A stretch of DNA of 64,000 nt, from assembly GCA_029962745.1 (NCBI GenBank), contig CM057161.1, positions 9,408,638-9,472,637 on the forward strand, written 5' to 3'. Source of the DNA: Echinometra lucunter. Its lineage: Eukaryota > Echinodermata > Echinoidea > Camarodonta > Echinometridae. The notes beneath the pieces are model-generated. The model was not told where the DNA came from. It searched no databases and saw nothing but the letters and a program-made list of their open reading frames with translations. The translations under genes and the position numbers were made by a program. Shown here piece by piece: positions 1 to 64,000 of the stretch (its first letter is position 1; each line of letters opens with the position of its first letter).

Positions 1-94
1 GCAAATAAATTAAAATTCTTTGATAGCAGGTTCTCATAAAGACTACACTTTCAAACCATATCAAAGTGAATGGAATATTGCATTTTTCTCTTAC

Positions 95-253
95 CGAGTA
101 GTGTCCCAACTCCTAATGCTCCTATGGAATCATACATAGGGTTGCCTGTCAAAGAGGTGAGCCCCATACAGCTACCAGCGATGAGCACACCAATCACCGC
201 TGCTGTGTCTTCCAGGAAAACAACGTTGACACTGGGATCTCTAGCCCTCCACA
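95..253 (-). CDS. SLC30A9: SLC30A9 exon 11, TM5; last exon in window
   Basis: Acceptor CACCTAG and donor GTAAGA. It encodes VWRARDPSVNVVFLEDTAAV followed by GVLIAGSCMGLTSLTGNP and LGVGTLLG, the TM5-TM6 region. LEDTAAV is the ZnT9-specific variant of the TM5 metal motif. The remaining C-terminal domain is not in this window. Confidence 0.95.
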
Positions 254-3200
254 CTAGGTGAAAGATAAATCAAATGTTACATCTTCAGGGAAATGAAGAG
301 TTACAAACGAGGTATGCTTTAAATGCTCCTCTCTTTATACTAAGACCGAACACCAAGTATATGAAGAAGTCCTTTCAATACCAAAGGTCCATTTCTATGG
401 AACAAGCTTCCACTTGTTGTTAGAAATACTAAATCCCTTCAAATGTTTAAGATAAAATGTAAAAGTCTCTCCACTACTGATTACTTTGTTTCTAAACCTC
501 TGGTTTAGGCCCTAGTTGTTTTTTTGTTTTTTGTTTTTTTTTCTATTTTCCCCTCTTTTGTGTATAATTATAATTTAATTAGTTTTTTTTTTTTTCTTTT
601 TCGTTTTTGCCTTTGTGTGTAGACTTTGTCTCAGATTTTTCATTTACATTTTTGGTTATTATGTATTTGTTTCAACTGATTTCATATTTTATATATGTAT
701 TTCTGTGTGTAAATGGATCATCTTTTTATTGTGATGCAGGGCTCCCTTGAAAATAAGTTTAACAACTGAAAGGGCTACCCTGAGGAAATAAAACGGAAAT
801 AAATCAATAAGTAAATAAATAAACAGGAGTTTGATTGCAAAAAATGACAAAGGCCATTTCTTTACATTTTCAAAGTAACATCATCATTGCATGAAACCCC
901 CCAAATGCCTTCCATTTGATGCCTTGTTCATGATATATCAAGGAAAAGTTTTGATATATGATGTGTTTTTCCCCATTATTTTTTTTTTTAATTTTAGCAA
1001 TTTCAGTTGCAAATATTGCAAATTTACAAAAATTGATATTTTGTTTTTTTTTAAATCAAACTCTTCAAATATCCACCATACTGCACTGAAGATAATGGAA
1101 TATGGAAAAGGAATGAACTAAATCACATGTCAGAATTAATGCCTTTCTAAACACTTTTTCAGCTTTTGAGGTAATCGATCATTACCCCTTTATGCTATGT
1201 TCTCACTATTACAATTCATGCCATGACTGAAATCATGGTCTTTATCGTGGAGTAATCATGGTGATCTTCTCAGATCTTGAAGTCAGCAATGGCACTCGTC
1301 TCGATTACAGAAAAATTTTGAACACTTCAAAAATTTTCTTAAGTCACTACAATTAATTGTCAATAATAATAATGATCACTACATCAGATTGTAACAAATC
1401 GTGACAGATCGCATCCAGTCGTGCTTCTTAATTGTGGTGATCAGGATCATCCTTGGATAAGACCAATGCCTTTGAGAAATGCCAATCAAGTGTACCAGAG
1501 GCAAGAAGGGAAAGGGCAAGGCTGCCCCATCCTCTGAGCCTGAACCAGTCCAACCAGAGCTGGCACCAGAGGAGGCAGAGGAGGCAGAGGAGACCACCCC
1601 CACCTAGAAAGCCAAGAGAGAGAAAACAGTATTTGCTTTAATGAAGAACAAAAGGAGGAAATTATCAAGTTCCTCACGAGAAACGAGGTCCTCTACAGCA
1701 AACGCCTTGTGGGGTTCAAGGATGTTACCAAGGAGAATGATCTCTGAGCTGCCTAAGCTGCCAAGATGAATACTACAATGGTGTACCTTGAAATATGGTA
1801 CACAAGCATGAGGACCATGATGGGCCAGCTAAAGAAACGTGCCAAGAAGAGTGGGTCGGAAGGAGATGCTATTACTGAGAAGAACGGCACAGAGAAGTTG
1901 GTGTGGGAGTAATTCTCTTTTTTGATCCCTCACACAGAGACGGTGAATGCCAGAAATGTGGCCTCCTTTGCAGCAGCAGCAGCAGCAGTAAGTAAAAGTG
2001 GCAATGAACTTACCCCATCCACCAGCCAAACCTCAGTAGATGCCTCTACCTCTACCTCCAATAAGGCTCCAACACCACCACTCTCAGCAACCTACCAATA
2101 GCCTGCTAGACATGTCCAGAAGTACTGCTGCGTCTGGCAGCTCCTATACTTTGAAAAGTATGTGGAGGAGACTAGGCCTGGCACGAGTAGTGATTTTACT
2201 ACTTGAGGCGAGTAGATAAAAATACTCGAGTTTTTTCCAGTACTCGAGTAGTAATTTGCTGTCAAATTACCGCTAATTTGCATCATAAATTACGGCCAAT
2301 TCATAGTTTTAAGTATTTGGACTTGGGCTCCGATCGTCGCGAGTGGCAATGTCCACCACAGAATGCAATGAGTGGGACTGATTAAAAATTTCGTACATCT
2401 CAAAAGAACATTCTTACCGATTTTACGTCCATACCAGTAAAAAATATTGTATATCCATACTCAATAATTATTTTGAAGCGGAATAATTACCCTAATTTTT
2501 CTACGAAAAATACCATTAGCAAACTATTTTTCATAAATTTGTTTGGTATTCCATCGCCAACGCCAAACCATCTTGTTGACAATGATATAGCCTTTTGTCA
2601 AGAGGTGCAAATAATTACTTGGATTGTGCTGTCAGCTCGAAAATAAAAGCAATCACTTGTTTCTAAAATAGTTCAAGCGATTTTTATTGAAATTTTTATG
2701 ACTGATGATACAAGAATAATTAGTTTGCCATGATTATGATTACGAATGATCTCAGTGACGATATTTTATAAATAAAAACAATTAGAGCTTTTATCGTAAG
2801 CCAGATATTTTACGTGAATTTATTTTTTTTCATAAATGGAAGTTGTTCATTCGGCCGCATTGTGAATAAAGTTTTCGTGTGCTTTGTCGGTATTGCCTGT
2901 TACTTCATGTCGACCAAAATCATGAGAGTAAAATCAGAATTGAAATCAATTATTTTGTTTAATAACCAATCCACATCGGACCAAAATAATTTATCCGGAC
3001 CCCCCCCCCCCCCCTTCCCTGTTTCCATTGTCATTTTTATCGTGTTTGACTTTGATGCGTGGCTTTGTGTTACTCTGCTTGCGTCTTTAGAGTTTCAGCT
3101 ATTATTTTCGCAAATGGAAAAGCAATGATTTAATTTCAACAGTGGAGTATGGTAGTTGGATTTACTTTATTATGATTGATTATAAAACAAGCCAATAGCA

Positions 3201-6200
3201 AGATTGTGTCTCGCCCACCCGTGACTAAATAACACGAAAGTTTCCCCAAGTACATCCCTAACCAAGTTTGATTCACAAGAAAGTCTTGCAGGTAAACTTT
3301 AATGTTTGACCTAAAATGACCTTTAACCTTACCATGTGACCTGATGGCACAACAGCATGAATGTACCCCTAGTGAATCTATCATCCAAATTTGCTTGCTA
3401 CTGCAGCAACATGTGCCAAGTTATGTGTCATAAGAGAGTCTTGCAGGTAAACTTTAACGTTTGAAACAAGAAATGACAGAGGAAAAGCAAATTCAAGAAT
3501 TTGAAAACATCTGTAACATATGACCTCCAATGACCTTTCACCTTATCATGTGAAGTCCAACAGAATGATAACATGCACTTCCCCTTAGTGATCTGCAACC
3601 CAAGTTTGACTGAAAAGTGTGACACGGTTGCAAAGTTTTGTGTCATAAGAGAGTCTTGCACGTAAACTTTAACCGTTCAACGTTTGACCTGTAATAACCT
3701 TTGACCTGACCATGTGACCTCTGACTGGACCATAACATGCAGGTCCCCTTAGTGCATCTACAACCCAAGTTTGATAGATAAGTGTCACATGGTTGCAGAG
3801 TTTTGTGTCATAAGAGAGTCTTGCACGTAAACTTTAATGTTTGACCTGAAGTGACCTTTGACCTTACCATGTGACCTATGACTGGACCATAACATGCAGG
3901 TCCCCTCAGTGCATCGACAACCCAAGTTTGATAGATAAGTGTCACACGGTTGCAGAGTTTTGAGTCATAAGAGAGTCTTGCACGTAAACTTCAACGTTTG
4001 ACCTGAAATGACCTTTGACCTTACCATGTGACCTCTGACTGGACCATAACATGCAGGTCCCCTCAGTGCATCTACAACCCAAGTTTGGTTGAAAAGTGAG
4101 TCACGGTTGCAAAGTTATGTGTGATAAGAGAGTCTTGCACGTCAACTTTAACATTTGACCTGAAATGACCTTTGACCTTACCATGTGACCTCTGACTGGA
4201 CAATAAGATGCAGGTCCCCTTAGTGCATCTACAACCCAAGTTTGATTGAACAGTGTCACACAGTTGCAGAGTTTTGTGTCATAAGAGAGTCTTGCACGTA
4301 AATTTTAACGTTTGACCTAAAATGACCTTTGACCTTACCATGTGACCTCTGACTAGAGCATAACATGCAGGTCCGCTTAGGGCATCTACAACCCAAGTTT
4401 GGTTGAAAAGTGAGTCACGGTTGCAGAGTTTTGTGTCATAAGAGAGTCTTGCACGTAAACTTTAACGTTTGACCTGAAATGACCTTTGACCTTACCATGT
4501 GACCTCTGACTGGACCATAACATGCAGGTCCCCTTAGTGCATCTACAACCCAAGTTTGGTTGAAAAGTGAGTCACGGTTGCCAAGTTATCTTTCATAACG
4601 TTTGTGACGGACGGACGGACGGACGACGGACGGACGACGGACGGACGACGGACGGACGACGGACGGACGACATTTGGATCCCTTAGTCTCGCCTTCACCT
4701 CCGGTGGGCGAGACAACAATAAAAATGATGTTTTGATCATGCTTACATTAGGAAATCATCACAACAGTGTCATTCTCTGCTGTTTTGAAAGCTATTAATT
4801 ATTTGTGTCATCTACATGCCCCGATCTACATGCAGATATTTTTTAATGAATAGTTGCCTAGATACGCAGGTGCGATCATGCACTGGAATGTTATGCAAGT
4901 TTTGGCCTGCTCGCGTATCGAATAAATGCGATAGCCTCAACAGAAGTTAGAAACTTACGTTATCAAGAGTTGAGACCTGCATCACATTGAAAGTTCTTTG
5001 GAAATTATGATGGAATATCAATTTTTGGTAATTATGCTGAAGTGATCATCTCTGTCCCCCCCCCCCCCCCTTTTCTTGACCATTTTTGTCATTTCATATC
5101 ACGTCGTGCGTTCCAATTCGGTCTTGTATAGTGTGGTTTGCATGTGTGTACCGCAACCGGCCGACAGGCCTACTGTTGCGTCTTTCAGTATGAACCTGAT
5201 CGATCATTCATTAATACTGTAAAAATCTATTCTTCTGAACACACATTGACTGTGGGGGTTAGAAAATGTGTAACTTCTAAGAAAATTGAGAAAATGTGAA
5301 ATTTCATGTACAAAGTGAATGGAGAGCTGCTCGCATATGATGTCATCAGTGTTGCGAATGTGCAGAGCCAAGAGTAATTTACTAGAAAATGTAAATGAGT
5401 GTAATTTTCTTATTCTTCGACCGATTTTGCTCATTTCTTTTTTTAAATGCTGTTCAAATTTAACTCCTTTTATTGAAACAGAGAAACTTCTGGAGTGGAC
5501 TTTGCCTTTAATATTCAGGGGTGGTATTCTGAGACTGTTTTAACTCTGTTTTAAGTCTGTTTTAGCAAATCGGTATTCTGAACATCATTTTATCTCTGTT
5601 TTAACTTTTGTTTTAACTTTTGTTTTATCTTTCTAACCGCGCATTTTAATTTGCATGCTTGGCGCAAATGCAATAACACGGTATTCTGAATTCCGTTTTA
5701 TCTTCTGTTTTAACTTTTTCCACTGGACAATTCATGCTCATGAAATAAAACAGGGTGGGAGGTGTTTTAACTTTGTATGTGGTATGTCATGGCGGCAATT
5801 TTTCCCGCCCATTGTGTTTTTGGTTGCAATGAGGGGGATAACGAGATCCAGTAAACCTTTCTGATATTCCAAAACAACATTTCGAGAGAATTTTTGCCTC
5901 GCTTGGAGAAATTTGGCAGTTGTCTGCGATAATATCAGAGATGATTTGCACAACTAATTCTGTGACTTTCTGTCACATCCTCGCGCGCATCAGTTAAATC
6001 AAGCAAGAAACTAAGCGCAAATTAATGCGCTCACTTACAACGCGAATATAAGTTCTCGCACCCCTTCCTCAGGGGGCAATCTTATTGGCTGAATCATCTT
6101 TGAACCATCTCTAACGACTTTCCCTATTGGATGATATTTTTGCGGTGGGTGTGGCTTCAATGACTTACAACACCGTTAAAACAGTTCCCAGAATACCGTT

Positions 6201-6704
6201 TAAAGACTGTTTTAGCGGTGTTGTAAGTCGGTGACTTAAAACAGAAGTTACAACAGAAGTTAAAACACAGTTAAAACGGTGTTCAGAATACCGCCCCACA
6301 TTATTTGGATTTACTTACCATAATCCCAGAATCCCATTTTCCTAGCAACAGAGCCTTTCTTGATGGCATTGATTGCAATGGCCAGAGTTGCTGAAAAGAA
6401 AACATAACATTCATAATATTTACTTCAAAAATTTTCACTAATGAAGTGATGACCTTTTGAATTGGAGTGATTCTTAGTGATCACCCCATTTTTGTTGTAG
6501 GTTACATTCCCCCTTGTTTACAACTGCCAGCCTATCCAGGAATTACTCCCTTTTGTTTCATTGTAGATTTCCTCATTCCTACAATGTACATTTTGTGGAG
6601 CTTGGCATATTTCGCACCCCTCATAGTGTAATTTCACACTGAGGTATTTCCTGTGTAATATACAACCTGTCAATCAAAATTAGCTGACAGGATAATGACC
6701 TGCA

Positions 6705-6754
<50 letters not shown>

Positions 6755-8598
6755 CTTTCACATCAGCTGAAGTTAAAATCATGTTACAGAACATGTGCAA
6801 ACCTCTTCATTAAAAAATTATTGGATGACTCCACGCACATGCTTTTCAGAATTAGCAACAACTTATTGAATTGGGATTAAAGGAAAATGAAACCCTGGGG
6901 AAATATCCTTTTTAATGAAAAGAGAGGATAGAAAGAAGCAATTTTTTTAAAAGTTCCATCAAAATCAGTTACGAAAATGAGGAAATTATGAAAGTTTGAA
7001 AAGTCTCAATTTACTTTCGGGGGGGGGGGGGGGGGGGGGGGGGTGTAATGGGAGTTACAGGGGGCTACAACCTACTTCTTCTGTGAGTAGAGCACCTCCA
7101 AGGATACAGTAAGACCATACAAGTGATTCTACTGGCTCACAATGAAGCAACCCCGTCATGCCATAATAGAATTAGAGACCAGCTCCATCCGTTGGGGGTG
7201 GGGGGGGGGGGGTAATGGGAGTTAGAGGGGGCTACAACCTACCTCCTTCTGTGAGTAGAGCACCTCCAAGGATACAGTAAGACCATACAAGTGATTCTAT
7301 TGGCTCAGGATGAAGTAACCCTGTGATGCCGTGATAGAATGAGAGACCAGGTCCATCCGTTGGGGGCGGGGGGGGGGGGGGGGGGGGTAATGGGAGTTAG
7401 AGGGGGCTACAACCTACTTCTTCTGTGAGTAGAGCACCTCCAAGGATACAGTAAGACCATACAAGTGATTCTATTGGCTCAGGATGAAGTAACCCTGTGA
7501 TGCCGTGATAGAATGAGAGACCAGCTCCATCTGTTGGGGGTGGGGGGGGGGGGGGGGTTAATGGGAGTTAGAGGGGTCTACAACCTACCTCCTTCTGTGA
7601 GTAGAGCACCTCCGAGGATACAGTAAGACCATACAAGTGATTCTATTGGCTCAGGATGAAGTAACCCTGTGATGCCATGATAGAATGAGAGACCAGCTCC
7701 CACACAGAAGATACCCACACCGCTGATGAGGGAAGAGATGTGACGCATATTGCTGAAACCATACCTGGTGAAGCAAAAGTAAATCACAGTATTACATAAT
7801 AATGATAATAATGCAGCACATTTATAATGCACCTAATACTGTGTTTCTAGGCACTGTGGTGCTGTTGTCCCTGCAGCGATTATGTGAAGCACTGCTCTTG
7901 TATACCCACTGGAAAGCTGGGATAACAGCATCACGATTAAATGTATATTACGGAGAGGCAAATCAATTCAACTTGTACAGATTTGAATAAATGGGTTTTT
8001 AACATTATTTTGAAGGTGTGTATGTATACCTGTTAGGACTAATAATACCATGGTGATAATGATAAAAGCATATCGATTTTTCCCCTTAAGTTCTTCATAA
8101 AATTGATAAATTGAGTTCATGAATTAAGGATGAACCCTTTCAATAAGATAAACTTCTTTTGTAACACATACTGCTAAGTGTCTCAATATATTATGCCAGT
8201 ATTTAGTATTCACAAGTTAATTCCTACATTATAATAAAAACCTGCTACCAAATCAAAATCTGTCAGGGAATTTGTAATTCAGGCATAACTTACGGATGAT
8301 CCCTTGAGGGTTTCTTGATAGATTGGTGTATTCCTAAGGCAAGAATGCACTGATTACACACATCTGCTAGAGAGTGTATAGCTTCTGAGAACATACTGGA
8401 CGATCCGGAATAGAGCCAGGCCATCAGCTTGAACACAAAGTTACCCGTGTTGCTAGGATTTGAAATGTAAAATATGAGTACAGATAGGTCAATCCATAGC
8501 ATTGATTCACAATGAAAATTTTACATATTAAGAACCGTCTTATTGCAGTTCAAAATTGCTTTTCGGGGGGCTTAATTATCCTTCTGTCCCCCCTTCCC

Positions 8599-8629
<31 letters not shown>

Positions 8630-11600
8630 AACTGAACAAAGAAAACCCTTTGACACCAAATTTTGGTTTCAGTAAAAATCACTTGCAATAGATCTTGTAT
8701 TTTTTCATTATGTAACACAAGATTTAAACGAAACCTGTGAAATCATTCTGAGTACCATATGCACCATGTTAAGTTACAAGAATAGAGTGCAGTATACAAA
8801 CAAAAAATTTATCTGAGTGCTGCAGATGGCATCATCACAAATTGCAAGAAATTTTGGAATGGCCTGAATCATGGCATCGTCCCAAATTTCTACTTACATT
8901 GCTATGGCAGAGAGCACAACCTGACCAGGTCCCTCAAAGATTGATTGCGTAGGCTGACAAATGAGACAATGTGAAGAGAAAAAAAAAGAGTGAATTAGAA
9001 AAAGTGGGACATTAACTAAGTATGAAGTACAGTGCTCACAGAATGGAACTACAATTGTACATGTAGTTACCAAATAATAAAATAATATTTCAGCAAATCT
9101 CAACAATAATCAGCATACAATCTACAACTTTTTTTACTTTTTTTTTTTTTTGAATCAGGAAAAATCCATGACTAATGACTAGTTGTGCTAAATCATTATG
9201 GCGCTGACACAGAAGGCCACATACATGTAAATGTGTCATTGCACTCTGAATAATGTACATGCACATGCCGCTGAAAATTACAGGGGAACAAAGGCATAAG
9301 AGACAACTATCAAATATATTAAGCCTCCAAGCTTGTGGCTACATGTCAGCAGAGGTCATTAGTATTACACAGCCTTGATGAATGAACACAGCAATGCAAT
9401 TTGGGGTCATATATGAGTCAAGGCATTCAGATGATGTGAAGTGTGGGGGCTTACACATCAGTTCACAGAAAAGAGAAGAATTAATAACATTAAAAAGGAT
9501 ATCTCAAATATAATCCCTCTCATTATTATGTATTTGGCATCTACTACACCTGAAAAGGGAAATGTGAACTCAATCACTGTGACCCTCTCCTTGTGCAACA
9601 GATTGAAGCATGTAGGTGTACCACTACATGCACACTAGGATTTCCCATTACTGTTTTTCAAATAGTGCAGTGGGTTCTCTATGTTAAAAGGTGATTGCTC
9701 TCCTCTACACATGGGCTCTATTTAACCTCCTATCTGAGAGACAGAGTGTCTTCCACTGTAACAAAGCAAGCATCTCTGAAACCTGGTGTAAATATTCTAA
9801 TTTAGTAATGATAAGCACCTTAAAACCCCCAAACCAACCAACCAACCTGGGAGGGGCATGTTCACACACAATACAGGCTTCAGTAATCCGCCCAGGGTGG
9901 ATTCACACCAATTATCTTTGGTCCGACAGGCTAACAGGCTTTACTGACTGACCCAACTCATCTCTATGCACCTAAACTTACCTCTTTGGGGCTGAAGAAT
10001 GAGTCATATTCCCTCATTGCTCTCTTTAGCAGAAACAGATCTATTGAAAAACAAACATGAATTACATAACAGGCATTCACTTCTTAAAGGGTAAGTCCAC
10101 CCTAGAAGTTTCACTGTTTCAATAAAAGGAGATAAATTTGAACAGCATTTTCAAAAAGAAATGAGCAAAATCGGTCAAAGAATAAGAAAATTACACTCAT
10201 TTACATTTTCTAGTAAATTACTCTTGGCTCTGCAAATTGACAACACTGATGACATCATATGCGAGCAGGTCGAGTCCATTCACTTTGTACATGAAATTTC
10301 ACATATTCTCAATTTTCTTGGAAGTTACACATTTTCTTACCCCACAGTCAAAGTATGTTATGTAAAAAGCAATTCTTCTGAATATACATTGATTATGGGG
10401 ATTCGAAAATGTGCAACTTCCAAGAAAATGGAGAAAATGTGAAATTTCATGTACAAAGTGAATGGAGACCTGCTCGCATATGATGTCATCAGTGTTGCCA
10501 ATTTGCAGAGCCGCGGGTAGTTTACTAGAAAATGTAAATGAGTGTAATTTTCTTATTTTTTGACCGATTTTGCTCATTTCTGTTTTAAAATGCTGTTCAA
10601 ATTATCTCCTTTTATTGAAACAGTAAAACTTCTAGGGTGGACTTACCCTTTAACAAGAGTTCCCATGATGAAAACTTACATAACATGTAACTCTTAACCA
10701 CAAGATTGAAAAGTGAACTACAAACCGACAAATAGAAATAAATAACAGATATTCTGAAATGCAAACATTCCCTATTTCACTAACAATATTTCTGAATTTG
10801 TTAAATTGCATTTCCTTGGTGAATTATTTCATTTAATTCCTCAGTTGGTCTTTCATTCTGCAAACCAAACTGTCCTAAATGACATTCTGCTTGTTACATA
10901 TCCTTACGCTCTTTATATACAGCCTCTCTATCTCTTCTCTTTTTCTTCTCCATTTCAAGAGCTTCCAAGCTTCCCCAAACCTCAATAGCCCTGTATATTA
11001 AAAGAAAAACACACAAAACACAAAACAAATAAGCAAAACATAGAATAGAACTATGATTTAGCCACAGGTTGTTATGAATGTCTGGTAAACAAGTTCTATA
11101 TGCTACATATTTGACCCTCATAATCAATTGCCAGTGGGAAACTAGACCGAGTCAAAGTGAATATTTTTTGCCTGATTCAGACAACTTGAAGTTGTCCTTT
11201 CACTGTATACTGAAAATCTGAATTTATAAAAGTGAAGGTGACATTGGAGGACCAAACACCTTGGTACTTGACAAAGTATCACTTCATTCCTGGCAAAGTG
11301 TAACAGAATGGGGTCACATTTGATTTAGATGTTTTAGCTCTGAGATAATGGTTAACTTACTTCTGTTCTACATCAGATCTTAGATAGACCATCATGTTTC
11401 TCTCACTTGATTCCTGGTCATATGGACTCCTCCTCATTGTCTTCCTGAGCTGTTCTAGATCACTGTTAATGAAAAACAAAAGAGACATTCAATCCATTGA
11501 ATATGTATACATGAAACACACTGCCCATAAGATTTCAACAAAATATGTTCTGGAGTACAGAGGGACATAAATTACACATATGCAACACACTTTCAGTCAG

Positions 11601-14217
11601 GGAAATGGCAATTACTCTAAATTACTCTATATATCTTAGGCCAGAATTCACAAAGGTGGTTTAAATTTAGACCATGGTTTAGGCAAATTTTGTGGTATAG
11701 GTGTGTTTAATTTAGCCCGTACACCAAGAAAGGTCTAGTAATGAACACATGTGTGTGGCAAAGGGCGCTGATTTCATGCTAGTTGCCATGGTTTAGATCA
11801 CGGTTTTTGTAAATTTACACATAGTTTATATGAATTAATTTACATAATCCATGGTCTAAACCATGGCAATTAGCATGAAATCAGCGCCCTTTGCCACACA
11901 TGCGTTCATTACTAGACCTTTCTTGGTGTACGGGCTAAATTAAGCACACTTAGACCACAAAATTTGCCTAAACCATGGTCTAAATTTAAACCACCTTTGT
12001 GAATTCTGGCCTAAGTGTATGCTTCTCTGACCTTGATTTCAATAGATAGTCACTCATAGCTCTGACAGCTGTAATGGTGTTGTTGTCTGTGTACTTTTTG
12101 GTATAATCCACTTTCCTTCTTCTCTCTTTATATGCAGAAAAAGCTTTGGACAGGTTTGCAAGACGTTCAGCTGTTAGAACAAAAGGGAATTAATGGCAAT
12201 AAATAATTGTTCATGGACAATAGCTTTTTCTTGGATATAAATGGGGATTAAAAAAAAAAGCATATGTCTTTCCAAAATGTAATCAAATACAATTCTGAAT
12301 AAGAAAAAAAGCATCTGCATACATCATTACTGATGTGTATATTAGTGACATTAGCCATTAAATAGACAAAAGATTATTGCTTCATATTACCTCTTCAAAT
12401 TTCTTTAAGATTTTTACAGTGCTTTTAATATTATGAAGCTGTCATGCAGAAAAGTATTGTTGCATAGCTACAATCAGGATGATAGTTTGTGAAGTTAAGT
12501 ACACAGTGCAATTTTCAACCCCTTTCATTCTAATGTTTATGTATATTGTTTTTTAAAGGGTCACTCCACGGAGTAATGACCAATATTATCTGTTCAAAAG
12601 TTAAAGGGCAAAACAGATGGGTCCACTCGCTAGTCATAAGAACCGCTATTCACAATGATGACCAATATACAAATAATGCACAGATATAAGTGTGTTAGTG
12701 GCGATGCAGCGCACTCGAATCCTTCTGATAGACTTCTAGAAAGAACGCGTATTCATAGCGTGTGTCTCAGTTTTTACGCGCTAGAGGTAAAGTGATGCAT
12801 CCAAAATGCACAGTGCTGCAAAAAAATGCACGGCTGAAAGGTTGCGTAGAATTAAAGCATGAACACGTGACATGCATACGCACTCGCTATTGGCTACATC
12901 CTTGAACCCATTTTATAATAATGAATGAATAGCAGTTCTTATGAATAATGGTCCTTATGACTTTATGAATAGTGACCCCTATCCTTTTTATGAGTAGCAG
13001 ACCTTCAGGTATAGGTAAATGAATAGCAGTCCTTAAGAATAGTGGTCATTATGACCAGCGGTCCTTATGACTGGCTAGGTTTACCCCCAAAAGATTAGAT
13101 TCAACTGGACTAAATGATTCATTTTACCTGCGGAAGCCTTGGCTTCTTTAGATGCAGCATCAGGATCTACTTCTTCTGAAGTTGAAGCTTTCACCACGGG
13201 TTCTTCATCCTTCTTGCTCTTGACGGTTGTGACAATAAACGGCTTTTCAGCAGCAGCTTCCTCGCCTTTAAGAACTTCTGAACCTTCTTCGCTTTGCCCA
13301 TCCTTTTTTGAGCTCAAAGTTCTGGAATTTGATATCTTATTAGACTGGAAACGATGGAAGAGTTGGCATGGCCTCTTTGCTAGGGAATTTATATCGCTCC
13401 GCGTTGAATGGAATTTTGGAGATGTACGTTTGCCAAGATGATGTCTAAATACTGTGATGTAAAGAAAATTGGGATGATCATTCTCAAAAACATATTAACC
13501 TGTTCAGTACTATGCCCATGATAACTTGGGCCAGAGTCTAGGCCAAAGAAAAATGCATGCTATACAAAAATTGAATCTCGCTAAACATGTTTCTTCAATT
13601 AAATCTTTCTCCTTCAGTTATCAAGATTATCATTATCTCTACATTCATAAACATGACAATACAATGTCCCAAGCTAACAACCATATGGCAACGACATACA
13701 ATAATAACCAAAATCATTTATCTCTACACTCTACACCCATTATCACAAATTGACATTCTACGCTGTTGAATTTCATTAGGAATCTATTTTCGTCTTATTT
13801 AAACATGATATTGAACTAGCCTTCTATAATTTGTCACTGCCAGAATTTGTGTCTAAGTCAGACTAAGAAATCATCCTTCTCATCTCAATCATGTTAATCA
13901 AAACCAAAATCAACACAAGGAACAAAGTCAAACTCAACTAATGTTAGCAGCACAGTGTAGCAGCAGTTGTGATAAATTGAATCCCAACAAATTTAGAATA
14001 TCCTTGGCTTTGAGAATAAATGAACAATCTACTTATGATTATGTGGGCAAGAGTTCCATATGCATCCCCTGCTAAAACTGAAAAAAAATATAAGGATATG
14101 ACTTGGAATGATATGTATAATCATAATATCAAATACTGAACATGGGCAAAATGTGATAAATATCAAAATATTGGTTTATTCTGTAAGAATTAAAAGCTAG
14201 CCTTACCCGTAAACCAT
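95..14217 (-). CDS. SLC30A9: SLC30A9 (ZnT9) mitochondrial zinc transporter, 11 coding exons, 3' end outside window
   Basis: Exons in transcript order: 14217-14207, 13444-13128, 12170-12032, 11462-11361, 10990-10908, 10040-9982, 8953-8898, 8452-8294, 7764-7589, 6390-6319, 253-95. All junctions are GT..AG and the phases chain (2,1,2,2,1,0,2,2,1,1,1), giving about 444 residues against roughly 568 in human, so the last exons lie left of base 1. The order matches ZnT9: basic N-terminus, the conserved block containing SSDLEQLRK and VYLRSDVEQKAIEVWG, then the cation-diffusion-facilitator membrane domain. The TM2 metal motif H-S-L-A-D is at about 282-286. In TM5 the usual HxxxD is replaced by LEDTAAV (about 405-411), as in ZnT9 orthologues. 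The family exports zinc from the mitochondrial matrix; the Arg/Lys-rich start (about residues 5-55, almost no acids) fits a mitochondrial presequence. Identification is by remembered similarity to vertebrate ZnT9. The first exon is the least certain. Confidence 0.93.
254..1180. other. SLC30A9 intron 10, AT-rich, no gene
   Basis: Intron sequence between exon 11 and the first recognisable repeat. It has long T-runs (about 520-600 and 970-1000) and no supported coding or RNA feature. Confidence 0.6.
1185..1560 (+). repeat. Dispersed repeat, related to 56690-57440
   Basis: Contains an ATCATGG/ATCGTGG-rich stretch, then the landmark AGAGGCAAGAAGGGAAAGGG at about 1497. The same series of landmarks occurs at 56690-57440. 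Here it leads directly into the MADF-like pseudogene, so the family probably derives from the element encoding that protein. Confidence 0.6.
1637..2101 (+). pseudogene. MADF-domain protein pseudogene (PIF/Harbinger-type accessory protein)
   Basis: One frame reads FNEEQKEEIIKFLTRNEVLY, then SKRLVGFKDV, WYTSMRTMMGQLKKRAKKSG and, after a stop, a Ser/Thr/Pro/Ala-rich tail. The spaced aromatic pattern (LY..., W..MR..., F.FL.PH) fits a MADF domain, the DNA-binding partner found in PIF/Harbinger transposons and some host proteins. Stops at 1745, 1754 and 1910 break it and there is no paired transposase nearby, so I call it a dead copy. It lies inside SLC30A9 intron 10 on the opposite strand. Confidence 0.6.
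2190..3130. other. Intronic AT-rich sequence with short TACTCGAGTA palindromes and a C13 run
   Basis: Around 2190-2260 there are inverted copies of TACTCGAGTA-like sequence next to the MADF relic. A poly-C run is at about 3000-3013. No credible coding sequence was seen. Confidence 0.4.
3430..4600 (+). repeat. Tandem array of about 158-bp units (core of the pearl-like element)
   Basis: Units contain TGACCTTTGACCTTACCATG, ATGCAGGTCCCCT, CAACCCAAGTTTG and GAGAGTCTTGCACG in fixed order. Spacing of the last landmark between 3811 and 4443 is about 155-159 bp. The 5' units are more diverged than the 3' units. TGACCT direct repeats resemble nuclear-receptor half-sites but are a property of the repeat unit. 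Confidence 0.8.
4600..4672 (+). repeat. ACGG/GACGGACG microsatellite within the element
   Basis: Alternating 4- and 7-bp units of GACG and ACGGACG fill this stretch just before the element's unique 3' end. Confidence 0.9.
5195..5516 (+). mobile_element. Half copy of the palindromic MITE seen at 10084-10653
   Basis: From about 5214 this matches one arm of the 10084 element through to its end, where GTGGACTTTGCCTTTAA replaces GTGGACTTACCCTTTAA. The opposite arm is missing, so the copy is truncated at its centre. Confidence 0.65.
5517..6296. mobile_element. MITE with GGGGTGGTATTCTGA / TCAGAATACCGCCCC ends
   Basis: The left end GGGGTGGTATTCTGA and right end TCAGAATACCGCCCC are imperfect inverted repeats. 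Both flanks carry repeated TGTTTTAACT and AGTTAAAAC motifs in opposite orientation. Length is about 780 bp with no coding capacity. It lies immediately downstream of SLC30A9 exon 10 in transcript direction. Confidence 0.7.
6319..6390 (-). CDS. SLC30A9: SLC30A9 exon 10
   Basis: Acceptor TTTTCAG and donor GTAAGT. A 72-nt, phase 1 to phase 1 exon encoding ATLAIAINAIKKGSVARKMG and FWDY, aligning with ATLLVAVNELRR..A..MSFYKY of ZnT9. Confidence 0.93.
6703..6752 (+). repeat. (TC)n dinucleotide repeat
   Basis: About 48 bp of nearly uninterrupted TC dinucleotides in SLC30A9 intron 9. Confidence 0.95.
6878..7020 (+). mobile_element. Fragment of the AAATGAAACCCTGGG MITE family
   Basis: It begins AAAATGAAACCCTGGGGAAA and shares the next 130 bp (including ACGAAAATGAGGAAATTATG) with the left part of the copy at 45560-46178. 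It is broken off at a poly-G run. Confidence 0.65.
7021..7557. repeat. Three tandem copies of an SLC30A9 exon 9 fragment separated by poly-G
   Basis: Units of about 170-174 bp start near 7044, 7213 and 7388. Each consists of a G-run, TAATGGGAGTTAGAGGGGGC, a copy of the exon 9 donor region and its 3' coding part, then a break at the GAGACCAGCTCC equivalent. On the minus strand the two copies nearest exon 9 keep an open frame equivalent to GLSFYHGITGLL; the farthest (7044-7195) has a stop where the exon has TCA. They lack the authentic exon 9 acceptor and 5' third. Confidence 0.85.
7589..7764 (-). CDS. SLC30A9: SLC30A9 exon 9, TM3-TM4
   Basis: Acceptor CACCAG and donor GTAGGT. It encodes YGFSNMRHISSLISGVGIF, then GLLHPEPIESLVW and YCILGGALLTEG, almost colinear with human ZnT9. 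Its 3' two-thirds recurs three times just downstream in transcript direction (7044-7556), so RNA or read mapping to this exon may be ambiguous. Confidence 0.95.
8294..8452 (-). CDS. SLC30A9: SLC30A9 exon 8, TM1-TM2 with HSLAD zinc motif
   Basis: Acceptor ATCCTAG and donor GTAAGT. It encodes FVFKLMAWLYSGSSSMFSEA, then IHSLADVCNQ, then a loop ending SRDHP. The H-S-L-A-D motif (about 282-286) supplies the TM2 metal ligands of the CDF family. Confidence 0.95.
8560..8635 (+). repeat. C-run followed by A-run
   Basis: An intronic low-complexity stretch of about ten C followed by about 19 A. Orientation would fit a poly-A-tailed insertion, but no body is recognisable. Confidence 0.6.
8898..8953 (-). 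CDS. SLC30A9: SLC30A9 exon 7, entry to first membrane segment
   Basis: Acceptor TTGTCAG and donor GTAAGT. A 56-nt exon encoding PTQSIFEGPGQVVLSAIA, aligning with the FFKGPGKVVMVAI region where TM1 begins. Confidence 0.9.
9982..10040 (-). CDS. SLC30A9: SLC30A9 exon 6
   Basis: Acceptor AATAG and donor GTAAGT. A 59-nt exon encoding LFLLKRAMREYDSFFSPKE, aligning with LFRNQKILREYxxF of vertebrate ZnT9. It ends in phase 0. Confidence 0.9.
10084..10653. mobile_element. Long-palindrome MITE with TTAA target duplication
   Basis: Ends read TTAA + AGGGTAAGTCCACCCTAGAA and, inverted, TTCTAGGGTGGACTTACCCT + TTAA. The two arms are complementary over almost the whole 570 bp, meeting near 10365. The TTAA duplication points to mobilisation by a piggyBac-type transposase. 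It sits in SLC30A9 intron 5. A half copy is at 5195-5516. Confidence 0.8.
10908..10990 (-). CDS. SLC30A9: SLC30A9 exon 5
   Basis: Acceptor ATACAG and donor GTAAGG. It encodes AIEVWGSLEALEMEKKKRR, a charged helix matching the ZnT9 segment VEVWGSxEAL. A His codon is created across the junction with exon 6. Confidence 0.92.
11361..11462 (-). CDS. SLC30A9: SLC30A9 exon 4
   Basis: Acceptor TTAACAG and donor GTAAGT. It encodes SSDLEQLRKTMRRSP and VYLRSDVEQK, the best conserved soluble segment of ZnT9. The exon runs from phase 2 to phase 2. Confidence 0.93.
11637..12013. mobile_element. Foldback MITE with GGCCAGAATTCACAAAGG ends and TA flanks
   Basis: A near-perfect palindrome of about 375 bp. The left arm GGCCAGAATTCACAAAGGTG and its inverse at the right end are followed inward by matching GGTTTAAATTTAGACCATGG, AGCGCCCTTTGCCACACA and further blocks, around an AT-rich centre near 11825. 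TA on both sides suggests a Tc1/mariner- or PIF-type target. It sits in SLC30A9 intron 3, just below the exon 3 donor. Confidence 0.8.
12032..12170 (-). CDS. SLC30A9: SLC30A9 exon 3
   Basis: Acceptor TAACAG; the donor GTCAGA is not optimal but is fixed by phase. It encodes ERLANLSKAF, then KKYTDNNTITAVRAMSDYLL, which matches the start of the conserved ZnT9 cytosolic/matrix block (human KYTQNNFITGVRAINEF). A palindromic MITE (11637-12013) ends only 12 nt downstream of this donor hexamer. Confidence 0.9.
12540..13080. other. SLC30A9 intron 2 sequence with ATGAATAG-type short repeats
   Basis: Around 12600-13070 there are irregular repeats of AGTCATAAGAACCGC/TGAATAGCAGTCCTTA type in both orientations, suggesting a degraded palindromic element. 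No coding potential was recognised. Confidence 0.35.
13128..13444 (-). CDS. SLC30A9: SLC30A9 exon 2: presequence and low-complexity linker
   Basis: Donor GTAAAA lies at 13127-13122. Two acceptors compete, TTTAG (exon to 13444) and the upstream ACAG (exon to 13451); only the first joins exon 1 without a stop. The product is Arg/Lys/Ser-rich (HHLGKRTSPKF at the start), then Glu/Lys/Ala-rich (SKKDGQSEEGSEV), and is poorly conserved, as in other ZnT9 N-termini. Confidence 0.8.
14207..14217 (-). CDS. SLC30A9: SLC30A9 coding exon 1 (11 nt of coding sequence)
   Basis: The ATG at 14217-14215 begins M-V-Y-G and is followed at once by the donor GTAAGG. Joined to the acceptor TTTAG at 13445 it enters exon 2 in frame. 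Exon 2 has no in-frame ATG, so an upstream start is required. The start context (TGC before ATG, G after) is weak, and two upstream ATGs in the leader are out of frame; one opens a three-codon uORF. A cDNA could show a different start. Confidence 0.5.
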
Positions 14218-14330
14218 GCATTTCACTTTGACATTTATTTATTTAATTAGAAAAATAAGAGCAATGCATCCTGGGAGTTAGACTAATCCCGACTTCCGGC
14301 TTATGAGACCCTTCACTTCCAGCGATCTCT
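14218..14330 (-). promoter_or_regulatory. SLC30A9 leader and proximal promoter: ZNF143-like and ETS-like sites
   Basis: On the minus strand upstream of the putative start lie CTCCCAGGATGCATTGC (14277-14261), close to the ZNF143/Staf consensus, CCGGAAGT (14299-14292), a full ETS/GABP core, and a second GGAAGTG (14320-14314). This trio is typical of TATA-less housekeeping and mitochondrial-gene promoters. No TATA box is visible. The transcription start is not known. Confidence 0.5.
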
Positions 14331-14369
14331 CGCTAGTGCAATAGGTAGCGCTCACATATATTGGTGGTA

Positions 14370-14815
14370 CAGGGACGTGCCGCTTTGACGACCCCCCTTT
14401 TCAGACCTAGATTTCCATTCCAAAGCATAGCATTTTCTTCTTATCAAGGAAAAAGAAGAAAGAAATCTGTTCCAAAGCATTGCATGTTTTTCGTTTCACC
14501 ATTCCGGCTGCATTGCTCCATTTAATGAGCTTCATTTATGGTGAAAAGTGGCAGGCACCGTTTCGCACGTAGGCCATCGCCTCTGCGCGAGCGTACCCGG
14601 CACCCGTGCCGCCAGGCTAGCTGCATGCACACATGCCCGTTCCATAGGGATGCATATGCACTCGTGACACGCAGGCGAACCGTTCCAAAGACCCCCGTTT
14701 TCACACACATTTGTCGTTCCGAAGCCTGTTCCGAAGACCCTCCTTTTCACAATAAGCCCGTTCCGAAGCCACCGTTTTTTACCTCGCCTGCAGCACATAC
14801 CTAACATTACCAATT
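14370..14815 (+). repeat. Degenerate CCGTTCCGAAG repeats upstream of SLC30A9
   Basis: Several diverged units share CGTTCCAAAGACCCCCGTTT, GTTCCGAAGACCCTCC and CGTTCCGAAGCC cores spaced irregularly at about 25-50 bp. CpG is higher here than nearby. Open frames through it are incidental to the repeat. Confidence 0.5.
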
Positions 14816-14829
14816 TTGAGGTCGCGTTC

Positions 14830-15740
14830 CCCCCCCCCCCCCCCAGTATAACTAACTTAGTAAGAGTCAAGAAGATAAAAGTGGAAAATACAGTGTCTCC
14901 GAGCTTCAATTTTTTTTTTTTTTTCAGCGGGGGGTACATATGGAACTCCTTCCATTGTGTGTAACATAGAAATAAAAAACCGAGATGTTTTCTCATTCTG
15001 CTCGTAATCCTGCGGTCGCGGTCATAGCAATCTGATTACTTACACAAATTTTAGTATGTGGGGCCACCTACACAAAATAACATTCATTTATTACCTTGAG
15101 AAAAATGCTGAAAGCTGCACTCTGTGTTCACTTTATTGCAAAATAAAATAAATGACGACCGAACTGGAACTCTCCGGAGCATCATTTTGTCAAAACACGG
15201 TTGATATTATACAGAACTAGCTTCAAATTCATGACATCATCAGATAATCCAACAATAACCAGAGTTACCTAACGTAACGCTTCGCGTGCAAGACTAAGCC
15301 TTTTTTTTATAATCGCGATACTGCTCAGCTCAATAAAAAAAAAGAAAAATCCTGAAAAAAAAACTAGTAAAACAACAACAAAACTAAGAGAGAAGGTGGA
15401 GGACAAGATTGTCATTACTTGTGTAACAAAAAGGCGATTGTCACGACATGCACGACGTGCACGTAGTCTATGCCAAACTGAGGACGGAGGTTGATTTTCT
15501 CAATTTGGGTTTCACGATCCCCGCCCCCCCCCCCCCCCCCCCCCCCCCCACCCCGGTGTTGCTATGATATTGAGGTTTCGTATAGTTCAGCAAGTGAGGT
15601 TTATTAATATACCGTCATTGCCTCATTGTCTTTAAGCGTGATTCTATGATCTCATACCAGAGACTCAGAGAGGGTCGCACATAATACACAACCCCATGAA
15701 CAAATCCCGACTCTTGGCAAAACCTCCCTAAGACGAAAAA
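14830..15740. other. Intergenic sequence with poly-C tracts, no gene seen
   Basis: Poly-C runs are at about 14830-14844 and 15522-15549 (about 28 C), with a poly-T run near 14910. No splice-linked open frame or RNA gene was recognised. Confidence 0.5.
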
Positions 15741-15744
15741 CCTA

Positions 15745-16640
15745 ACTGAACACCCACTGAATTTCAATTGGTGTTCATTTGGTTTCAGTTGGTACCAGTG
15801 GTTCTTAATAGGTTTCAATTGGTCAAAATTAGATTTCGGTTGACGTCCGATTCCTACCAGCCATGGGGTCAATCGGTTTCAATTGGTCCAATGGGATTTT
15901 ATTGGGACAGTTGGTTTCTATTGGTCCAATTGGAACCAACTGTCAATTGGTTCATTTGGAACAATTGGGACCACATGGTTTCAGTGGGGAAGATTTGGAC
16001 CTATTGGTTCCAATTGGGACCAATAGCTAATTGGTTTTTAATGGGGATCACGTGATTGGTTTTACCTCATTTGCACATTTGCTATTTTTTTCTTGAAAAT
16101 TCAGCAGTTAATGTAGAATGAAAATGCAGACATACTTTTTTATGAATATTCATTCTAAATATGTTTGTGAAATACTTTACCCAAAAAATGTATGATTTTG
16201 CATTACATATTCCAAATAACAACAGAAAGATTGATTCACTGACAAGAATATTTGGTGCAATACACTGATCATGCTATATAAGAAATCAGATTGAATGTTT
16301 TCGGGACTTCAATTGGTTTCAATTGGACCAATTGACCCCATTGGACCATTGGACCCATCGAATACCCATTGAATACCAGTTGAAAATTTAAGTTGGAGTT
16401 ACAAGACCATGCACTGAATACCAATTGGAAGTATATGGAAAGTGCAACAATGAGTCCCTATTGAAGGTAATTGGTCCCCATTGCCCCCATTAAAACCAAT
16501 TGGTAATGGGGACCAATTGGTTTTTAATAGGTCAATTTCAATGGGTCATTTGGGACCCATTGTTCCATTTTCCATGTACTCCCAATTGCCACTTGGTATT
16601 AAATTGGGATCTCCAATGGGGATTCAATTGGATTTTCGTC
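15745..16640. repeat. CCAATTGG-rich inverted block
   Basis: Two clusters (15760-16050 and 16310-16640) are built from variants of TTTCAATTGG, CCAATTGG and GGACCAATTG. The first is read mainly as ..TTGG, the second mixes both orientations; about 250 bp of unrelated AT-rich DNA separates them. The layout resembles an expanded foldback element. Open frames in it are repeat artefacts. Confidence 0.6.
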
Positions 16641-16854
16641 CTGGGTCAGCATTCAATATCTGAAATATGTATTTGAGTCATGACGTGAGTTAACACGGAT
16701 TTTTAGGAAAATTGTATGTATCTGATGCACTGACCACAGTTTTTTAAAATTTACCAAGCCATTTTCGAAAAAAGAATGAAAATACTCTACATGCTACGTC
16801 CGTTTCAAAGTTCTAAAAACAGCCTGTAGATGTGGACAACAGGCTGAGTTATAT

Positions 16855-17070
16855 GGTGGCCCTGAAGTACACTCGACAACAGGTCATGAGCGACGTGAAT
16901 TTTGCGGCCAGCTTTGCATTCCTGTCCCGAATTTTGCATCCCAGGTCATGAATTTCGCATCCCGGGTCATGAATTTCGGGTCCTGGTCACAAATTTCGCG
17001 ACTGGGATGCAAAGTTGGCCCCCCAAATTCACATCGCACATGTTGTTGAGCATTCTTCAGGGCCATCATA
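16855..17070. mobile_element. MITE with GGCCCTGAAG ends carrying a ~21-bp minisatellite
   Basis: The left end TGGCCCTGAAGTACACTCG and right end (inverted) TGGCCCTGAAGAATGCTCA give imperfect TIRs of about 40 bp. The interior is a short tandem array of ATGAATTTCGCATCCCGGGTC-like units. A longer array with the same flanks is at 29730-29955. Confidence 0.7.
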
Positions 17071-17159
17071 GAGTTAGCAAATTTGCAATCATTCGATTTC
17101 GCTGTGTGTGGTCCATCTAGCCAACATGTGCATAAGGGGGAATCCTGCCGTTCCATTTT

Positions 17160-17935
17160 AAAATATTCCTTATGCTACTCTTTGTTTTTATCCTTACAAC
17201 ATCTTTTCTATCTTTTATTATGTTATTCTTTGTTTTCTCCTATCTTCTTTTCTATCTTTCCTTATGTTATTCTTTGTTTTATCTTATCCTTTTCTGTCTT
17301 TCCTTATGTTATTCTGTGTTTTTAGCCACATCATAATTCGTCTCTCTATCTTTCTTATGTTCTTTGTTTTTTTCCAATCTTCTTCTTTCTGTCTTTATTT
17401 ATGTTATTCTTTGTTTTCTCCTTCTATCTTCTTTTCTATCTTTCCTTATGTTATTATTTGTTTTTTCCTTCTATCATATTTTCTATTTTTCATTACGTTA
17501 TTCTTTATTTCGCCTCTATTTCTTATATTATTGTTTTTCCTTCTATCTTCTTCTCTTTCCGTCTTTTCTTGTTATTCTTTGTTTTTCCTTCTATCTTCTT
17601 TTCTATCTTTCCTTCTGTTATTCATATTTATTCCTTCTATCTTCTTCTCTTTCCATCTTTTCTTATGTTATTCTTTGCTTTTCCTATCTTCTTTTCTAGC
17701 TTTCCTTATTTTATTGTTATTCCTTCTATCTTCTTCTCTTTCCAACTTTTCTTATGCTATTGTTTGTTTTCTCTTATCTTCATTTCTATCTTTTCTTATG
17801 TTATTGCTTATCTTTCTATCTTTTCTTATGTTATTCTTGTTTCTATCCTTCTATGATAGTCTTTCCATCATCCTTATGTTGTTCTTTGTTTTTTTTCCTA
17901 TCTTTTTTTGCCTTTCCATCTTTTCTTGTGAAATT
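17160..17935 (+). repeat. Pyrimidine-rich minisatellite of TCTTTCCTTATGTTATTC units
   Basis: About 780 bp of imperfect repeats, roughly 40-50 bp each, combining CTTATGTTATTCTTTG, TTTTCC and TTCTATCTTCTTTTC. The strand is almost free of A and G, so all three plus frames are open for long stretches; the resulting Phe/Leu/Ser-rich open frame of up to 228 codons is not a gene. Confidence 0.85.
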
Positions 17936-17939
17936 TTTC

Positions 17940-18900
17940 GGGGGTTTTGAAATAATGACTGCGTTGAGCCTATAAATACATCGACCTTAAGAGAAGTTAT
18001 TGTGGTTTCGCCTCCTCGATGATTGCAAAGCGTGATCAATCTACAAAGAGGTTTGCTCCAGCTGATAACATAGATAATGTCTGTAAATGTAATTTTTTGA
18101 ATGATAGATGAAATAGATGAAATAAATGGCTGAAATGAAAAAGAGAACAAAAATGAAATGAAATGAAATGAAATTGCGGCTATATCATGACACTGGATAT
18201 GAGCCCTTAAGAGGACAATGAGCCTGTCTCACATCAGTTTATTTGGCTTTTTGAAATAAAAATAGGTAACGAAGCTGTAAAGATTTACTGTAGGTATGGA
18301 TGTGATAAATGTTAGCAGCTATACCCCATTAGTTGTACGGTGATGGTAGAGTTGAGTGACACTTTTTCGGCCTACTAAATAAATCAGGTTCTCATGGATT
18401 AATGAGATTGCTTCTTCTTGATGTCTTGGATGAAAAAAAAAAACATTTACTTTACATTTTGTTCTAATCGTTTGGCCTCCAATATGTACATCTCTGTGAC
18501 ATGCACATGGTGTGTAGACATTACAAAGGAGATTAGTCACTTTAGTGCCTATCCAAGTTTTCGAAGGAGGTATCATCAGTCTTTTGCGATCTTACTGAAT
18601 ACATTCATGGGCGTCAATCAGTTTAGAATTTGTGAGGACACTGTCCCAAAAAGTGCTGACAAGAAAGGCGGTCGTCAACATCAAGCAAGTCGCTCATGAC
18701 GACGGTCTCCTGCGTTATGAAATTCTGTTGAATAATATTTTTCATATACTTTTTATATTCAGAAGAGATTGTAAATGATTCATGTGTCTAAAATGTATAT
18801 GTATAAAATCTATGTAATAATTGGTTATGTTGTATTGCGTTGAACATGTAGAACGCAGAAATAAATTTCAAACAAAAAATAAAAGAAAAGAAAAGGTTCC
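17940..18900. other. Intergenic; possible old transcript 3' end near 18860
   Basis: There is an unassigned open frame at 18418-18699 (plus) with no recognisable family. About 150 bp further on, TGTTGTATTGCGTTGAACAT is followed by AATAAA at about 18860 and an A-rich run, which resembles the tail of a retroposed transcript or LINE. GAAAT repeats lie at about 18150-18175. Nothing firmer can be said. Confidence 0.3.
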
Positions 18901-19696
18901 TCAGCTTACTTTTTTTTTTGGGGGGGGGGGGATCATACATCAAGAATTTTGCTGAGAAGCAAAAAAAAAAAAAGGAAAGAAATCAAGGTCTTCAGCTGAA
19001 AGGTTTTTTTGGAGGGATCCCATGTCGGCCTTTTCAGGGTTTCTTTTTTTTTCTTCAAAATTTGGAAGGACATACCCTGCTGTGTCCCCTAACTCTAAAG
19101 TTCTTTGGTGGGAGCGGCCCCTGCCGCCCCCCTCCCCCCCCCCCCCCCCCCCCCCCCGCCCCCGATTGACGTCCATTAATACATTGTAGTTGATACTGCA
19201 TGTCAACCCCTTTGAACATAATAATCTTGGAATAAAATCCAACGACAACGTAATATATTTACCATGTTTACGTTTTTGTGTGATGAGGGGTAATTTTTTT
19301 TGTTGAAAGATAGATTGATGGATCACTTCCGTCATATTTTCATTTTTAGGATAAATACGATGAGTTTTTTCAGTATGATGACATGTAAGAATATGTCAAA
19401 CCATTGAAAGGTCATGGAATCTGCATGCGTTTTCCCTGAAACACTGTTTCTATTTTTTTTTTTTTTTTTTAAACATGTTCATATAGTTATCATGCATATC
19501 CAGTAAGTTACGAATGAGTACCTCCCGGGGGGAGGGGGCGGGGCAGTCAGTATAATTTATGTACACACACGTGCAAACGGATTTTCCAAAACCACTCTAA
19601 ACTAGTTCTATCCAGTGGTCAAAATCACCTCCTTTTCGAGTTGTTTTAGCCTCTTCTCGAAGAATTTACCCACTAAACGAGTTAAACTCCTCGGCC

Positions 19697-19937
19697 CGTA
19701 CCCTGCTTAAACTCCAGTCTAAGTTAAACCAGAGCTTTAATTAAACCTGACTTAAACCACAAATTCAATCTAGATTTCTGTACAAAGTAAAACCACACTA
19801 GACTGGAGTTTAAGTTAAACCAGAGTTCAGAATGTGATTATCTAAAACTCCAGTTTAAAGGGCAGGCTTAGACTGAGTTTAAACCATACTTAAACAGCAT
19901 TTTAAGTTTAACCCGCGGAGTTCAGAATACGGGCCCT
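19697..19937. mobile_element. Degenerate MITE with GGCCCGTA ends and TTTAAACTCCAGTCTA motifs
   Basis: The left end GGCCCGTACCC and right end (inverted) GGGCCCGTATTCTGAACTCC face each other. The interior repeats AGACTGGAGTTTAAGTTAAA and its complement. The TIRs are partly decayed. Confidence 0.5.
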
Positions 19938-19959
19938 CGAATATACAAATAGAGCACCG

Positions 19960-20338
19960 AAGCGATGACGTCACAAAAACTTCTTTGGAATTTCAGAATT
20001 TCGGATACCATGTCTCGATGGAGCATGATGAAAAACATCCACAGCCCAAACTACCTAGCCCCATTGAAATCAGTGTAAATTGGCCTGGTTCTAAACAGTT
20101 ATGAACCAGGCCAATTTACACTGATTTCAAACGGGATAATTAGGCATTCATGTGGTCATACCTTGGGCCACTGTCAAATTTGTGTGGAGGTTTTTCATCA
20201 TGCTCTGCCGGAATATAGTCATGAAAATGCTCAAATGCAAAAAAACAAATTTGATGACGTCACATTTGGGTACTCTATACGAGGCTACGCAAAGTCTAGA
20301 CAAAGAATGGTGAAAATTAAGGATACCCTCCATGCTTC
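19960..20338. mobile_element. Foldback element centred on about 20095
   Basis: AAATCAGTGTAAATTGGCCT and its inverse AGGCCAATTTACACTGATTT flank a short loop at 20068-20132. Outer arms repeat GAGCATGATGAAAAAC / GTTTTTCATCATGCTC and TGACGTCAC. It ends where the TTAA-flanked element begins at 20339. Confidence 0.6.
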
Positions 20339-20532
20339 TTAAAGGCATTGGCTAACTTTGTGAGCAGCTGATTTAAAAAATGAAACATTTTGTATGAGTA
20401 CTTGTATTTGTACTCAGAAACCCTGAAACCAACCATAATTTGGAATGAAAAACTGTTCATAAGACACAAACGCCGATTTTATAAGTTTTGGTCTCATGAG
20501 ACAAATAACTAGAGGAGCATTTTCAACCAGTT

Positions 20533-20570
<38 letters not shown>

Positions 20571-20832
20571 GTTGGCTGCACCTCTTTCCCTGTCCTATAC
20601 ATGGTATGCATACACACATACACTGTTCAGGTGAACTCTGTGCACATGCACGCTCCTTATGTCCAGTCTGTGCAACAGACCATTATATTTTATTCAAACA
20701 TTGGTTTACATTTTTAATATTTAAAAATACTTTCCGTCGATATTATACTTTGAAACTTTCAGACTGGTTTATACCATTGTCAAGTATCAAAATTACATTT
20801 TTTTTAAATTCTCACAATGTTAGCCTTTTACT
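20339..20832. mobile_element. TTAA-flanked MITE, copy 1 (right end damaged)
   Basis: It begins TTAA + AGGCATTGGCTAACTTTGTG and matches 22148-22645 along its length, including ACCAACCATAATTTGGAATG. The right TIR is shortened to GTTAGCC. It carries a 35-bp poly-A run (about 20535-20569) that copy 2 lacks. Confidence 0.75.
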
Positions 20833-21479
20833 TCAACAAACTTAAAAAAAAAAAAAAGAACTTTTCCCTGAGTTTGGGCCTTTTTTTTTGGAACCCTAAT
20901 CGCCGCGTCACGCGCGTCACTCGCCTCAATCTGCAAAAACTAACTTCTCATGCTTCTCATGCTGGTCGCGCATCTGTACAGCAATACAGTGATTAATTGA
21001 CTGGTCCCTCGGAGTACCTAAGCAACAGATTTACCATATGATTGGACGAATTTTATTCATTGTTCACGGGCGTTCCCAGGGGAAATGTGGAGGCTACGCC
21101 CCATTTTAAAACAAAAATATCGTGTGATATCTTTCAACGACAACATTCTCTTCCCTCTGTCTCTTCCACTCTCTCTGTCTCTCTCTTCCTATCCTTCCCT
21201 CGCCTTCAATTTCTATCCTCTCCCCCTTCTCTCTCTCTTTATCGCTTTCCCTCTCATTTTCTCATTCTCACTTCTATTCTAAAAAAAAATAATAAAAATA
21301 TGTGACCTAGATTTAAATAGCTGATGAAAGGAAATTTGCTTACGGCAGAGGCCATCCCCATGAGCTGTTTCTTAGAGACATCGATATTCAAAAACAAATT
21401 TGCTCAACTCGTTTGAAGTTGGTCACGAGAGGGTACAAGTTGCTTTACCAGCCAACATGGGTGTCGATCCGGGCGTGGC

Positions 21480-21540
21480 CCGTATTATCACCCCCCCCCC
21501 CAAAAAAAAAAAAAGAAAGAAAGAAAGAAAGAAAGAAATA
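21480..21540 (+). repeat. C-run, A-run and (GAAA)n
   Basis: About ten C, twelve A, then GAAA tetranucleotides. Flanking sequence (GGGTGTCGATCCGGG left, inverse TCGACACCCATGCTGGC right) suggests this is the centre of a small inverted-repeat element spanning about 21450-21570. Confidence 0.5.
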
Positions 21541-21759
21541 AAATACGAATAAGTCGACACCCATGCTGGCCAAGCACACAATGAAATATTTAAGATGATG
21601 CCAGATGCACGACGGACCTCAAAAGAGAAACTGCACGAATATTTCTGTCAAAGAAAGACTTCACAGTTAGAAAGGTGAAGTTTAGGATTATGTGGTCTGC
21701 TCTGTATTGAGCAGAAACGCGGACAGTTTTAAGCCAAGGCTATGAAAAATAAGATTTCA

Positions 21760-21985
21760 TCATTTGAAATGTGGGTGTACGGGAGAATGAAGAGAATATC
21801 ACGGAAATAAACAAAGAAATACTGTACATCGCAGGGCTTAAGCAAACTATACTAGTAGGATAAGGTAAGGGAAAAAACATATTTTGATCACTTAGAAAGG
21901 CACTAAAGTCTCTCAAAGATACGTTAGAAGGAAAAACCAGAAGGATCTAGAATCAGCGGGAAACCCAGAAGAGAACATAAAAAAA
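21760..21985 (-). repeat. Dispersed ~200-bp repeat, copy 1
   Basis: It shares ACTGTACATCGCAGGGCTTA, GGTAGGATAAGGTAAGGG-like, CACTTAGAAAGGCACT and AATCAGCGGGAAACCCAG with the two copies at 23845-24075 and 24078-24305. Identity and orientation of the parent element are unknown. Confidence 0.7.
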
Positions 21986-22147
21986 TGAGTATATGAATAC
22001 AAAAACGACCCAAGTCCATGGGAGGTCATTTCGAGCAAATTGAAAAAAAAAACTGAATATTTTTTTTTTATTTGTCCAATAACATAATATTTGACTATGA
22101 TACATAAGACAACATCGTAAATCAAAATTGAAATGTACATTTTTATC

Positions 22148-22645
22148 TTAAAGGCATTGGCTAACTTTGTGAGTAGCTGATTTAAAAAATTCTCAAACTA
22201 AGATGAAACATGTCTATGAGTACTTGTATTTGTACTAAAAAAACCCTGAAACCAACCATAATTTGGAATGAAAAAGTGTAAGTTAGACGCAAACGGCGAT
22301 TTCATTATCCTTCGTCTCACGAGACAATCACTGAGAGGACCACTTTGCTTGAATTTGAAAATGCCGTTATGTGCCTCCCGCCGCGTGATTCGCCAATACA
22401 TACAGTACGGTAAGGTGAGTCATACGCGCATGCCCACTCCTTATGTCTATTCTGTGCAACCGACCCTCGTATAGTTTTCAAACATTGGTTCACATTTTTG
22501 ATATTTAAAAATACTTCCTGTGGATATTATACTTTGAAACTTTCAGACTGGTATTTTTACACTATAACCCTTATGTTTATCCCATTTTCAAGTATAACAA
22601 ACCAAGATTTTTTTAAATCATAACAATGTTAGCCAATGCCTTTAA
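22148..22645. mobile_element. TTAA-flanked MITE, copy 2 (both ends intact)
   Basis: Ends are TTAA + AGGCATTGGCTAAC and GTTAGCCAATGCCT + TTAA. It is 490 bp, has no coding capacity, and its target duplication is of piggyBac type. This copy defines the family to which 20339-20832 belongs. Confidence 0.8.
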
Positions 22646-23469
22646 TTAAGCTTCACGTTACTTGTGGGCGAGTCCTTTTGTTTGATGGACTTAGGTCGTT
22701 TTTAGAATCATATGGACTTGGGTCAGTCTTTGAATCATATAGAATAGGCTATATGTATTATCATAATAGGCCGTCTAAAAAGAATACATAAGAGAGTTGT
22801 GTCACATATGACATAGTACAATGTCCCTCATCTCCTAGCATGTTAGTTTGTTGGATAGCATGCGTGTGGGTGTGGGTGTGTTTGTGTGTGTGACTTTTGG
22901 ATGCCAAGGGTGGGGGACAGAGGCGTCGATCCATTTTTAGGAGGGAGGGGACAAGACGACCAAGCGAAGATGAATCCTTTGACAGGCCCTTAAGCATTTT
23001 TTTTTTCGGGAGGGGGGGGGGGAACACGCAAAAGAATTTCGGGGGGCAGCAAATGCTCCTCTCTCTACTTCTACTTTGCGTACAGCCATGCTACATGTTT
23101 ATAGACACGTGTATATAAGTGCAAAGCATTTCCAATTTGGGGGAAATTGCTTTTGCTGGCTAGATTATGAACCACCGGGTTTTTTTAATTTTGCGAGGGA
23201 GTGAAGCGAGCGAACCCTAAATAACAAATAACATATTTCTTGATACGAGAGTAGTATTATTATATCATCACAATGCAATATGGTTACCTCAGATCTAGTT
23301 CAGGAATTATTGGGGGGGGGGGGGGCAACTGCCCTCCCCCGGAATGAACGCCTCTGGACTAGAGGACTTGGGACTGGTTATCCAAAAAGAAATGTGTTAT
23401 ACATGTATAGTACTTACATGTAGTTTTGCAACGTTTTTTTTTTTTTAATGTTGACATAAAACATATACA

Positions 23470-23550
23470 TGCCCCCGCATTTAACATGCGCACGCACACC
23501 CACACCCACGCACACACCCTGACACACCCATGCACACACCCACCCAAAAA
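23470..23550 (+). repeat. CACACC/CACGCA simple repeat
   Basis: Irregular CACACCCA and CACGCACA units; a G-run follows at about 23622. Confidence 0.8.
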
Positions 23551-23649
23551 AACCCACGTGCGCGAGTAAACATCTTTTTACTCTGGCATGAACTGTGATG
23601 TTAGACAAGGAGTGATGAGAGGGGGGGGGGGGGGGCTATAATATGAATA

Positions 23650-23692
23650 TAAGAATGACCCAAGTCCTGGACTTGGGTCATTCTTACATTCA
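23650..23692. repeat. Short perfect-looking palindrome
   Basis: AAGAATGACCCAAGTCC is followed directly by GGACTTGGGTCATTCTT. The half-site motif also occurs at about 22005 and 23820 next to copies of the 200-bp repeat, so it may mark that element's end. Confidence 0.7.
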
Positions 23693-23844
23693 TACTAGAT
23701 TTCAGTCCTTTATTTCAGGCACTTCCGGGGTGAATTGGGGTTTATCATTTATACACAAGATGAGTCCATGTATAAGCCACAATTTCCCATGTTTAACTCA
23801 ATTTGGCCAAAAATTGGACTTGGTTCGTTTTTATATTCAGATAC

Positions 23845-24305
23845 TCAAATGTGGGTGTATAATGTACAGGAGAATGAAGACAATATCACGGAAACAACGG
23901 AAACAAACACTGTACATTGCAGGGCTTGCGCAAACTATACCATACTGGTAGGATAAGGTAAGGGGGAAAATTATATTTTGGTCACTTAGAAAGGCACTAA
24001 AGTCTCTCAAAAGATAGAAGGAAAAACCAGGAGGAACTATAGAATCAGCGGGAAACCCAGAAGAGAGCATCAAGAAATGTGGGTGTATATGTAAAGGAGA
24101 ATGAAGCCGATAATGGAAACAATGAAAACAAACAAAGAAATACTGTACATCGCAGGGCTTACGCAAACTATACTGGTAGGATAAGGTAAGGGGAAAAAAC
24201 ATATCTTGGTCACTTAGAAAGGCACTTAAGTCTCTCAAAAGATAAGTTAGAAGGAAAAACCAGAAGAAACTAGAATCAGCGGGAAACCCAGAAGAGAACA
24301 TAAAG
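23845..24305 (-). repeat. Two tandem copies of the ~200-bp dispersed repeat
   Basis: Copies at about 23845-24075 and 24078-24305 are head to tail with a period near 230 bp. Both begin near AAATGTGGGTGTATA and end CAGAAGAGARCAT. The minus strand is open for about 170 codons across both copies, but the product is simply the duplicated repeat. Confidence 0.75.
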
Positions 24306-24602
24306 ATGTGGAGTGCATGGACCAACACTGCAAGAGTTAACAAGAATGACAAAAGACAGAGGCGAATGGAGAAAGATTATGTTGCAATCAACCTACGAAC
24401 CTGAAAAAGATACCTACATAGGTAGAAACATTACAGAAAGGTCCTTTCTGTTTCTGTTTTTGGGGGGTTATCCAACTGAAAATAACTATCACTGACATGT
24501 GCATTTTTATGACATACCACTACCTAGATTTCTTGAACTTTTATCATATTATAATTAAAAGTGCATATTTATGATGATAGAAGAGGTTAAACATTTCACT
24601 GT

Positions 24603-25010
24603 TGGGCAATTCCACGGTATGGGTGTAATTCCGTTACCAACATTTTTAGACTTTCTGTGCCTCTTTTGTACTCTGCCTCCCTTCTCACCAATTAATACTC
24701 TGTAAATATGCCCATTCTTTCATGTGAGCGCTTTCATTCCAACAATTTTATTCTTACATTCATGATATTATGGTATAACACCTCGGTAATGGAATTGCCA
24801 GAAAAAAGCGCCAATTTTAAACTTCAAACATGTCTCTTAAAATCAAACATGCATTATACCAACACAGACTAAAATTGTGAAATTCTTTATTGTTTCAGCT
24901 TTTTTCAATCCAAAGATTTGGCTATTCAGGGCTATCAAAGTGATTGTTTTTACTTTAAATGTGAAGTAAGATGACTGTTTTTCCGACGTGGAATTACCCT
25001 AGTGTGATTA
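24603..25010. mobile_element. MITE-like element with GGGCAATTCCACG ends
   Basis: The left end TTGGGCAATTCCACGGTATG and right end (inverted) TAGGGTAATTCCACGTCGGA are imperfect TIRs. An internal inverted copy GGTAATGGAATTGCC lies at about 24785. No coding capacity. Confidence 0.55.
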
Positions 25011-25377
25011 GTGGGAGGCATTTTCCGTAAAATAAATGTACTCCTTTTTGGCTTCAATAATCAAACCTCATAGAAACCAGGAAAACCTCTTTCCAAATGT
25101 TCCACGAGAATCCAGCAAAGCATTGAACATGCTGGATACAGTGCTACGGTAGAAGGAAAACGTGCAGTGAAAAAAACCCCACACATTACAATAGACAGAA
25201 AGAATGAGATAAACACGATATTAAAGATTGTCTGTTCGATAAGTTCGGCCTTTTAATTAAAAAAAATTCCTGTCATTCGAACGCAAAAGTTATAAGTTTA
25301 TTGCTTCAGCAGTCCTTCTTATGGTTTGGTTGATAATAATGTCAACTAATATCCATCCCGAAAACATTTAAAATCCC

Positions 25378-25470
25378 GGGGGTATTTCATAAAACTATTG
25401 GTAAAGTTATGTATGAATGACTTTAGGAGTGACTTGAATATGGAAATCGCATTAGCTAAGGATGAACTAT
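25378..25470 (+). mobile_element. Half MITE, GGGGGTATTTCATAAA family
   Basis: GGGGGTATTTCATAAAACTA then GTAAAGTTATGTATGAATGA resembles the left arm of the element at 54680-54995 (TTGTGTCATAAAGCTGTTCG). No right arm is evident. Confidence 0.45.
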
Positions 25471-25778
25471 GCACACGTAGATTAACATTTCTATTGTTTA
25501 CAAACATTTTTATTGAGGAGTACATTTTGCCACACTTTCATTGAGATTATGGGGAAATGGGGAAAGTGGGAATGCAGTCACACTGGGGTAACGACTGCGT
25601 CGGAGATTAAAAGATATTATTTTCCCGTCACCATGGTCATGAAAGTGTGATATCTTTAAAAAAGTGATTGTAAAATTAACAGTGCAAAACTGGCTTATGG
25701 GTTAATTGCCTTGCGCACAGTAGTACAGTACAAAGCTATTTTGAGGTCTAAATTAAATAGCTTTCACTCCTGAAATCA

Positions 25779-25818
<40 letters not shown>
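25779..25818. repeat. (AT)n dinucleotide repeat
   Basis: About 36 bp of alternating AT. Confidence 0.95.
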
Positions 25819-25819
<1 letters not shown>

Positions 25820-26253
25820 ATGAACCGAATTTAGTGACAGCAATGTTTCATCGATAACTGCAAATTTGCACACGAAAATAGTGATTACATAATCATGATA
25901 ATTATCATTTTGTTGCAAATTTACAGAGATTATTGATTACCCGGATTGATTATTTACATTTGAATTCTTCTTATTTATGTTATTCGATAATGGCAGAACA
26001 TACGGTATTTATGGTATCAGGAAAGATAATTATTCATTTAATTTTCTCTCTTTTGCTCATGACAACCTGTGATTCCGAGCATTCTCAATGTAACGCTACT
26101 GAAGTATTGCCGCAGTATTGGCACTAAAAGGAGACTTTGTACTTTGTGGGTTTACGGGCTCGAATTATGCAACTAGTGATGCGGTCAAATGATGAACATG
26201 CAGGAGCTCCAGCTATGACAGGCCGTTTCAGCGGGTTAGGCCGACTTGGATTT

Positions 26254-26502
26254 CTAGTTTGGTGCCAGCTTACAGAGAAATGGCAAATTCCTTTCACAGA
26301 GCAGGTCGTTCCATGACTGCAGGACATCATCGTCGGCAGTACGACGCCAAAAATGGCCACAGCCCTCGTAATTGTCCGGCTGATTGGGTAGCCAGCGCTC
26401 GAAGTCCCGAGGAGACCCATCCGTCCATATGAAAGGTCCAGTGGATGCCGCTGTTGTCTGATGGAAACCTATCCAAGCACCGTAAAACGGGGGCCGCCGC
26501 GA
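26254..26502 (-). CDS. C-type lectin exon 2: WIG, QPD, WND and stop
   Basis: Acceptor AATATAG; reads SRRPPFYGAWIGFHQTT and on to LCERNLPFLCKLAPN and TAG at 26256-26254. All landmarks of the CTLD C-terminal half are intact with no frameshift. Confidence 0.92.
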   Translation of the reverse strand, partial: SRRPPFYGAWIGFHQTTAASTGPFIWTDGSPRDFERWLPNQPDNYEGCGHFWRRTADDDVLQSWNDLLCERNLPFLCKLAPN

Positions 26503-26633
26503 CTATATTGATGTCAACAACGAAATAAAGACTGTTATACAACTGAAACTGCTAATTTCAGTATAGGCCTGCATACACCTGACAGTAGCAAGGATTTCGA
26601 CTTATTTTCCTGCCAACTTTAATGTCAATATTG

Positions 26634-26664
<31 letters not shown>

Positions 26665-29600
26665 TATCATTATTATTATCAACTTATCATTATCATAATC
26701 TATTATTATCATTTTCATTTTTATTATTCTTATTACTATGTATTATTATCGCCATCATTATTTTTTATCATTTCTGTGACAGAGATTTTGAATGAAAAAT
26801 GGAGAGAGCACAGCACAACACAAAACATTGACATTGAATATTTAGGAGAATATTTAGCAGACTACGTGGAGTTATGAGGCTATATATTATTTCATTCATA
26901 TCAGTAGAGAATGGCACTGAAAATGTACTGCAAGATGCGCAGCTGTTGCAGAATAGAATCAAGGGAAAGAAAGAGGGGGAGAGTTGGTAGGGTGGGTGTG
27001 TGTAAGGGTGTGAGGGTGAGTGAGAGAGAGGACAGTTTAAAACATAGACATGAATTTAGATGAAGAACCATAGATAATGCACATTTTAAGAGAAATCAAG
27101 CCCGTAGCCAAGGGGGGGGGGCGTCGGGTGCGTAGAGCGTACGCACCCCCCCCCCCCCAAACAAAACGGAAAGGTCCACTTTTTCAAAATGACGTATTTC
27201 AATAATAAGCCTCAGTCAAAATTAAAATCAAAATGATTTCGAAATCACTCACGCACAGGTCTCCCCTGTAACGCGCCCAGCGCCAGATCGCTAAAAAAAT
27301 GTTTGAATGGTATTAACGCTTTTGCGAGTTGATGTAGGCATCAGTGTGGACCATTTATCTCCAAAAAATGCATCTTGCCCATAAATTGTTATACTATAGT
27401 CTTATAATCATTAACTATTTACTGGTGGTATTAACATTCTTATGAAAGGAGATTGGTTTAGATTTTGTCTTTCTCTAATCATGGTAATACTCTTCTTCTC
27501 TATTCATGCAAGAGTCGGGCGGCAAGTAGACTCGAAATATATGTATGTAGATGAAGTTTCAGGACACATTGGCATGTGATATGGGCAATAAGCCTATTGC
27601 GTGGGGGATCCAGGCTGGGTGCGTGGGGCACGCGCACCCCCTCTATTTTTTTTTTTTTTTTTTTTTTTTGTGGAGAATCACGCGTTGAACATTGTCGCCT
27701 GCGCCCCCTCTATTTCCAAATTCTGGATCCATGGTTATTAACAATATGAGAAAGGAAGATGCCGATATTAAAAACGTATAATACTAAATTCATGAAAATG
27801 GAGTAACTATACTTTATAGAACCTGTTCTAAGTATGTAAAAAGTCAATTTCTCTGTCGCTTGCTATACCTCGCTCATAAAATTTAGAAACAACATATTTT
27901 CGAGCAGCAAGCACTCTTTAATATTCCCTCAGCAACAACATGTGCGAATATCAAAATATTTTGAGAGCGAACTGACAATCTATCTTCGAACATGTCGAAG
28001 TTTGCCAAAAGCGGCATAATTATTGGTGATCGAATATATTTATTTAGATATCTATGAAGCATATAAAAAATGTCAAAGAGTGCATTTTATCTTAGAAAGA
28101 GGATAGTCTGACAAGGCAAAAAAAAAATAGGCAGGCAAGTGAGTTCACCGGATATGACATTTAGAAAACTTATATATAGGCCCGTACGTAGCGTATTTAC
28201 AAAAAAATGTGTTTTCCTTGCTTGCTTTGCTTGCTCGTGTAATATTCAGTAACAGGGTGGTTTGGGACAGTGAACAATGGAACCAGCAAGGACCTAAAAA
28301 TAAAGTCATATTTGGCAGCGATGTTGCAAAACATAGTTTATATTCAGATGTCTTATAGGCCTATAGAGTGTATATAATAAAGTAAGAAATGAGAATTTTT
28401 GGCTCGTTCGCTCGCAAAATAAAAAATATTTATATAATATTGACTGGCATAGAATGAGATACCAACCTATATTGCCTGATCTGAATCCAATATTGCCCGC
28501 GCCTTCGGCTTGGGCAATATTGGATTCAGAGAGGGTGATATAGGTTGTATATCATTCAATGCAGTCAATATTATTATTATTATCTTTCCCCCACAGTAAA
28601 GTAATGTAAAATTCAATTTAAAAAAAAAATCCCTCCGACTACTCATTTGACATGTATACATTAATTCTAATCACACAAGTACGGCTTATACCTTTTTTTT
28701 TATGATGTCATCTATGTATTCGCGCATTGCATTTTGCGTATCTTTGTTTTTGCGCACTGCATGGCTTGCGTTGCTTCTCACACCGGTTCAAACCGGATTT
28801 CGTGAATATTGCCCGCTGCTCAATTTACACGCAAAATCAATGGGAAAACCCGGAAGAGAGAAAAATATGGTATAATATTGACTGCTGCCAAATTAGAGAA
28901 CAGGAAAATATGGAAATAATTGCCACGGAAAAACGCCTCGTATAGATAATAATTATATAATATTGACTGACATTAATGATATACCAACCTGTATCGCCCG
29001 ATCTGAATCCAATATTGCCCAAGCCGAAGGCGCGGGCAATATTGGATTCAGAGAGTCTCCAAGAAGTCTCCGCGACAAAAAATGGCTGTCGCGGCAAAGT
29101 CTCTGAGACGTCTCCGATAGTTCCAGCAAAGTTTCCGCGACCTCGCAGAAACAAATAATCTCTGCAACTGATGGAGACGTCTCCGAGACGTCTCCGAGAT
29201 CTCGCGGAGACTGGTAAAAGTCTCAAAAAAAAATCGAACATGTTCGAATTTCTTGCGACTTCTCGGAGACTCCACCATAATTTTCAGGAGACGTGGCGGA
29301 GACGTCTCTGCAACCATGGATCTTAATATGATCCATAAGATCCATGCTGCAACTAGCAAAATCTGGAGTTGCAAACTAGTCGCGAACTAGTTTCAAGCCC
29401 AGTGAAATACCCCCTTAAGAATGCAGCAAAACTGTCGAAAGATATCTTCCCCATACAAAATGTTTTAGCGAAGCCACTGTCTCTATATTGCTCCTTCGCT
29501 TAGTCAGTTCTTCTCGTTTGAACATGTTGAACCTGCACATCCTTTTCCCGCTCAGTCACTTTGCTCCCTCGCCGAGTATATTCGGCATCAATTCCCCCCC

Positions 29601-30789
29601 CCCCCCCTTCCAACACCACAAATACAAATCGACACCCATGGTCCCAAACAAGTCTGTTTACTTGACTTACACACCCCCTTAGAAAAATCCTGGAAACGGG
29701 CCTAAAGAAAAGAAAGACTCTGAAGACAATGAAGTACACTCGACAATAGGTCATGTGCGACGTGAATTTCGCATCCCGGCTCATGAACTTCCCATTCCAG
29801 GTCATGAATTTCGCATCCCAGGTCCTGAATTTCGCATCCCGGGTCCTGAATTTCGCATACCGGGTCCTGAACTTCGCGTCACGGGTCGCGAATTTCGCGA
29901 CTGGGGCGCAAAATTCACGTCACACTTGACCTGTTGTCGAGCGTATTTCAGGGCCACCATCGATTAGAGAAGCGAGAGAGATGTAATGGATGCCTGAAAA
30001 GGTGAGTAAAAGAAAAGAGGAAAAAAAGAGAAGCTTTGATGACGAGAGAGGGTTAGAGGGAATACTTTTTAACAGGTAAACCCCGGTGTTGTCACTCTTT
30101 ATTCAAATGTGTAACCATGATCGTTCGGCAACCCAGAATTTGACCCATATTTCGCGGTGTTTCAAGTACATTTTTAGCCATTATTACCCCTATTTGGCAC
30201 AAAACGGGTACAAATTGGCCTTTAAAAAACACCCCTGTTTTTCGCCTTCCAAGTACACTTTTGCAAACAAGGGCCAGAAAAAAAAAGGCACCCTCTTTTC
30301 AATTTCGAGAAGAGGTCTACTAGCTCTAAAATACTTTTTTTTTCAATTTCGAGTACAAGCTCATGAAAACAACCCTTTTTTCGAAATCGCGAACATGCTA
30401 AAAAAAGACCCTTTTTACGCGAAATTTCGAACGATCATGCGTTCACGAAGTCAATACAGAGTGACAATACCGGGAGGTAAACCACTGGTATTAACAACCC
30501 TCACCGGGTTAGGTGTGTTGCCCGCAGAAGATCGGAAAAGATCGTACAGGAATGCATTCTCCTCTTCGCTGTGGATGGACACAAGATCCGCTCGACCATT
30601 CAGAGAGTAGTGATCCCTACACCTTTTGAGAGCCTCTTGCCACTGGACTCGATCCCCGAAGTAACGGTAACAGGACCCATTAAACAGGAGCCAGAACTGC
30701 GGGCATGGTTGATATTCGTCATCCGGTATGCCATGAATTGCCACGACCAATAGGCATGATAGGGCTACTGATGCGAGCAGAAGCTTCAT
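26254..30789 (-). CDS. Secreted C-type lectin, 177 aa, two exons
   Basis: Exon 1 is 30789-30505, exon 2 is 26502-26254, joined in phase 0 across a 4-kb intron. Residues 1-20 (MKLLLASVALSCLLVVAIHG) form a signal peptide. A long-form CTLD follows with six cysteines at 29, 40, 57, 143, 164 and 172. Landmarks are the LVSIHSEEEN helix (69-78), WIGFHQT (105-111), WTDGSP (121-126), NQPDN (135-139) and WND (159-161). QPD in the long loop plus WND are the calcium and sugar ligands of galactose-type CTLDs, so calcium-dependent galactose/GalNAc binding is inferred. There is a possible N-glycan at N37-G-S. The small single-domain form is typical of echinoid lectins of the echinoidin type expressed in immune cells or skeleton; which role applies here cannot be read from sequence. 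Confidence 0.9.
26503..27090. other. Start of lectin intron with (CAT)n/(TTA)n microsatellites
   Basis: ATC/CAT trinucleotides run from about 26635 to 26770 grading into TTA. No other feature. Confidence 0.7.
27095..27165. mobile_element. Small MITE-like palindrome, GTAGCC..GGGGG / CCCCC
   Basis: CCCGTAGCCAAGGGGGGGGG and a facing C-run around GCGTAGAGCGTACGC form a hairpin-prone unit. It resembles the TGGCGTA-family element at 53528-53676. Confidence 0.4.
27606..27732. mobile_element. Short MITE with GGATCCAG / CTGGATCC ends
   Basis: GGATCCAGGCTGGGTGCGTG at the left faces TTCTGGATCC at the right. The interior holds a hairpin TGGGGCACGCGCACCCC and a 24-bp T-run. Confidence 0.5.
27740..28430. 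other. Lectin intron, AT-rich, no feature supported
   Basis: Phrases such as GCTTGCTTTGCTTGCTCG and TCGCTTGCTATACCTCGCTC recur loosely, hinting at an old repeat. No open frame of interest. Confidence 0.4.
28434..28576. mobile_element. Foldback element with AATATTGACTG ends
   Basis: ATAATATTGACTGGCATAGA at the left is mirrored by GCAGTCAATATTATT at the right. Nested arms TGAATCCAATATTGCCC / GGGCAATATTGGATTCA flank a short GCGCCTTCGGC loop. A second copy of the inner hairpin lies at 28997-29055. Confidence 0.7.
28950..29400. repeat. Second foldback copy joined to a GGAGACGTCTCCG-rich block
   Basis: The AATATTGACTG hairpin of 28434-28576 recurs at 28960-29055. It is followed to about 29320 by many variants of GGAGACGTCTCCGAGACGTC and CGCGGAGAC in both orientations, then GCGAACTAGTTTCAAGCCCA-type sequence. 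The block is highly self-complementary. No gene. Confidence 0.55.
29730..29955. mobile_element. MITE with TTTCGCATCCCGGGTC minisatellite, copy 2
   Basis: It shares GAAGTACACTCGACAATAGG and TGTTGTCGAGCGTATTTCAG ends with 16855-17070. The array here is longer (about seven ~21-bp units). Seven-codon periodicity makes an open frame rich in EFRIPG repeats; this is not evidence of a protein. Confidence 0.7.
30086..30460. other. Lectin intron/flank with A/T-rich degenerate repeats
   Basis: Repeats of the TTCAATTTCGAG, AGTACA..TTT and ACCCC..TTTT kind occur irregularly. They recall the CCGTTCC block at 14370-14815 but are too diverged to assign. Confidence 0.35.
30505..30789 (-). CDS. C-type lectin exon 1: signal peptide and N-terminal half of CTLD
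   Basis: It codes for 95 residues from the ATG to the donor GTGAGG at 30504-30499. It contains C29-P..C40-Y, W50..A53..C57 and DLVSIHSEEENAFLYDLF. The end at N-P in phase 0 falls in the variable loop before WIG. Confidence 0.9.
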
Positions 30790-30834
30790 GTTGTTTACTG
30801 ACTAATAAAAGAAGAATGGGAAATACTTTTGATT

Positions 30835-30850
30835 TCATGATTTATATTTT
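30835..30850 (-). promoter_or_regulatory. Candidate TATA box of the lectin gene
   Basis: On the minus strand AAAATATAAATC lies about 50 nt above the ATG, allowing a short leader of about 20-30 nt. This is a weak AT-rich match in an AT-rich genome. Confidence 0.35.
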
Positions 30851-31439
30851 TAGTTTTTTTTAGATAATCAAATCTAGCGCAACATAAGCATACATCATCT
30901 AAACGACAAGAATGCAACAAAAAAGACTCCTCAGTGTGCAACCTCCAATTTTAGACCCAGATGGCAAAAGGCACGTGGAAATGTGGTACACAAATCCTCG
31001 CTAGCTTTTTTCTAATAAAACAGAATTTTAGAGGAGTCTTTAAAAGATTTCATGTTATCAAAGATTTTTGGACTCATTGTAAAAAAGAAACAGTTAAATC
31101 ATTTTTCCTCCCTGTCAAGGATTTTCTTCCCCCCCCCCCCCACTACCACCACCGCTCCCCCAATAAAATCCTCATTCAGTCACTTAATATTCAATACAAT
31201 TTGTACAACTTATAGCTTTTAGCTTTCTTAAAAGACAGTAAGATAGTACATGATGGCAGTGATGATTTTAATTAAATCTGTTAATTGACAACTGATATCA
31301 AAGGCTTGAACTACAAAATGATGAAAGCTGGAGCTCTATAAATCGTCCTGGAGTTTTAAAAACCGTAAGGTGTATGTAGTGACTACAGTGTACAAGATTC
31401 GCAAATGGCCAATGTTCGTTTACCTACATCGTTTTCTAG

Positions 31440-31680
31440 TGTCCCCCCCCCCCCCCCCCGAAAAAAAGGAAAATAAAATATAGATGAGATGATGATTTTA
31501 TGATGATGATCATTATCATCATCATAATGATAATAACAGTAATAATGATAATGATAATGGCAACGATATTAGTACTACAAACATGACAAATAATTGTAAC
31601 AATAATAATAATCACATCAAAAATCATGATGATAATAATAGAAATAATAATAATAATAATAATAACAAAATGATAACTTT
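31440..31680. repeat. C-run then (ATG/ATT)n microsatellites
   Basis: About 17 C at 31443-31459, followed by ATGATG, CATCAT and AATAAT tracts to 31670. Confidence 0.85.
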
Positions 31681-32258
31681 AGAATAAATTAAGTAAATTT
31701 AGATATAAACAAATCATTCCATATAATTTCTAGCATTTCCAGAGCAGAATAGTTCAAGAATATCAGAATTTGCAAGTGGTCAACCCATAATTATACTTAC
31801 TTGAAGTCGCTGTATGGAGACTCGGTTTCGGTAGCTTCATGGATTGATTAATTTCGATATGAAGCCTGCTTTTCCCCGTCAGAGATTATATGAAGTTTTT
31901 TCTAGGTCAGTGTCAAACGCACTAGATCTCTCAAGATTTGATACATACCAGAAGGAAAAAAAAATATTTTAACCTTGTCAAGTCAAACATCACATCAAGA
32001 TGCTTCTCATGATATTGATTCAGTAGTGTCCCGGAACTGCACGAGTTAAGAGCTTGTGAATGTGATCGTTCCGAGGGTGAAGTGGAATGATTCCTTCATA
32101 ACAGGATGTTTTAAGTCGAAGCAGAAATCCACAAAGTCTGTGAAACTTTGAGAGTTCAAAATTTTACCAGAATCAGACAAAGTATTAAATTGTTGGACAT
32201 GTTTAAGGTAAATATCTATGCAGATATATTTTGGATACATCATATTCATTTTGTTCTT

Positions 32259-32792
32259 CTCTTTCTTTTGATGTCAAACGTCGTTACCTGAGCCATGATC
32301 CTTTTCTTTGTAATCATGTAAACTTCTATAAACATGTTTTAAAGGATACCAGAAGAAAGCTCAAAACTGCTCTCCAAAAGCAAGTCAAGATGCTACTTAC
32401 AATCCCACATCCTGCAGCTGTGTCTCTGAACTGCACAAACAAAGTGCTTATCAACAGGATATTTCGATAGATTAATCTTTTTTATTATTTCGAAGAAAAT
32501 GAAGGCCAACGGCCGAAAAGTTAATTCTTTCTTTTGATGTCAAACGTCGTTACCTGAGCCATGATCATTTTCTTTAGTAATCATGTAAATTTCTATAAAG
32601 ATGTTTGAAAGGATACCAGTAGAAAGCTCGAAACTGCTTTCCAAAAGCAAGTCAAGATGCTACTTACAATCCCTCATCCTGCAGCTGTGTCTCTGAACTG
32701 CACAAACAAAGTGCTTATCAACAGGATATTTCGATAGATTAATCTTTTTATTATTTCGAAGAAAATGAAGGTCGATGGCCGAAAAGTTAACT
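32259..32792 (+). repeat. Tandem duplication, two ~266-bp units
   Basis: GATGTCAAACGTCGTTACCT occurs at about 32270 and 32536, and the next 240 bp match closely, ending ATGGCCGAAAAGTTAA or ACGGCCGAAAAGTTAA. Unit 1 is open as FYKHVLKDTRRKLKTALQ, a basic run of the kind seen between endonuclease and reverse transcriptase domains of LINEs; this assignment is tentative. Confidence 0.8.
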
Positions 32793-32999
32793 TAGGCAAA
32801 GGCAACAGCCCCATTCTAGAAAATTTTGATAAACCATTTTTTCAATTGTTTGGAATAGATTAGAGAATAAATAGCATGTATGAATGAATGAACAGACAAA
32901 TGACTGAGTAGATAAAGTAACGCATCAGTTAAGGATAAAAGATGATCGGAAAATATAGCGACTGCCCATCGCCAGTCGCTAATGTATTTTGCTCCGAAA

Positions 33000-34420
33000 T
33001 GTGATGCGATCTCAAGAACGTGGTCTCATGATGGCAGAATACTTGCGCAGACAGGAGAAGGCGAGGACAAACGAACAGTACTTATCCGAGTCATGAATGA
33101 CAGTGAACGCCTTGGATAAAAAAAAAACATGAAGACGTCAATCATGTTAGAGACATATGACACTGATAAACGATACCTCTTCAATATCCATGTATTACGT
33201 GTGAGAAAGTTGTAAGAAATAATCAAATGCATTATTATGTTTCCGATGTAAACGCTGGTGTCCGACACCTTAGTTGTACGGATATTTCAGATTCAATATT
33301 TAATTCCAATTTGGACTGGATTATGTGATTTGTGTTTCTTTAAAGAGAATCCTTTTGCAAATGTTGACACTTAAATAAATGATATCACCTATCATCTGAA
33401 TGAATCAGGTCGTAATGGCCTAATTACTGAAGAACTAACTATACGACTCAATAGAACCAGACAACCGCTAAGACGAACTGCTTGAAAATATCTGATTTGA
33501 AAGGTTTGAAATTCGCTCACTGGAATCGCTGATCCTTGCTCAAGAATATTGATGAATTTCGTAATATTTAGGAAAATCTGAGTATAGATCTGCTGACATT
33601 AAGTGGAACCCATGTCGATCATTTTACAGATGATTCAGAATTGAGAATTAATGGATATGACATTATCAGAAAGGATAGAAATAGGAGTTGAGGGGGTATC
33701 GAGCTTTATATCAAATCGGCTTTGAAGTATAACGTTCGAACAGATGTGATGAATGACGACCTTGAACTAATAGCCATTGAACTGAAAATAACACATAAAA
33801 AGCAGTCATTGTATACTTATATCGTATGACCACCTCATGCAAGTGTAGAGGTATTCCACAAGTTTGAACTGATCCCGCAAAAATTGATGACAATGAAAAT
33901 GATGTATTAATCCTTAGTAATTTACGTAAATGGTGATGTGACAGCAAATACGAGGTCATGGCAAACAAAGCATCTTTATGATATAATTGGGTGTTGACCG
34001 GTGTTACAATATGAAACAACTTGTTGACTCACCCACTAGAGTGACGCCCAACACATCTTCCACGCTTGATGTATAATAACAAACTAGCCAGAAAAGATTT
34101 TAAAAATTTGAGTTTTTCCCATTTCACTCACTGATCATGGTGATCATGATATGGTACATGTATGTTGTATTTTAGGGTCAGAGCACAATGATGGTCAGGA
34201 AGGTTGTCATAGATATATCTCACGCAATGCCGAAAAAGTAGATATTGATAATGTAGATCAAGTTTCATGGGGAGAAATTGAGACATTTAAAAATAACTTT
34301 GAAAATAAGCTGTTAGAGGTGATAGAAAAACACGCTCCTTTAAATAGAAAAAGAATTCGAAACGTTGAATCTCCATGGAGGACTTTGGGCCCATATACAT
34401 ATTTCTGAGCAGAAAACCCA
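33000..34420 (+). pseudogene. Decayed non-LTR retrotransposon (LINE): ORF1 tail, endonuclease and linker
   Basis: A short open piece at 33003-33116 (WSHDGRILAQ, LIRVMN) resembles the end of a LINE ORF1. From about 33490 one frame reads LKFAHWNR, SLLKNIDEFR, SIDLLTLSGTHVD, ELRINGYDIIRKDRNR, GGIELYIKSALKYNV and LELIAIELK, the endonuclease order of L2/CR1/Jockey-like LINEs, interrupted by stops. A further piece at about 34250-34405 reads VIEKHAPLNRKRIRN then PW, the linker typical before the reverse transcriptase. No reverse transcriptase follows here. The element is dead. Confidence 0.7.
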
Positions 34421-34539
34421 GTGCCTTTTTGCTTAAAATATTGAACAGATATTAATAAAAACATGTAAAATGAAAATTGGTCTTTATTGTAATGACGACT
34501 TCCAAGACCACAAATAGGCCGACTTCCAATCCGCCTTCC

Positions 34540-34860
34540 GTCATGCCCCCCCCCCCCCCCCCCCCCCCCCCAGCCATAGCACACAACCGTGAGAGACATG
34601 GAGGGGAAATCATTCTTTGCTTACAATGTTCTACCCCCTCAATCCTCACCTCATTTCCTCTCATTTGAAAAGGTCTTTGCTTCTCCCACTCCCTCTCGTT
34701 TTCCTTCCGTTTTGTTTTCTATATGTTCAGTCTTATATCTTTCTCAACTTATATACATGTACTTCACTCCCTCTCTCCTCGCTCCCTTCCCCGGCTCCTT
34801 CCCCGTTTTTTGACTCTCAATCTCCCCCCCCCCCTCTCTCTCTCTCTCCATCTCATTTCT
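34540..34860 (+). repeat. Poly-C tract (~25) and pyrimidine-rich low complexity
   Basis: C-run at about 34547-34571, then TCTCCCACTCCCTCTCG-type sequence and a further C-run plus (TC)n at about 34824-34850. Long open frames here reflect composition. Confidence 0.8.
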
Positions 34861-34904
34861 TTTGAAAGTGTTCGAATGAATATGAAACAAGCTTCTTTCA
34901 TTTA

Positions 34905-37000
34905 ACGCTGCTTTATTCATGTTATTATAATATTTCAAGAATACACAGTCATATTTTGATAGTTTTTAAAGGACGGATTCATGCACAGAAATACTGAACC
35001 AGAATATGGCATAAAAACACTTATAGTGTGTTTCTAATTCAAATTACACCAAAAACTCTGACAGCTGTTCTCGTAAGAACTATTGCATATTTATAATCAT
35101 AAAAAGTCCAAGATGTAAAAATTAAATTACCCAATATCACCTTTCAGTTCACAACACCCTAATAACACAACGAATTAAATCAAATCCCTGTTATTAGTTT
35201 TAAATTGAAAATTAGTGCATTATTCAATTGAAGACATTTTTTCTTCTCATAAGTCTCTAAAAAGAAGATAAAACAACAAACACTTTGCAAAAGGTGGTGC
35301 TGTCTGATGACATTCTATTTTGCATGATTAATATTGATTGAAATATGCTTATGCATCAGTAAAACGCTGCAATTCCAGCAGTATGTTTCAAAATTTCTCG
35401 AATCTAGTTTGCCTGAGACACTATAGTGAGAAAAATGCAATTCAAGAGGAAAAAAATATGTTAATAATTTGACATTTTATAGGAGCATATTACGTTTTCT
35501 CGTTAATATATGCATGCATGCCCTCAATAAAAAGTTCACCCATCAATTAAAAGTTACGATGATCGATTTTTTAGATGATCCTAAAATGAGAATTATGCAT
35601 GACTCTCATGATTCCTGATGTCGAGAATATTGCAAAACTAGAATAACCACACACCAGCATACCGAGGCAAAACGCACATCAAGCAGTTGCCACAATGTTA
35701 AAAAATTTCGCAGATCTGGAATATTATTGATTTTGCCGACCACTCAGTTACCGACGCCCCCCCCCCCCCCCCCTCCCTTCTCTGTTTGGACACACCCATG
35801 AGAAGTCCAAAGCATTTTGTCCCACTGCTGACTGAGTTAATAAACATAATTTGACATCTTCTGCAAGTTGATTGGCTTCGTAGAAAGTGAACTTGCTAAA
35901 ACATCATGCCAAAAACACTGCCTGTCAGAGTCGCCTTAAGCCGACCGAACACAATACGATCATTTTCCGATCCGACTTTGGAAAAAAATCATTACAGGAC
36001 TTGATATGAATATTCAAACATGCAAAGTCTTAATCATCAACCTTTTTGAAAAGTCATATGAATATTAAAATCTAAATTCCTGGCTATTAAATGCGAGCCT
36101 TCTCGATGAAGACGAAACGAAATCAATCGGGAATCGTAGTGACGTCTTGCAACTGTCCACGATTTTAAGCCGGTTAGGCCATTACGCAGAGTAAAATGCT
36201 AGAAGTAAACAAAAAATTCGATTTCAATATTATTTCGAATCTCAATGAAAGTGATTTACTTTTTACAGATTTCATGTTTTATACAAGACTTAATTTCTTC
36301 CAATATCGGTCCACAGTCGGGTCGTATAATGTGCGGTGGCCTTTATGTTAATTACTGTCATGTACCGATATTATAATTGAACTCGGTACTTGCCCAGAAA
36401 TTTTCTTGTTCAAACTAAATGAAAATAGTAGTCTGTAGACAAAAGCAGATGTAGTTCAATGATTTCCACGAGATTATCGATCACCTAAATATTTGCTTCT
36501 TATAATTTTACTGAAATTTTAGCTCCGAATGAGTGAAGGATCGAGGTTTCGGAAGAGTACTCTTGCTTACTGTGAGCTGCCAAATCGTGCTATGGGCGTC
36601 ATAAAATTATCGAAAACAATAAATAAATGGAGCACACCTATCCTAAAATTTTGGAATATCTAATCCTGCACAGCATGTAAGCCAATGGCAAAGCTAATAT
36701 CTGAATGTCAACAGAAATCTCAGAGTGAAACTTTTCAGCCAGAAGAAATGAGGTAAAAAATTTGTATTTCCGTAATCGCAAAAAATTCAAATCTCTAATG
36801 AGAAAAAAAATGATGGCGAACCGCCCATGGGCTTCGTAAAAATACTTCCCAGACTTTTCTGCTTCACCAAAATTTCAGCCATACAGGGAAGCAGTACGAG
36901 GAAATAAAGAATAAATCAAATATTCCACAATCCCAAAACTGTATGCATGTTATCAAGGAATAGGATTATGGTGGCGAATCACACAAGGACTAGAAAAATT
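34905..37000. other. AT-rich region with few repeats, no gene; possible distal 3' UTR
   Basis: About 2 kb without recognisable mobile elements except a C-run at 35757-35773. No open frame of note. An AATAAA on the minus strand at about 34910 could be a distal poly-A signal of the gene at 37870-41712, but nothing in between proves continuity. Confidence 0.3.
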
Positions 37001-37029
37001 ATAGTTCATAATTATTCAAGATAATATTG

Positions 37030-37190
37030 GAGCTTTTACAGCGCACGTCCCTCGGACAAGACGTTAAATGAAGGCCTCGTGTAGAGGAGAGTCACTACCT
37101 CTGCACGTTAAGAATCCATTGCACTATTCGTATAAGAGTATATAGGGCGAAACCTCGGCGTAGTGGTCCACTTGCACACCCAAATTAGTT
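37030..37190. mobile_element. SINE-related fragment (GTTAAATGAAGGCC.. GCACGTTAAGAA)
   Basis: TTTTACAGCGCACGTCCCTC, GACGTTAAATGAAGGCC, GAGAGTCACTACCT and CTGCACGTTAAGAATCC in this order recall the conserved core of SINE families widespread in marine invertebrates. Ends cannot be placed. Confidence 0.4.
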
Positions 37191-37399
37191 TATGGTTATA
37201 ACCGGAGGAAAGACGCAAGGGTCACAGTGATTCAGTTCGATTTTCGCCTCCCAGGCACAGGTGACGCGAAACAAAATGATAATAATTTGGGCACATTTGG
37301 GCACATTTTGTGCCCAAGTCGATCCAATAATGCCCCTAACCATCAAGGCTCCCAACTTTGGCGCACGCAACACGCAAGAAATTTTTTGTACATGTACCA

Positions 37400-37562
37400 T
37401 GCTACTAGTAAACCCATGATATTGAGAGCCATTTAACGCCTGGGTGGAGAGTGGAAAATGTATATCAATGTCTTGCTAAAGGACATTGGTGCTGTGCCTG
37501 GCTTCGAACTCACAACCTACGTATCTCCAGTTAAGCGCTTAACCACTGGGGTATGACAACAA
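37400..37562 (-). mobile_element. tRNA-derived SINE, minus orientation
   Basis: On the minus strand CCCCAGTGGTTAAGCGCTTA supplies an A-box-like segment and TTGTGAGTTCGAAGCC a B-box-like segment, as in a tRNA promoter. The tail CTTTAGCAAGACATTGATAT, then CTCCACCCAGGCGTTAAATG, matches the shared tail of invertebrate tRNA-SINEs. It is too diverged to be a tRNA gene. Confidence 0.6.
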
Positions 37563-37869
37563 TCATTCAAAAATCAAGTGTGGTCCGTCGCTCAAACCTC
37601 GGTGTTCAATGCCTTGAGACCAAATTTCAGCCAGGGGAAAAGCACGAGTACAAAGATGAGATATCAAATTTTCAGTACCGCTCTTTTAAAACATTTTGAG
37701 GGATTCTATTAGCTAATCGCTCATGGAAACGACAAATTAGTGGTCAAAGTTTTTTTTTTTTTCCGGTCATAATGGTGAGTCGTTTTTGCACTGTAAAGGT
37801 AGAGGAAAAAGCATCAGTCTCTCAGTCTTTTGATCCGATTCGTATCTATGGCGCCTAAATTATGATGTG

Positions 37870-38063
37870 CTATGTGTCTTCACTGTCAACGTTCTCAACG
37901 ACGTCGATTGATGAGATGCCGCTGACGTTGTCTTGCGGTGGTCGTGGGCCATGGCTGGTGGTCGGAGCGCTGAGGAAGTGGACGACGCGATGTCGTTTGA
38001 AGTCGTACCTGGCCGAGTGAGACCCGCGTTCACCTAGGATAGCTCTTCGCTCTTCGGAGATTG
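37870..38063 (-). CDS. Beta-thymosin-motif gene exon 3: end of motif and tail
   Basis: Acceptor TTTACTTCTAG; codes ISEERRAILGERGSHSARYD through SSIDVVENVDSEDT and TAG at 37872-37870. Composition stands out from the AT-rich flanks, supporting real coding sequence. Confidence 0.75.
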
Positions 38064-41000
38064 CTAGAAGTAAAGTAAAAATGAAAAGTAAAAATGAAAA
38101 TATATACAACAAAACTGGATATAATTTCAAAACAGAACAATAACATCTGTCATGCATATTAGCCCAAATCAGGGAAAATCTATAAGAACTGATACTGCTA
38201 AATCATGTCTTGAACTTGAACTTGAAGTTGAACTTATCTAATACACATGATAAATGTCTTAAGTGGGCGGGTCCTTCAGAGTAAACCTCTCCCTTCAGCA
38301 CGGAGAGAAAATGAAATTATTTCTCGGCGTCAAATGTTGTTCTATTCTACGGGAATCCCCCTCCCTGCTTCTTCCCGATCCACCACATAACGAATTTTTC
38401 ACCATTTCACATTAAAAAGAATCGCTCATCTCAAGTGGATCCTTGTTGCTTATAACAGCGATCCCTCCCCCACGAATGGCCCAACACTACGCCATTTAGA
38501 GTAGACAAATTTTGCTTACTTTTATGAGTTGGCAGTGTATTTCGAGTTGACGTTTCGACGTGTCTGAGTTGGTTGACATCGAAGTTTTTGAGGAATTCGT
38601 TGTTAAGGCATTGTCGAATCGTATCACATTGCCCGCATGGTTCAGCTCGGTAAGGTTCTGGCTTGAATCTGGAAAGAAATGGGCGACAAAAAGCACAAAA
38701 CATATTACTCACATATAATGTTTCCTCTGTATAGTACGTGTATGCTAACTAATTATGGAAGCATAAACCGATGAACTTCAAGGATTGGAAACCTCAAAAA
38801 CATGCAAAATAGCATGCCTGAATGTAGGGTATAAGTCCGAAGAAATAAATTATGTTTTAAAAAAATCTCGTTTTCCATAATAACAGCAGTAAAAATAGGC
38901 AACATGGCCTGCTTTGATGACAAAATTACTTAAAAGTTTTCTGTTTGAGGTGATAGTGACAAATAGATGAGATGAGAACATGAATCATTACTAATTTAAT
39001 TCAGACTAAAGAATCTGATCTGTGGATCAGATTCGCATATTGAAAAATAACATTAAAAAGATAATACCTTTGAAATATACATGGTCAAATGAATATTTCT
39101 TATATATGAGTTATCTCAAACAAGAACTCTGAGTAAAAACTAGAGTTAATGTTAATCCTATATGAAAAGGGTATTGAAGCGTAATAACTATGCTTCCAGT
39201 ACAGTTGAAGCCTAATCGAAGTCGGTGTGGGTGCTAAAACCTTGTATCTAAATTTTCGATGAAATTCACTTGTTTTCATAATTATAATTTTTCACCCCGC
39301 CTAAATGTATTCAATGAAAAATACAAGGGCCTATAATGTTCTTCCAAAGTTTTCCGTTTATCACTGTCATCTACCATGCGAGAGTCCGTGACACCGTGCA
39401 GGTAATATGATGTCCACTTAGATAATGAGATGCTCCATTTATAATGACATTCCATTACAATTCGCTATCATCTCTTCCAATTAGTCCCAATTCTTTGCCC
39501 AGTCAACGATTCCACTGTTTGTATCGTCTTCTCGATCGTTATCGATTTTGCCCAAAGTCCGCCCCTCTTGGAGAAACCCCTATTGTTTGATTTTCCCCCT
39601 CTCTGTCATTCAGTGGGGCGAATCTCCTCAATATAAAAGGGAGATGAGAAAGAGGACAATGGGAGACCAGCTAGCAAATACAACGTATCATCTAGCTAGC
39701 AGCTGCTTTAAGCCTGGAGCTTTATATGAGAGTAACTGATGTTAGCAGTGAGCAATTGGAGAGTCAATGCAAGCTATCAGGCCGTGAGTTACCACCCAAG
39801 GTCTCCTAAATGATGAAACAGGAGAAAAATTGATAACGACCGAAAAATTGATAGCGGCGAAATGAAATACGCTTTTAAAATTTTCAGGAGTGAAAATTTC
39901 CTCAATTTTTTTTCTTCTCTGTCTAGTGGATCAAATCTTGATGAGAAAAATTACTAATGAACTGGACTAGAATTCACTCTCAATATAACTAATACATCTA
40001 TAATGATTATATGCAGAACAATTCAGTTTTAGTAATAAGATTTATATTTTACAATACATTATTTTAAGGTCAAATCATCATGTTATGTTCCAAAAATTAC
40101 TGCTTGTTTTCATCGCTGTAATAATATGAAAACAGTAAGTCCAAGTTAATCTACAAAATTACAAAATTCAGTCATATATACAATACCCTAAAAGCCGGTC
40201 TCGCTAAGAATAATAGTAGCATCGGGCGTGTTATTCACTTTTCAGTACGTTTAATGGCTCATTTCATGTTTATAATCATAACCGTAATATCCGTATTGTT
40301 AATTTCCTCCCATTTTTAAAAGAAATTGGACTCGCTAGATAATGCTGATTTTTATTATTATTATTATTATTAATTCAACCACATTTTAGCCTGTAACATC
40401 AACCATTTCTTGTCACAGCACAATCACAATTCTTGTTGATATCGTTTTTATTCCATGATATGATTTCACATCCTGCGTATAATGTCCAGTAGTATACTAT
40501 TTATTACAATATACATACGTGTAATGTCTGTGCCGACTCCAACGGAATACTTCGAAGCAAAAATGTAAACGCTTTGATGTTAAATATAAAAAAAAAAATC
40601 ATTCCACGACTACGCACAGTCCCAACACATATAGCTTATGGGATAAACACAATTGTAATGATATCAAACACGAATTATGATTGGCAGACGAGAGGCAAGC
40701 AAAATACCATGCTCGGTTTATTGACATGGATAATTATATCACCTGATCCCTGACCCTGACCTGTTGATGGTTTCGGATCTAAACTTGTCAAGAGCAAACT
40801 TCGAAGTACTCTGGCAGTGTTAACGACAAGTGTAGACATGGCTAGACAACTCCCAATCACAGGTGCACAGCAGAATACAGATATGATAATTACATGTTTT
40901 TTACACAACTCGGATCTAAATTTCATATTCACAAATGGTGTATATTGTATACTGATTTGAAGCCCATCAGCTTGCTAGCCCCCAAAGACCTTTGGAAAGA

Positions 41001-41712
41001 TGTCTACCTCACCTAATAAGTGTTGAGTTATACATAATTTCTAAGCCGAAAAATTAAATCATTTGGATTTTTCTATGAACAACCATTTGAAAGTATTTTA
41101 AACATGCTAATACAGTCAATACAGGTCTATCAATTTGTCAAATATTTGACCATAAGATATCAGACAGAAAATTATTCCAACGAATGAGAGTGAATTAATT
41201 TAATTTACTTTTTGCAAATATGATAATTAATTTTGTCACAGTAGGAATATATTTAGATACAAGTCCATTTTTAGGGAGTCCACTTGCAAGGTTGGTCTAA
41301 TGGCGGAATTTAAATATTCTTTGAAAAGTTAACTCTATATCTCACTCTATATATTAAGACTTTATCCAAATGTTGAATAATATAAACGTTCATACAATCT
41401 TTTAAGCTATGACCAGAATGTATACCTTATTCTCTCAGCATAACTGGCGGCATGTGCCGTTTTTGCTCTTCTCAACCCCGGCTTAGCTGGCTCGCTCCTC
41501 TGCAAACTCCAAAAGGTTGGCGGGCAACTTTCCCTTCGACTCGGGACAAGTTGCCCCTCTCTCTCCGCCATGACAATGGTAGACGCCGACACAGCCCATC
41601 GCCTGCCCGCACTATGCCAAGGCGGTGGCTTCGTCAGTCTGTTGGCAGCGAGCATGTACTCTCGACTCCTCAAGAGACGAGTTCTACGGTCTCTCAAAGT
41701 CAACAAATCCAT
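37870..41712 (-). CDS. Novel protein with one beta-thymosin/WH2-type actin-binding motif, 209 aa, three exons
   Basis: Exons 41712-41426, 38668-38520 and 38063-37870 chain in phases 2 and 1 with GTATAC, GTAAGC donors and TTTCCAG, TTCTAG acceptors. The start ATG has a strong context (A at -3, G at +4). Residues 1-96 are Arg-rich with few acids. Residues 97-124 contain a C107-x2-C110-x5-C116 cluster. Residues 125-151 read FDVNQLRHVETSTRNTLPTH then KTISEER, matching the beta-thymosin pattern F-D-x3-L-K-x2-E-T-x3-N-x-LP-x3-TI-x2-E. LRHVET replaces the actin-contact LKKTET/LKHVET. The tail (152-209) is basic, then acidic, ending DSEDT. Actin-monomer binding is inferred from the motif only. I know no family with this whole architecture. 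Confidence 0.68.
38520..38668 (-). CDS. Beta-thymosin-motif gene exon 2: Cys cluster and most of the motif
   Basis: Acceptor CATTTCTTTCCAG has a good pyrimidine tract; the donor is GTAAGC. Codes FKPEPYRAEPCGQCDTIRQC, then FLKNFDVNQLRHVETSTRNT and LPTHK. A phase 1 intron splits the Thr codon inside the motif. Confidence 0.75.
39555..39665 (+). promoter_or_regulatory. Isolated plus-strand GC-box and TATA box
   Basis: CCGCCCCTC at 39559-39567 and TATAAAAG at 39632-39639 are arranged like a core promoter. Initiation would fall near 39665; the first downstream ATG opens only about 30 codons (ATGGGAGACCAGC...). It lies in the first intron of the minus-strand gene. No downstream plus-strand exon could be identified. 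Confidence 0.3.
40675..40930 (-). CDS. Signal-peptide-like ORF within intron 1, status uncertain
   Basis: An ATG opens MKFRSELCKKHVIIISVFCC then APVIGSCLAMS, with the charge and hydrophobic profile of a signal peptide, then RVLRSLLLTSLDPKPSTG and a Gly/Gln stretch. All GT donors available near the end are phase 1, which do not fit the phase 2 entry of the exon at 38668. It may be a separate small gene, an alternative first exon with another partner, or chance. Confidence 0.25.
41426..41712 (-). CDS. Beta-thymosin-motif gene exon 1: Arg-rich N-terminus
   Basis: From ATG at 41712 it codes MDLLTLRDRRTRLLRSREYM and on to HAASYAERIR with a GTATAC donor. The exon is GC- and CpG-richer than its surroundings, consistent with a 5' exon. 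The opposite strand is also open in places, so transcript evidence matters most here. Confidence 0.55.
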
Positions 41713-41880
41713 TTTCGTTTCCCCTTTTTATCATTCACTAGCCCCGTTTATCACAGAGTAAATCCCGTTTGTCACATTTGTAAGGATTTATTCCATTAAA
41801 ATCTTGGCTCGGTATGAAAGAAAGCGTAAATCTCTTAGGCACATAGCGTCCAACTTTCCTCGGTTGACGAAGTAAACACT

Positions 41881-42312
41881 TTGGGAGTCATATACTCAAT
41901 GAAGACCAACGGGTATGCGCTAGGTGGCGGTATTGTCTCCACTTCATTTGCATCAAAAACCTCTTTTGATGATCAGAAGGTCGGAACTCCAGTCAGTATA
42001 ATAAGAGGCATGTCTAGTGCCTCCGGAAGGCAAGTCCCTTTAATTAAGTTATCCTTTCAAAAAGACGTAAACAGCTTCACATTTTGCTCGAAAGAAATGA
42101 GATGTTTTTCTACTTGTATTTGCTCAGTTCACATGAGTCGTCTGCTGTTGTGTACATCCATAGACCAGTTCCGAGCACATTGTTGTTGGTATCATGACAA
42201 CACCGCGAGTCTCTCGCTTAGTCTGATTTCAAATCGTTTACCATTAACTCCATCACGATATCCATGTAAGCATAATATTAAACAGACAGTTAGTAATGAT
42301 TGTGAACTTTAA
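41881..42312 (+). other. 143-codon plus-strand open frame upstream of the beta-thymosin-motif gene
   Basis: It starts MGVIYSMKTNGYALGGGIVS and stays open to TAA. No domain, signal peptide or homologue is recognised, and it lies in the likely promoter region of the minus-strand gene. I consider it probably non-coding. Confidence 0.15.
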
Positions 42313-42759
42313 TCGTGATTCATTCTAATGATACGGATAGACGAGGAATGTAGCTTTCCATAATTACCATGGTTTCCGTATTTATTTTATGAACAAACAG
42401 TGAGATTTTACAAAGAAAGCAGACTATAACAAAATGCAGAATGATGGGAAGAAGACTACAAGAATTCACCGGTGGCACTTTTCAATACAATAGAGTTTTG
42501 CCCATTGAGTGAACAAGCGTATTGATAAGTATATTGATCGAGAGATTCCAGCCTTTTGGTTCGAGTTGATCACTGGATCAGGGATGGACAAATTCTAACC
42601 TCACGATCAATCAAGGCCATGTTTTTTGCTAAAAGCAATCAATTATTGTTTTAGAATGGACTCTCTCAAAGGAATTGGTCAATTCCTTTCAATGTCATAG
42701 TTAGCTGATGAGTCCGCGACTGCATGCAGGATTCTTTGTCAAAACAACAATTTAGATGG

Positions 42760-43110
42760 GTTATGTAGACCAAAAGTTGTTTTGGATGAAAATATAAACT
42801 GGCCTAATCATATCGAAAATATCTGTTTTAAAATTTCACATACAATTGGTGTCTTATCCAGATTAAGACACTTTATACCGGTTAATATTTTAATGAAATT
42901 TATATAACACACTGACTTTGCCTCATATTTCTTATTGTTCTGAGATATTGATGAATAAATTATTTGTACTTTAGAAAAGAGCTATACTTATCATTACATA
43001 TTCTCATCCCAAAACACCTATAGTAAGGAACTTGTTATGAAATATAATATTTTACCCATCCATGATACAAACTGCATCCTTTATGTACATGCTTTTCTCA
43101 AAAAACTTGA
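42760..43110 (+). pseudogene. LINE reverse-transcriptase C-terminal fragment
   Basis: Reads VLDENINWPNHIENIC, FKISHTIGVLSRLRHFIP, then with stops and frameshifts LEKRAILIITYSH. This is the thumb region of L2/CR1/Jockey-class reverse transcriptases (FLGVxLDxxLxWxxHI..., LQKRAxRII). Truncated at both ends. Confidence 0.65.
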
Positions 43111-43389
43111 AACTTAAAAATGAAGTCTGACACAGTCGGCTACAGCTCAGATGACCGACTAACGAGGCCTTCACAGGCCTTCAGAAAACACGAGACCGAC
43201 GACTTCTGGAAAAACTGAGAACTTTTTGACAACCTCTGAAAGCTTATCTGCCTTGTGATCCATTGGTCAACTGAGATGTACGTCCCCCGACATAACTTAA
43301 TGCACAGACTAAAATTGCCCGGGAAGGCGGGATGACCGCTGTAATGGGTTACTTTGATAACAAAATTAACATAGAATTAATCGTAGAAG

Positions 43390-43640
43390 GGTTTACGATT
43401 CATTATGTGGTAAGTCCTGAAAGGACTGTAGATAGAAGAGATAGAAGGTAGAGTATATTTCTTGAAACTGGAAACTGGGTGAAGTCCTGAAAAGGACTGT
43501 AAACCAGAGGAGGTGTGAAGGCTCGAGGTAGGCGAAGAGATGATGAGACTTGGGGCTTGAAGTCGGCGGAGAGGTGAGAAGACTTGAGGCAGGACTTATC
43601 ACATGGTGAACCGTAACCCTTCTACTATTATCCGCACCAC
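43390..43640. repeat. Short duplicated motifs GAAGTCCTGAAA(A)GGACTGTA
   Basis: TAAGTCCTGAAAGGACTGTA (about 43412) and GAAGTCCTGAAAAGGACTGTA (about 43480) are internally palindromic and repeat; GGCGAAGAGATGATGAGACTTG-like units recur once more after them. Minor tandem structure. Confidence 0.45.
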
Positions 43641-44000
43641 CATGCAAACCTTCAAACATCAACATTGAATTAGTCGGCCATTTTGAGCAAGATTTCTATT
43701 AGACACATCCCAGTTAAAATGAAGTGGATTGATTGAAACTAACAAATCCATGTCTTAAGGAAATATTGAGAAAGGGTAGCTCGTGGTGATTTGTCGCGAA
43801 TAAGTATGTCTTTGAAATGATAGCATCCTAATAATATCTACATTTGAAAAGAAGGCAACAACACCGGTCTTCTAATTTCACAATTCCATATCTCGATGTG
43901 TTTTCATTAATATAGGCATCAAAGTTGAATGCATGATCATTTTCAAATGCAGATAAACTTGCCGAATCTTGTCACATAACGCTAAGTTAATTATAGCATA

Positions 44001-44269
44001 CACTATGAACATCACGGACAAAGAAAGCGGACAAAATAAACAACCCCTCATTCTACCCTTCACAATGGTTCTGGTAGTCAAAAGAACATCCCTTCAGTGA
44101 TATTGTCTAAAATGTGTGGAACATGTGTCACATGCATATTCACCTGGAACTACATGATTAAACATAATAGCTGTGAAGGGATGTTCTTTTGACTACCAGA
44201 ACCATTGTGAAGGGTAGAATGAGAGGTTGTTTATTTTGTCCGCTTTCTTTGTCCACCATGTTCATAGTG
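44001..44269. repeat. Long inverted repeat with ~96-bp arms and ~75-bp loop
   Basis: Arms 44001-44096 and 44174-44269 are nearly exact complements, e.g. CACTATGAACATCACGGACA against TGTCCACCATGTTCATAGTG, and GGTTCTGGTAGTCAAAAGAA against its inverse. The outer ends show no obvious target duplication. It could form a hairpin RNA if transcribed. Confidence 0.85.
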
Positions 44270-44289
44270 ATACTTTCGTAAACAAATGC

Positions 44290-45555
44290 GAATAACGCAT
44301 GCACATATTCAGTTAGAATTAAAGGGATGTTAAAATAGATTTACTTCATTTGATAACTTTTTGATACACCAGTGAGTGTAGAACACAGCATGTAAAGTGT
44401 TCGCTTAAGGACACTTGCATTAACCCATTCATGACAGGAATTATTTAAAGCCTAATTTGATCAGCTTTTATTCTTCAAATTGGCAACACCAACATTTTTA
44501 TTTTATTGCTACATTTTTCCTTATAAAACGTCATGTATCTGAAATGAATATAAATTGACAGAAATTATGATGAGAAGTCAAAAAGTTGCCAATTTGCAGG
44601 GGAAAACAGTGATTTTGAACTTTCTATCACATTGCCAATTTAAGGATTTTAATGCTTATTTTCCTTTAAAAAATTTTCAGCATCAAACAACGAAAATTGA
44701 CGCAACCAAATTGGGCACAGTTTGTGTAGAATTTTTTGCTCTTTCTGCTCATGTTTTTGGTATGATTTTTAGGGCTTTGCATCTAAAGATATTAGGCCAA
44801 ACCACAAAAATGTGGACCTCTGTCACGAATGGGTTTAAAAAGAGAGAAGAATTTGAGGATTAATCCCAGATTTCGCCATTATCTCGGTGGAAATGTAGAG
44901 AGACCGACCGGAGAAGGATCTATTAAGTTCTCCCCTCCCCGGCCCTTCCCGCATCATGAGCAGAATTAGTTATTTGCAGTGTGTTATATAAAAAAAATAA
45001 ATCGATGGAAATAAAACCTTGCGTAAATATAATTTCGTGAGGTCTCCTGACCAAGAATAACATGGGAAAAATTTCTAAATGTCAAGAGGACGGTTCCCTA
45101 AAGCATTTCCCTTTAATAGAGGGCGTTTTCCGTTTCAGTCGGAATGATATTGTGGGATCTAGATAATGTCGGTGTTCAGCTAAGAAATATAGGTATAAAA
45201 TTTATTATAGTATAGTTCAATAAATAATGCACTAGGCGTCCTTATTGATATACCTGCGAGTATAAGACAATTGAATTGTCCATGATCAAGTTTATTGCTT
45301 GTAAGCTAAAGTAAAATCCCTTCAGTCTTTGATATGATACGAATAAACATATAGATTCAACGAAAAAGGAAATATAATTAGGATCACAGCTATTATTTCA
45401 ACTTTTATTTTGTTCAACAGGATTTTCCTAGGGTAAAAGCTACAGTAGCCATCGTGGGTATCTGTAAAGGGAAGTTTAAAATATATATTGCAAATTCTCA
45501 CAACCATAGCCTTCAAAGAATACCAACATTTTTGAAACACGAACCATTGCAAATT
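44290..45555. other. Intergenic, no gene supported
   Basis: An open frame of 102 codons at 44555-44863 (plus) is unremarkable in content. AT-rich otherwise. Confidence 0.4.
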
Positions 45556-45559
45556 TGGG

Positions 45560-46178
45560 GACTTAAAGAAAAATGAAACCCTGGGAAAATTTCCATCTTC
45601 ATAAAAAGAGAGAGAGAGAGATAGAGAAGATAAAGACAAGCAATTTTTAAAATATTCCAGCAAAATCGGTTACGAAATGCGAAAGTTGTGAAAGTTTGAA
45701 AAGTCTCAATTTACATTTTATGGCAATCCTTAAATTGACATTGTTGCTACGTAATGGCACGTTTACAAAGACAATTCTCAATGTGTTTTCACACAAGATT
45801 TCATATTTTCTCCAATATCTCTAAAGATGCTGCTTGTATCTTTGTGAACTCAACATAATTGTGTCAAATACATTTTCCCGAATTGAGCTAAGAAGGATTC
45901 AAGCTGTACCCTGAGAGATAATGGAGAAAAAAAAATATAATTTTTTTGGTACAAAACATATGAAGAATTGTCCTTATAAACCTACCATTTTGAAACAGCA
46001 TTGCTCATTTGAGAATCGCCACAGAGAGTAAATTTAGACTTTTCAAACGTTCATAACTTTCTCATTTTGTACCCGAGTTTGATGGAACTTTTTAAAGTTT
46101 TATCTATCCTTTATTTTCATTAAACATGTTAAAATTGACCCCCCCCCCTCCCACCATGCAAGGTTTCATTCTCCTTTG
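45560..46178. mobile_element. MITE with AAAGRAAAATGAAACC ends
   Basis: The left end TTAAAGAAAAATGAAACCCT and right end GCAAGGTTTCATTCTCCTTT are inverted. Inner blocks GAAAGTTTGAAAAGTCTCAA and its inverse (about 45700 and 46030) confirm the palindromic layout. A fragment of the family is at 6878-7020. Confidence 0.65.
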
Positions 46179-46210
46179 ATCCTGCTTAAGCTACTTTTCC
46201 TATGCATACC

Positions 46211-46455
46211 TGACATCGTATATCGGTGTTATCTTCATCCTCCCCGATCTCGTTTGCCAACATCTCCACAAACTCCAAAAAGATGGAGGACATCTCTCCT
46301 GTAAACCGGGGAAAGGATACACTCCTCTCTCCGTTGTCATCATCATGTAAGACAGGAGGGGCGGGAGATGGGATTGTCTCAGTCCTAACGCTATAGCTCT
46401 GTTTTGTCACAAATTCAAAGTCTTGTCTTCCTTCCTTGTGCCCACAATCACGCAA
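46211..46455 (-). CDS. Exon-like open frame, unknown product
   Basis: Reads HKEGRQDFEFVTKQSYSVRT, then PSPAPPVLHDDDNGERSVSF, then FLEFVEMLANEIGEDEDNTD and RCQ, ending at a GTATGC donor. Codon content looks like real protein, with an acidic amphipathic C-terminal part. No clear acceptor with a pyrimidine tract was found, and no family is recognised. It may be an internal exon of a gene not otherwise detected. Confidence 0.35.
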
Positions 46456-47369
46456 GTTGATTATTATGGCAAGTTAAACAGTGAGATGTTGTGGCGAACA
46501 CACCCCTGTCCTACAATGTCCCACACTTTAAAAAAAAAATCTTATTAAGTTTTCAGACGTAGGCATATAGTAATGTTGCATGTAATGATATCCCTGACGT
46601 TTCCTAGCTGATATCGATGTACGCTTTATACACAGCTATGTAGCCTCATTCTGGAGCCTCATGGGCGTATCCATATTTTCCATGCATTTTGGGGGGCGTG
46701 GGGCAGTCCAAGTAACATTTGAAATATTAGTACTATACGTAGGTGTTTATGATGTTGAATACATTTTGCAGGTACCGACAAAAGGGACAACAAAATATAA
46801 TATGCATTGTTTTTCTTCAGATCATTAATTGTTTGTTTTTTGTTTTGTCCCGGGGGGGGGGGGGGATATAGCCCCTATACTCCGCCGTGGCTATACTAAT
46901 TTGTTTGGGTGTAACTCAAACCACAGCGTATTTTGTGAAGGCTAAATGCCAAATTAGCGTCTGTGCTCTGAGACTAAACGGTGTGGGTTAGCTAATGACC
47001 GTGAAATTGAAATAGGTGATCAATGAAGTTTGAAAGAAAGAAAACGAGACAATAAAGAGATTAGCTCTAAGAACGACAGGAGCAAAAACAAAACAAGCTC
47101 ATTGATTTTGACCTTCAAAAGACAGACCGCTGTGATCGAAATTACATGCATTTGGCGTAAACAACTTTTAAGATGCATATACATCTTACATGAAATCTTA
47201 AGTATAACTATTAAATTGAAAATGATGTGTGACATAAAAAATGATACTATGGAAATTTAGACCGTAAACATCTAGCCTTAATTGTGCCATCAATCCAACT
47301 CGAGATTTTTCATGAAATGTCTCCCTCTTGTGGTAAGATATTACAAAAACATTTGTCTCGCAGAAAAAG

Positions 47370-47560
47370 AATGCTTGATACAACAACTAAGAGTAGGGAA
47401 ATGTAGGTTGAATTATTGCCTTTTTCAATCAATCAGCATGATACTGGTCTTTGTGAAGTGTGTCAAGAATTTAAGACGATTAAACATTTTATTTCATATT
47501 GTTCAAAATACGACAAAGAGTGACGTCTCTTAAAAGAAAGGTTTAAATGGAAAAATCCTA
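47370..47560 (+). pseudogene. LINE C-terminal Cys/His-knuckle fragment
   Basis: A broken frame reads QLRVGKCRLNYCLF, then NQHDTGLCEVCQEFKTIKHF and ISYCSKYDKE. This matches the RLRxGHxxLN...C..C....T..H....C..Y tail after the RNase H or RT of many non-LTR elements. It is separated from other LINE pieces here and is dead. Confidence 0.6.
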
Positions 47561-47754
47561 ATCTGAAACAATAATTGACATCTAACCCAATTTTCACTCG
47601 CAAATTATTGAATTATATACATGATACTAATCGTTTTAGATATCTTTTTAAAGCTTTCATTAACCTCTTGCAACTGATCCTGAAGTAAAAATAAGAAACA
47701 TATTTGCGGCTTTTCCATGAACAATTATTGCAAGTTTCCCCTTTTCTTTCTTTC

Positions 47755-48355
47755 TTTCTCTCCCCCCCCCCCCCCCCCTTGGTTGCTTGCGTATCTTGAT
47801 ACTATAGCTAATAATAATTATTACGAATAATCACGACCGACAGCTCTCTAACTTAGGAGATGGATACTCACACTTTACCATATTAATAATGATGACCACT
47901 ATTAACATCATCTCCACCAAAAGTTACTCTTGAGCTATCCGAAGCCTACGTCAAACCTACGAAAGTGACTGGCGCAAATTAATAATCTGAGGAGATTGAG
48001 GAGCGCTATCATACCAAGAACCAACCAACCATTTCTTTTTTCTTTTTGTTTTTCTTTGCCTTTTTTCTTCGAATTTGCTTCTTCTTCTTTCTGTTATTTT
48101 CTTTCATTCTTTGTTTTTTTTATTATTTTCTTCTCTTCCCAATCCTTTTCTATTTTGCTCTGTTTTCAAGCAAATTATTTTCAAGTGAGTATATTTATTC
48201 CCCTCTCTCACTCACTCGCTCTCTTTCTCTTTTTTCCCTCCCTTTCTCGCTCTCTATATTTCTCTTTCCCTCTCTCTTTTTCTCTCTATCCCTCTCTCCC
48301 ACGATCATCTTTCTCTCTCCCTCTCTCTCTCTCTCCTTTCCCGACATTCGAAGGG
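47755..48355 (+). repeat. C-run and extended pyrimidine tract
   Basis: A C-run of about 17 at 47762-47778, then TTTCTTTTT, TTCTTC and (TC)n tracts from 48030 to 48340. Long plus-strand open frames are compositional. Confidence 0.8.
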
Positions 48356-48449
48356 ACGCAGACACGGATTCCATGCCAACCCCAGCTACCCTCATGTTCA
48401 AAATGTTCCTTAGCGGCACCTCTGCAAGCAGGTCAATTTCATGAACCTT

Positions 48450-49900
48450 GATAATCATTTATTACAAACTTGTACACAGAGCAATCCTTATACCAGGCTT
48501 GTATTTACGACACGTTTCTGACGAACATTTCTATAACTCGATCACTTATTTCAATGAATGTTGCCGACATGCGTGGGCGAGCGAAAGCCTTCTTGTTTGT
48601 CGACCCGTCTCAAACCTTACCAAGAGCCTTGAAGGGTCACATTCCTTATTTTCCGAACTTTTGAAAAATGTTTTTCAGATATTTGCAATATTTGGGGGCA
48701 ACATTAAAAAGGACTTTTATAATACTGTAGATATGACATCTTAACATTTTTCACTCTCAACGTGCGCTATTGTGTAAAATTTTATAACTGAACTTTATTT
48801 TGCATATTATCATAATCATAGAAAGGTGTTATTCTCACTGAATTGATTACACTTAGGAAATAAAAGCACAAAAACTAAGATGATAACAAGTAAGAAGTTT
48901 AAAAATGGTTCACTTTCATGTCCATTTTTATAAATTTGCATGAAGAGAGCATATTTAGGTCTGTGCTATTCGTCATGTATTACAGCAAGCGTTAACCTTT
49001 TGAAGGCTCATGAATGTTTTGCTCTCTCGGCCACGGACTAGCTATAAGCGGAACGCAATCGAAGAAATAGATGAACATTCATTTACCAAGTTCCTACTTT
49101 ACACTCTAACAACAAATTAGTTAAAATGATTAGATTATGGATCAGCTGGGTGCAACTAGTATATCTAATCATAAAAATGTTATTATATTCTACTCAGAGA
49201 TGACTGAGTTCTAGTCAAAATACGACTAGAAAATAGTCACAAATGACTAAAGTATATTCTTTAAAAAGAGAAGTATTTTAGTTGCCTCCAGCTGACCCTT
49301 TTATCTAGTCATCATTAACTGATTTGTTTTAAGAGTGTAATCATCTCTGTAATCGTCATAATATGCATGGTATCATATTTTTTCCCAATCCGGTTATCAA
49401 AGCTATCAAGCCATTTAAGTACCAAAACGTGCGAGTTGCTTCGTCACTGTACTTCTCTGCCAATTTGGTTACAGCCGTTGCTCTCAGGTGTGTACAAACA
49501 AATACTTGACTTACTTCAGATGAATTGTTAAAGAAAGGAAGTGGTTTCGAGTTATCAAAATATTATCCAAGGCACTACGCCCCCTCAATCTGTCTGTCTT
49601 TTATTTTTTCGTCTAAGTATTCTTAATTACTTTTTCTACCCTTTTCATGTCACGTTACTTGTCGTATATTTTAAATTTGTTTATTTGATTTTTTTTCCTT
49701 GCCGATGATGCTGATTATGTTTTTGTTTTTGTTACTTTTGATACAAAAGAAGAAAACAGACCTATGTAGATCTCTACCTACATCACTACCTTCATCGCTC
49801 TTCAAAATTTGTCGACATTTTAAACAGTTTTTTCTTTCAATAAGAACTTCTTCGGTGACAGAATAAAGTAGAACCATTTCTTTTAACTGAAAGAGTACTC
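48450..49900. other. Intergenic, no gene supported
   Basis: Scanned on both strands; only short unremarkable open frames and AT-rich DNA. Confidence 0.4.
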
Positions 49901-49912
49901 TGTCAATAGAAT

Positions 49913-50058
49913 CCCTCCTCCTTCTTCTCATTCTTCTTCTTCTCCTTCTACTTATTCTTCTTCTTCTCCTTCTCCTTCTCCTTCTCCTTCTCCTCCTCCT
50001 CCTTCTTCTTCTTCTTCTTCTTCTTCTTCTTCTTCTTCTTCTTCTTCTTCTTCTTCTT
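49913..50058 (+). repeat. (TTC)n / (GAA)n repeat, ~145 bp
   Basis: Mixed CTTCTT and CTCCTT units, purest from 50000 to 50056. Minus-strand poly-Arg, poly-Glu and poly-Lys frames are artefacts of the repeat. Confidence 0.95.
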
Positions 50059-50552
50059 TTTTCTTCGTGTTGGCTTTCGGCATAAAAAAACAAACAAATA
50101 ACCCTGTACTTTTGATTTCATAAGTAACATTTTTCGACATAATTATGAAGAATATAAGTCCACATTATCAAATTTACCTATAATGATGCCTAGATGAATA
50201 TTTTGCGGTTGAAATTTTGATTGATCTGTCACAAATTAGAGTAATTTGGGCGGTTTTGTTTACGCCGAGTCCGGAAGTACTGAAGGGCGTAGTCATTCTC
50301 GGCAGCATTCTTTAAGGCGCTACATACTCACATACTACACGCCTACCACTTTTTTTTTTTTTTTTGCTTCCTCTTGTCTTTGGCTGTGTAGCCAAGACAT
50401 GCACAGATGGCGCAATCATGGCAATGAAACACGTAGATATAGGAAGGAGGCATCGAGAAACATGCCTTTTCAAAAAAAAACAGTATAGGCTGAATATTTT
50501 TTTTCAGTGGAGAAAGGGGTAAGAGAGAGAATGAAGAAGGATTGGGTACTTT

Positions 50553-50797
50553 CTAAAAAAAAATATTGGGTAAAATTTTACCCAGCACGAGGGTAATTAT
50601 GTGTCCAACCAGCTTTGGGCAATGTTTTTACCCAATGTGGGAAGCATATTGTCCAGTTAGGATAAAAATGAAGAATAATTACTTTAGAATGGGCAAAGAT
50701 TCCATCAAACTGGATAAAAAGAAATGCTTAAAGAAATGCCCAAAGTTGGTTGGACACATAATTACCCTCATGGCACATTTTACCCAATATTTTTTAG
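50553..50797. mobile_element. Foldback MITE with CTAAAAAA..TATTGGGTAAA ends
   Basis: AATATTGGGTAAAATTTTAC at the left and TTTTACCCAATATTTTTTAG at the right are inverted. Inner arms GGGTAATTATGTGTCCAACC and its inverse extend the palindrome, which closes near 50680. Confidence 0.8.
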
Positions 50798-51689
50798 AGT
50801 TAAGAGAGAGGGGGAAGAAAGATCAGGAACGTGAAAAGAAGACAATAGGAGCATCTCTTGCACCATATCCATGTTCAATTGCCTTGCAAATTAACGTTTT
50901 ATCCACCTAACAAGGTCAACGCCTCCTCCCCCCCCACCATCCAATATGTCAATACCCTATATACAGATATAGATCCAGTCTCGATCAGTGACAAGGCATG
51001 CAAATAATATTATCATGTTTGCAACATTCGTGCACGTGTTTGTGCAGTAACGAAAGGGTGTGATCGCATCATCATTATCATCATCCTAATCATCATTCCA
51101 CGCCTCAATCAGACAGGTAGATGACAAACAAAATAATCATGATTACACTGACATCATTTTCAAGAAGAGAATTCCTTGAACTTGTGACTGTGTAAGCCAT
51201 GTTTGTCCAGACAACCGCAATTATTCGTTAAAAATCATGGTCATATCTATATAGGTGGTGAGAGCAAATAACGAAGTAGAATTTCGCATGCATTATCAGA
51301 CTTCACCAGTGAACTTCCGACCGAATCTTTCGATCAGAGCAAAGATAATTATCATCATGGTGACGAAATAAGGCAATTTCTGTGTGCTACTCTTTAATCA
51401 TAGGTGTCTAGGGAGGACATGTGATTTCTTTCTTTTCTTTTGTCTTTTCCCCTCTTTTTTTTCGGAGGGGGGGGGTGGCAATTACGAAACAGAGGATCCT
51501 TCGTAACCTCTGCTTTCAATCTCAAATTTCAAATTTCAAAATGGTATCGGAACGCAACTGTTTTATCATTCAAGCTAATAGCACATCTGAATAATAAACC
51601 CATAATCATGATGATAATAACAATTAGGTTTTATTTACACTGGTAACCTATCAGTTTTTATCACTTCACTTTCTGCATGATGGGCCTTG

Positions 51690-51865
51690 CAGTTATTACT
51701 ATCCCAGCCGCACTGCCTAGCACCCATTTATACGCCCGGGTATAGAGGGACATTTAGTGCGCAAAGCAGCTTGTCCAAGGATGTAAGCACAGTACCGAGC
51801 GAGGATCGAACTCAGAGCCTCTTATGTGAGACGAGAGCCTTCACAATGTATTGCTAAATGCATTT
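51690..51865 (-). mobile_element. tRNA-derived SINE, minus orientation
   Basis: The minus strand carries GAGTTCGATCCTCGC (B-box-like), then CCTTGGACAAGCTGCTTTGC and CCCGGGCGTATAAATGGGTG, the classic tail of tRNA-SINEs shared by many marine invertebrates. Related to 37400-37562 but a different subfamily. Confidence 0.65.
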
Positions 51866-52307
51866 ACTAAACAGGACCGAAGTTTCTTTTTTGTAGAAAA
51901 ATAGCGTGTTCCTCTTTAAGAAACAAAGCTATAATGATTTTTCAAAATAAATATAGGAAAGATTAAATGGCGTGACAGGCAGTCCTTTAATTGATTATGT
52001 TACTCTATATTACATGCCCACTTGAAAATTGTGAACGGTAGGGAATGTTGGGGGGGAAAAGGAATCCTGCTTGCGATATCAAAATTTGCTCTGGTTGCAT
52101 GTAGGCTCACACACTTTGAGCACTAAAGATGTAAGAATAACAGCACCTTTTAGCATGTTTAGGGCGTAACATTAGACCCAGTAGGGTGCATTTTTAACAC
52201 CTTTGCACTGTGGTTCCGAAAGATTGTGTCACCTTGTGGATCACCAAGGGGTTATTTTTCCTCATTTCCACCTTGCATTTGTTAGGGTTTAAAGTTAAAA
52301 TTGTGTG

Positions 52308-52310
52308 TTT

Positions 52311-52354
<44 letters not shown>

Positions 52355-52356
52355 GG
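52308..52356 (+). repeat. (TTG)n microsatellite
   Basis: About 15 TTG/GTT units followed by a T-run. Confidence 0.95.
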
Positions 52357-52421
52357 TTTTTTTTTTTTGCTGTTAAACGAATGGACAAATTATACAAAAT
52401 AAAAGGATCAAAAGCTCAATC

Positions 52422-52643
52422 TAAAGGCCCCGTCACATATTAGCGAATCGAGCCAACGAATGCCTAGCGAACAGCTATTTTTAAAAGTCCAGATACGCTC
52501 AAATTCTTGGCCACAATAAAGTTCTAAAGGTCCCGTCACATATTAGCTAATTTGAGAGTATTTGAGCGTATCTGGACTTTAAAGAAATAGCTGTTCGTTA
52601 GACATTCGTTAGCTCTATTGGCTAATATGTGACGGGGCCTTAA
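52422..52643. mobile_element. Foldback MITE with AAGGCCCCGTCACATATTAGC ends
   Basis: The left AAGGCCCCGTCACATATTAG and right CTAATATGTGACGGGGCCTT ends are inverted. Inside, AACAGCTATTTTTAAAAGTC and its inverse continue the stem. A second partial copy of the end sequence (AAAGGTCCCGTCACATATTA at about 52526) lies in the middle, so the element is composite. Confidence 0.8.
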
Positions 52644-52649
52644 GTACTA

Positions 52650-53525
52650 CCAACTTTTTTGTCATTATTTAAGTGCCCTGCGTAAGCCTACCTATCCAGT
52701 TTTTCATAACCAGTAACGATCAGTGATCAGATGGTAACGGGCGAATTGATACAGCACTTCAACCCCGTAAATGTAGATCATTCAAATTTGTTATGCAAGC
52801 GGGGGCGTATTGAACTATGGGCCGACCCATTGGCAAGATAATGGGCCCTTTGAGACAAGCGAACAATCATATTCAAATCATTTTCCGTTTGATAACCGTT
52901 GTCTTCGTTCTAGCATGCCAGTTTGCCATAAGGAAACATCATAATTTCCGAAATTCAGAGAAAATTTGTATCCGATAAAAGAACGATTACAGTATCGTGC
53001 TTTAAGAGCAAGCTTTTGAAGTTTTCATGAACATGATGAAGTTCTATCTTGCAGCCATTTTGCAAAATATAGTAATTTTTGTTTCTTTTGGTTTTTGTTT
53101 CTTACGTCACTTTTTGTAATGTTTCTGTTTCGATCTTACAATAAAAGTATTTTTAAAAAATGCAGACTGTAACATGCTGCCTTTTACCATGAGAGAAATG
53201 GGCTATTATTATAGATCAAGCAGCATGTTCTTTTTGTGGTCTCATTTCAATTACCATCGAAAAAATTGTACGTGGGATGGAAAAATGGCAATGTGTTTGT
53301 TAGAAGTGCACCAAAAAATGGGCGTTGCCGCTTCTGTAAGGAGTCTATAGATTGAGAGGGGTAAAGGGAAGCACCCCACACCCCTTTTGTCATGTTTGTC
53401 GGAAATAACAGTATAAGATTTGAGTTGATGGGGAGTAATGTGGTATAAACCGGTAGCGTATAGTCAATGTCATGGATTCTGCAAATCCCTTGTTGAGAAC
53501 ATTTTTCTCTTCGATTGTGTTGTTT
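52650..53525. other. Intergenic; possible retroposed 3' end near 53150
   Basis: ATCTTACAATAAAAGTATTT followed by an A-run at about 53137-53160 looks like a polyadenylated tail, but no coding body precedes it. Confidence 0.3.
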
Positions 53526-53527
53526 AG

Positions 53528-53678
53528 TTCGGGGCATGAGGAACAGTGGCGTACAGGGGGTCAACGCATGGGGGGGGGGCACCGAGTAGAAAAGTGAGGG
53601 TGTGTGTATGTTTGGGGGTTTTTGTCAGTCATTTGGGGGGCACGTGCCCCCCCCCCCCCCCACCGGTAGTTACGCCAA
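53528..53678. mobile_element. Short MITE with TGGCGTA ends and G/C homopolymers
   Basis: AGTGGCGTACAGGGGGTCAA at the left and CCGGTAGTTACGCCA at the right are inverted. Long G and C runs face each other (53569-53578 and 53648-53661), which would make a strong hairpin. Confidence 0.6.
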
Positions 53679-54120
53679 TGGAAGCTGTAACCCAACATGC
53701 CTAATGGGTTTGTCAAAAGAACGGGAAATAGACGAACCTGGCAGAAGAATTAATGTAAGGCACGAATACTTCAAAGGGCTAAAGAAATCATTACAGATGA
53801 CAACTGTAATAGCCTGATAGCTTGGACGAGTAAGAAAAGTGTGCTCCTCGAAATGCTGGACAAGTAGATATTTGGACTCATATTTCCCATAGTCTATTCG
53901 CTTGTACAATTAACGGGCAAGTAAATGGTTAGGTTTAGATAGAGTTATCCTATGACCATGATGACGCAATACTATAACGCAATGCAGTATATTTGAATGG
54001 TTGGTTTACCATATTACCCTATTCAATCTGCAAACAAAAATATTTCTATTTGTCTATTATATTCATTATTCATATGACTTTTTAATCAATATAACGACTT
54101 AATATTGTATCTTACGATGC

Positions 54121-54182
54121 AAAGTTAAGGCTGTGAAATTCCTCGTTTGGGTCTACAAAATGTACATGAGCTCCATATGAGC
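54121..54182 (+). repeat. Short dispersed repeat, copy 1
   Basis: TAAGGCTGTGAAATTCCTCG then TTGGGTCTACAAAATGTACA and TGAGCTCCATAT are repeated almost exactly at 58530-58582. Confidence 0.75.
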
Positions 54183-54679
54183 AATAGGAAAGATTGATTT
54201 TCATACATTTAAATCCTTATCATACAGTGATTTTCTGTAACTGTTAATTTGTCCTCGAATTCCATATTCACTTCATAGGAACCCTTTTTTTTGTAATTGA
54301 TCTGTCATTGTTTACTTCTTAATGTCTGTAATGTTTGTTAAACTTTTAGATTTACATGTCATGCTTTTTTTTTTAATGTATGACCAAATCAAATTTCCAT
54401 CTGATTTAGATAAATAAAGGTCTTTATTAGAAGTCTAACATCGTGGTTATAAGACACGTGTCATATGGGATATACAAAAATAGAATCTTGGACTTTGCAT
54501 AAATCCTCGCAAGCATGGGGGAGATGTTACAGAGCAGAGGATAGATCACTAATTAAATCAAACCCAATCAAATACTATATCTTTCAGTCCATTTTTTATC
54601 ATGACCCCTGTTTGCAAACCAAACATGTTAGTATCTTAAGATTTTTCATGTCGGAACATTATTATATTTATGATTCCAG

Positions 54680-54996
54680 GATGGGGTTGTGTCATAAAGC
54701 TGTTCGTAAAGTTACGCATGACTTTACGAAGGACTTGAATTTTGAAGTGCCAAATGGGATACTTAAAGTTTTTCATAATGTTTTAACAAAGTGTGATTGC
54801 ATTTCCCATAATCTCATTTAAATCATGGCCAAAAATGTACTTCCCAATTTAAAAATAAATCGTTAACAGTAGTAATGTTGATCTACGTCTGCATATTTCA
54901 CATTTAGCTGATGTGATTCACGATGACTTAGAATCCCATTTGGCTTGCCATATTCATTCGGAACTTCATGAACAGCTTTATGAAACAACCCCCAGG
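54680..54996. mobile_element. MITE with GGGGTTGTGTCATAAAGCTG ends
   Basis: GGGGTTGTGTCATAAAGCTG at the left and CAGCTTTATGAAACAACCCC at the right are inverted; ACTTTACGAAGGACTTGAAT-type and AAATGGGA / TCCCATTTGG blocks continue inward. The half copy at 25378 is related. Confidence 0.65.
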
Positions 54997-55479
54997 TCAC
55001 TGCAGGTGGGTGATCTCTCTGGTATTTCCAGTCTTTTGTTTTGCTTTGTGTTGTTTTGTTTTGTTTTTGTTTTGTTTGATTTTGTCTGTTTTTTGTTTGT
55101 TTGTTTTTTTCACACAATTTTTTCTTTATAAAGCTTGCCTTTTTTCGATACAAAACTATATGGGCATCGTATCAAATCATACAGTGTATCATATACTTTA
55201 GAAGGGCGTTTTTATAATAATAATTTACGCCTTTGTCATCTACTTTTTAAGTTCATGGGAGTTGAGTATAAAATAACCAAACAAATAAAAAGCATGCCGC
55301 TCAATTGCAAAGTCAACTAAACGTGCGCCTAACAATAAATTATGTTAACTCCACCGCAATAATATTTTTATTATTTCTGTGTGTTGTGTCCACAATATCA
55401 AAAGGCATAGGTGGCCTTTGAACCTGTCTATGATGTTATTTATAGCTGCAATATTGACCATTCTCTCCCTCGCAATATC

Positions 55480-55513
55480 TTTCTCTATCTCTCCCCCCCC
55501 TCTCTCTCTCCCC

Positions 55514-55566
<53 letters not shown>

Positions 55567-55635
55567 GCTGCCTCTGCCTCTGTCTGTCTGTCTCTTTCTC
55601 TCTCCCTCTGGACATCTCTCTCTATATCTGTCTTT
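55480..55635 (+). repeat. (TC)n and (CTCTGTCTG)n pyrimidine repeat
   Basis: Nearly pure TC from 55500 to 55570 grading to CTCTGTCTG units. Open frames are compositional. Confidence 0.9.
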
Positions 55636-56203
55636 ATATTTTTAAATTATTGTTATTTTATCTATTGCTAAGCTTTGACAGGAGTTTGTGCCCCTGGTAA
55701 AAAAAAAAAAAATAAAAATAGGTGATCAAATTACACACTCACAATAATGGAGTCTGCCTTTTTATATTATGCTTGTGGCGAGTGTAGGGCTTGTTGATCA
55801 GCCATTCGGCCGGTTATTTGTTGTACACTGTATTGCAATCGCTGAAAATCAATAAAATACTTTTTTTTTTAAAATCTGGCCCCTGCCAGCTACAGGCGTG
55901 TCCTACTTCAAGGACGATACCATTCGAGTTTCAGTTATTGTGCACTTGAATTGATAATATGGGAGATCAAAATACGCATGCCCGATATAGCAACAGCTAA
56001 TCTAATATGTTTGAATACGTTGGTAAACAGGTCTATTCCTTTGTTGAAACTCGAGTTTTATCTAGGGTCTGATTTAAAATCAATCTGAAAAAAGAGGCCG
56101 ATGTTTTGTGGGAAAAGCATTTCTGTAATTGTGTTCAGATTATTCAATGTATGCTTCTTTGCCACGTTTGCCGAGATCCTTGTGGCATAGCTTTCCATTC
56201 CTT

Positions 56204-56348
56204 CAGGGCCCCGTTTCATAAAGGTTTTTTTAATCAATAACAAGCCGGAATAACTGTTATAAGCTACTGAAATCCTTGCATCTAATTTGGCTAAGAGCAA
56301 TTTTGTCATAGAAATGTTACTGATGAAGTTTTATGAAACGGGGCCCTG
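56204..56348. mobile_element. MITE with CAGGGCCCCGTTTCATAAA ends (hAT-like)
   Basis: A 19-bp terminal repeat, CAGGGCCCCGTTTCATAAA and exact or near-exact inverse TTTATGAAACGGGGCCCTG, encloses about 107 bp. CAGGG at the terminus suggests the hAT superfamily; an 8-bp target duplication is not evident. Confidence 0.75.
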
Positions 56349-56689
56349 GTCTATTGTGTATTTTCAGTTAAGAGAGCGAAGACGCCATACATAGGTTTGT
56401 TAGGTCTACCGGACGAGCCATTGTGTGTCCGACCCATAGAGTCAAACTCTATGGCCCGACCTAGCAACAATTAAGTCATAATAGCGTGGCTTGGGGTGCT
56501 GATTTGCATTCTGCTTACAGCTCGTTTTTTTTCCAGAAGGTTCCTTCTTCTTAAAATTTGTGTCAGATCATTCCCTGCCAAATGTCACCTCCTTTCTTTT
56601 TTTTTTCTTTTTTTTTTTATTTGAACCATACCCTCGTCAGAATCGTCCGCATTGTGTCTGACCAATTAGCATTATTAGTATCAATTCAT

Positions 56690-57440
56690 AATTGGTATGC
56701 AATATGTTCCCACTATCACGATTCGTGCCACGATTGAAATCGCGGTCTAATACTGCTTTCACACCAAGGTACGGTCGCTGCGACCGGTCACTGCGACCGA
56801 TGAAATCATAATGTGAAAGCATTTCATCGGTCGCTGAGTACGGTCGCTGAGGTACTTCAGCGACCGATCGCGACCGATGCAAGCTAGATGTGAAAGCACA
56901 TCGTACTCAGCGACCGATCGAAATGCAATGACCCCCATACATGCCTACGCACTATCTCTACTTCCGCTTCCGGCTAGGTCAGCTATACAGCGACCGATCG
57001 CTCTGGGCCTGACCAAATTTTGACGGAGGTGTGAAAGCACGTCCGATCGGTCGCTGGGTACGGTCGCAGCGACCGTACCTTGATGTGAAAGCAGTAATCG
57101 TGGAGTAATCGTGGTGATCATATCAGATCTCATCAGATCTTAAGGTCAATCGTGGCAATCGTGTTGATCATAGAAAAAATTTTGACGGTTCAAAAATTTT
57201 CTGCGATCAATACGATTAAATGTCGAACGTGATCATCCCATCAGATCGTATCAAAGCGCGACAGATCGCATCTAATCGTACTTTGAAATTGTGATTATCG
57301 GAATCATCCTTGGAAAAGACCAACGCATTAAGCATTGGGATCGCACGATCTCCCGTGATCTGTAACGATTTGGAACCTTTGAAAAATTCCACCCAATGGT
57401 ACTAGAGGCAAGAAGGGAAAGGGTAACGCTGGCCCAAACG
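56690..57440 (+). repeat. Second copy of the 1185-1560 repeat, interrupted by a nested MITE
   Basis: TGTTCCCACTATCACGATTC, then ATCGTGGAGTAATCGTGG, TTTTGACGGTTCAAAAATTT, ATCATCCTTGG and AGAGGCAAGAAGGGAAAGGG follow the order seen at 1185-1560. The match is broken at 56750 by a 344-bp insertion and stops before the MADF-coding part. Confidence 0.7.
56751..57094. mobile_element. Nested palindromic MITE, CTGCTTTCACA ends, CGGTCGCTG-rich
   Basis: CTGCTTTCACACCAAGGTAC at the left faces GTACCTTGATGTGAAAGCAG at the right. The interior repeats AGCGACCGATCG and CGGTCGCTGAGTACGG in both orientations. TAA occurs on both sides, consistent with a 3-bp PIF/Harbinger-type target duplication; TA is the alternative reading. 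Confidence 0.75.
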
Positions 57441-57482
57441 GATAGATGCAATCCGATTCGGTCTGTCATGAAGGGGACACTT

Positions 57483-57662
57483 TATTTTTTTATTCATCTA
57501 TTTATTTATTTATTTATTTGTTTGTTTATTTATTTATTTATTTATTTATTCGTTTATTTATTTATTTATTTATTTGTTTGTTTGTTTATTTATTTATTTA
57601 TTTATTTAAATATTTGTTTGTTTATGTATTTATTCATTTATTTATTTATTTATTTATTTGTT
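57483..57662 (+). repeat. (TTTA)n tetranucleotide repeat with TTTG variants
   Basis: About 180 bp of TTTA with interspersed TTTG and TTCA units. The open frame of repeated Y-L-F-I is an artefact. Confidence 0.95.
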
Positions 57663-57879
57663 ATATTTCTTGTCAAAACGTCAATATCAGAATTAGAGTA
57701 TGTTGAAAGTTTGACAAGTACACGCCAAAAAATACATGTTATCAGTGTTACTTCAGAAATGTATTGGGAACACTGTGATATAATTCTAAACGTTTCAATT
57801 TATCATGCTGCATAACCTTTTCTGCTCAGTTTCATCATCACGTCGCTTGTTAAAAATAACTTTCTGGCTATTGAAATAC

Positions 57880-58510
57880 GGTTACAGCATGTAACTCCAA
57901 AGATTCTCTACGCTGAAAGTTCGTTTAACATAATTCCGTGTCAAATTACTTTCTTTGATTCTTTGTGTTGTACCACACCCTCGTCGCAATCGTAGGCATG
58001 GCATTGTGTCTTACCTAGCAACAAAGAGGGGGGGGGGGAGTAATTGCATCAACTGAAATTCGGTTAAATACGATTTGAAAGTTATTCATTCTGAAAGTTC
58101 GTTTAGGGTCAACCCGTATCAAATCAATTTTTAAGGAAATAATCGTCCGTGTTTCAAAAATAAATAAAAACAAAAATAAAACGATAAATCATTTCTTGTA
58201 AACACCGTTTCTCCAATGCACTCTAATGCAATGCATGCTTCTGCACATGTGTTGCTTTTCGAATGAATTTATTACATGCACTTGCTCTGACCAGAAAATG
58301 CCGATACCATACGTTAGGTTGTGTAAGGTCGGCCGAACGAGCCATTGTCATGATTGTGTGTCCAACTCCGACCTAGCAACAAGTCACCATGGTTCAGTAC
58401 GCCTGATCTGCATTCTGGCTATTGAAATACGTTCTTTCATCTGAAAGGTCGTTGCGTGTCGCATCAATTTTGTACCATACCCTCAGAGTCGTCAAAATCA
58501 TTCACATTGT
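57880..58510 (+). repeat. Diverged repeat related to 56350-56670
   Basis: GACGAGCCATTGTGTGTCCG / AACGAGCCATTGTCATGATT, CCGACCTAGCAACAA, ATTTGCATTCTG / ATCTGCATTCTG and ACCATACCCTCGTCAGAATC / ACCACACCCTCGTCGCAATC recur in both places. Element type unknown. Confidence 0.55.
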
Positions 58511-58529
58511 GCATGTTGTGAGGTAATTA

Positions 58530-58582
58530 AGGCTGTGAATTTCTCGTTTGGGTCTACAAAATGTACATGAGCTCCATATTTA
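58530..58582 (+). repeat. Short dispersed repeat, copy 2
   Basis: Near-identical to 54121-54182 over about 55 bp. Confidence 0.75.
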
Positions 58583-58895
58583 TTATCGGTCACTACATGT
58601 CACTACTGTAATAAGGGCGTACCTTTCCTGTCAAGCAGTGGTCAAAATGTCTTAATATGAGAAATAACATGGTAAGTAAATCATTAATTCAAAGATTCAG
58701 TTCGTAATGAAAGAATAAAAGAATGAAGGAATGATTTAATGAATAGATTGATTAATAAATGAAAGATAAATTAATCAAATATGTTTTGTTTGTCTTTCTT
58801 TAAATCTTGAATGTCACTTTTTCAGTCGTGGAATCTTGCGATGAAGTGAAGTGGCTTTTAACCCTACATTTTTTGTTATTCATTCTTCTTGCCAG

Positions 58896-58968
58896 ATTCG
58901 ATATTCACCCCGAAAATCTGACGTACCGACATGACCGAGGGAAGAACTTTTCCAAGAGCTCCAGTTTG
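58896..58968 (+). CDS. Candidate exon A of an unknown plus-strand gene
   Basis: A strong acceptor (TTCATTCTTCTTGCCAG) and donor (GTAAGA) bound a 73-nt segment reading FDIHPENLTYRHDRGKNFSK then SSSL, ending in phase 0. Hydrophilic, no family recognised. No upstream exon with the required phase 2 donor was found. Confidence 0.4.
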
Positions 58969-59263
58969 GTAAGAAATTGGTAGAAATAGCTTGTTGTATT
59001 TCGTTTTGTTTAAGTTATTTTGCCTGAATTTGCTCTTTGTTCAGGCCATGTCAGATGAGCGGTAAAACAATCTTTTTTTTTTCTTCTTCTTCTTTATGTT
59101 GCCAGGGTTAGATTTAATCGAGAACAGGGTTTTATTGGGTTTTTTTTCTAGTTACTCGGTATGGGAAAGTTTGCAGGAAGTGACTTCCCTTGCTTTAATT
59201 CACATAGTACATTCATATTCCTTTGTTAATGTTGGTTCGATTTTTGTTACACTTATGTTATAG

Positions 59264-59318
59264 GGTCATCATTTGATACCTAATTCTGATGACGATCTCG
59301 AAGGTACAGGGACGCTAG
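59264..59318 (+). CDS. Candidate exon B with two in-frame alternative donors
   Basis: Acceptor GTTATAG, then GHHLIPNSDDDLEG and TGTL. GTACAG (exon end 59303) and GTCAGT (exon end 59318) are both usable donors and both leave phase 1, so they would differ by five residues. It follows exon A in phase 0. Confidence 0.4.
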
Positions 59319-59425
59319 GTCAGTTAAATATTACAGTTTAAAATTGGAAATCATTTGGAAACCAGGTAAACATGGTTGAAAAAGTTTATTGACGCTATAG
59401 AGGATCAGATTCTGTATTCTTGTAG

Positions 59426-59568
59426 AAGATTCTTCATTGTTGAACAGAGTCCCTAAGCGTATTGTCAGAATTAATGAAATTCACCCAGGTGCTATTTGCA
59501 ATGATGATATTCAAGTTAACACTGTTTATAGCTCTGCGGTATTTGGGGGAGGGCCGAGGGTCTTGTGA
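59426..59568 (+). CDS. Candidate terminal exon C
   Basis: Acceptor TTCTTGTAG is entered in phase 1 from exon B. Reads EDSSLLNRVPKRIVRINEIH then PGAICNDDIQVNTVYSSAVF and ends at TGA 59566-59568. AATAAA follows at 59921. With A and B this makes a C-terminus of about 90 residues with no recognised domain. The exon lies within a diverged tandem duplication (see 60505-60970), so a repeat origin is possible. Confidence 0.35.
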
Positions 59569-60504
59569 AGATTAGGCCTGGCATCCCTGGACATATTTCT
59601 TGGGCGGTAAGCCATGACAGGGTACAATACAGGTGTTATTTTGATATCGCACTGACTGCCTCACAGTGGCCACAGTGGTAATCCAACGATTTTAGTTGGC
59701 AGAAAAGGTTTGATTGATGGAAGACAAGACACGTGATAATAACATTATAGAAGCTTTCAGACGATTGGTGTGGTGATCAGATGTTTAGATTAGGGATGCA
59801 CTTGGATTCGGTGCCTTTTCTTAGGTGTCTTTATTAAGTTAGGATGGAATAGTTGCATTTCGACGTGAAATTTGATCAGGGGTCTACCCCCATAAGTTAA
59901 TATACAGGACGCCGCTAGAAAATAAAAAGCTTATCCGAGATTCCCATTTTGGTGAAATATTCAACAATATCTGTTATAAAGTGTTGTCTACGGGATAGCT
60001 TTCTTTCTGATTAACGGAATAGATAGAATATTGACAATATTACATTACATTAATTATGTTTCAACCTCTGAAGAAATGTTGCCTCGAGGGTTAAGTAAAA
60101 TTAAGAAAAAAAATCAAACTGCATCAGAGCAAACAACAATGGATAGCAAAACTTTCGGAAAGTAATATTTTACTTCTTTGATTTTACATAATTTTTAGTG
60201 ATAATGTAATCGGTGATGCTGTCTTTTTCGAATATACATATTTTGTGGTTCGTAATTTTGTCAAGATTTTATATAATCTCGTTCATGACTGATAATCATT
60301 TTCATAACTTGGATTTCTCTTAAGGAGTTAGCACTATGCTATTCAAAATTTCGATGTCATATTAATTTGTATGATGGGAAAGATTTTGGAAAATACCAAA
60401 ACAAGAATGGAAACTTTTAATTGAAGCATAAAAATGGGACTGATTTATGATATACATGATGCATCCTTCAATGTAGAACTGAGGAAGCTTTTTAACATGA
60501 CTTG

Positions 60505-60970
60505 AGACCGTCCCTGCGGGAACTGTCTGTATTGAAATTCGTAAGCCCGTTTCACCTGGTAGAGACAGTTCCGATAATTACGTTAACAAAGGTTGTTTTA
60601 TGCAGCTTCTTTGTAGTTTGGACGAAGATCATATTCTTCTGAATCTTTAAGTGCGCCTCCCCGGACATATTTCTGGGGCTTTAAGCCACGCCTATTTTGA
60701 GAGGGTAAAAAGCACGTGCTCTTTTGTCTCTTAAATTTGATAGACTCCTTGAGAGGGGTATTGTAGTCGTGATTTTGATTGGGAAGAGAGATTTAATTGG
60801 TTTAAGGCAAGTTAAATGATATTCAAGCTTTAGAAGATTTTATCTGATTGGTGACTGAGGTGTATGAGATCGGAAAGGTCCGGTAGGTGCGGGGCATTTC
60901 GTTGTCATTCCGATGTTAAGCTATAGGTCAAGCTACAGGCCTAATGTTGGGTGTCGTTATGTTTTGTTGG
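60505..60970 (+). repeat. Diverged tandem duplicate of 59440-59960
   Basis: Shared landmarks in order: GTCCCT..GTC..ATT..GAAATTC, ACC.GGT, GTTAACA, GGACATATTTCT, TAAGCCA, TTGGxAGAxA..TTTxATTG and AGCTTTxAGA. The frame homologous to exon C is also open here (VPAGTVCIEIRKPVSPGRDS through LLNL) to a stop near 60648. Confidence 0.5.
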
Positions 60971-61304
60971 TAAGTTTAGGCAGAAATTATCTGAACTGAA
61001 AACCTTTTCACATTCACGGCAGAAAGACAATTTTCCTAAAACTCTTAGATATCTTACATGTCTTAAGTTGTAATTATGACTTTGATTTCCATCATTTTCT
61101 GAAGTTTTTGGATGTAAACTAAAAGAGTTTAATATTCATACTTGTTCCCTGATAATTTTCTTTGAAGATAGTTGTAAATGTTAGTCGTAACTGTTCGAAA
61201 AATTATTTGATAAAACCGTGATTGTCGACAAAATATAAAACATATATAAACATACATTTTGTACATTTAAATTTATATTTCTGAATGTTTATTATTGTTC
61301 CAGG

Positions 61305-61470
61305 GTAACCGGAGACAGACTGTACCTTACGCCAGGCAAGCTCATGCTGAGGCGGCGCTGTGATGAAGGGTGTAGTTTCTCGTCGCCAAATGGGTCGCCA
61401 CGAACATCGGGGGGTTTCAATGCTCAGCAACGGACGTCGAACCTTGTTTCTGCATGGAGATGGACTTCTA
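61305..61470 (+). CDS. Candidate exon D, frame uncertain
   Basis: Acceptor TTATTATTGTTCCAG. Entered in phase 0 it reads GNRRQTVPYARQAHAEAAL and stops; entered in phase 2 it reads VTGDRLYLTPGKLMLRRRCD and stays open into the 21-bp repeat block. Neither links cleanly to exon C, whose internal donor is phase 1. It may belong to a different transcript. Confidence 0.25.
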
Positions 61471-61489
61471 TTGTGGAACTTCTACTTAT

Positions 61490-61945
61490 GGACATGAACT
61501 TTAAATTCAGAACATTTACTTCGTTTCCACATATGAGAGTCATTCTGGAGAGGATTTGCTTTTACGTCAACTTCGTTTTTTGGACATTTAATTCGGTTTT
61601 TGGACATTAACTTTGTTTCTGGACTTTATCTTCGTTTTGGAAATTATCTTCGATTTTGGACATTATCTTCGTTTTATTTATACGTTCAATTCGTTTCAGC
61701 CACAACGTTCACTTCGCGTTTGGACATTAATCTTCTTGTTTGGACATTATCAACGTTTTTGCATTGGACATTATCGTCGTTTCTAGACATTCACTTCTTT
61801 GCTGGACATTTCACTTCGCTTTTGGAGATTTGCTTTGTTAGGGAGCATTATCTTCGATTCTGGATATTCATTTTGATTCTTGGCATTATCCTCGTTTTTG
61901 GACATTATCTCCGATTCTCGACATTTACTTCGTTTCTGGCTCTGC
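61490..61945 (+). repeat. Diverged minisatellite, ~21-bp unit GGACATTATCTTCGTTTTT
   Basis: About 20 imperfect units of TTTTGGACATTATCTTCG type. Because the unit is close to seven codons, one plus frame stays open for about 125 codons (61600-61980). I treat this as repeat-driven rather than a gene. Confidence 0.75.
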
Positions 61946-61979
61946 CAAGAATAAACTATTCATCAAACACCGTCAAGTG

Positions 61980-62920
61980 ACATTGAGGCAACTGAGAAGA
62001 GGAACTTTTAACAGAAGTACCAAAATCAAATCGTCGGGCCAGACTGATTCGAACTTTGCGAGAGGTTTGTTGATCGGTCTGTGCCGCGGACACAATACCA
62101 GATAAATGCAAACTTTGATATGGCATAATATGGCTGAATACTTTCGAACTGAGCATCATGGGAACATGACGAACACTTGGATAAGGAAATTCATTTGGAT
62201 CATTGTGTTTCATGGATCGTTGGGATTTATATATTTGTGCTGGCTGAACAGATGATTGGACGAGATGTTGCAGAGACTGAACATTGAGATGTCGGGGGTA
62301 AGTGAAGGTTTGCCTGTAAACAATACAACAATATCACTTATGATCTTAGTGGAACGTCGAAGTTGACCGAGATGGGTCACGAGGTTGGGTTTAATGTCAG
62401 GCCATACATCTAATTATGATAAAAAGATAGGACACATAGGAGTAAACTGTAGCGTAAGGGCCTGACTTAAATCTGACTCTAACCCATCCCGGAAAATTTT
62501 GAGTTTCATATCAGGAAGATTGTTGTTTGTAGAAAATACGGGCAACCTATAATATTCTTATTTCGAACGGAGTCTCGGCCGCTTTCTTTTTTTCCGACAA
62601 TTTTTACGAATCTTTTTACGACTGTGGATCGCGGAAATCATAGATTTGGTAAAAGGCGATAAAAAATCCATTCGTAGAGATATTCGTAAAGACTGTTATT
62701 TTGCTTATCGAAATTCGCAAGTTTCGGCCATCTTCACCAGACCCATCAAATTTAACCGAGAATCAATGCCTGGTCACCTTTTCATAGGTAAGAAAAATTA
62801 CTTTTTTAAAATTTCATCATGATATAAATAACAGTGCTATGTGTTTCATGATTTGATGATAACTGAAATATAATTTCGATATCTATTAGCTCGCTAGGAT
62901 GAGCTGTAATAATATAATTA
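61980..62920. other. No gene firmly supported; isolated splice-like sites
   Basis: A good donor follows GAGATGTCGGGG at about 62298 (GTAAGT), and a 47-nt acceptor-to-donor segment at about 62742-62788 (CTTCACCAG to GTAAGA) has one open frame (PIKFNRESMPGHLF). Partners are not evident. Confidence 0.25.
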
Positions 62921-63430
62921 GAACGAGTTTAGGAATAGACTATTAGGCTTATTCTTACAGGTATGATGAACACGACAAACTGAAGAGGAGAAAGAAGACA
63001 CTTAGAAATATGTGTCGGAATGTTATAGATTAGAATTAGAATGAAATTAGGCATAGACTATCATTCTTACAGATGTGCCGTAATGTTAAATTAGTAATAG
63101 GTCACAAGAGAAAACGCGATAAAGAAGAAGAGAATAAAGGAATTTACAGATATATATCGTAATGTTATATAGACTTAGATTTAAATTAGGAATATACTAT
63201 CATTCCTACAGATATGAGAAAATATGGCATCGTAGAAGATAAATAAACTTAGAGATATGTGTCGTAATTTTATCTTAGAAGTGAATTAGGATTAGACTAA
63301 GAATCTTACAGATGAGAAAATACGACAATTTGAAGAAAGAAATTTGTAGATAAGTGTTGGAATGCTACAGTTAGAATTAGAACTAAATTAGGCACGGCAT
63401 ATTGTTCTCATCGATATGATAATAAAATGC
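62920..63430 (+). repeat. Tandem array, about five units of 100-140 bp, with acceptor-like TTCTTACAG
   Basis: Unit landmarks TTAGGMATAGACTAT, ATTCTTACAGAT, GAGAAAATACGAC-like and ATATGTGTCGTAATGTTA recur at about 62935, 63052, 63190, 63291 and 63393. Units are 70-80% alike by eye. Four of five keep a TTC(T/C)(T/C)ACAG-like or TCTTACAG sequence resembling a 3' splice site. Confidence 0.7.
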
Positions 63431-63685
63431 GTCAAAGAAAAAAAGGAGATATATAGAAGATCTTTTTAGATCCAGTGTCGCATTGGTGTCGTCTTATTAT
63501 CAAACAAGGCATTATGTCAAAACCAAATGTACCAAGAAAAGAAGCATTTACACGATAAGTAGTCTGTGAATTATCTGTATTAGCATTAGGGAAAAGTATT
63601 CAACTGTAATATTTAAATGGGACGAAGAGAAACATCTTTATTGTATTGTGCATTGTGTATTAATGCTGATTATTTTCTTCTTCAG

Positions 63686-63800
63686 GTCCCACTTTGGAGA
63701 TCCAATACCACGACCGTAGCTCTTACATCCTCAATGCCCCCACGATCGGCATCCGTTGTTGTTGTTGCTGTTATTGGATGTATTGGCAATAATGATTAGA
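63686..63800 (+). CDS. Candidate last exon, frame uncertain
   Basis: Acceptor TATTTTCTTCTTCAG is strong. Two frames are open: one reads PTLEIQYHDRSSYILNAPTI then GIRCCCCCYW to TAA, the other VPLWRSNTTTVALTSS to TAG. GTTGTTGTTG in the middle is simple sequence. No family recognised. Confidence 0.2.
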
Positions 63801-64000
63801 TGATTGGATGATTATCCATCTGTGATTGGATGAATGATTGGATGATGTTCTCCATCTGTGATTTGGATGCAATCAAGATAAGCGTTTTTAAGAAATAACC
63901 ATGGTAAAGTTGTGTTATTTGTAATTATCTTGTAATTAAAATTTTGGTTATAGAAAAAAAAATCCTATAATTTTTCATCATTATTTACGAATTATTCTGT

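Follow-up and report, generated by a model that had tools for sequence, protein, structure and literature searches.

A single beta-thymosin module in a longer sea-urchin protein with a candidate PP1-docking motif

The window analysed in this work (the whole stretch of 64 kb, C11:9408638-9472637, from a genome of 743 Mb in 2266 contigs) contains what looks, from its conservation, like a real sea-urchin gene and not a chance exon chain, and the protein that it encodes carries one beta-thymosin module between a basic head and a long tail. We propose, at a little short of even confidence, that this beta-thymosin-derived gene encodes a G-actin-linked targeting subunit of the phosphatase PP1. Most descriptions of beta-thymosins concern either short monomers or proteins built of tandem repeats, and a conserved single module in a longer protein, with the canonical intron kept, represents this module in a new architecture. 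If the PP1 site is true, it would provide an independent evolutionary route for the free-actin pool to steer a phosphatase, besides those of RPEL/Phactr and PPP1R15, and the PP1 reading is testable in the standard embryo models S. purpuratus and L. variegatus.

Gene structure and relatives in sea urchins

The earlier note had chained three minus-strand exons in phase into a protein of 209 residues, and this was confirmed when the gene was rebuilt from the window: the exons (287+149+194 nt) make 630 nt, that is 209 codons and the stop, with GT-AG at all intron borders (donors AAG/GTATAC and AAA/GTAAGC, acceptors TTTCCAG/A and TTCTAG/C) and intron phases of 2 and then 1 (Table 1). In-frame stop codons lie seven (TGA) and six (TAA) codons upstream of the ATG. 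Exon 1 encodes a basic head with the conserved blocks PPPWHS..RRW and SCPPTFWSLQR, and the net charge across residues 1-115 is +12.

Table 1. Coordinates, in the window, of the coding exons, introns and motifs of the gene.
Feature	Position	Strand	Remarks
Coding exon 1	41426..41712	-	codons 1-95 plus the first two bases of 96
Intron 1, phase 2, GT-AG	38669..41425	-	
Coding exon 2 (Cys residues; thymosin module, N-terminal portion)	38520..38668	-	
C107-x2-C110-x5-C116	38608..38637	-	C110 absent in Diadema; alignment of four proteins
Beta-thymosin module, first part	38520..38592	-	residues 122-145 plus the first base of codon 146
Intron 2, phase 1, splitting codon T146	38064..38519	-	coincides in codon and phase with the intron of this genome's canonical beta-thymosin gene
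Coding exon 3 (C-terminal thymosin helix, basic stretch, RVxF-like motif, acidic tail, stop)	37870..38063	-	
Beta-thymosin module, second part	38044..38063	-	remainder of codon 146 through residue 152
RVxF-type, PP1-docking-like motif RVVHF, then LSAP	37975..37989	-	residues 171-175

Of 173 candidates from a search of 5.8 billion proteins, three qualified as relatives (E <= 1): Lytechinus variegatus LOC121432120, Strongylocentrotus purpuratus LOC115922290 and one Diadema setosum protein, with identities to the window protein of 86%, 83% and 61%, respectively. As the relatives identified are sea urchins, we assign the window to a sea urchin too. All three are full-length, with a start common to all and a length within three residues of that of the window protein, and 116 of its 209 positions are identical across all four. 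A profile of these four recovered the same three relatives at E <= 10 (2691 candidates), and residues 94-166 used alone recovered two of them at this threshold among only 4 candidates. Outside sea urchins no relative was found with the full protein, the profile or residues 94-166, in searches of limited reach that require shared five-residue words and a similar length and that distant relatives in other echinoderms could escape. Within that reach the architecture seems so far to be known from sea urchins alone, and the earlier suggestion of a lineage-specific protein can be kept to this extent. The architecture had also been called apparently new, and for the protein this has to be narrowed: database entries from three species already contain it under the label 'uncharacterized', and what stands is that no description of the gene was found in the accessible parts of the literature on sea-urchin and invertebrate thymosins; the literature searched did not mention the gene identifiers of the two relatives either.

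Identity between the window protein and that of Diadema is 20/27, 23/34 and 20/25 in the head (residues 1-27, 28-61 and 62-86), 11/29 over residues 87-115, 23/31 in the thymosin module (122-152), 9/14 over residues 168-181 and 6/28 over residues 182-209. Residues 1-86 (63/86) are about as conserved as the thymosin module, and no Pfam match over cut-off was obtained for them. The cysteine cluster C-x2-C-x5-C, which had been taken as a defining feature of the architecture, loses that role, as it is intact in three of the four proteins and has a G at the middle position in Diadema.

The protein is probably mostly disordered. AlphaFold (Lytechinus protein, three sequences) gave a model with a mean pLDDT of 45.5, too poor for comparing folds. 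Among its seven helices 3-27 and 144-168 are the longest, and helices 113-124 and 144-168 were placed, with low confidence, where the two thymosin helices should begin. A membrane-binding N-terminal helix was rejected, as the hydrophobic moment of segment 3-26 was equalled or exceeded in 4725 of 5000 shuffles (segment 3-20, 4541 of 5000). The predicted thymosin helices are not unusually amphipathic, with equal or higher values in 3034 (113-126) and 2297 (145-157) of 5000 shuffles.

Among the neighbouring frames, ten picked by hand from the 571 open frames (>= 45 aa) of the window gave no Pfam match over cut-off and did not help to interpret the gene. An open frame on the plus strand (54453-54818) matches the Pfam model of ribosomal protein S18 below threshold (16.8 bits for a cut-off of 21). 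Tandem units are found at 3514-4581 (157 bp, 6.8 copies, 89% matches), at 7020-7700 (174/342 bp with a long G run, 92-93% matches) and at 32260-32790 (two copies of 267 bp, 95% matches, possibly recent).

Descent of the thymosin module and probable binding of actin

The beta-thymosin motif proposed earlier is recognised by the Pfam Thymosin profile (PF01290) at residues 122-152 of the window protein, with 27.6 bits (E 2.5e-6) for a curated cut-off of 24.8; the L. variegatus and S. purpuratus proteins score 30.0 and 29.8 bits, and that of Diadema 24.3 bits, slightly below the cut-off. There is one such match per protein in the window protein and the three relatives. The WH2 side of the earlier assignment fared differently, as no WH2 model was listed for the window protein among Pfam rows at E <= 10, a level at which the HMMER filters drop most matches above about 0.1, and the sole other row was DUF7835 (12.6 bits, cut-off 27). 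Furthermore, the 5 PDB sequences matched at E <= 10 are all thymosin-type actin binders (thymosin beta-9, thymosin beta-4 constructs and a ciboulot/thymosin chimera; best E 0.0054). A six-frame scan with a profile of six thymosin sequences, the window's own motif included, gave 60.7 bits for exon 2 (E 1.2e-17), followed by the exon-3 frame with 9.7 bits and then by 6.6 bits, and revealed no second thymosin module in the 64-kb window.

The same genome contains at least one gene for a canonical beta-thymosin of 41 residues (G000:C1420:707020-708741; Pfam 59.2 bits). The family search (E <= 0.001) listed this one match and missed the window's own exon, and the count is therefore a lower bound. 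The first coding exon of the canonical gene ends at the donor GAA A/GTAAGC, and the second, found by pattern, lies about 1.6 kb further on. In both genes the same codon, 21 residues past the F of FD, is split by a phase-1 intron (the break in the window gene is CATAAAA/GTAAGC), and 14 of 29 core residues are identical between the two modules. Because codon and phase coincide with those of the canonical intron, we regard the module as homologous to beta-thymosin, most likely by descent from such a gene, and not as a convergent WH2. A cockroach thymosin has coding exons of 139 and then 114 nt, implying phase-1 introns (PMC6801668), and this comparison is one of phase alone.

Nine residues of the module (F125, D126, L130, T135, N139, L141, P142, I147 and E149) do not vary among the four sequences, and its L is followed by R or K, so that the LKK of canonical beta-thymosins appears as LRH or LKH. 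A silkworm thymosin with LKHTET has been reported to form actin complexes and to inhibit polymerisation (PMC3284464). We consider it likely that the urchin protein binds G-actin. The Glu35-Gln36 pair, reported as necessary for sequestration by T-beta-4 (PMC3614969), is occupied by S148-E149 in the window protein, and in ciboulot domain 1/T-beta-4 the two halves of the module have been described as reaching the barbed and pointed ends of actin (PMC3464195). Because Glu35-Gln36 is replaced by Ser-Glu, and because what we take to be the position of T-beta-4 Lys14 is V or A in the urchin proteins, a weaker, ciboulot-like binder that permits assembly seems as likely as a sequesterer.

The RVxF-type motif and a possible link to PP1

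An RVxF-type stretch begins 18 residues past the thymosin match. The earlier note had overlooked both this neurabin-like stretch (within residues 168-181) and the intron common with the canonical gene. Residues 171-175 read RVVHF in the window and L. variegatus proteins, RSVHF in S. purpuratus and RKVQF in Diadema, followed by LSAP in the window protein and SSAP in the other three, so that R, V, F and SAP are fixed in the four proteins and both x positions vary. All four proteins fit a strict RVxF pattern at residue 171, which 1.5-2.9% of 20000 composition shuffles also contain; under a loose pattern the share of shuffles is 27-35%. We set aside RIRF at residue 94, another RVxF-like site, as Diadema lacks it. 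Spinophilin RKIHF has been given as fitting the PP1 consensus (R/K)(R/K)(V/I)x(F/W) (PMC4364895), the second R/K of which is found in Diadema only. PDB chains of spinophilin and neurabin read RKIHFSTAPI and RKIKFSSAPI, and in ungapped comparisons the neurabin-peptide score was reached by 149 (window), 10 (L. variegatus), 2 (S. purpuratus) and 0 (Diadema) of 20000 shuffles, and the spinophilin score by 10, 1, 1 and 0, respectively. Likeness is greatest between Diadema RKVQFSSAPV and the neurabin chain, and of the four proteins that of the window has the poorest match. As this comparison was picked after the motif had been noticed, a discount of perhaps a hundredfold applies, after which the likeness is suggestive for Diadema and weak for the species of the window. 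The Diadema C-terminal segment, compared with PDB sequences, gave 0 matches at E <= 10.

Docking of PP1 by this motif is therefore offered as tentative, at somewhat under an even chance. The motif agrees with the sequence pattern in all four proteins and would be insufficient for membership among PP1 subunits. In the mechanism that we propose, the gene, derived from a beta-thymosin gene, adds to the module a basic head, encoded by exon 1 and the beginning of exon 2, and a C-terminal tail from the remainder of exon 3; the thymosin module would hold G-actin while the RVxF motif would dock PP1, and the protein could recruit PP1 to places determined by free actin, or let PP1 go as free actin changes. 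The link between PP1 docking and G-actin is drawn by analogy: in Phactr, G-actin and PP1 have been described to bind in competition (PMC7599070), and PPP1R15 has been reported to join PP1 and G-actin, with a helix at actin modelled as ciboulot-like (PMC4394352). A coupling of actin occupancy to PP1 docking, suggested by the same analogy, would be less likely than docking itself. The most complete form of the proposal, a sea-urchin-specific, G-actin-sensing subunit of a PP1 holoenzyme that arose from a beta-thymosin gene and whose docking core converged on that of neurabin, is on the unlikely side. No thymosin protein with a PP1 site was found among the papers listed, as judged by titles and abstract openings.

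A serious contender, which we would also place under an even chance, is that the protein is a beta-thymosin-type G-actin binder without any PP1 link, the RVxF look-alike being incidental and the head and tail localising the protein to another scaffold, the nucleus or a membrane. The PF01290 and PDB matches and the canonical-gene intron fit this too, the basic head would suit it, loose RVxF patterns are as frequent by chance as stated above, and no phi-phi, R or W contacts, which in Phactr, neurabin, PNUTS and PPP1R15 lie downstream of RVxF, could be recognised by eye in the four-protein alignment. However, an incidental motif does not readily explain why R, V, F and SAP persist throughout the four proteins while the x positions change, nor the likeness to neurabin/spinophilin, strongest in Diadema. 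It is rather improbable that the thymosin module has become a remnant with poor actin binding, in a protein kept conserved by its head and tail: the Diadema score slightly below the Pfam cut-off, the changes of LKK to LRH or LKH and of E35-Q36 to S-E, and a conservation only modestly above that of the rest (23/31 between window and Diadema, 104/177 elsewhere) would agree with it, but the nine invariant residues of the module argue against it. Finally, a chance exon chain or a pseudogene can be practically dismissed given the three full-length relatives with their common start and closely similar lengths, the intact splice sites and frame, and the intron in common with a known gene.

Comparison with known actin- and PP1-binding proteins

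The architecture had been proposed to be unlike the short and tandem-repeat thymosins, and this is borne out by its 209 residues, its one module and its LRHVET. Canonical short beta-thymosins have about 40-45 residues and LKKTET. The window protein resembles them in its single module, in the phase-1 intron of the 41-residue gene and in 14/29 core residues, and differs from them in its length (209 residues versus 41), in its basic head and long tail, in having LRHVET for LKKTET and in having S-E for E-Q in the C-terminal helix. The beta-thymosins of echinoderms have been described in monomeric form (PMC4608725). With the tandem-repeat proteins of the ciboulot type it shares the type of module and a His within the LKKTET segment, which silkworm LKHTET also has (PMC3284464), whereas it has one module and flanks without recognised relation to them.

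Among the proteins that join actin and PP1, the Phactr family combines G-actin and PP1 binding in one protein, as proposed here for the window protein, although through RPEL and not through thymosin; moreover, the RVxF of Phactr1 overlaps RPEL3 (PMC7599070) whereas that of the window protein follows the actin module at a distance of 18 residues. PPP1R15A/B likewise combine an RVxF with a helix whose modelled position at actin resembles that of ciboulot (PMC4394352), but the two parts are in the reverse order, and the window protein gave no Pfam match to such a core. Neurabin and spinophilin (PPP1R9) share the docking core R-x-V/I-x-F-S-S/T-A-P, closest in Diadema, although the window protein has no PDZ match and the likeness stops after about 10 residues; these two proteins have been described as binding F-actin (PMC12185105).
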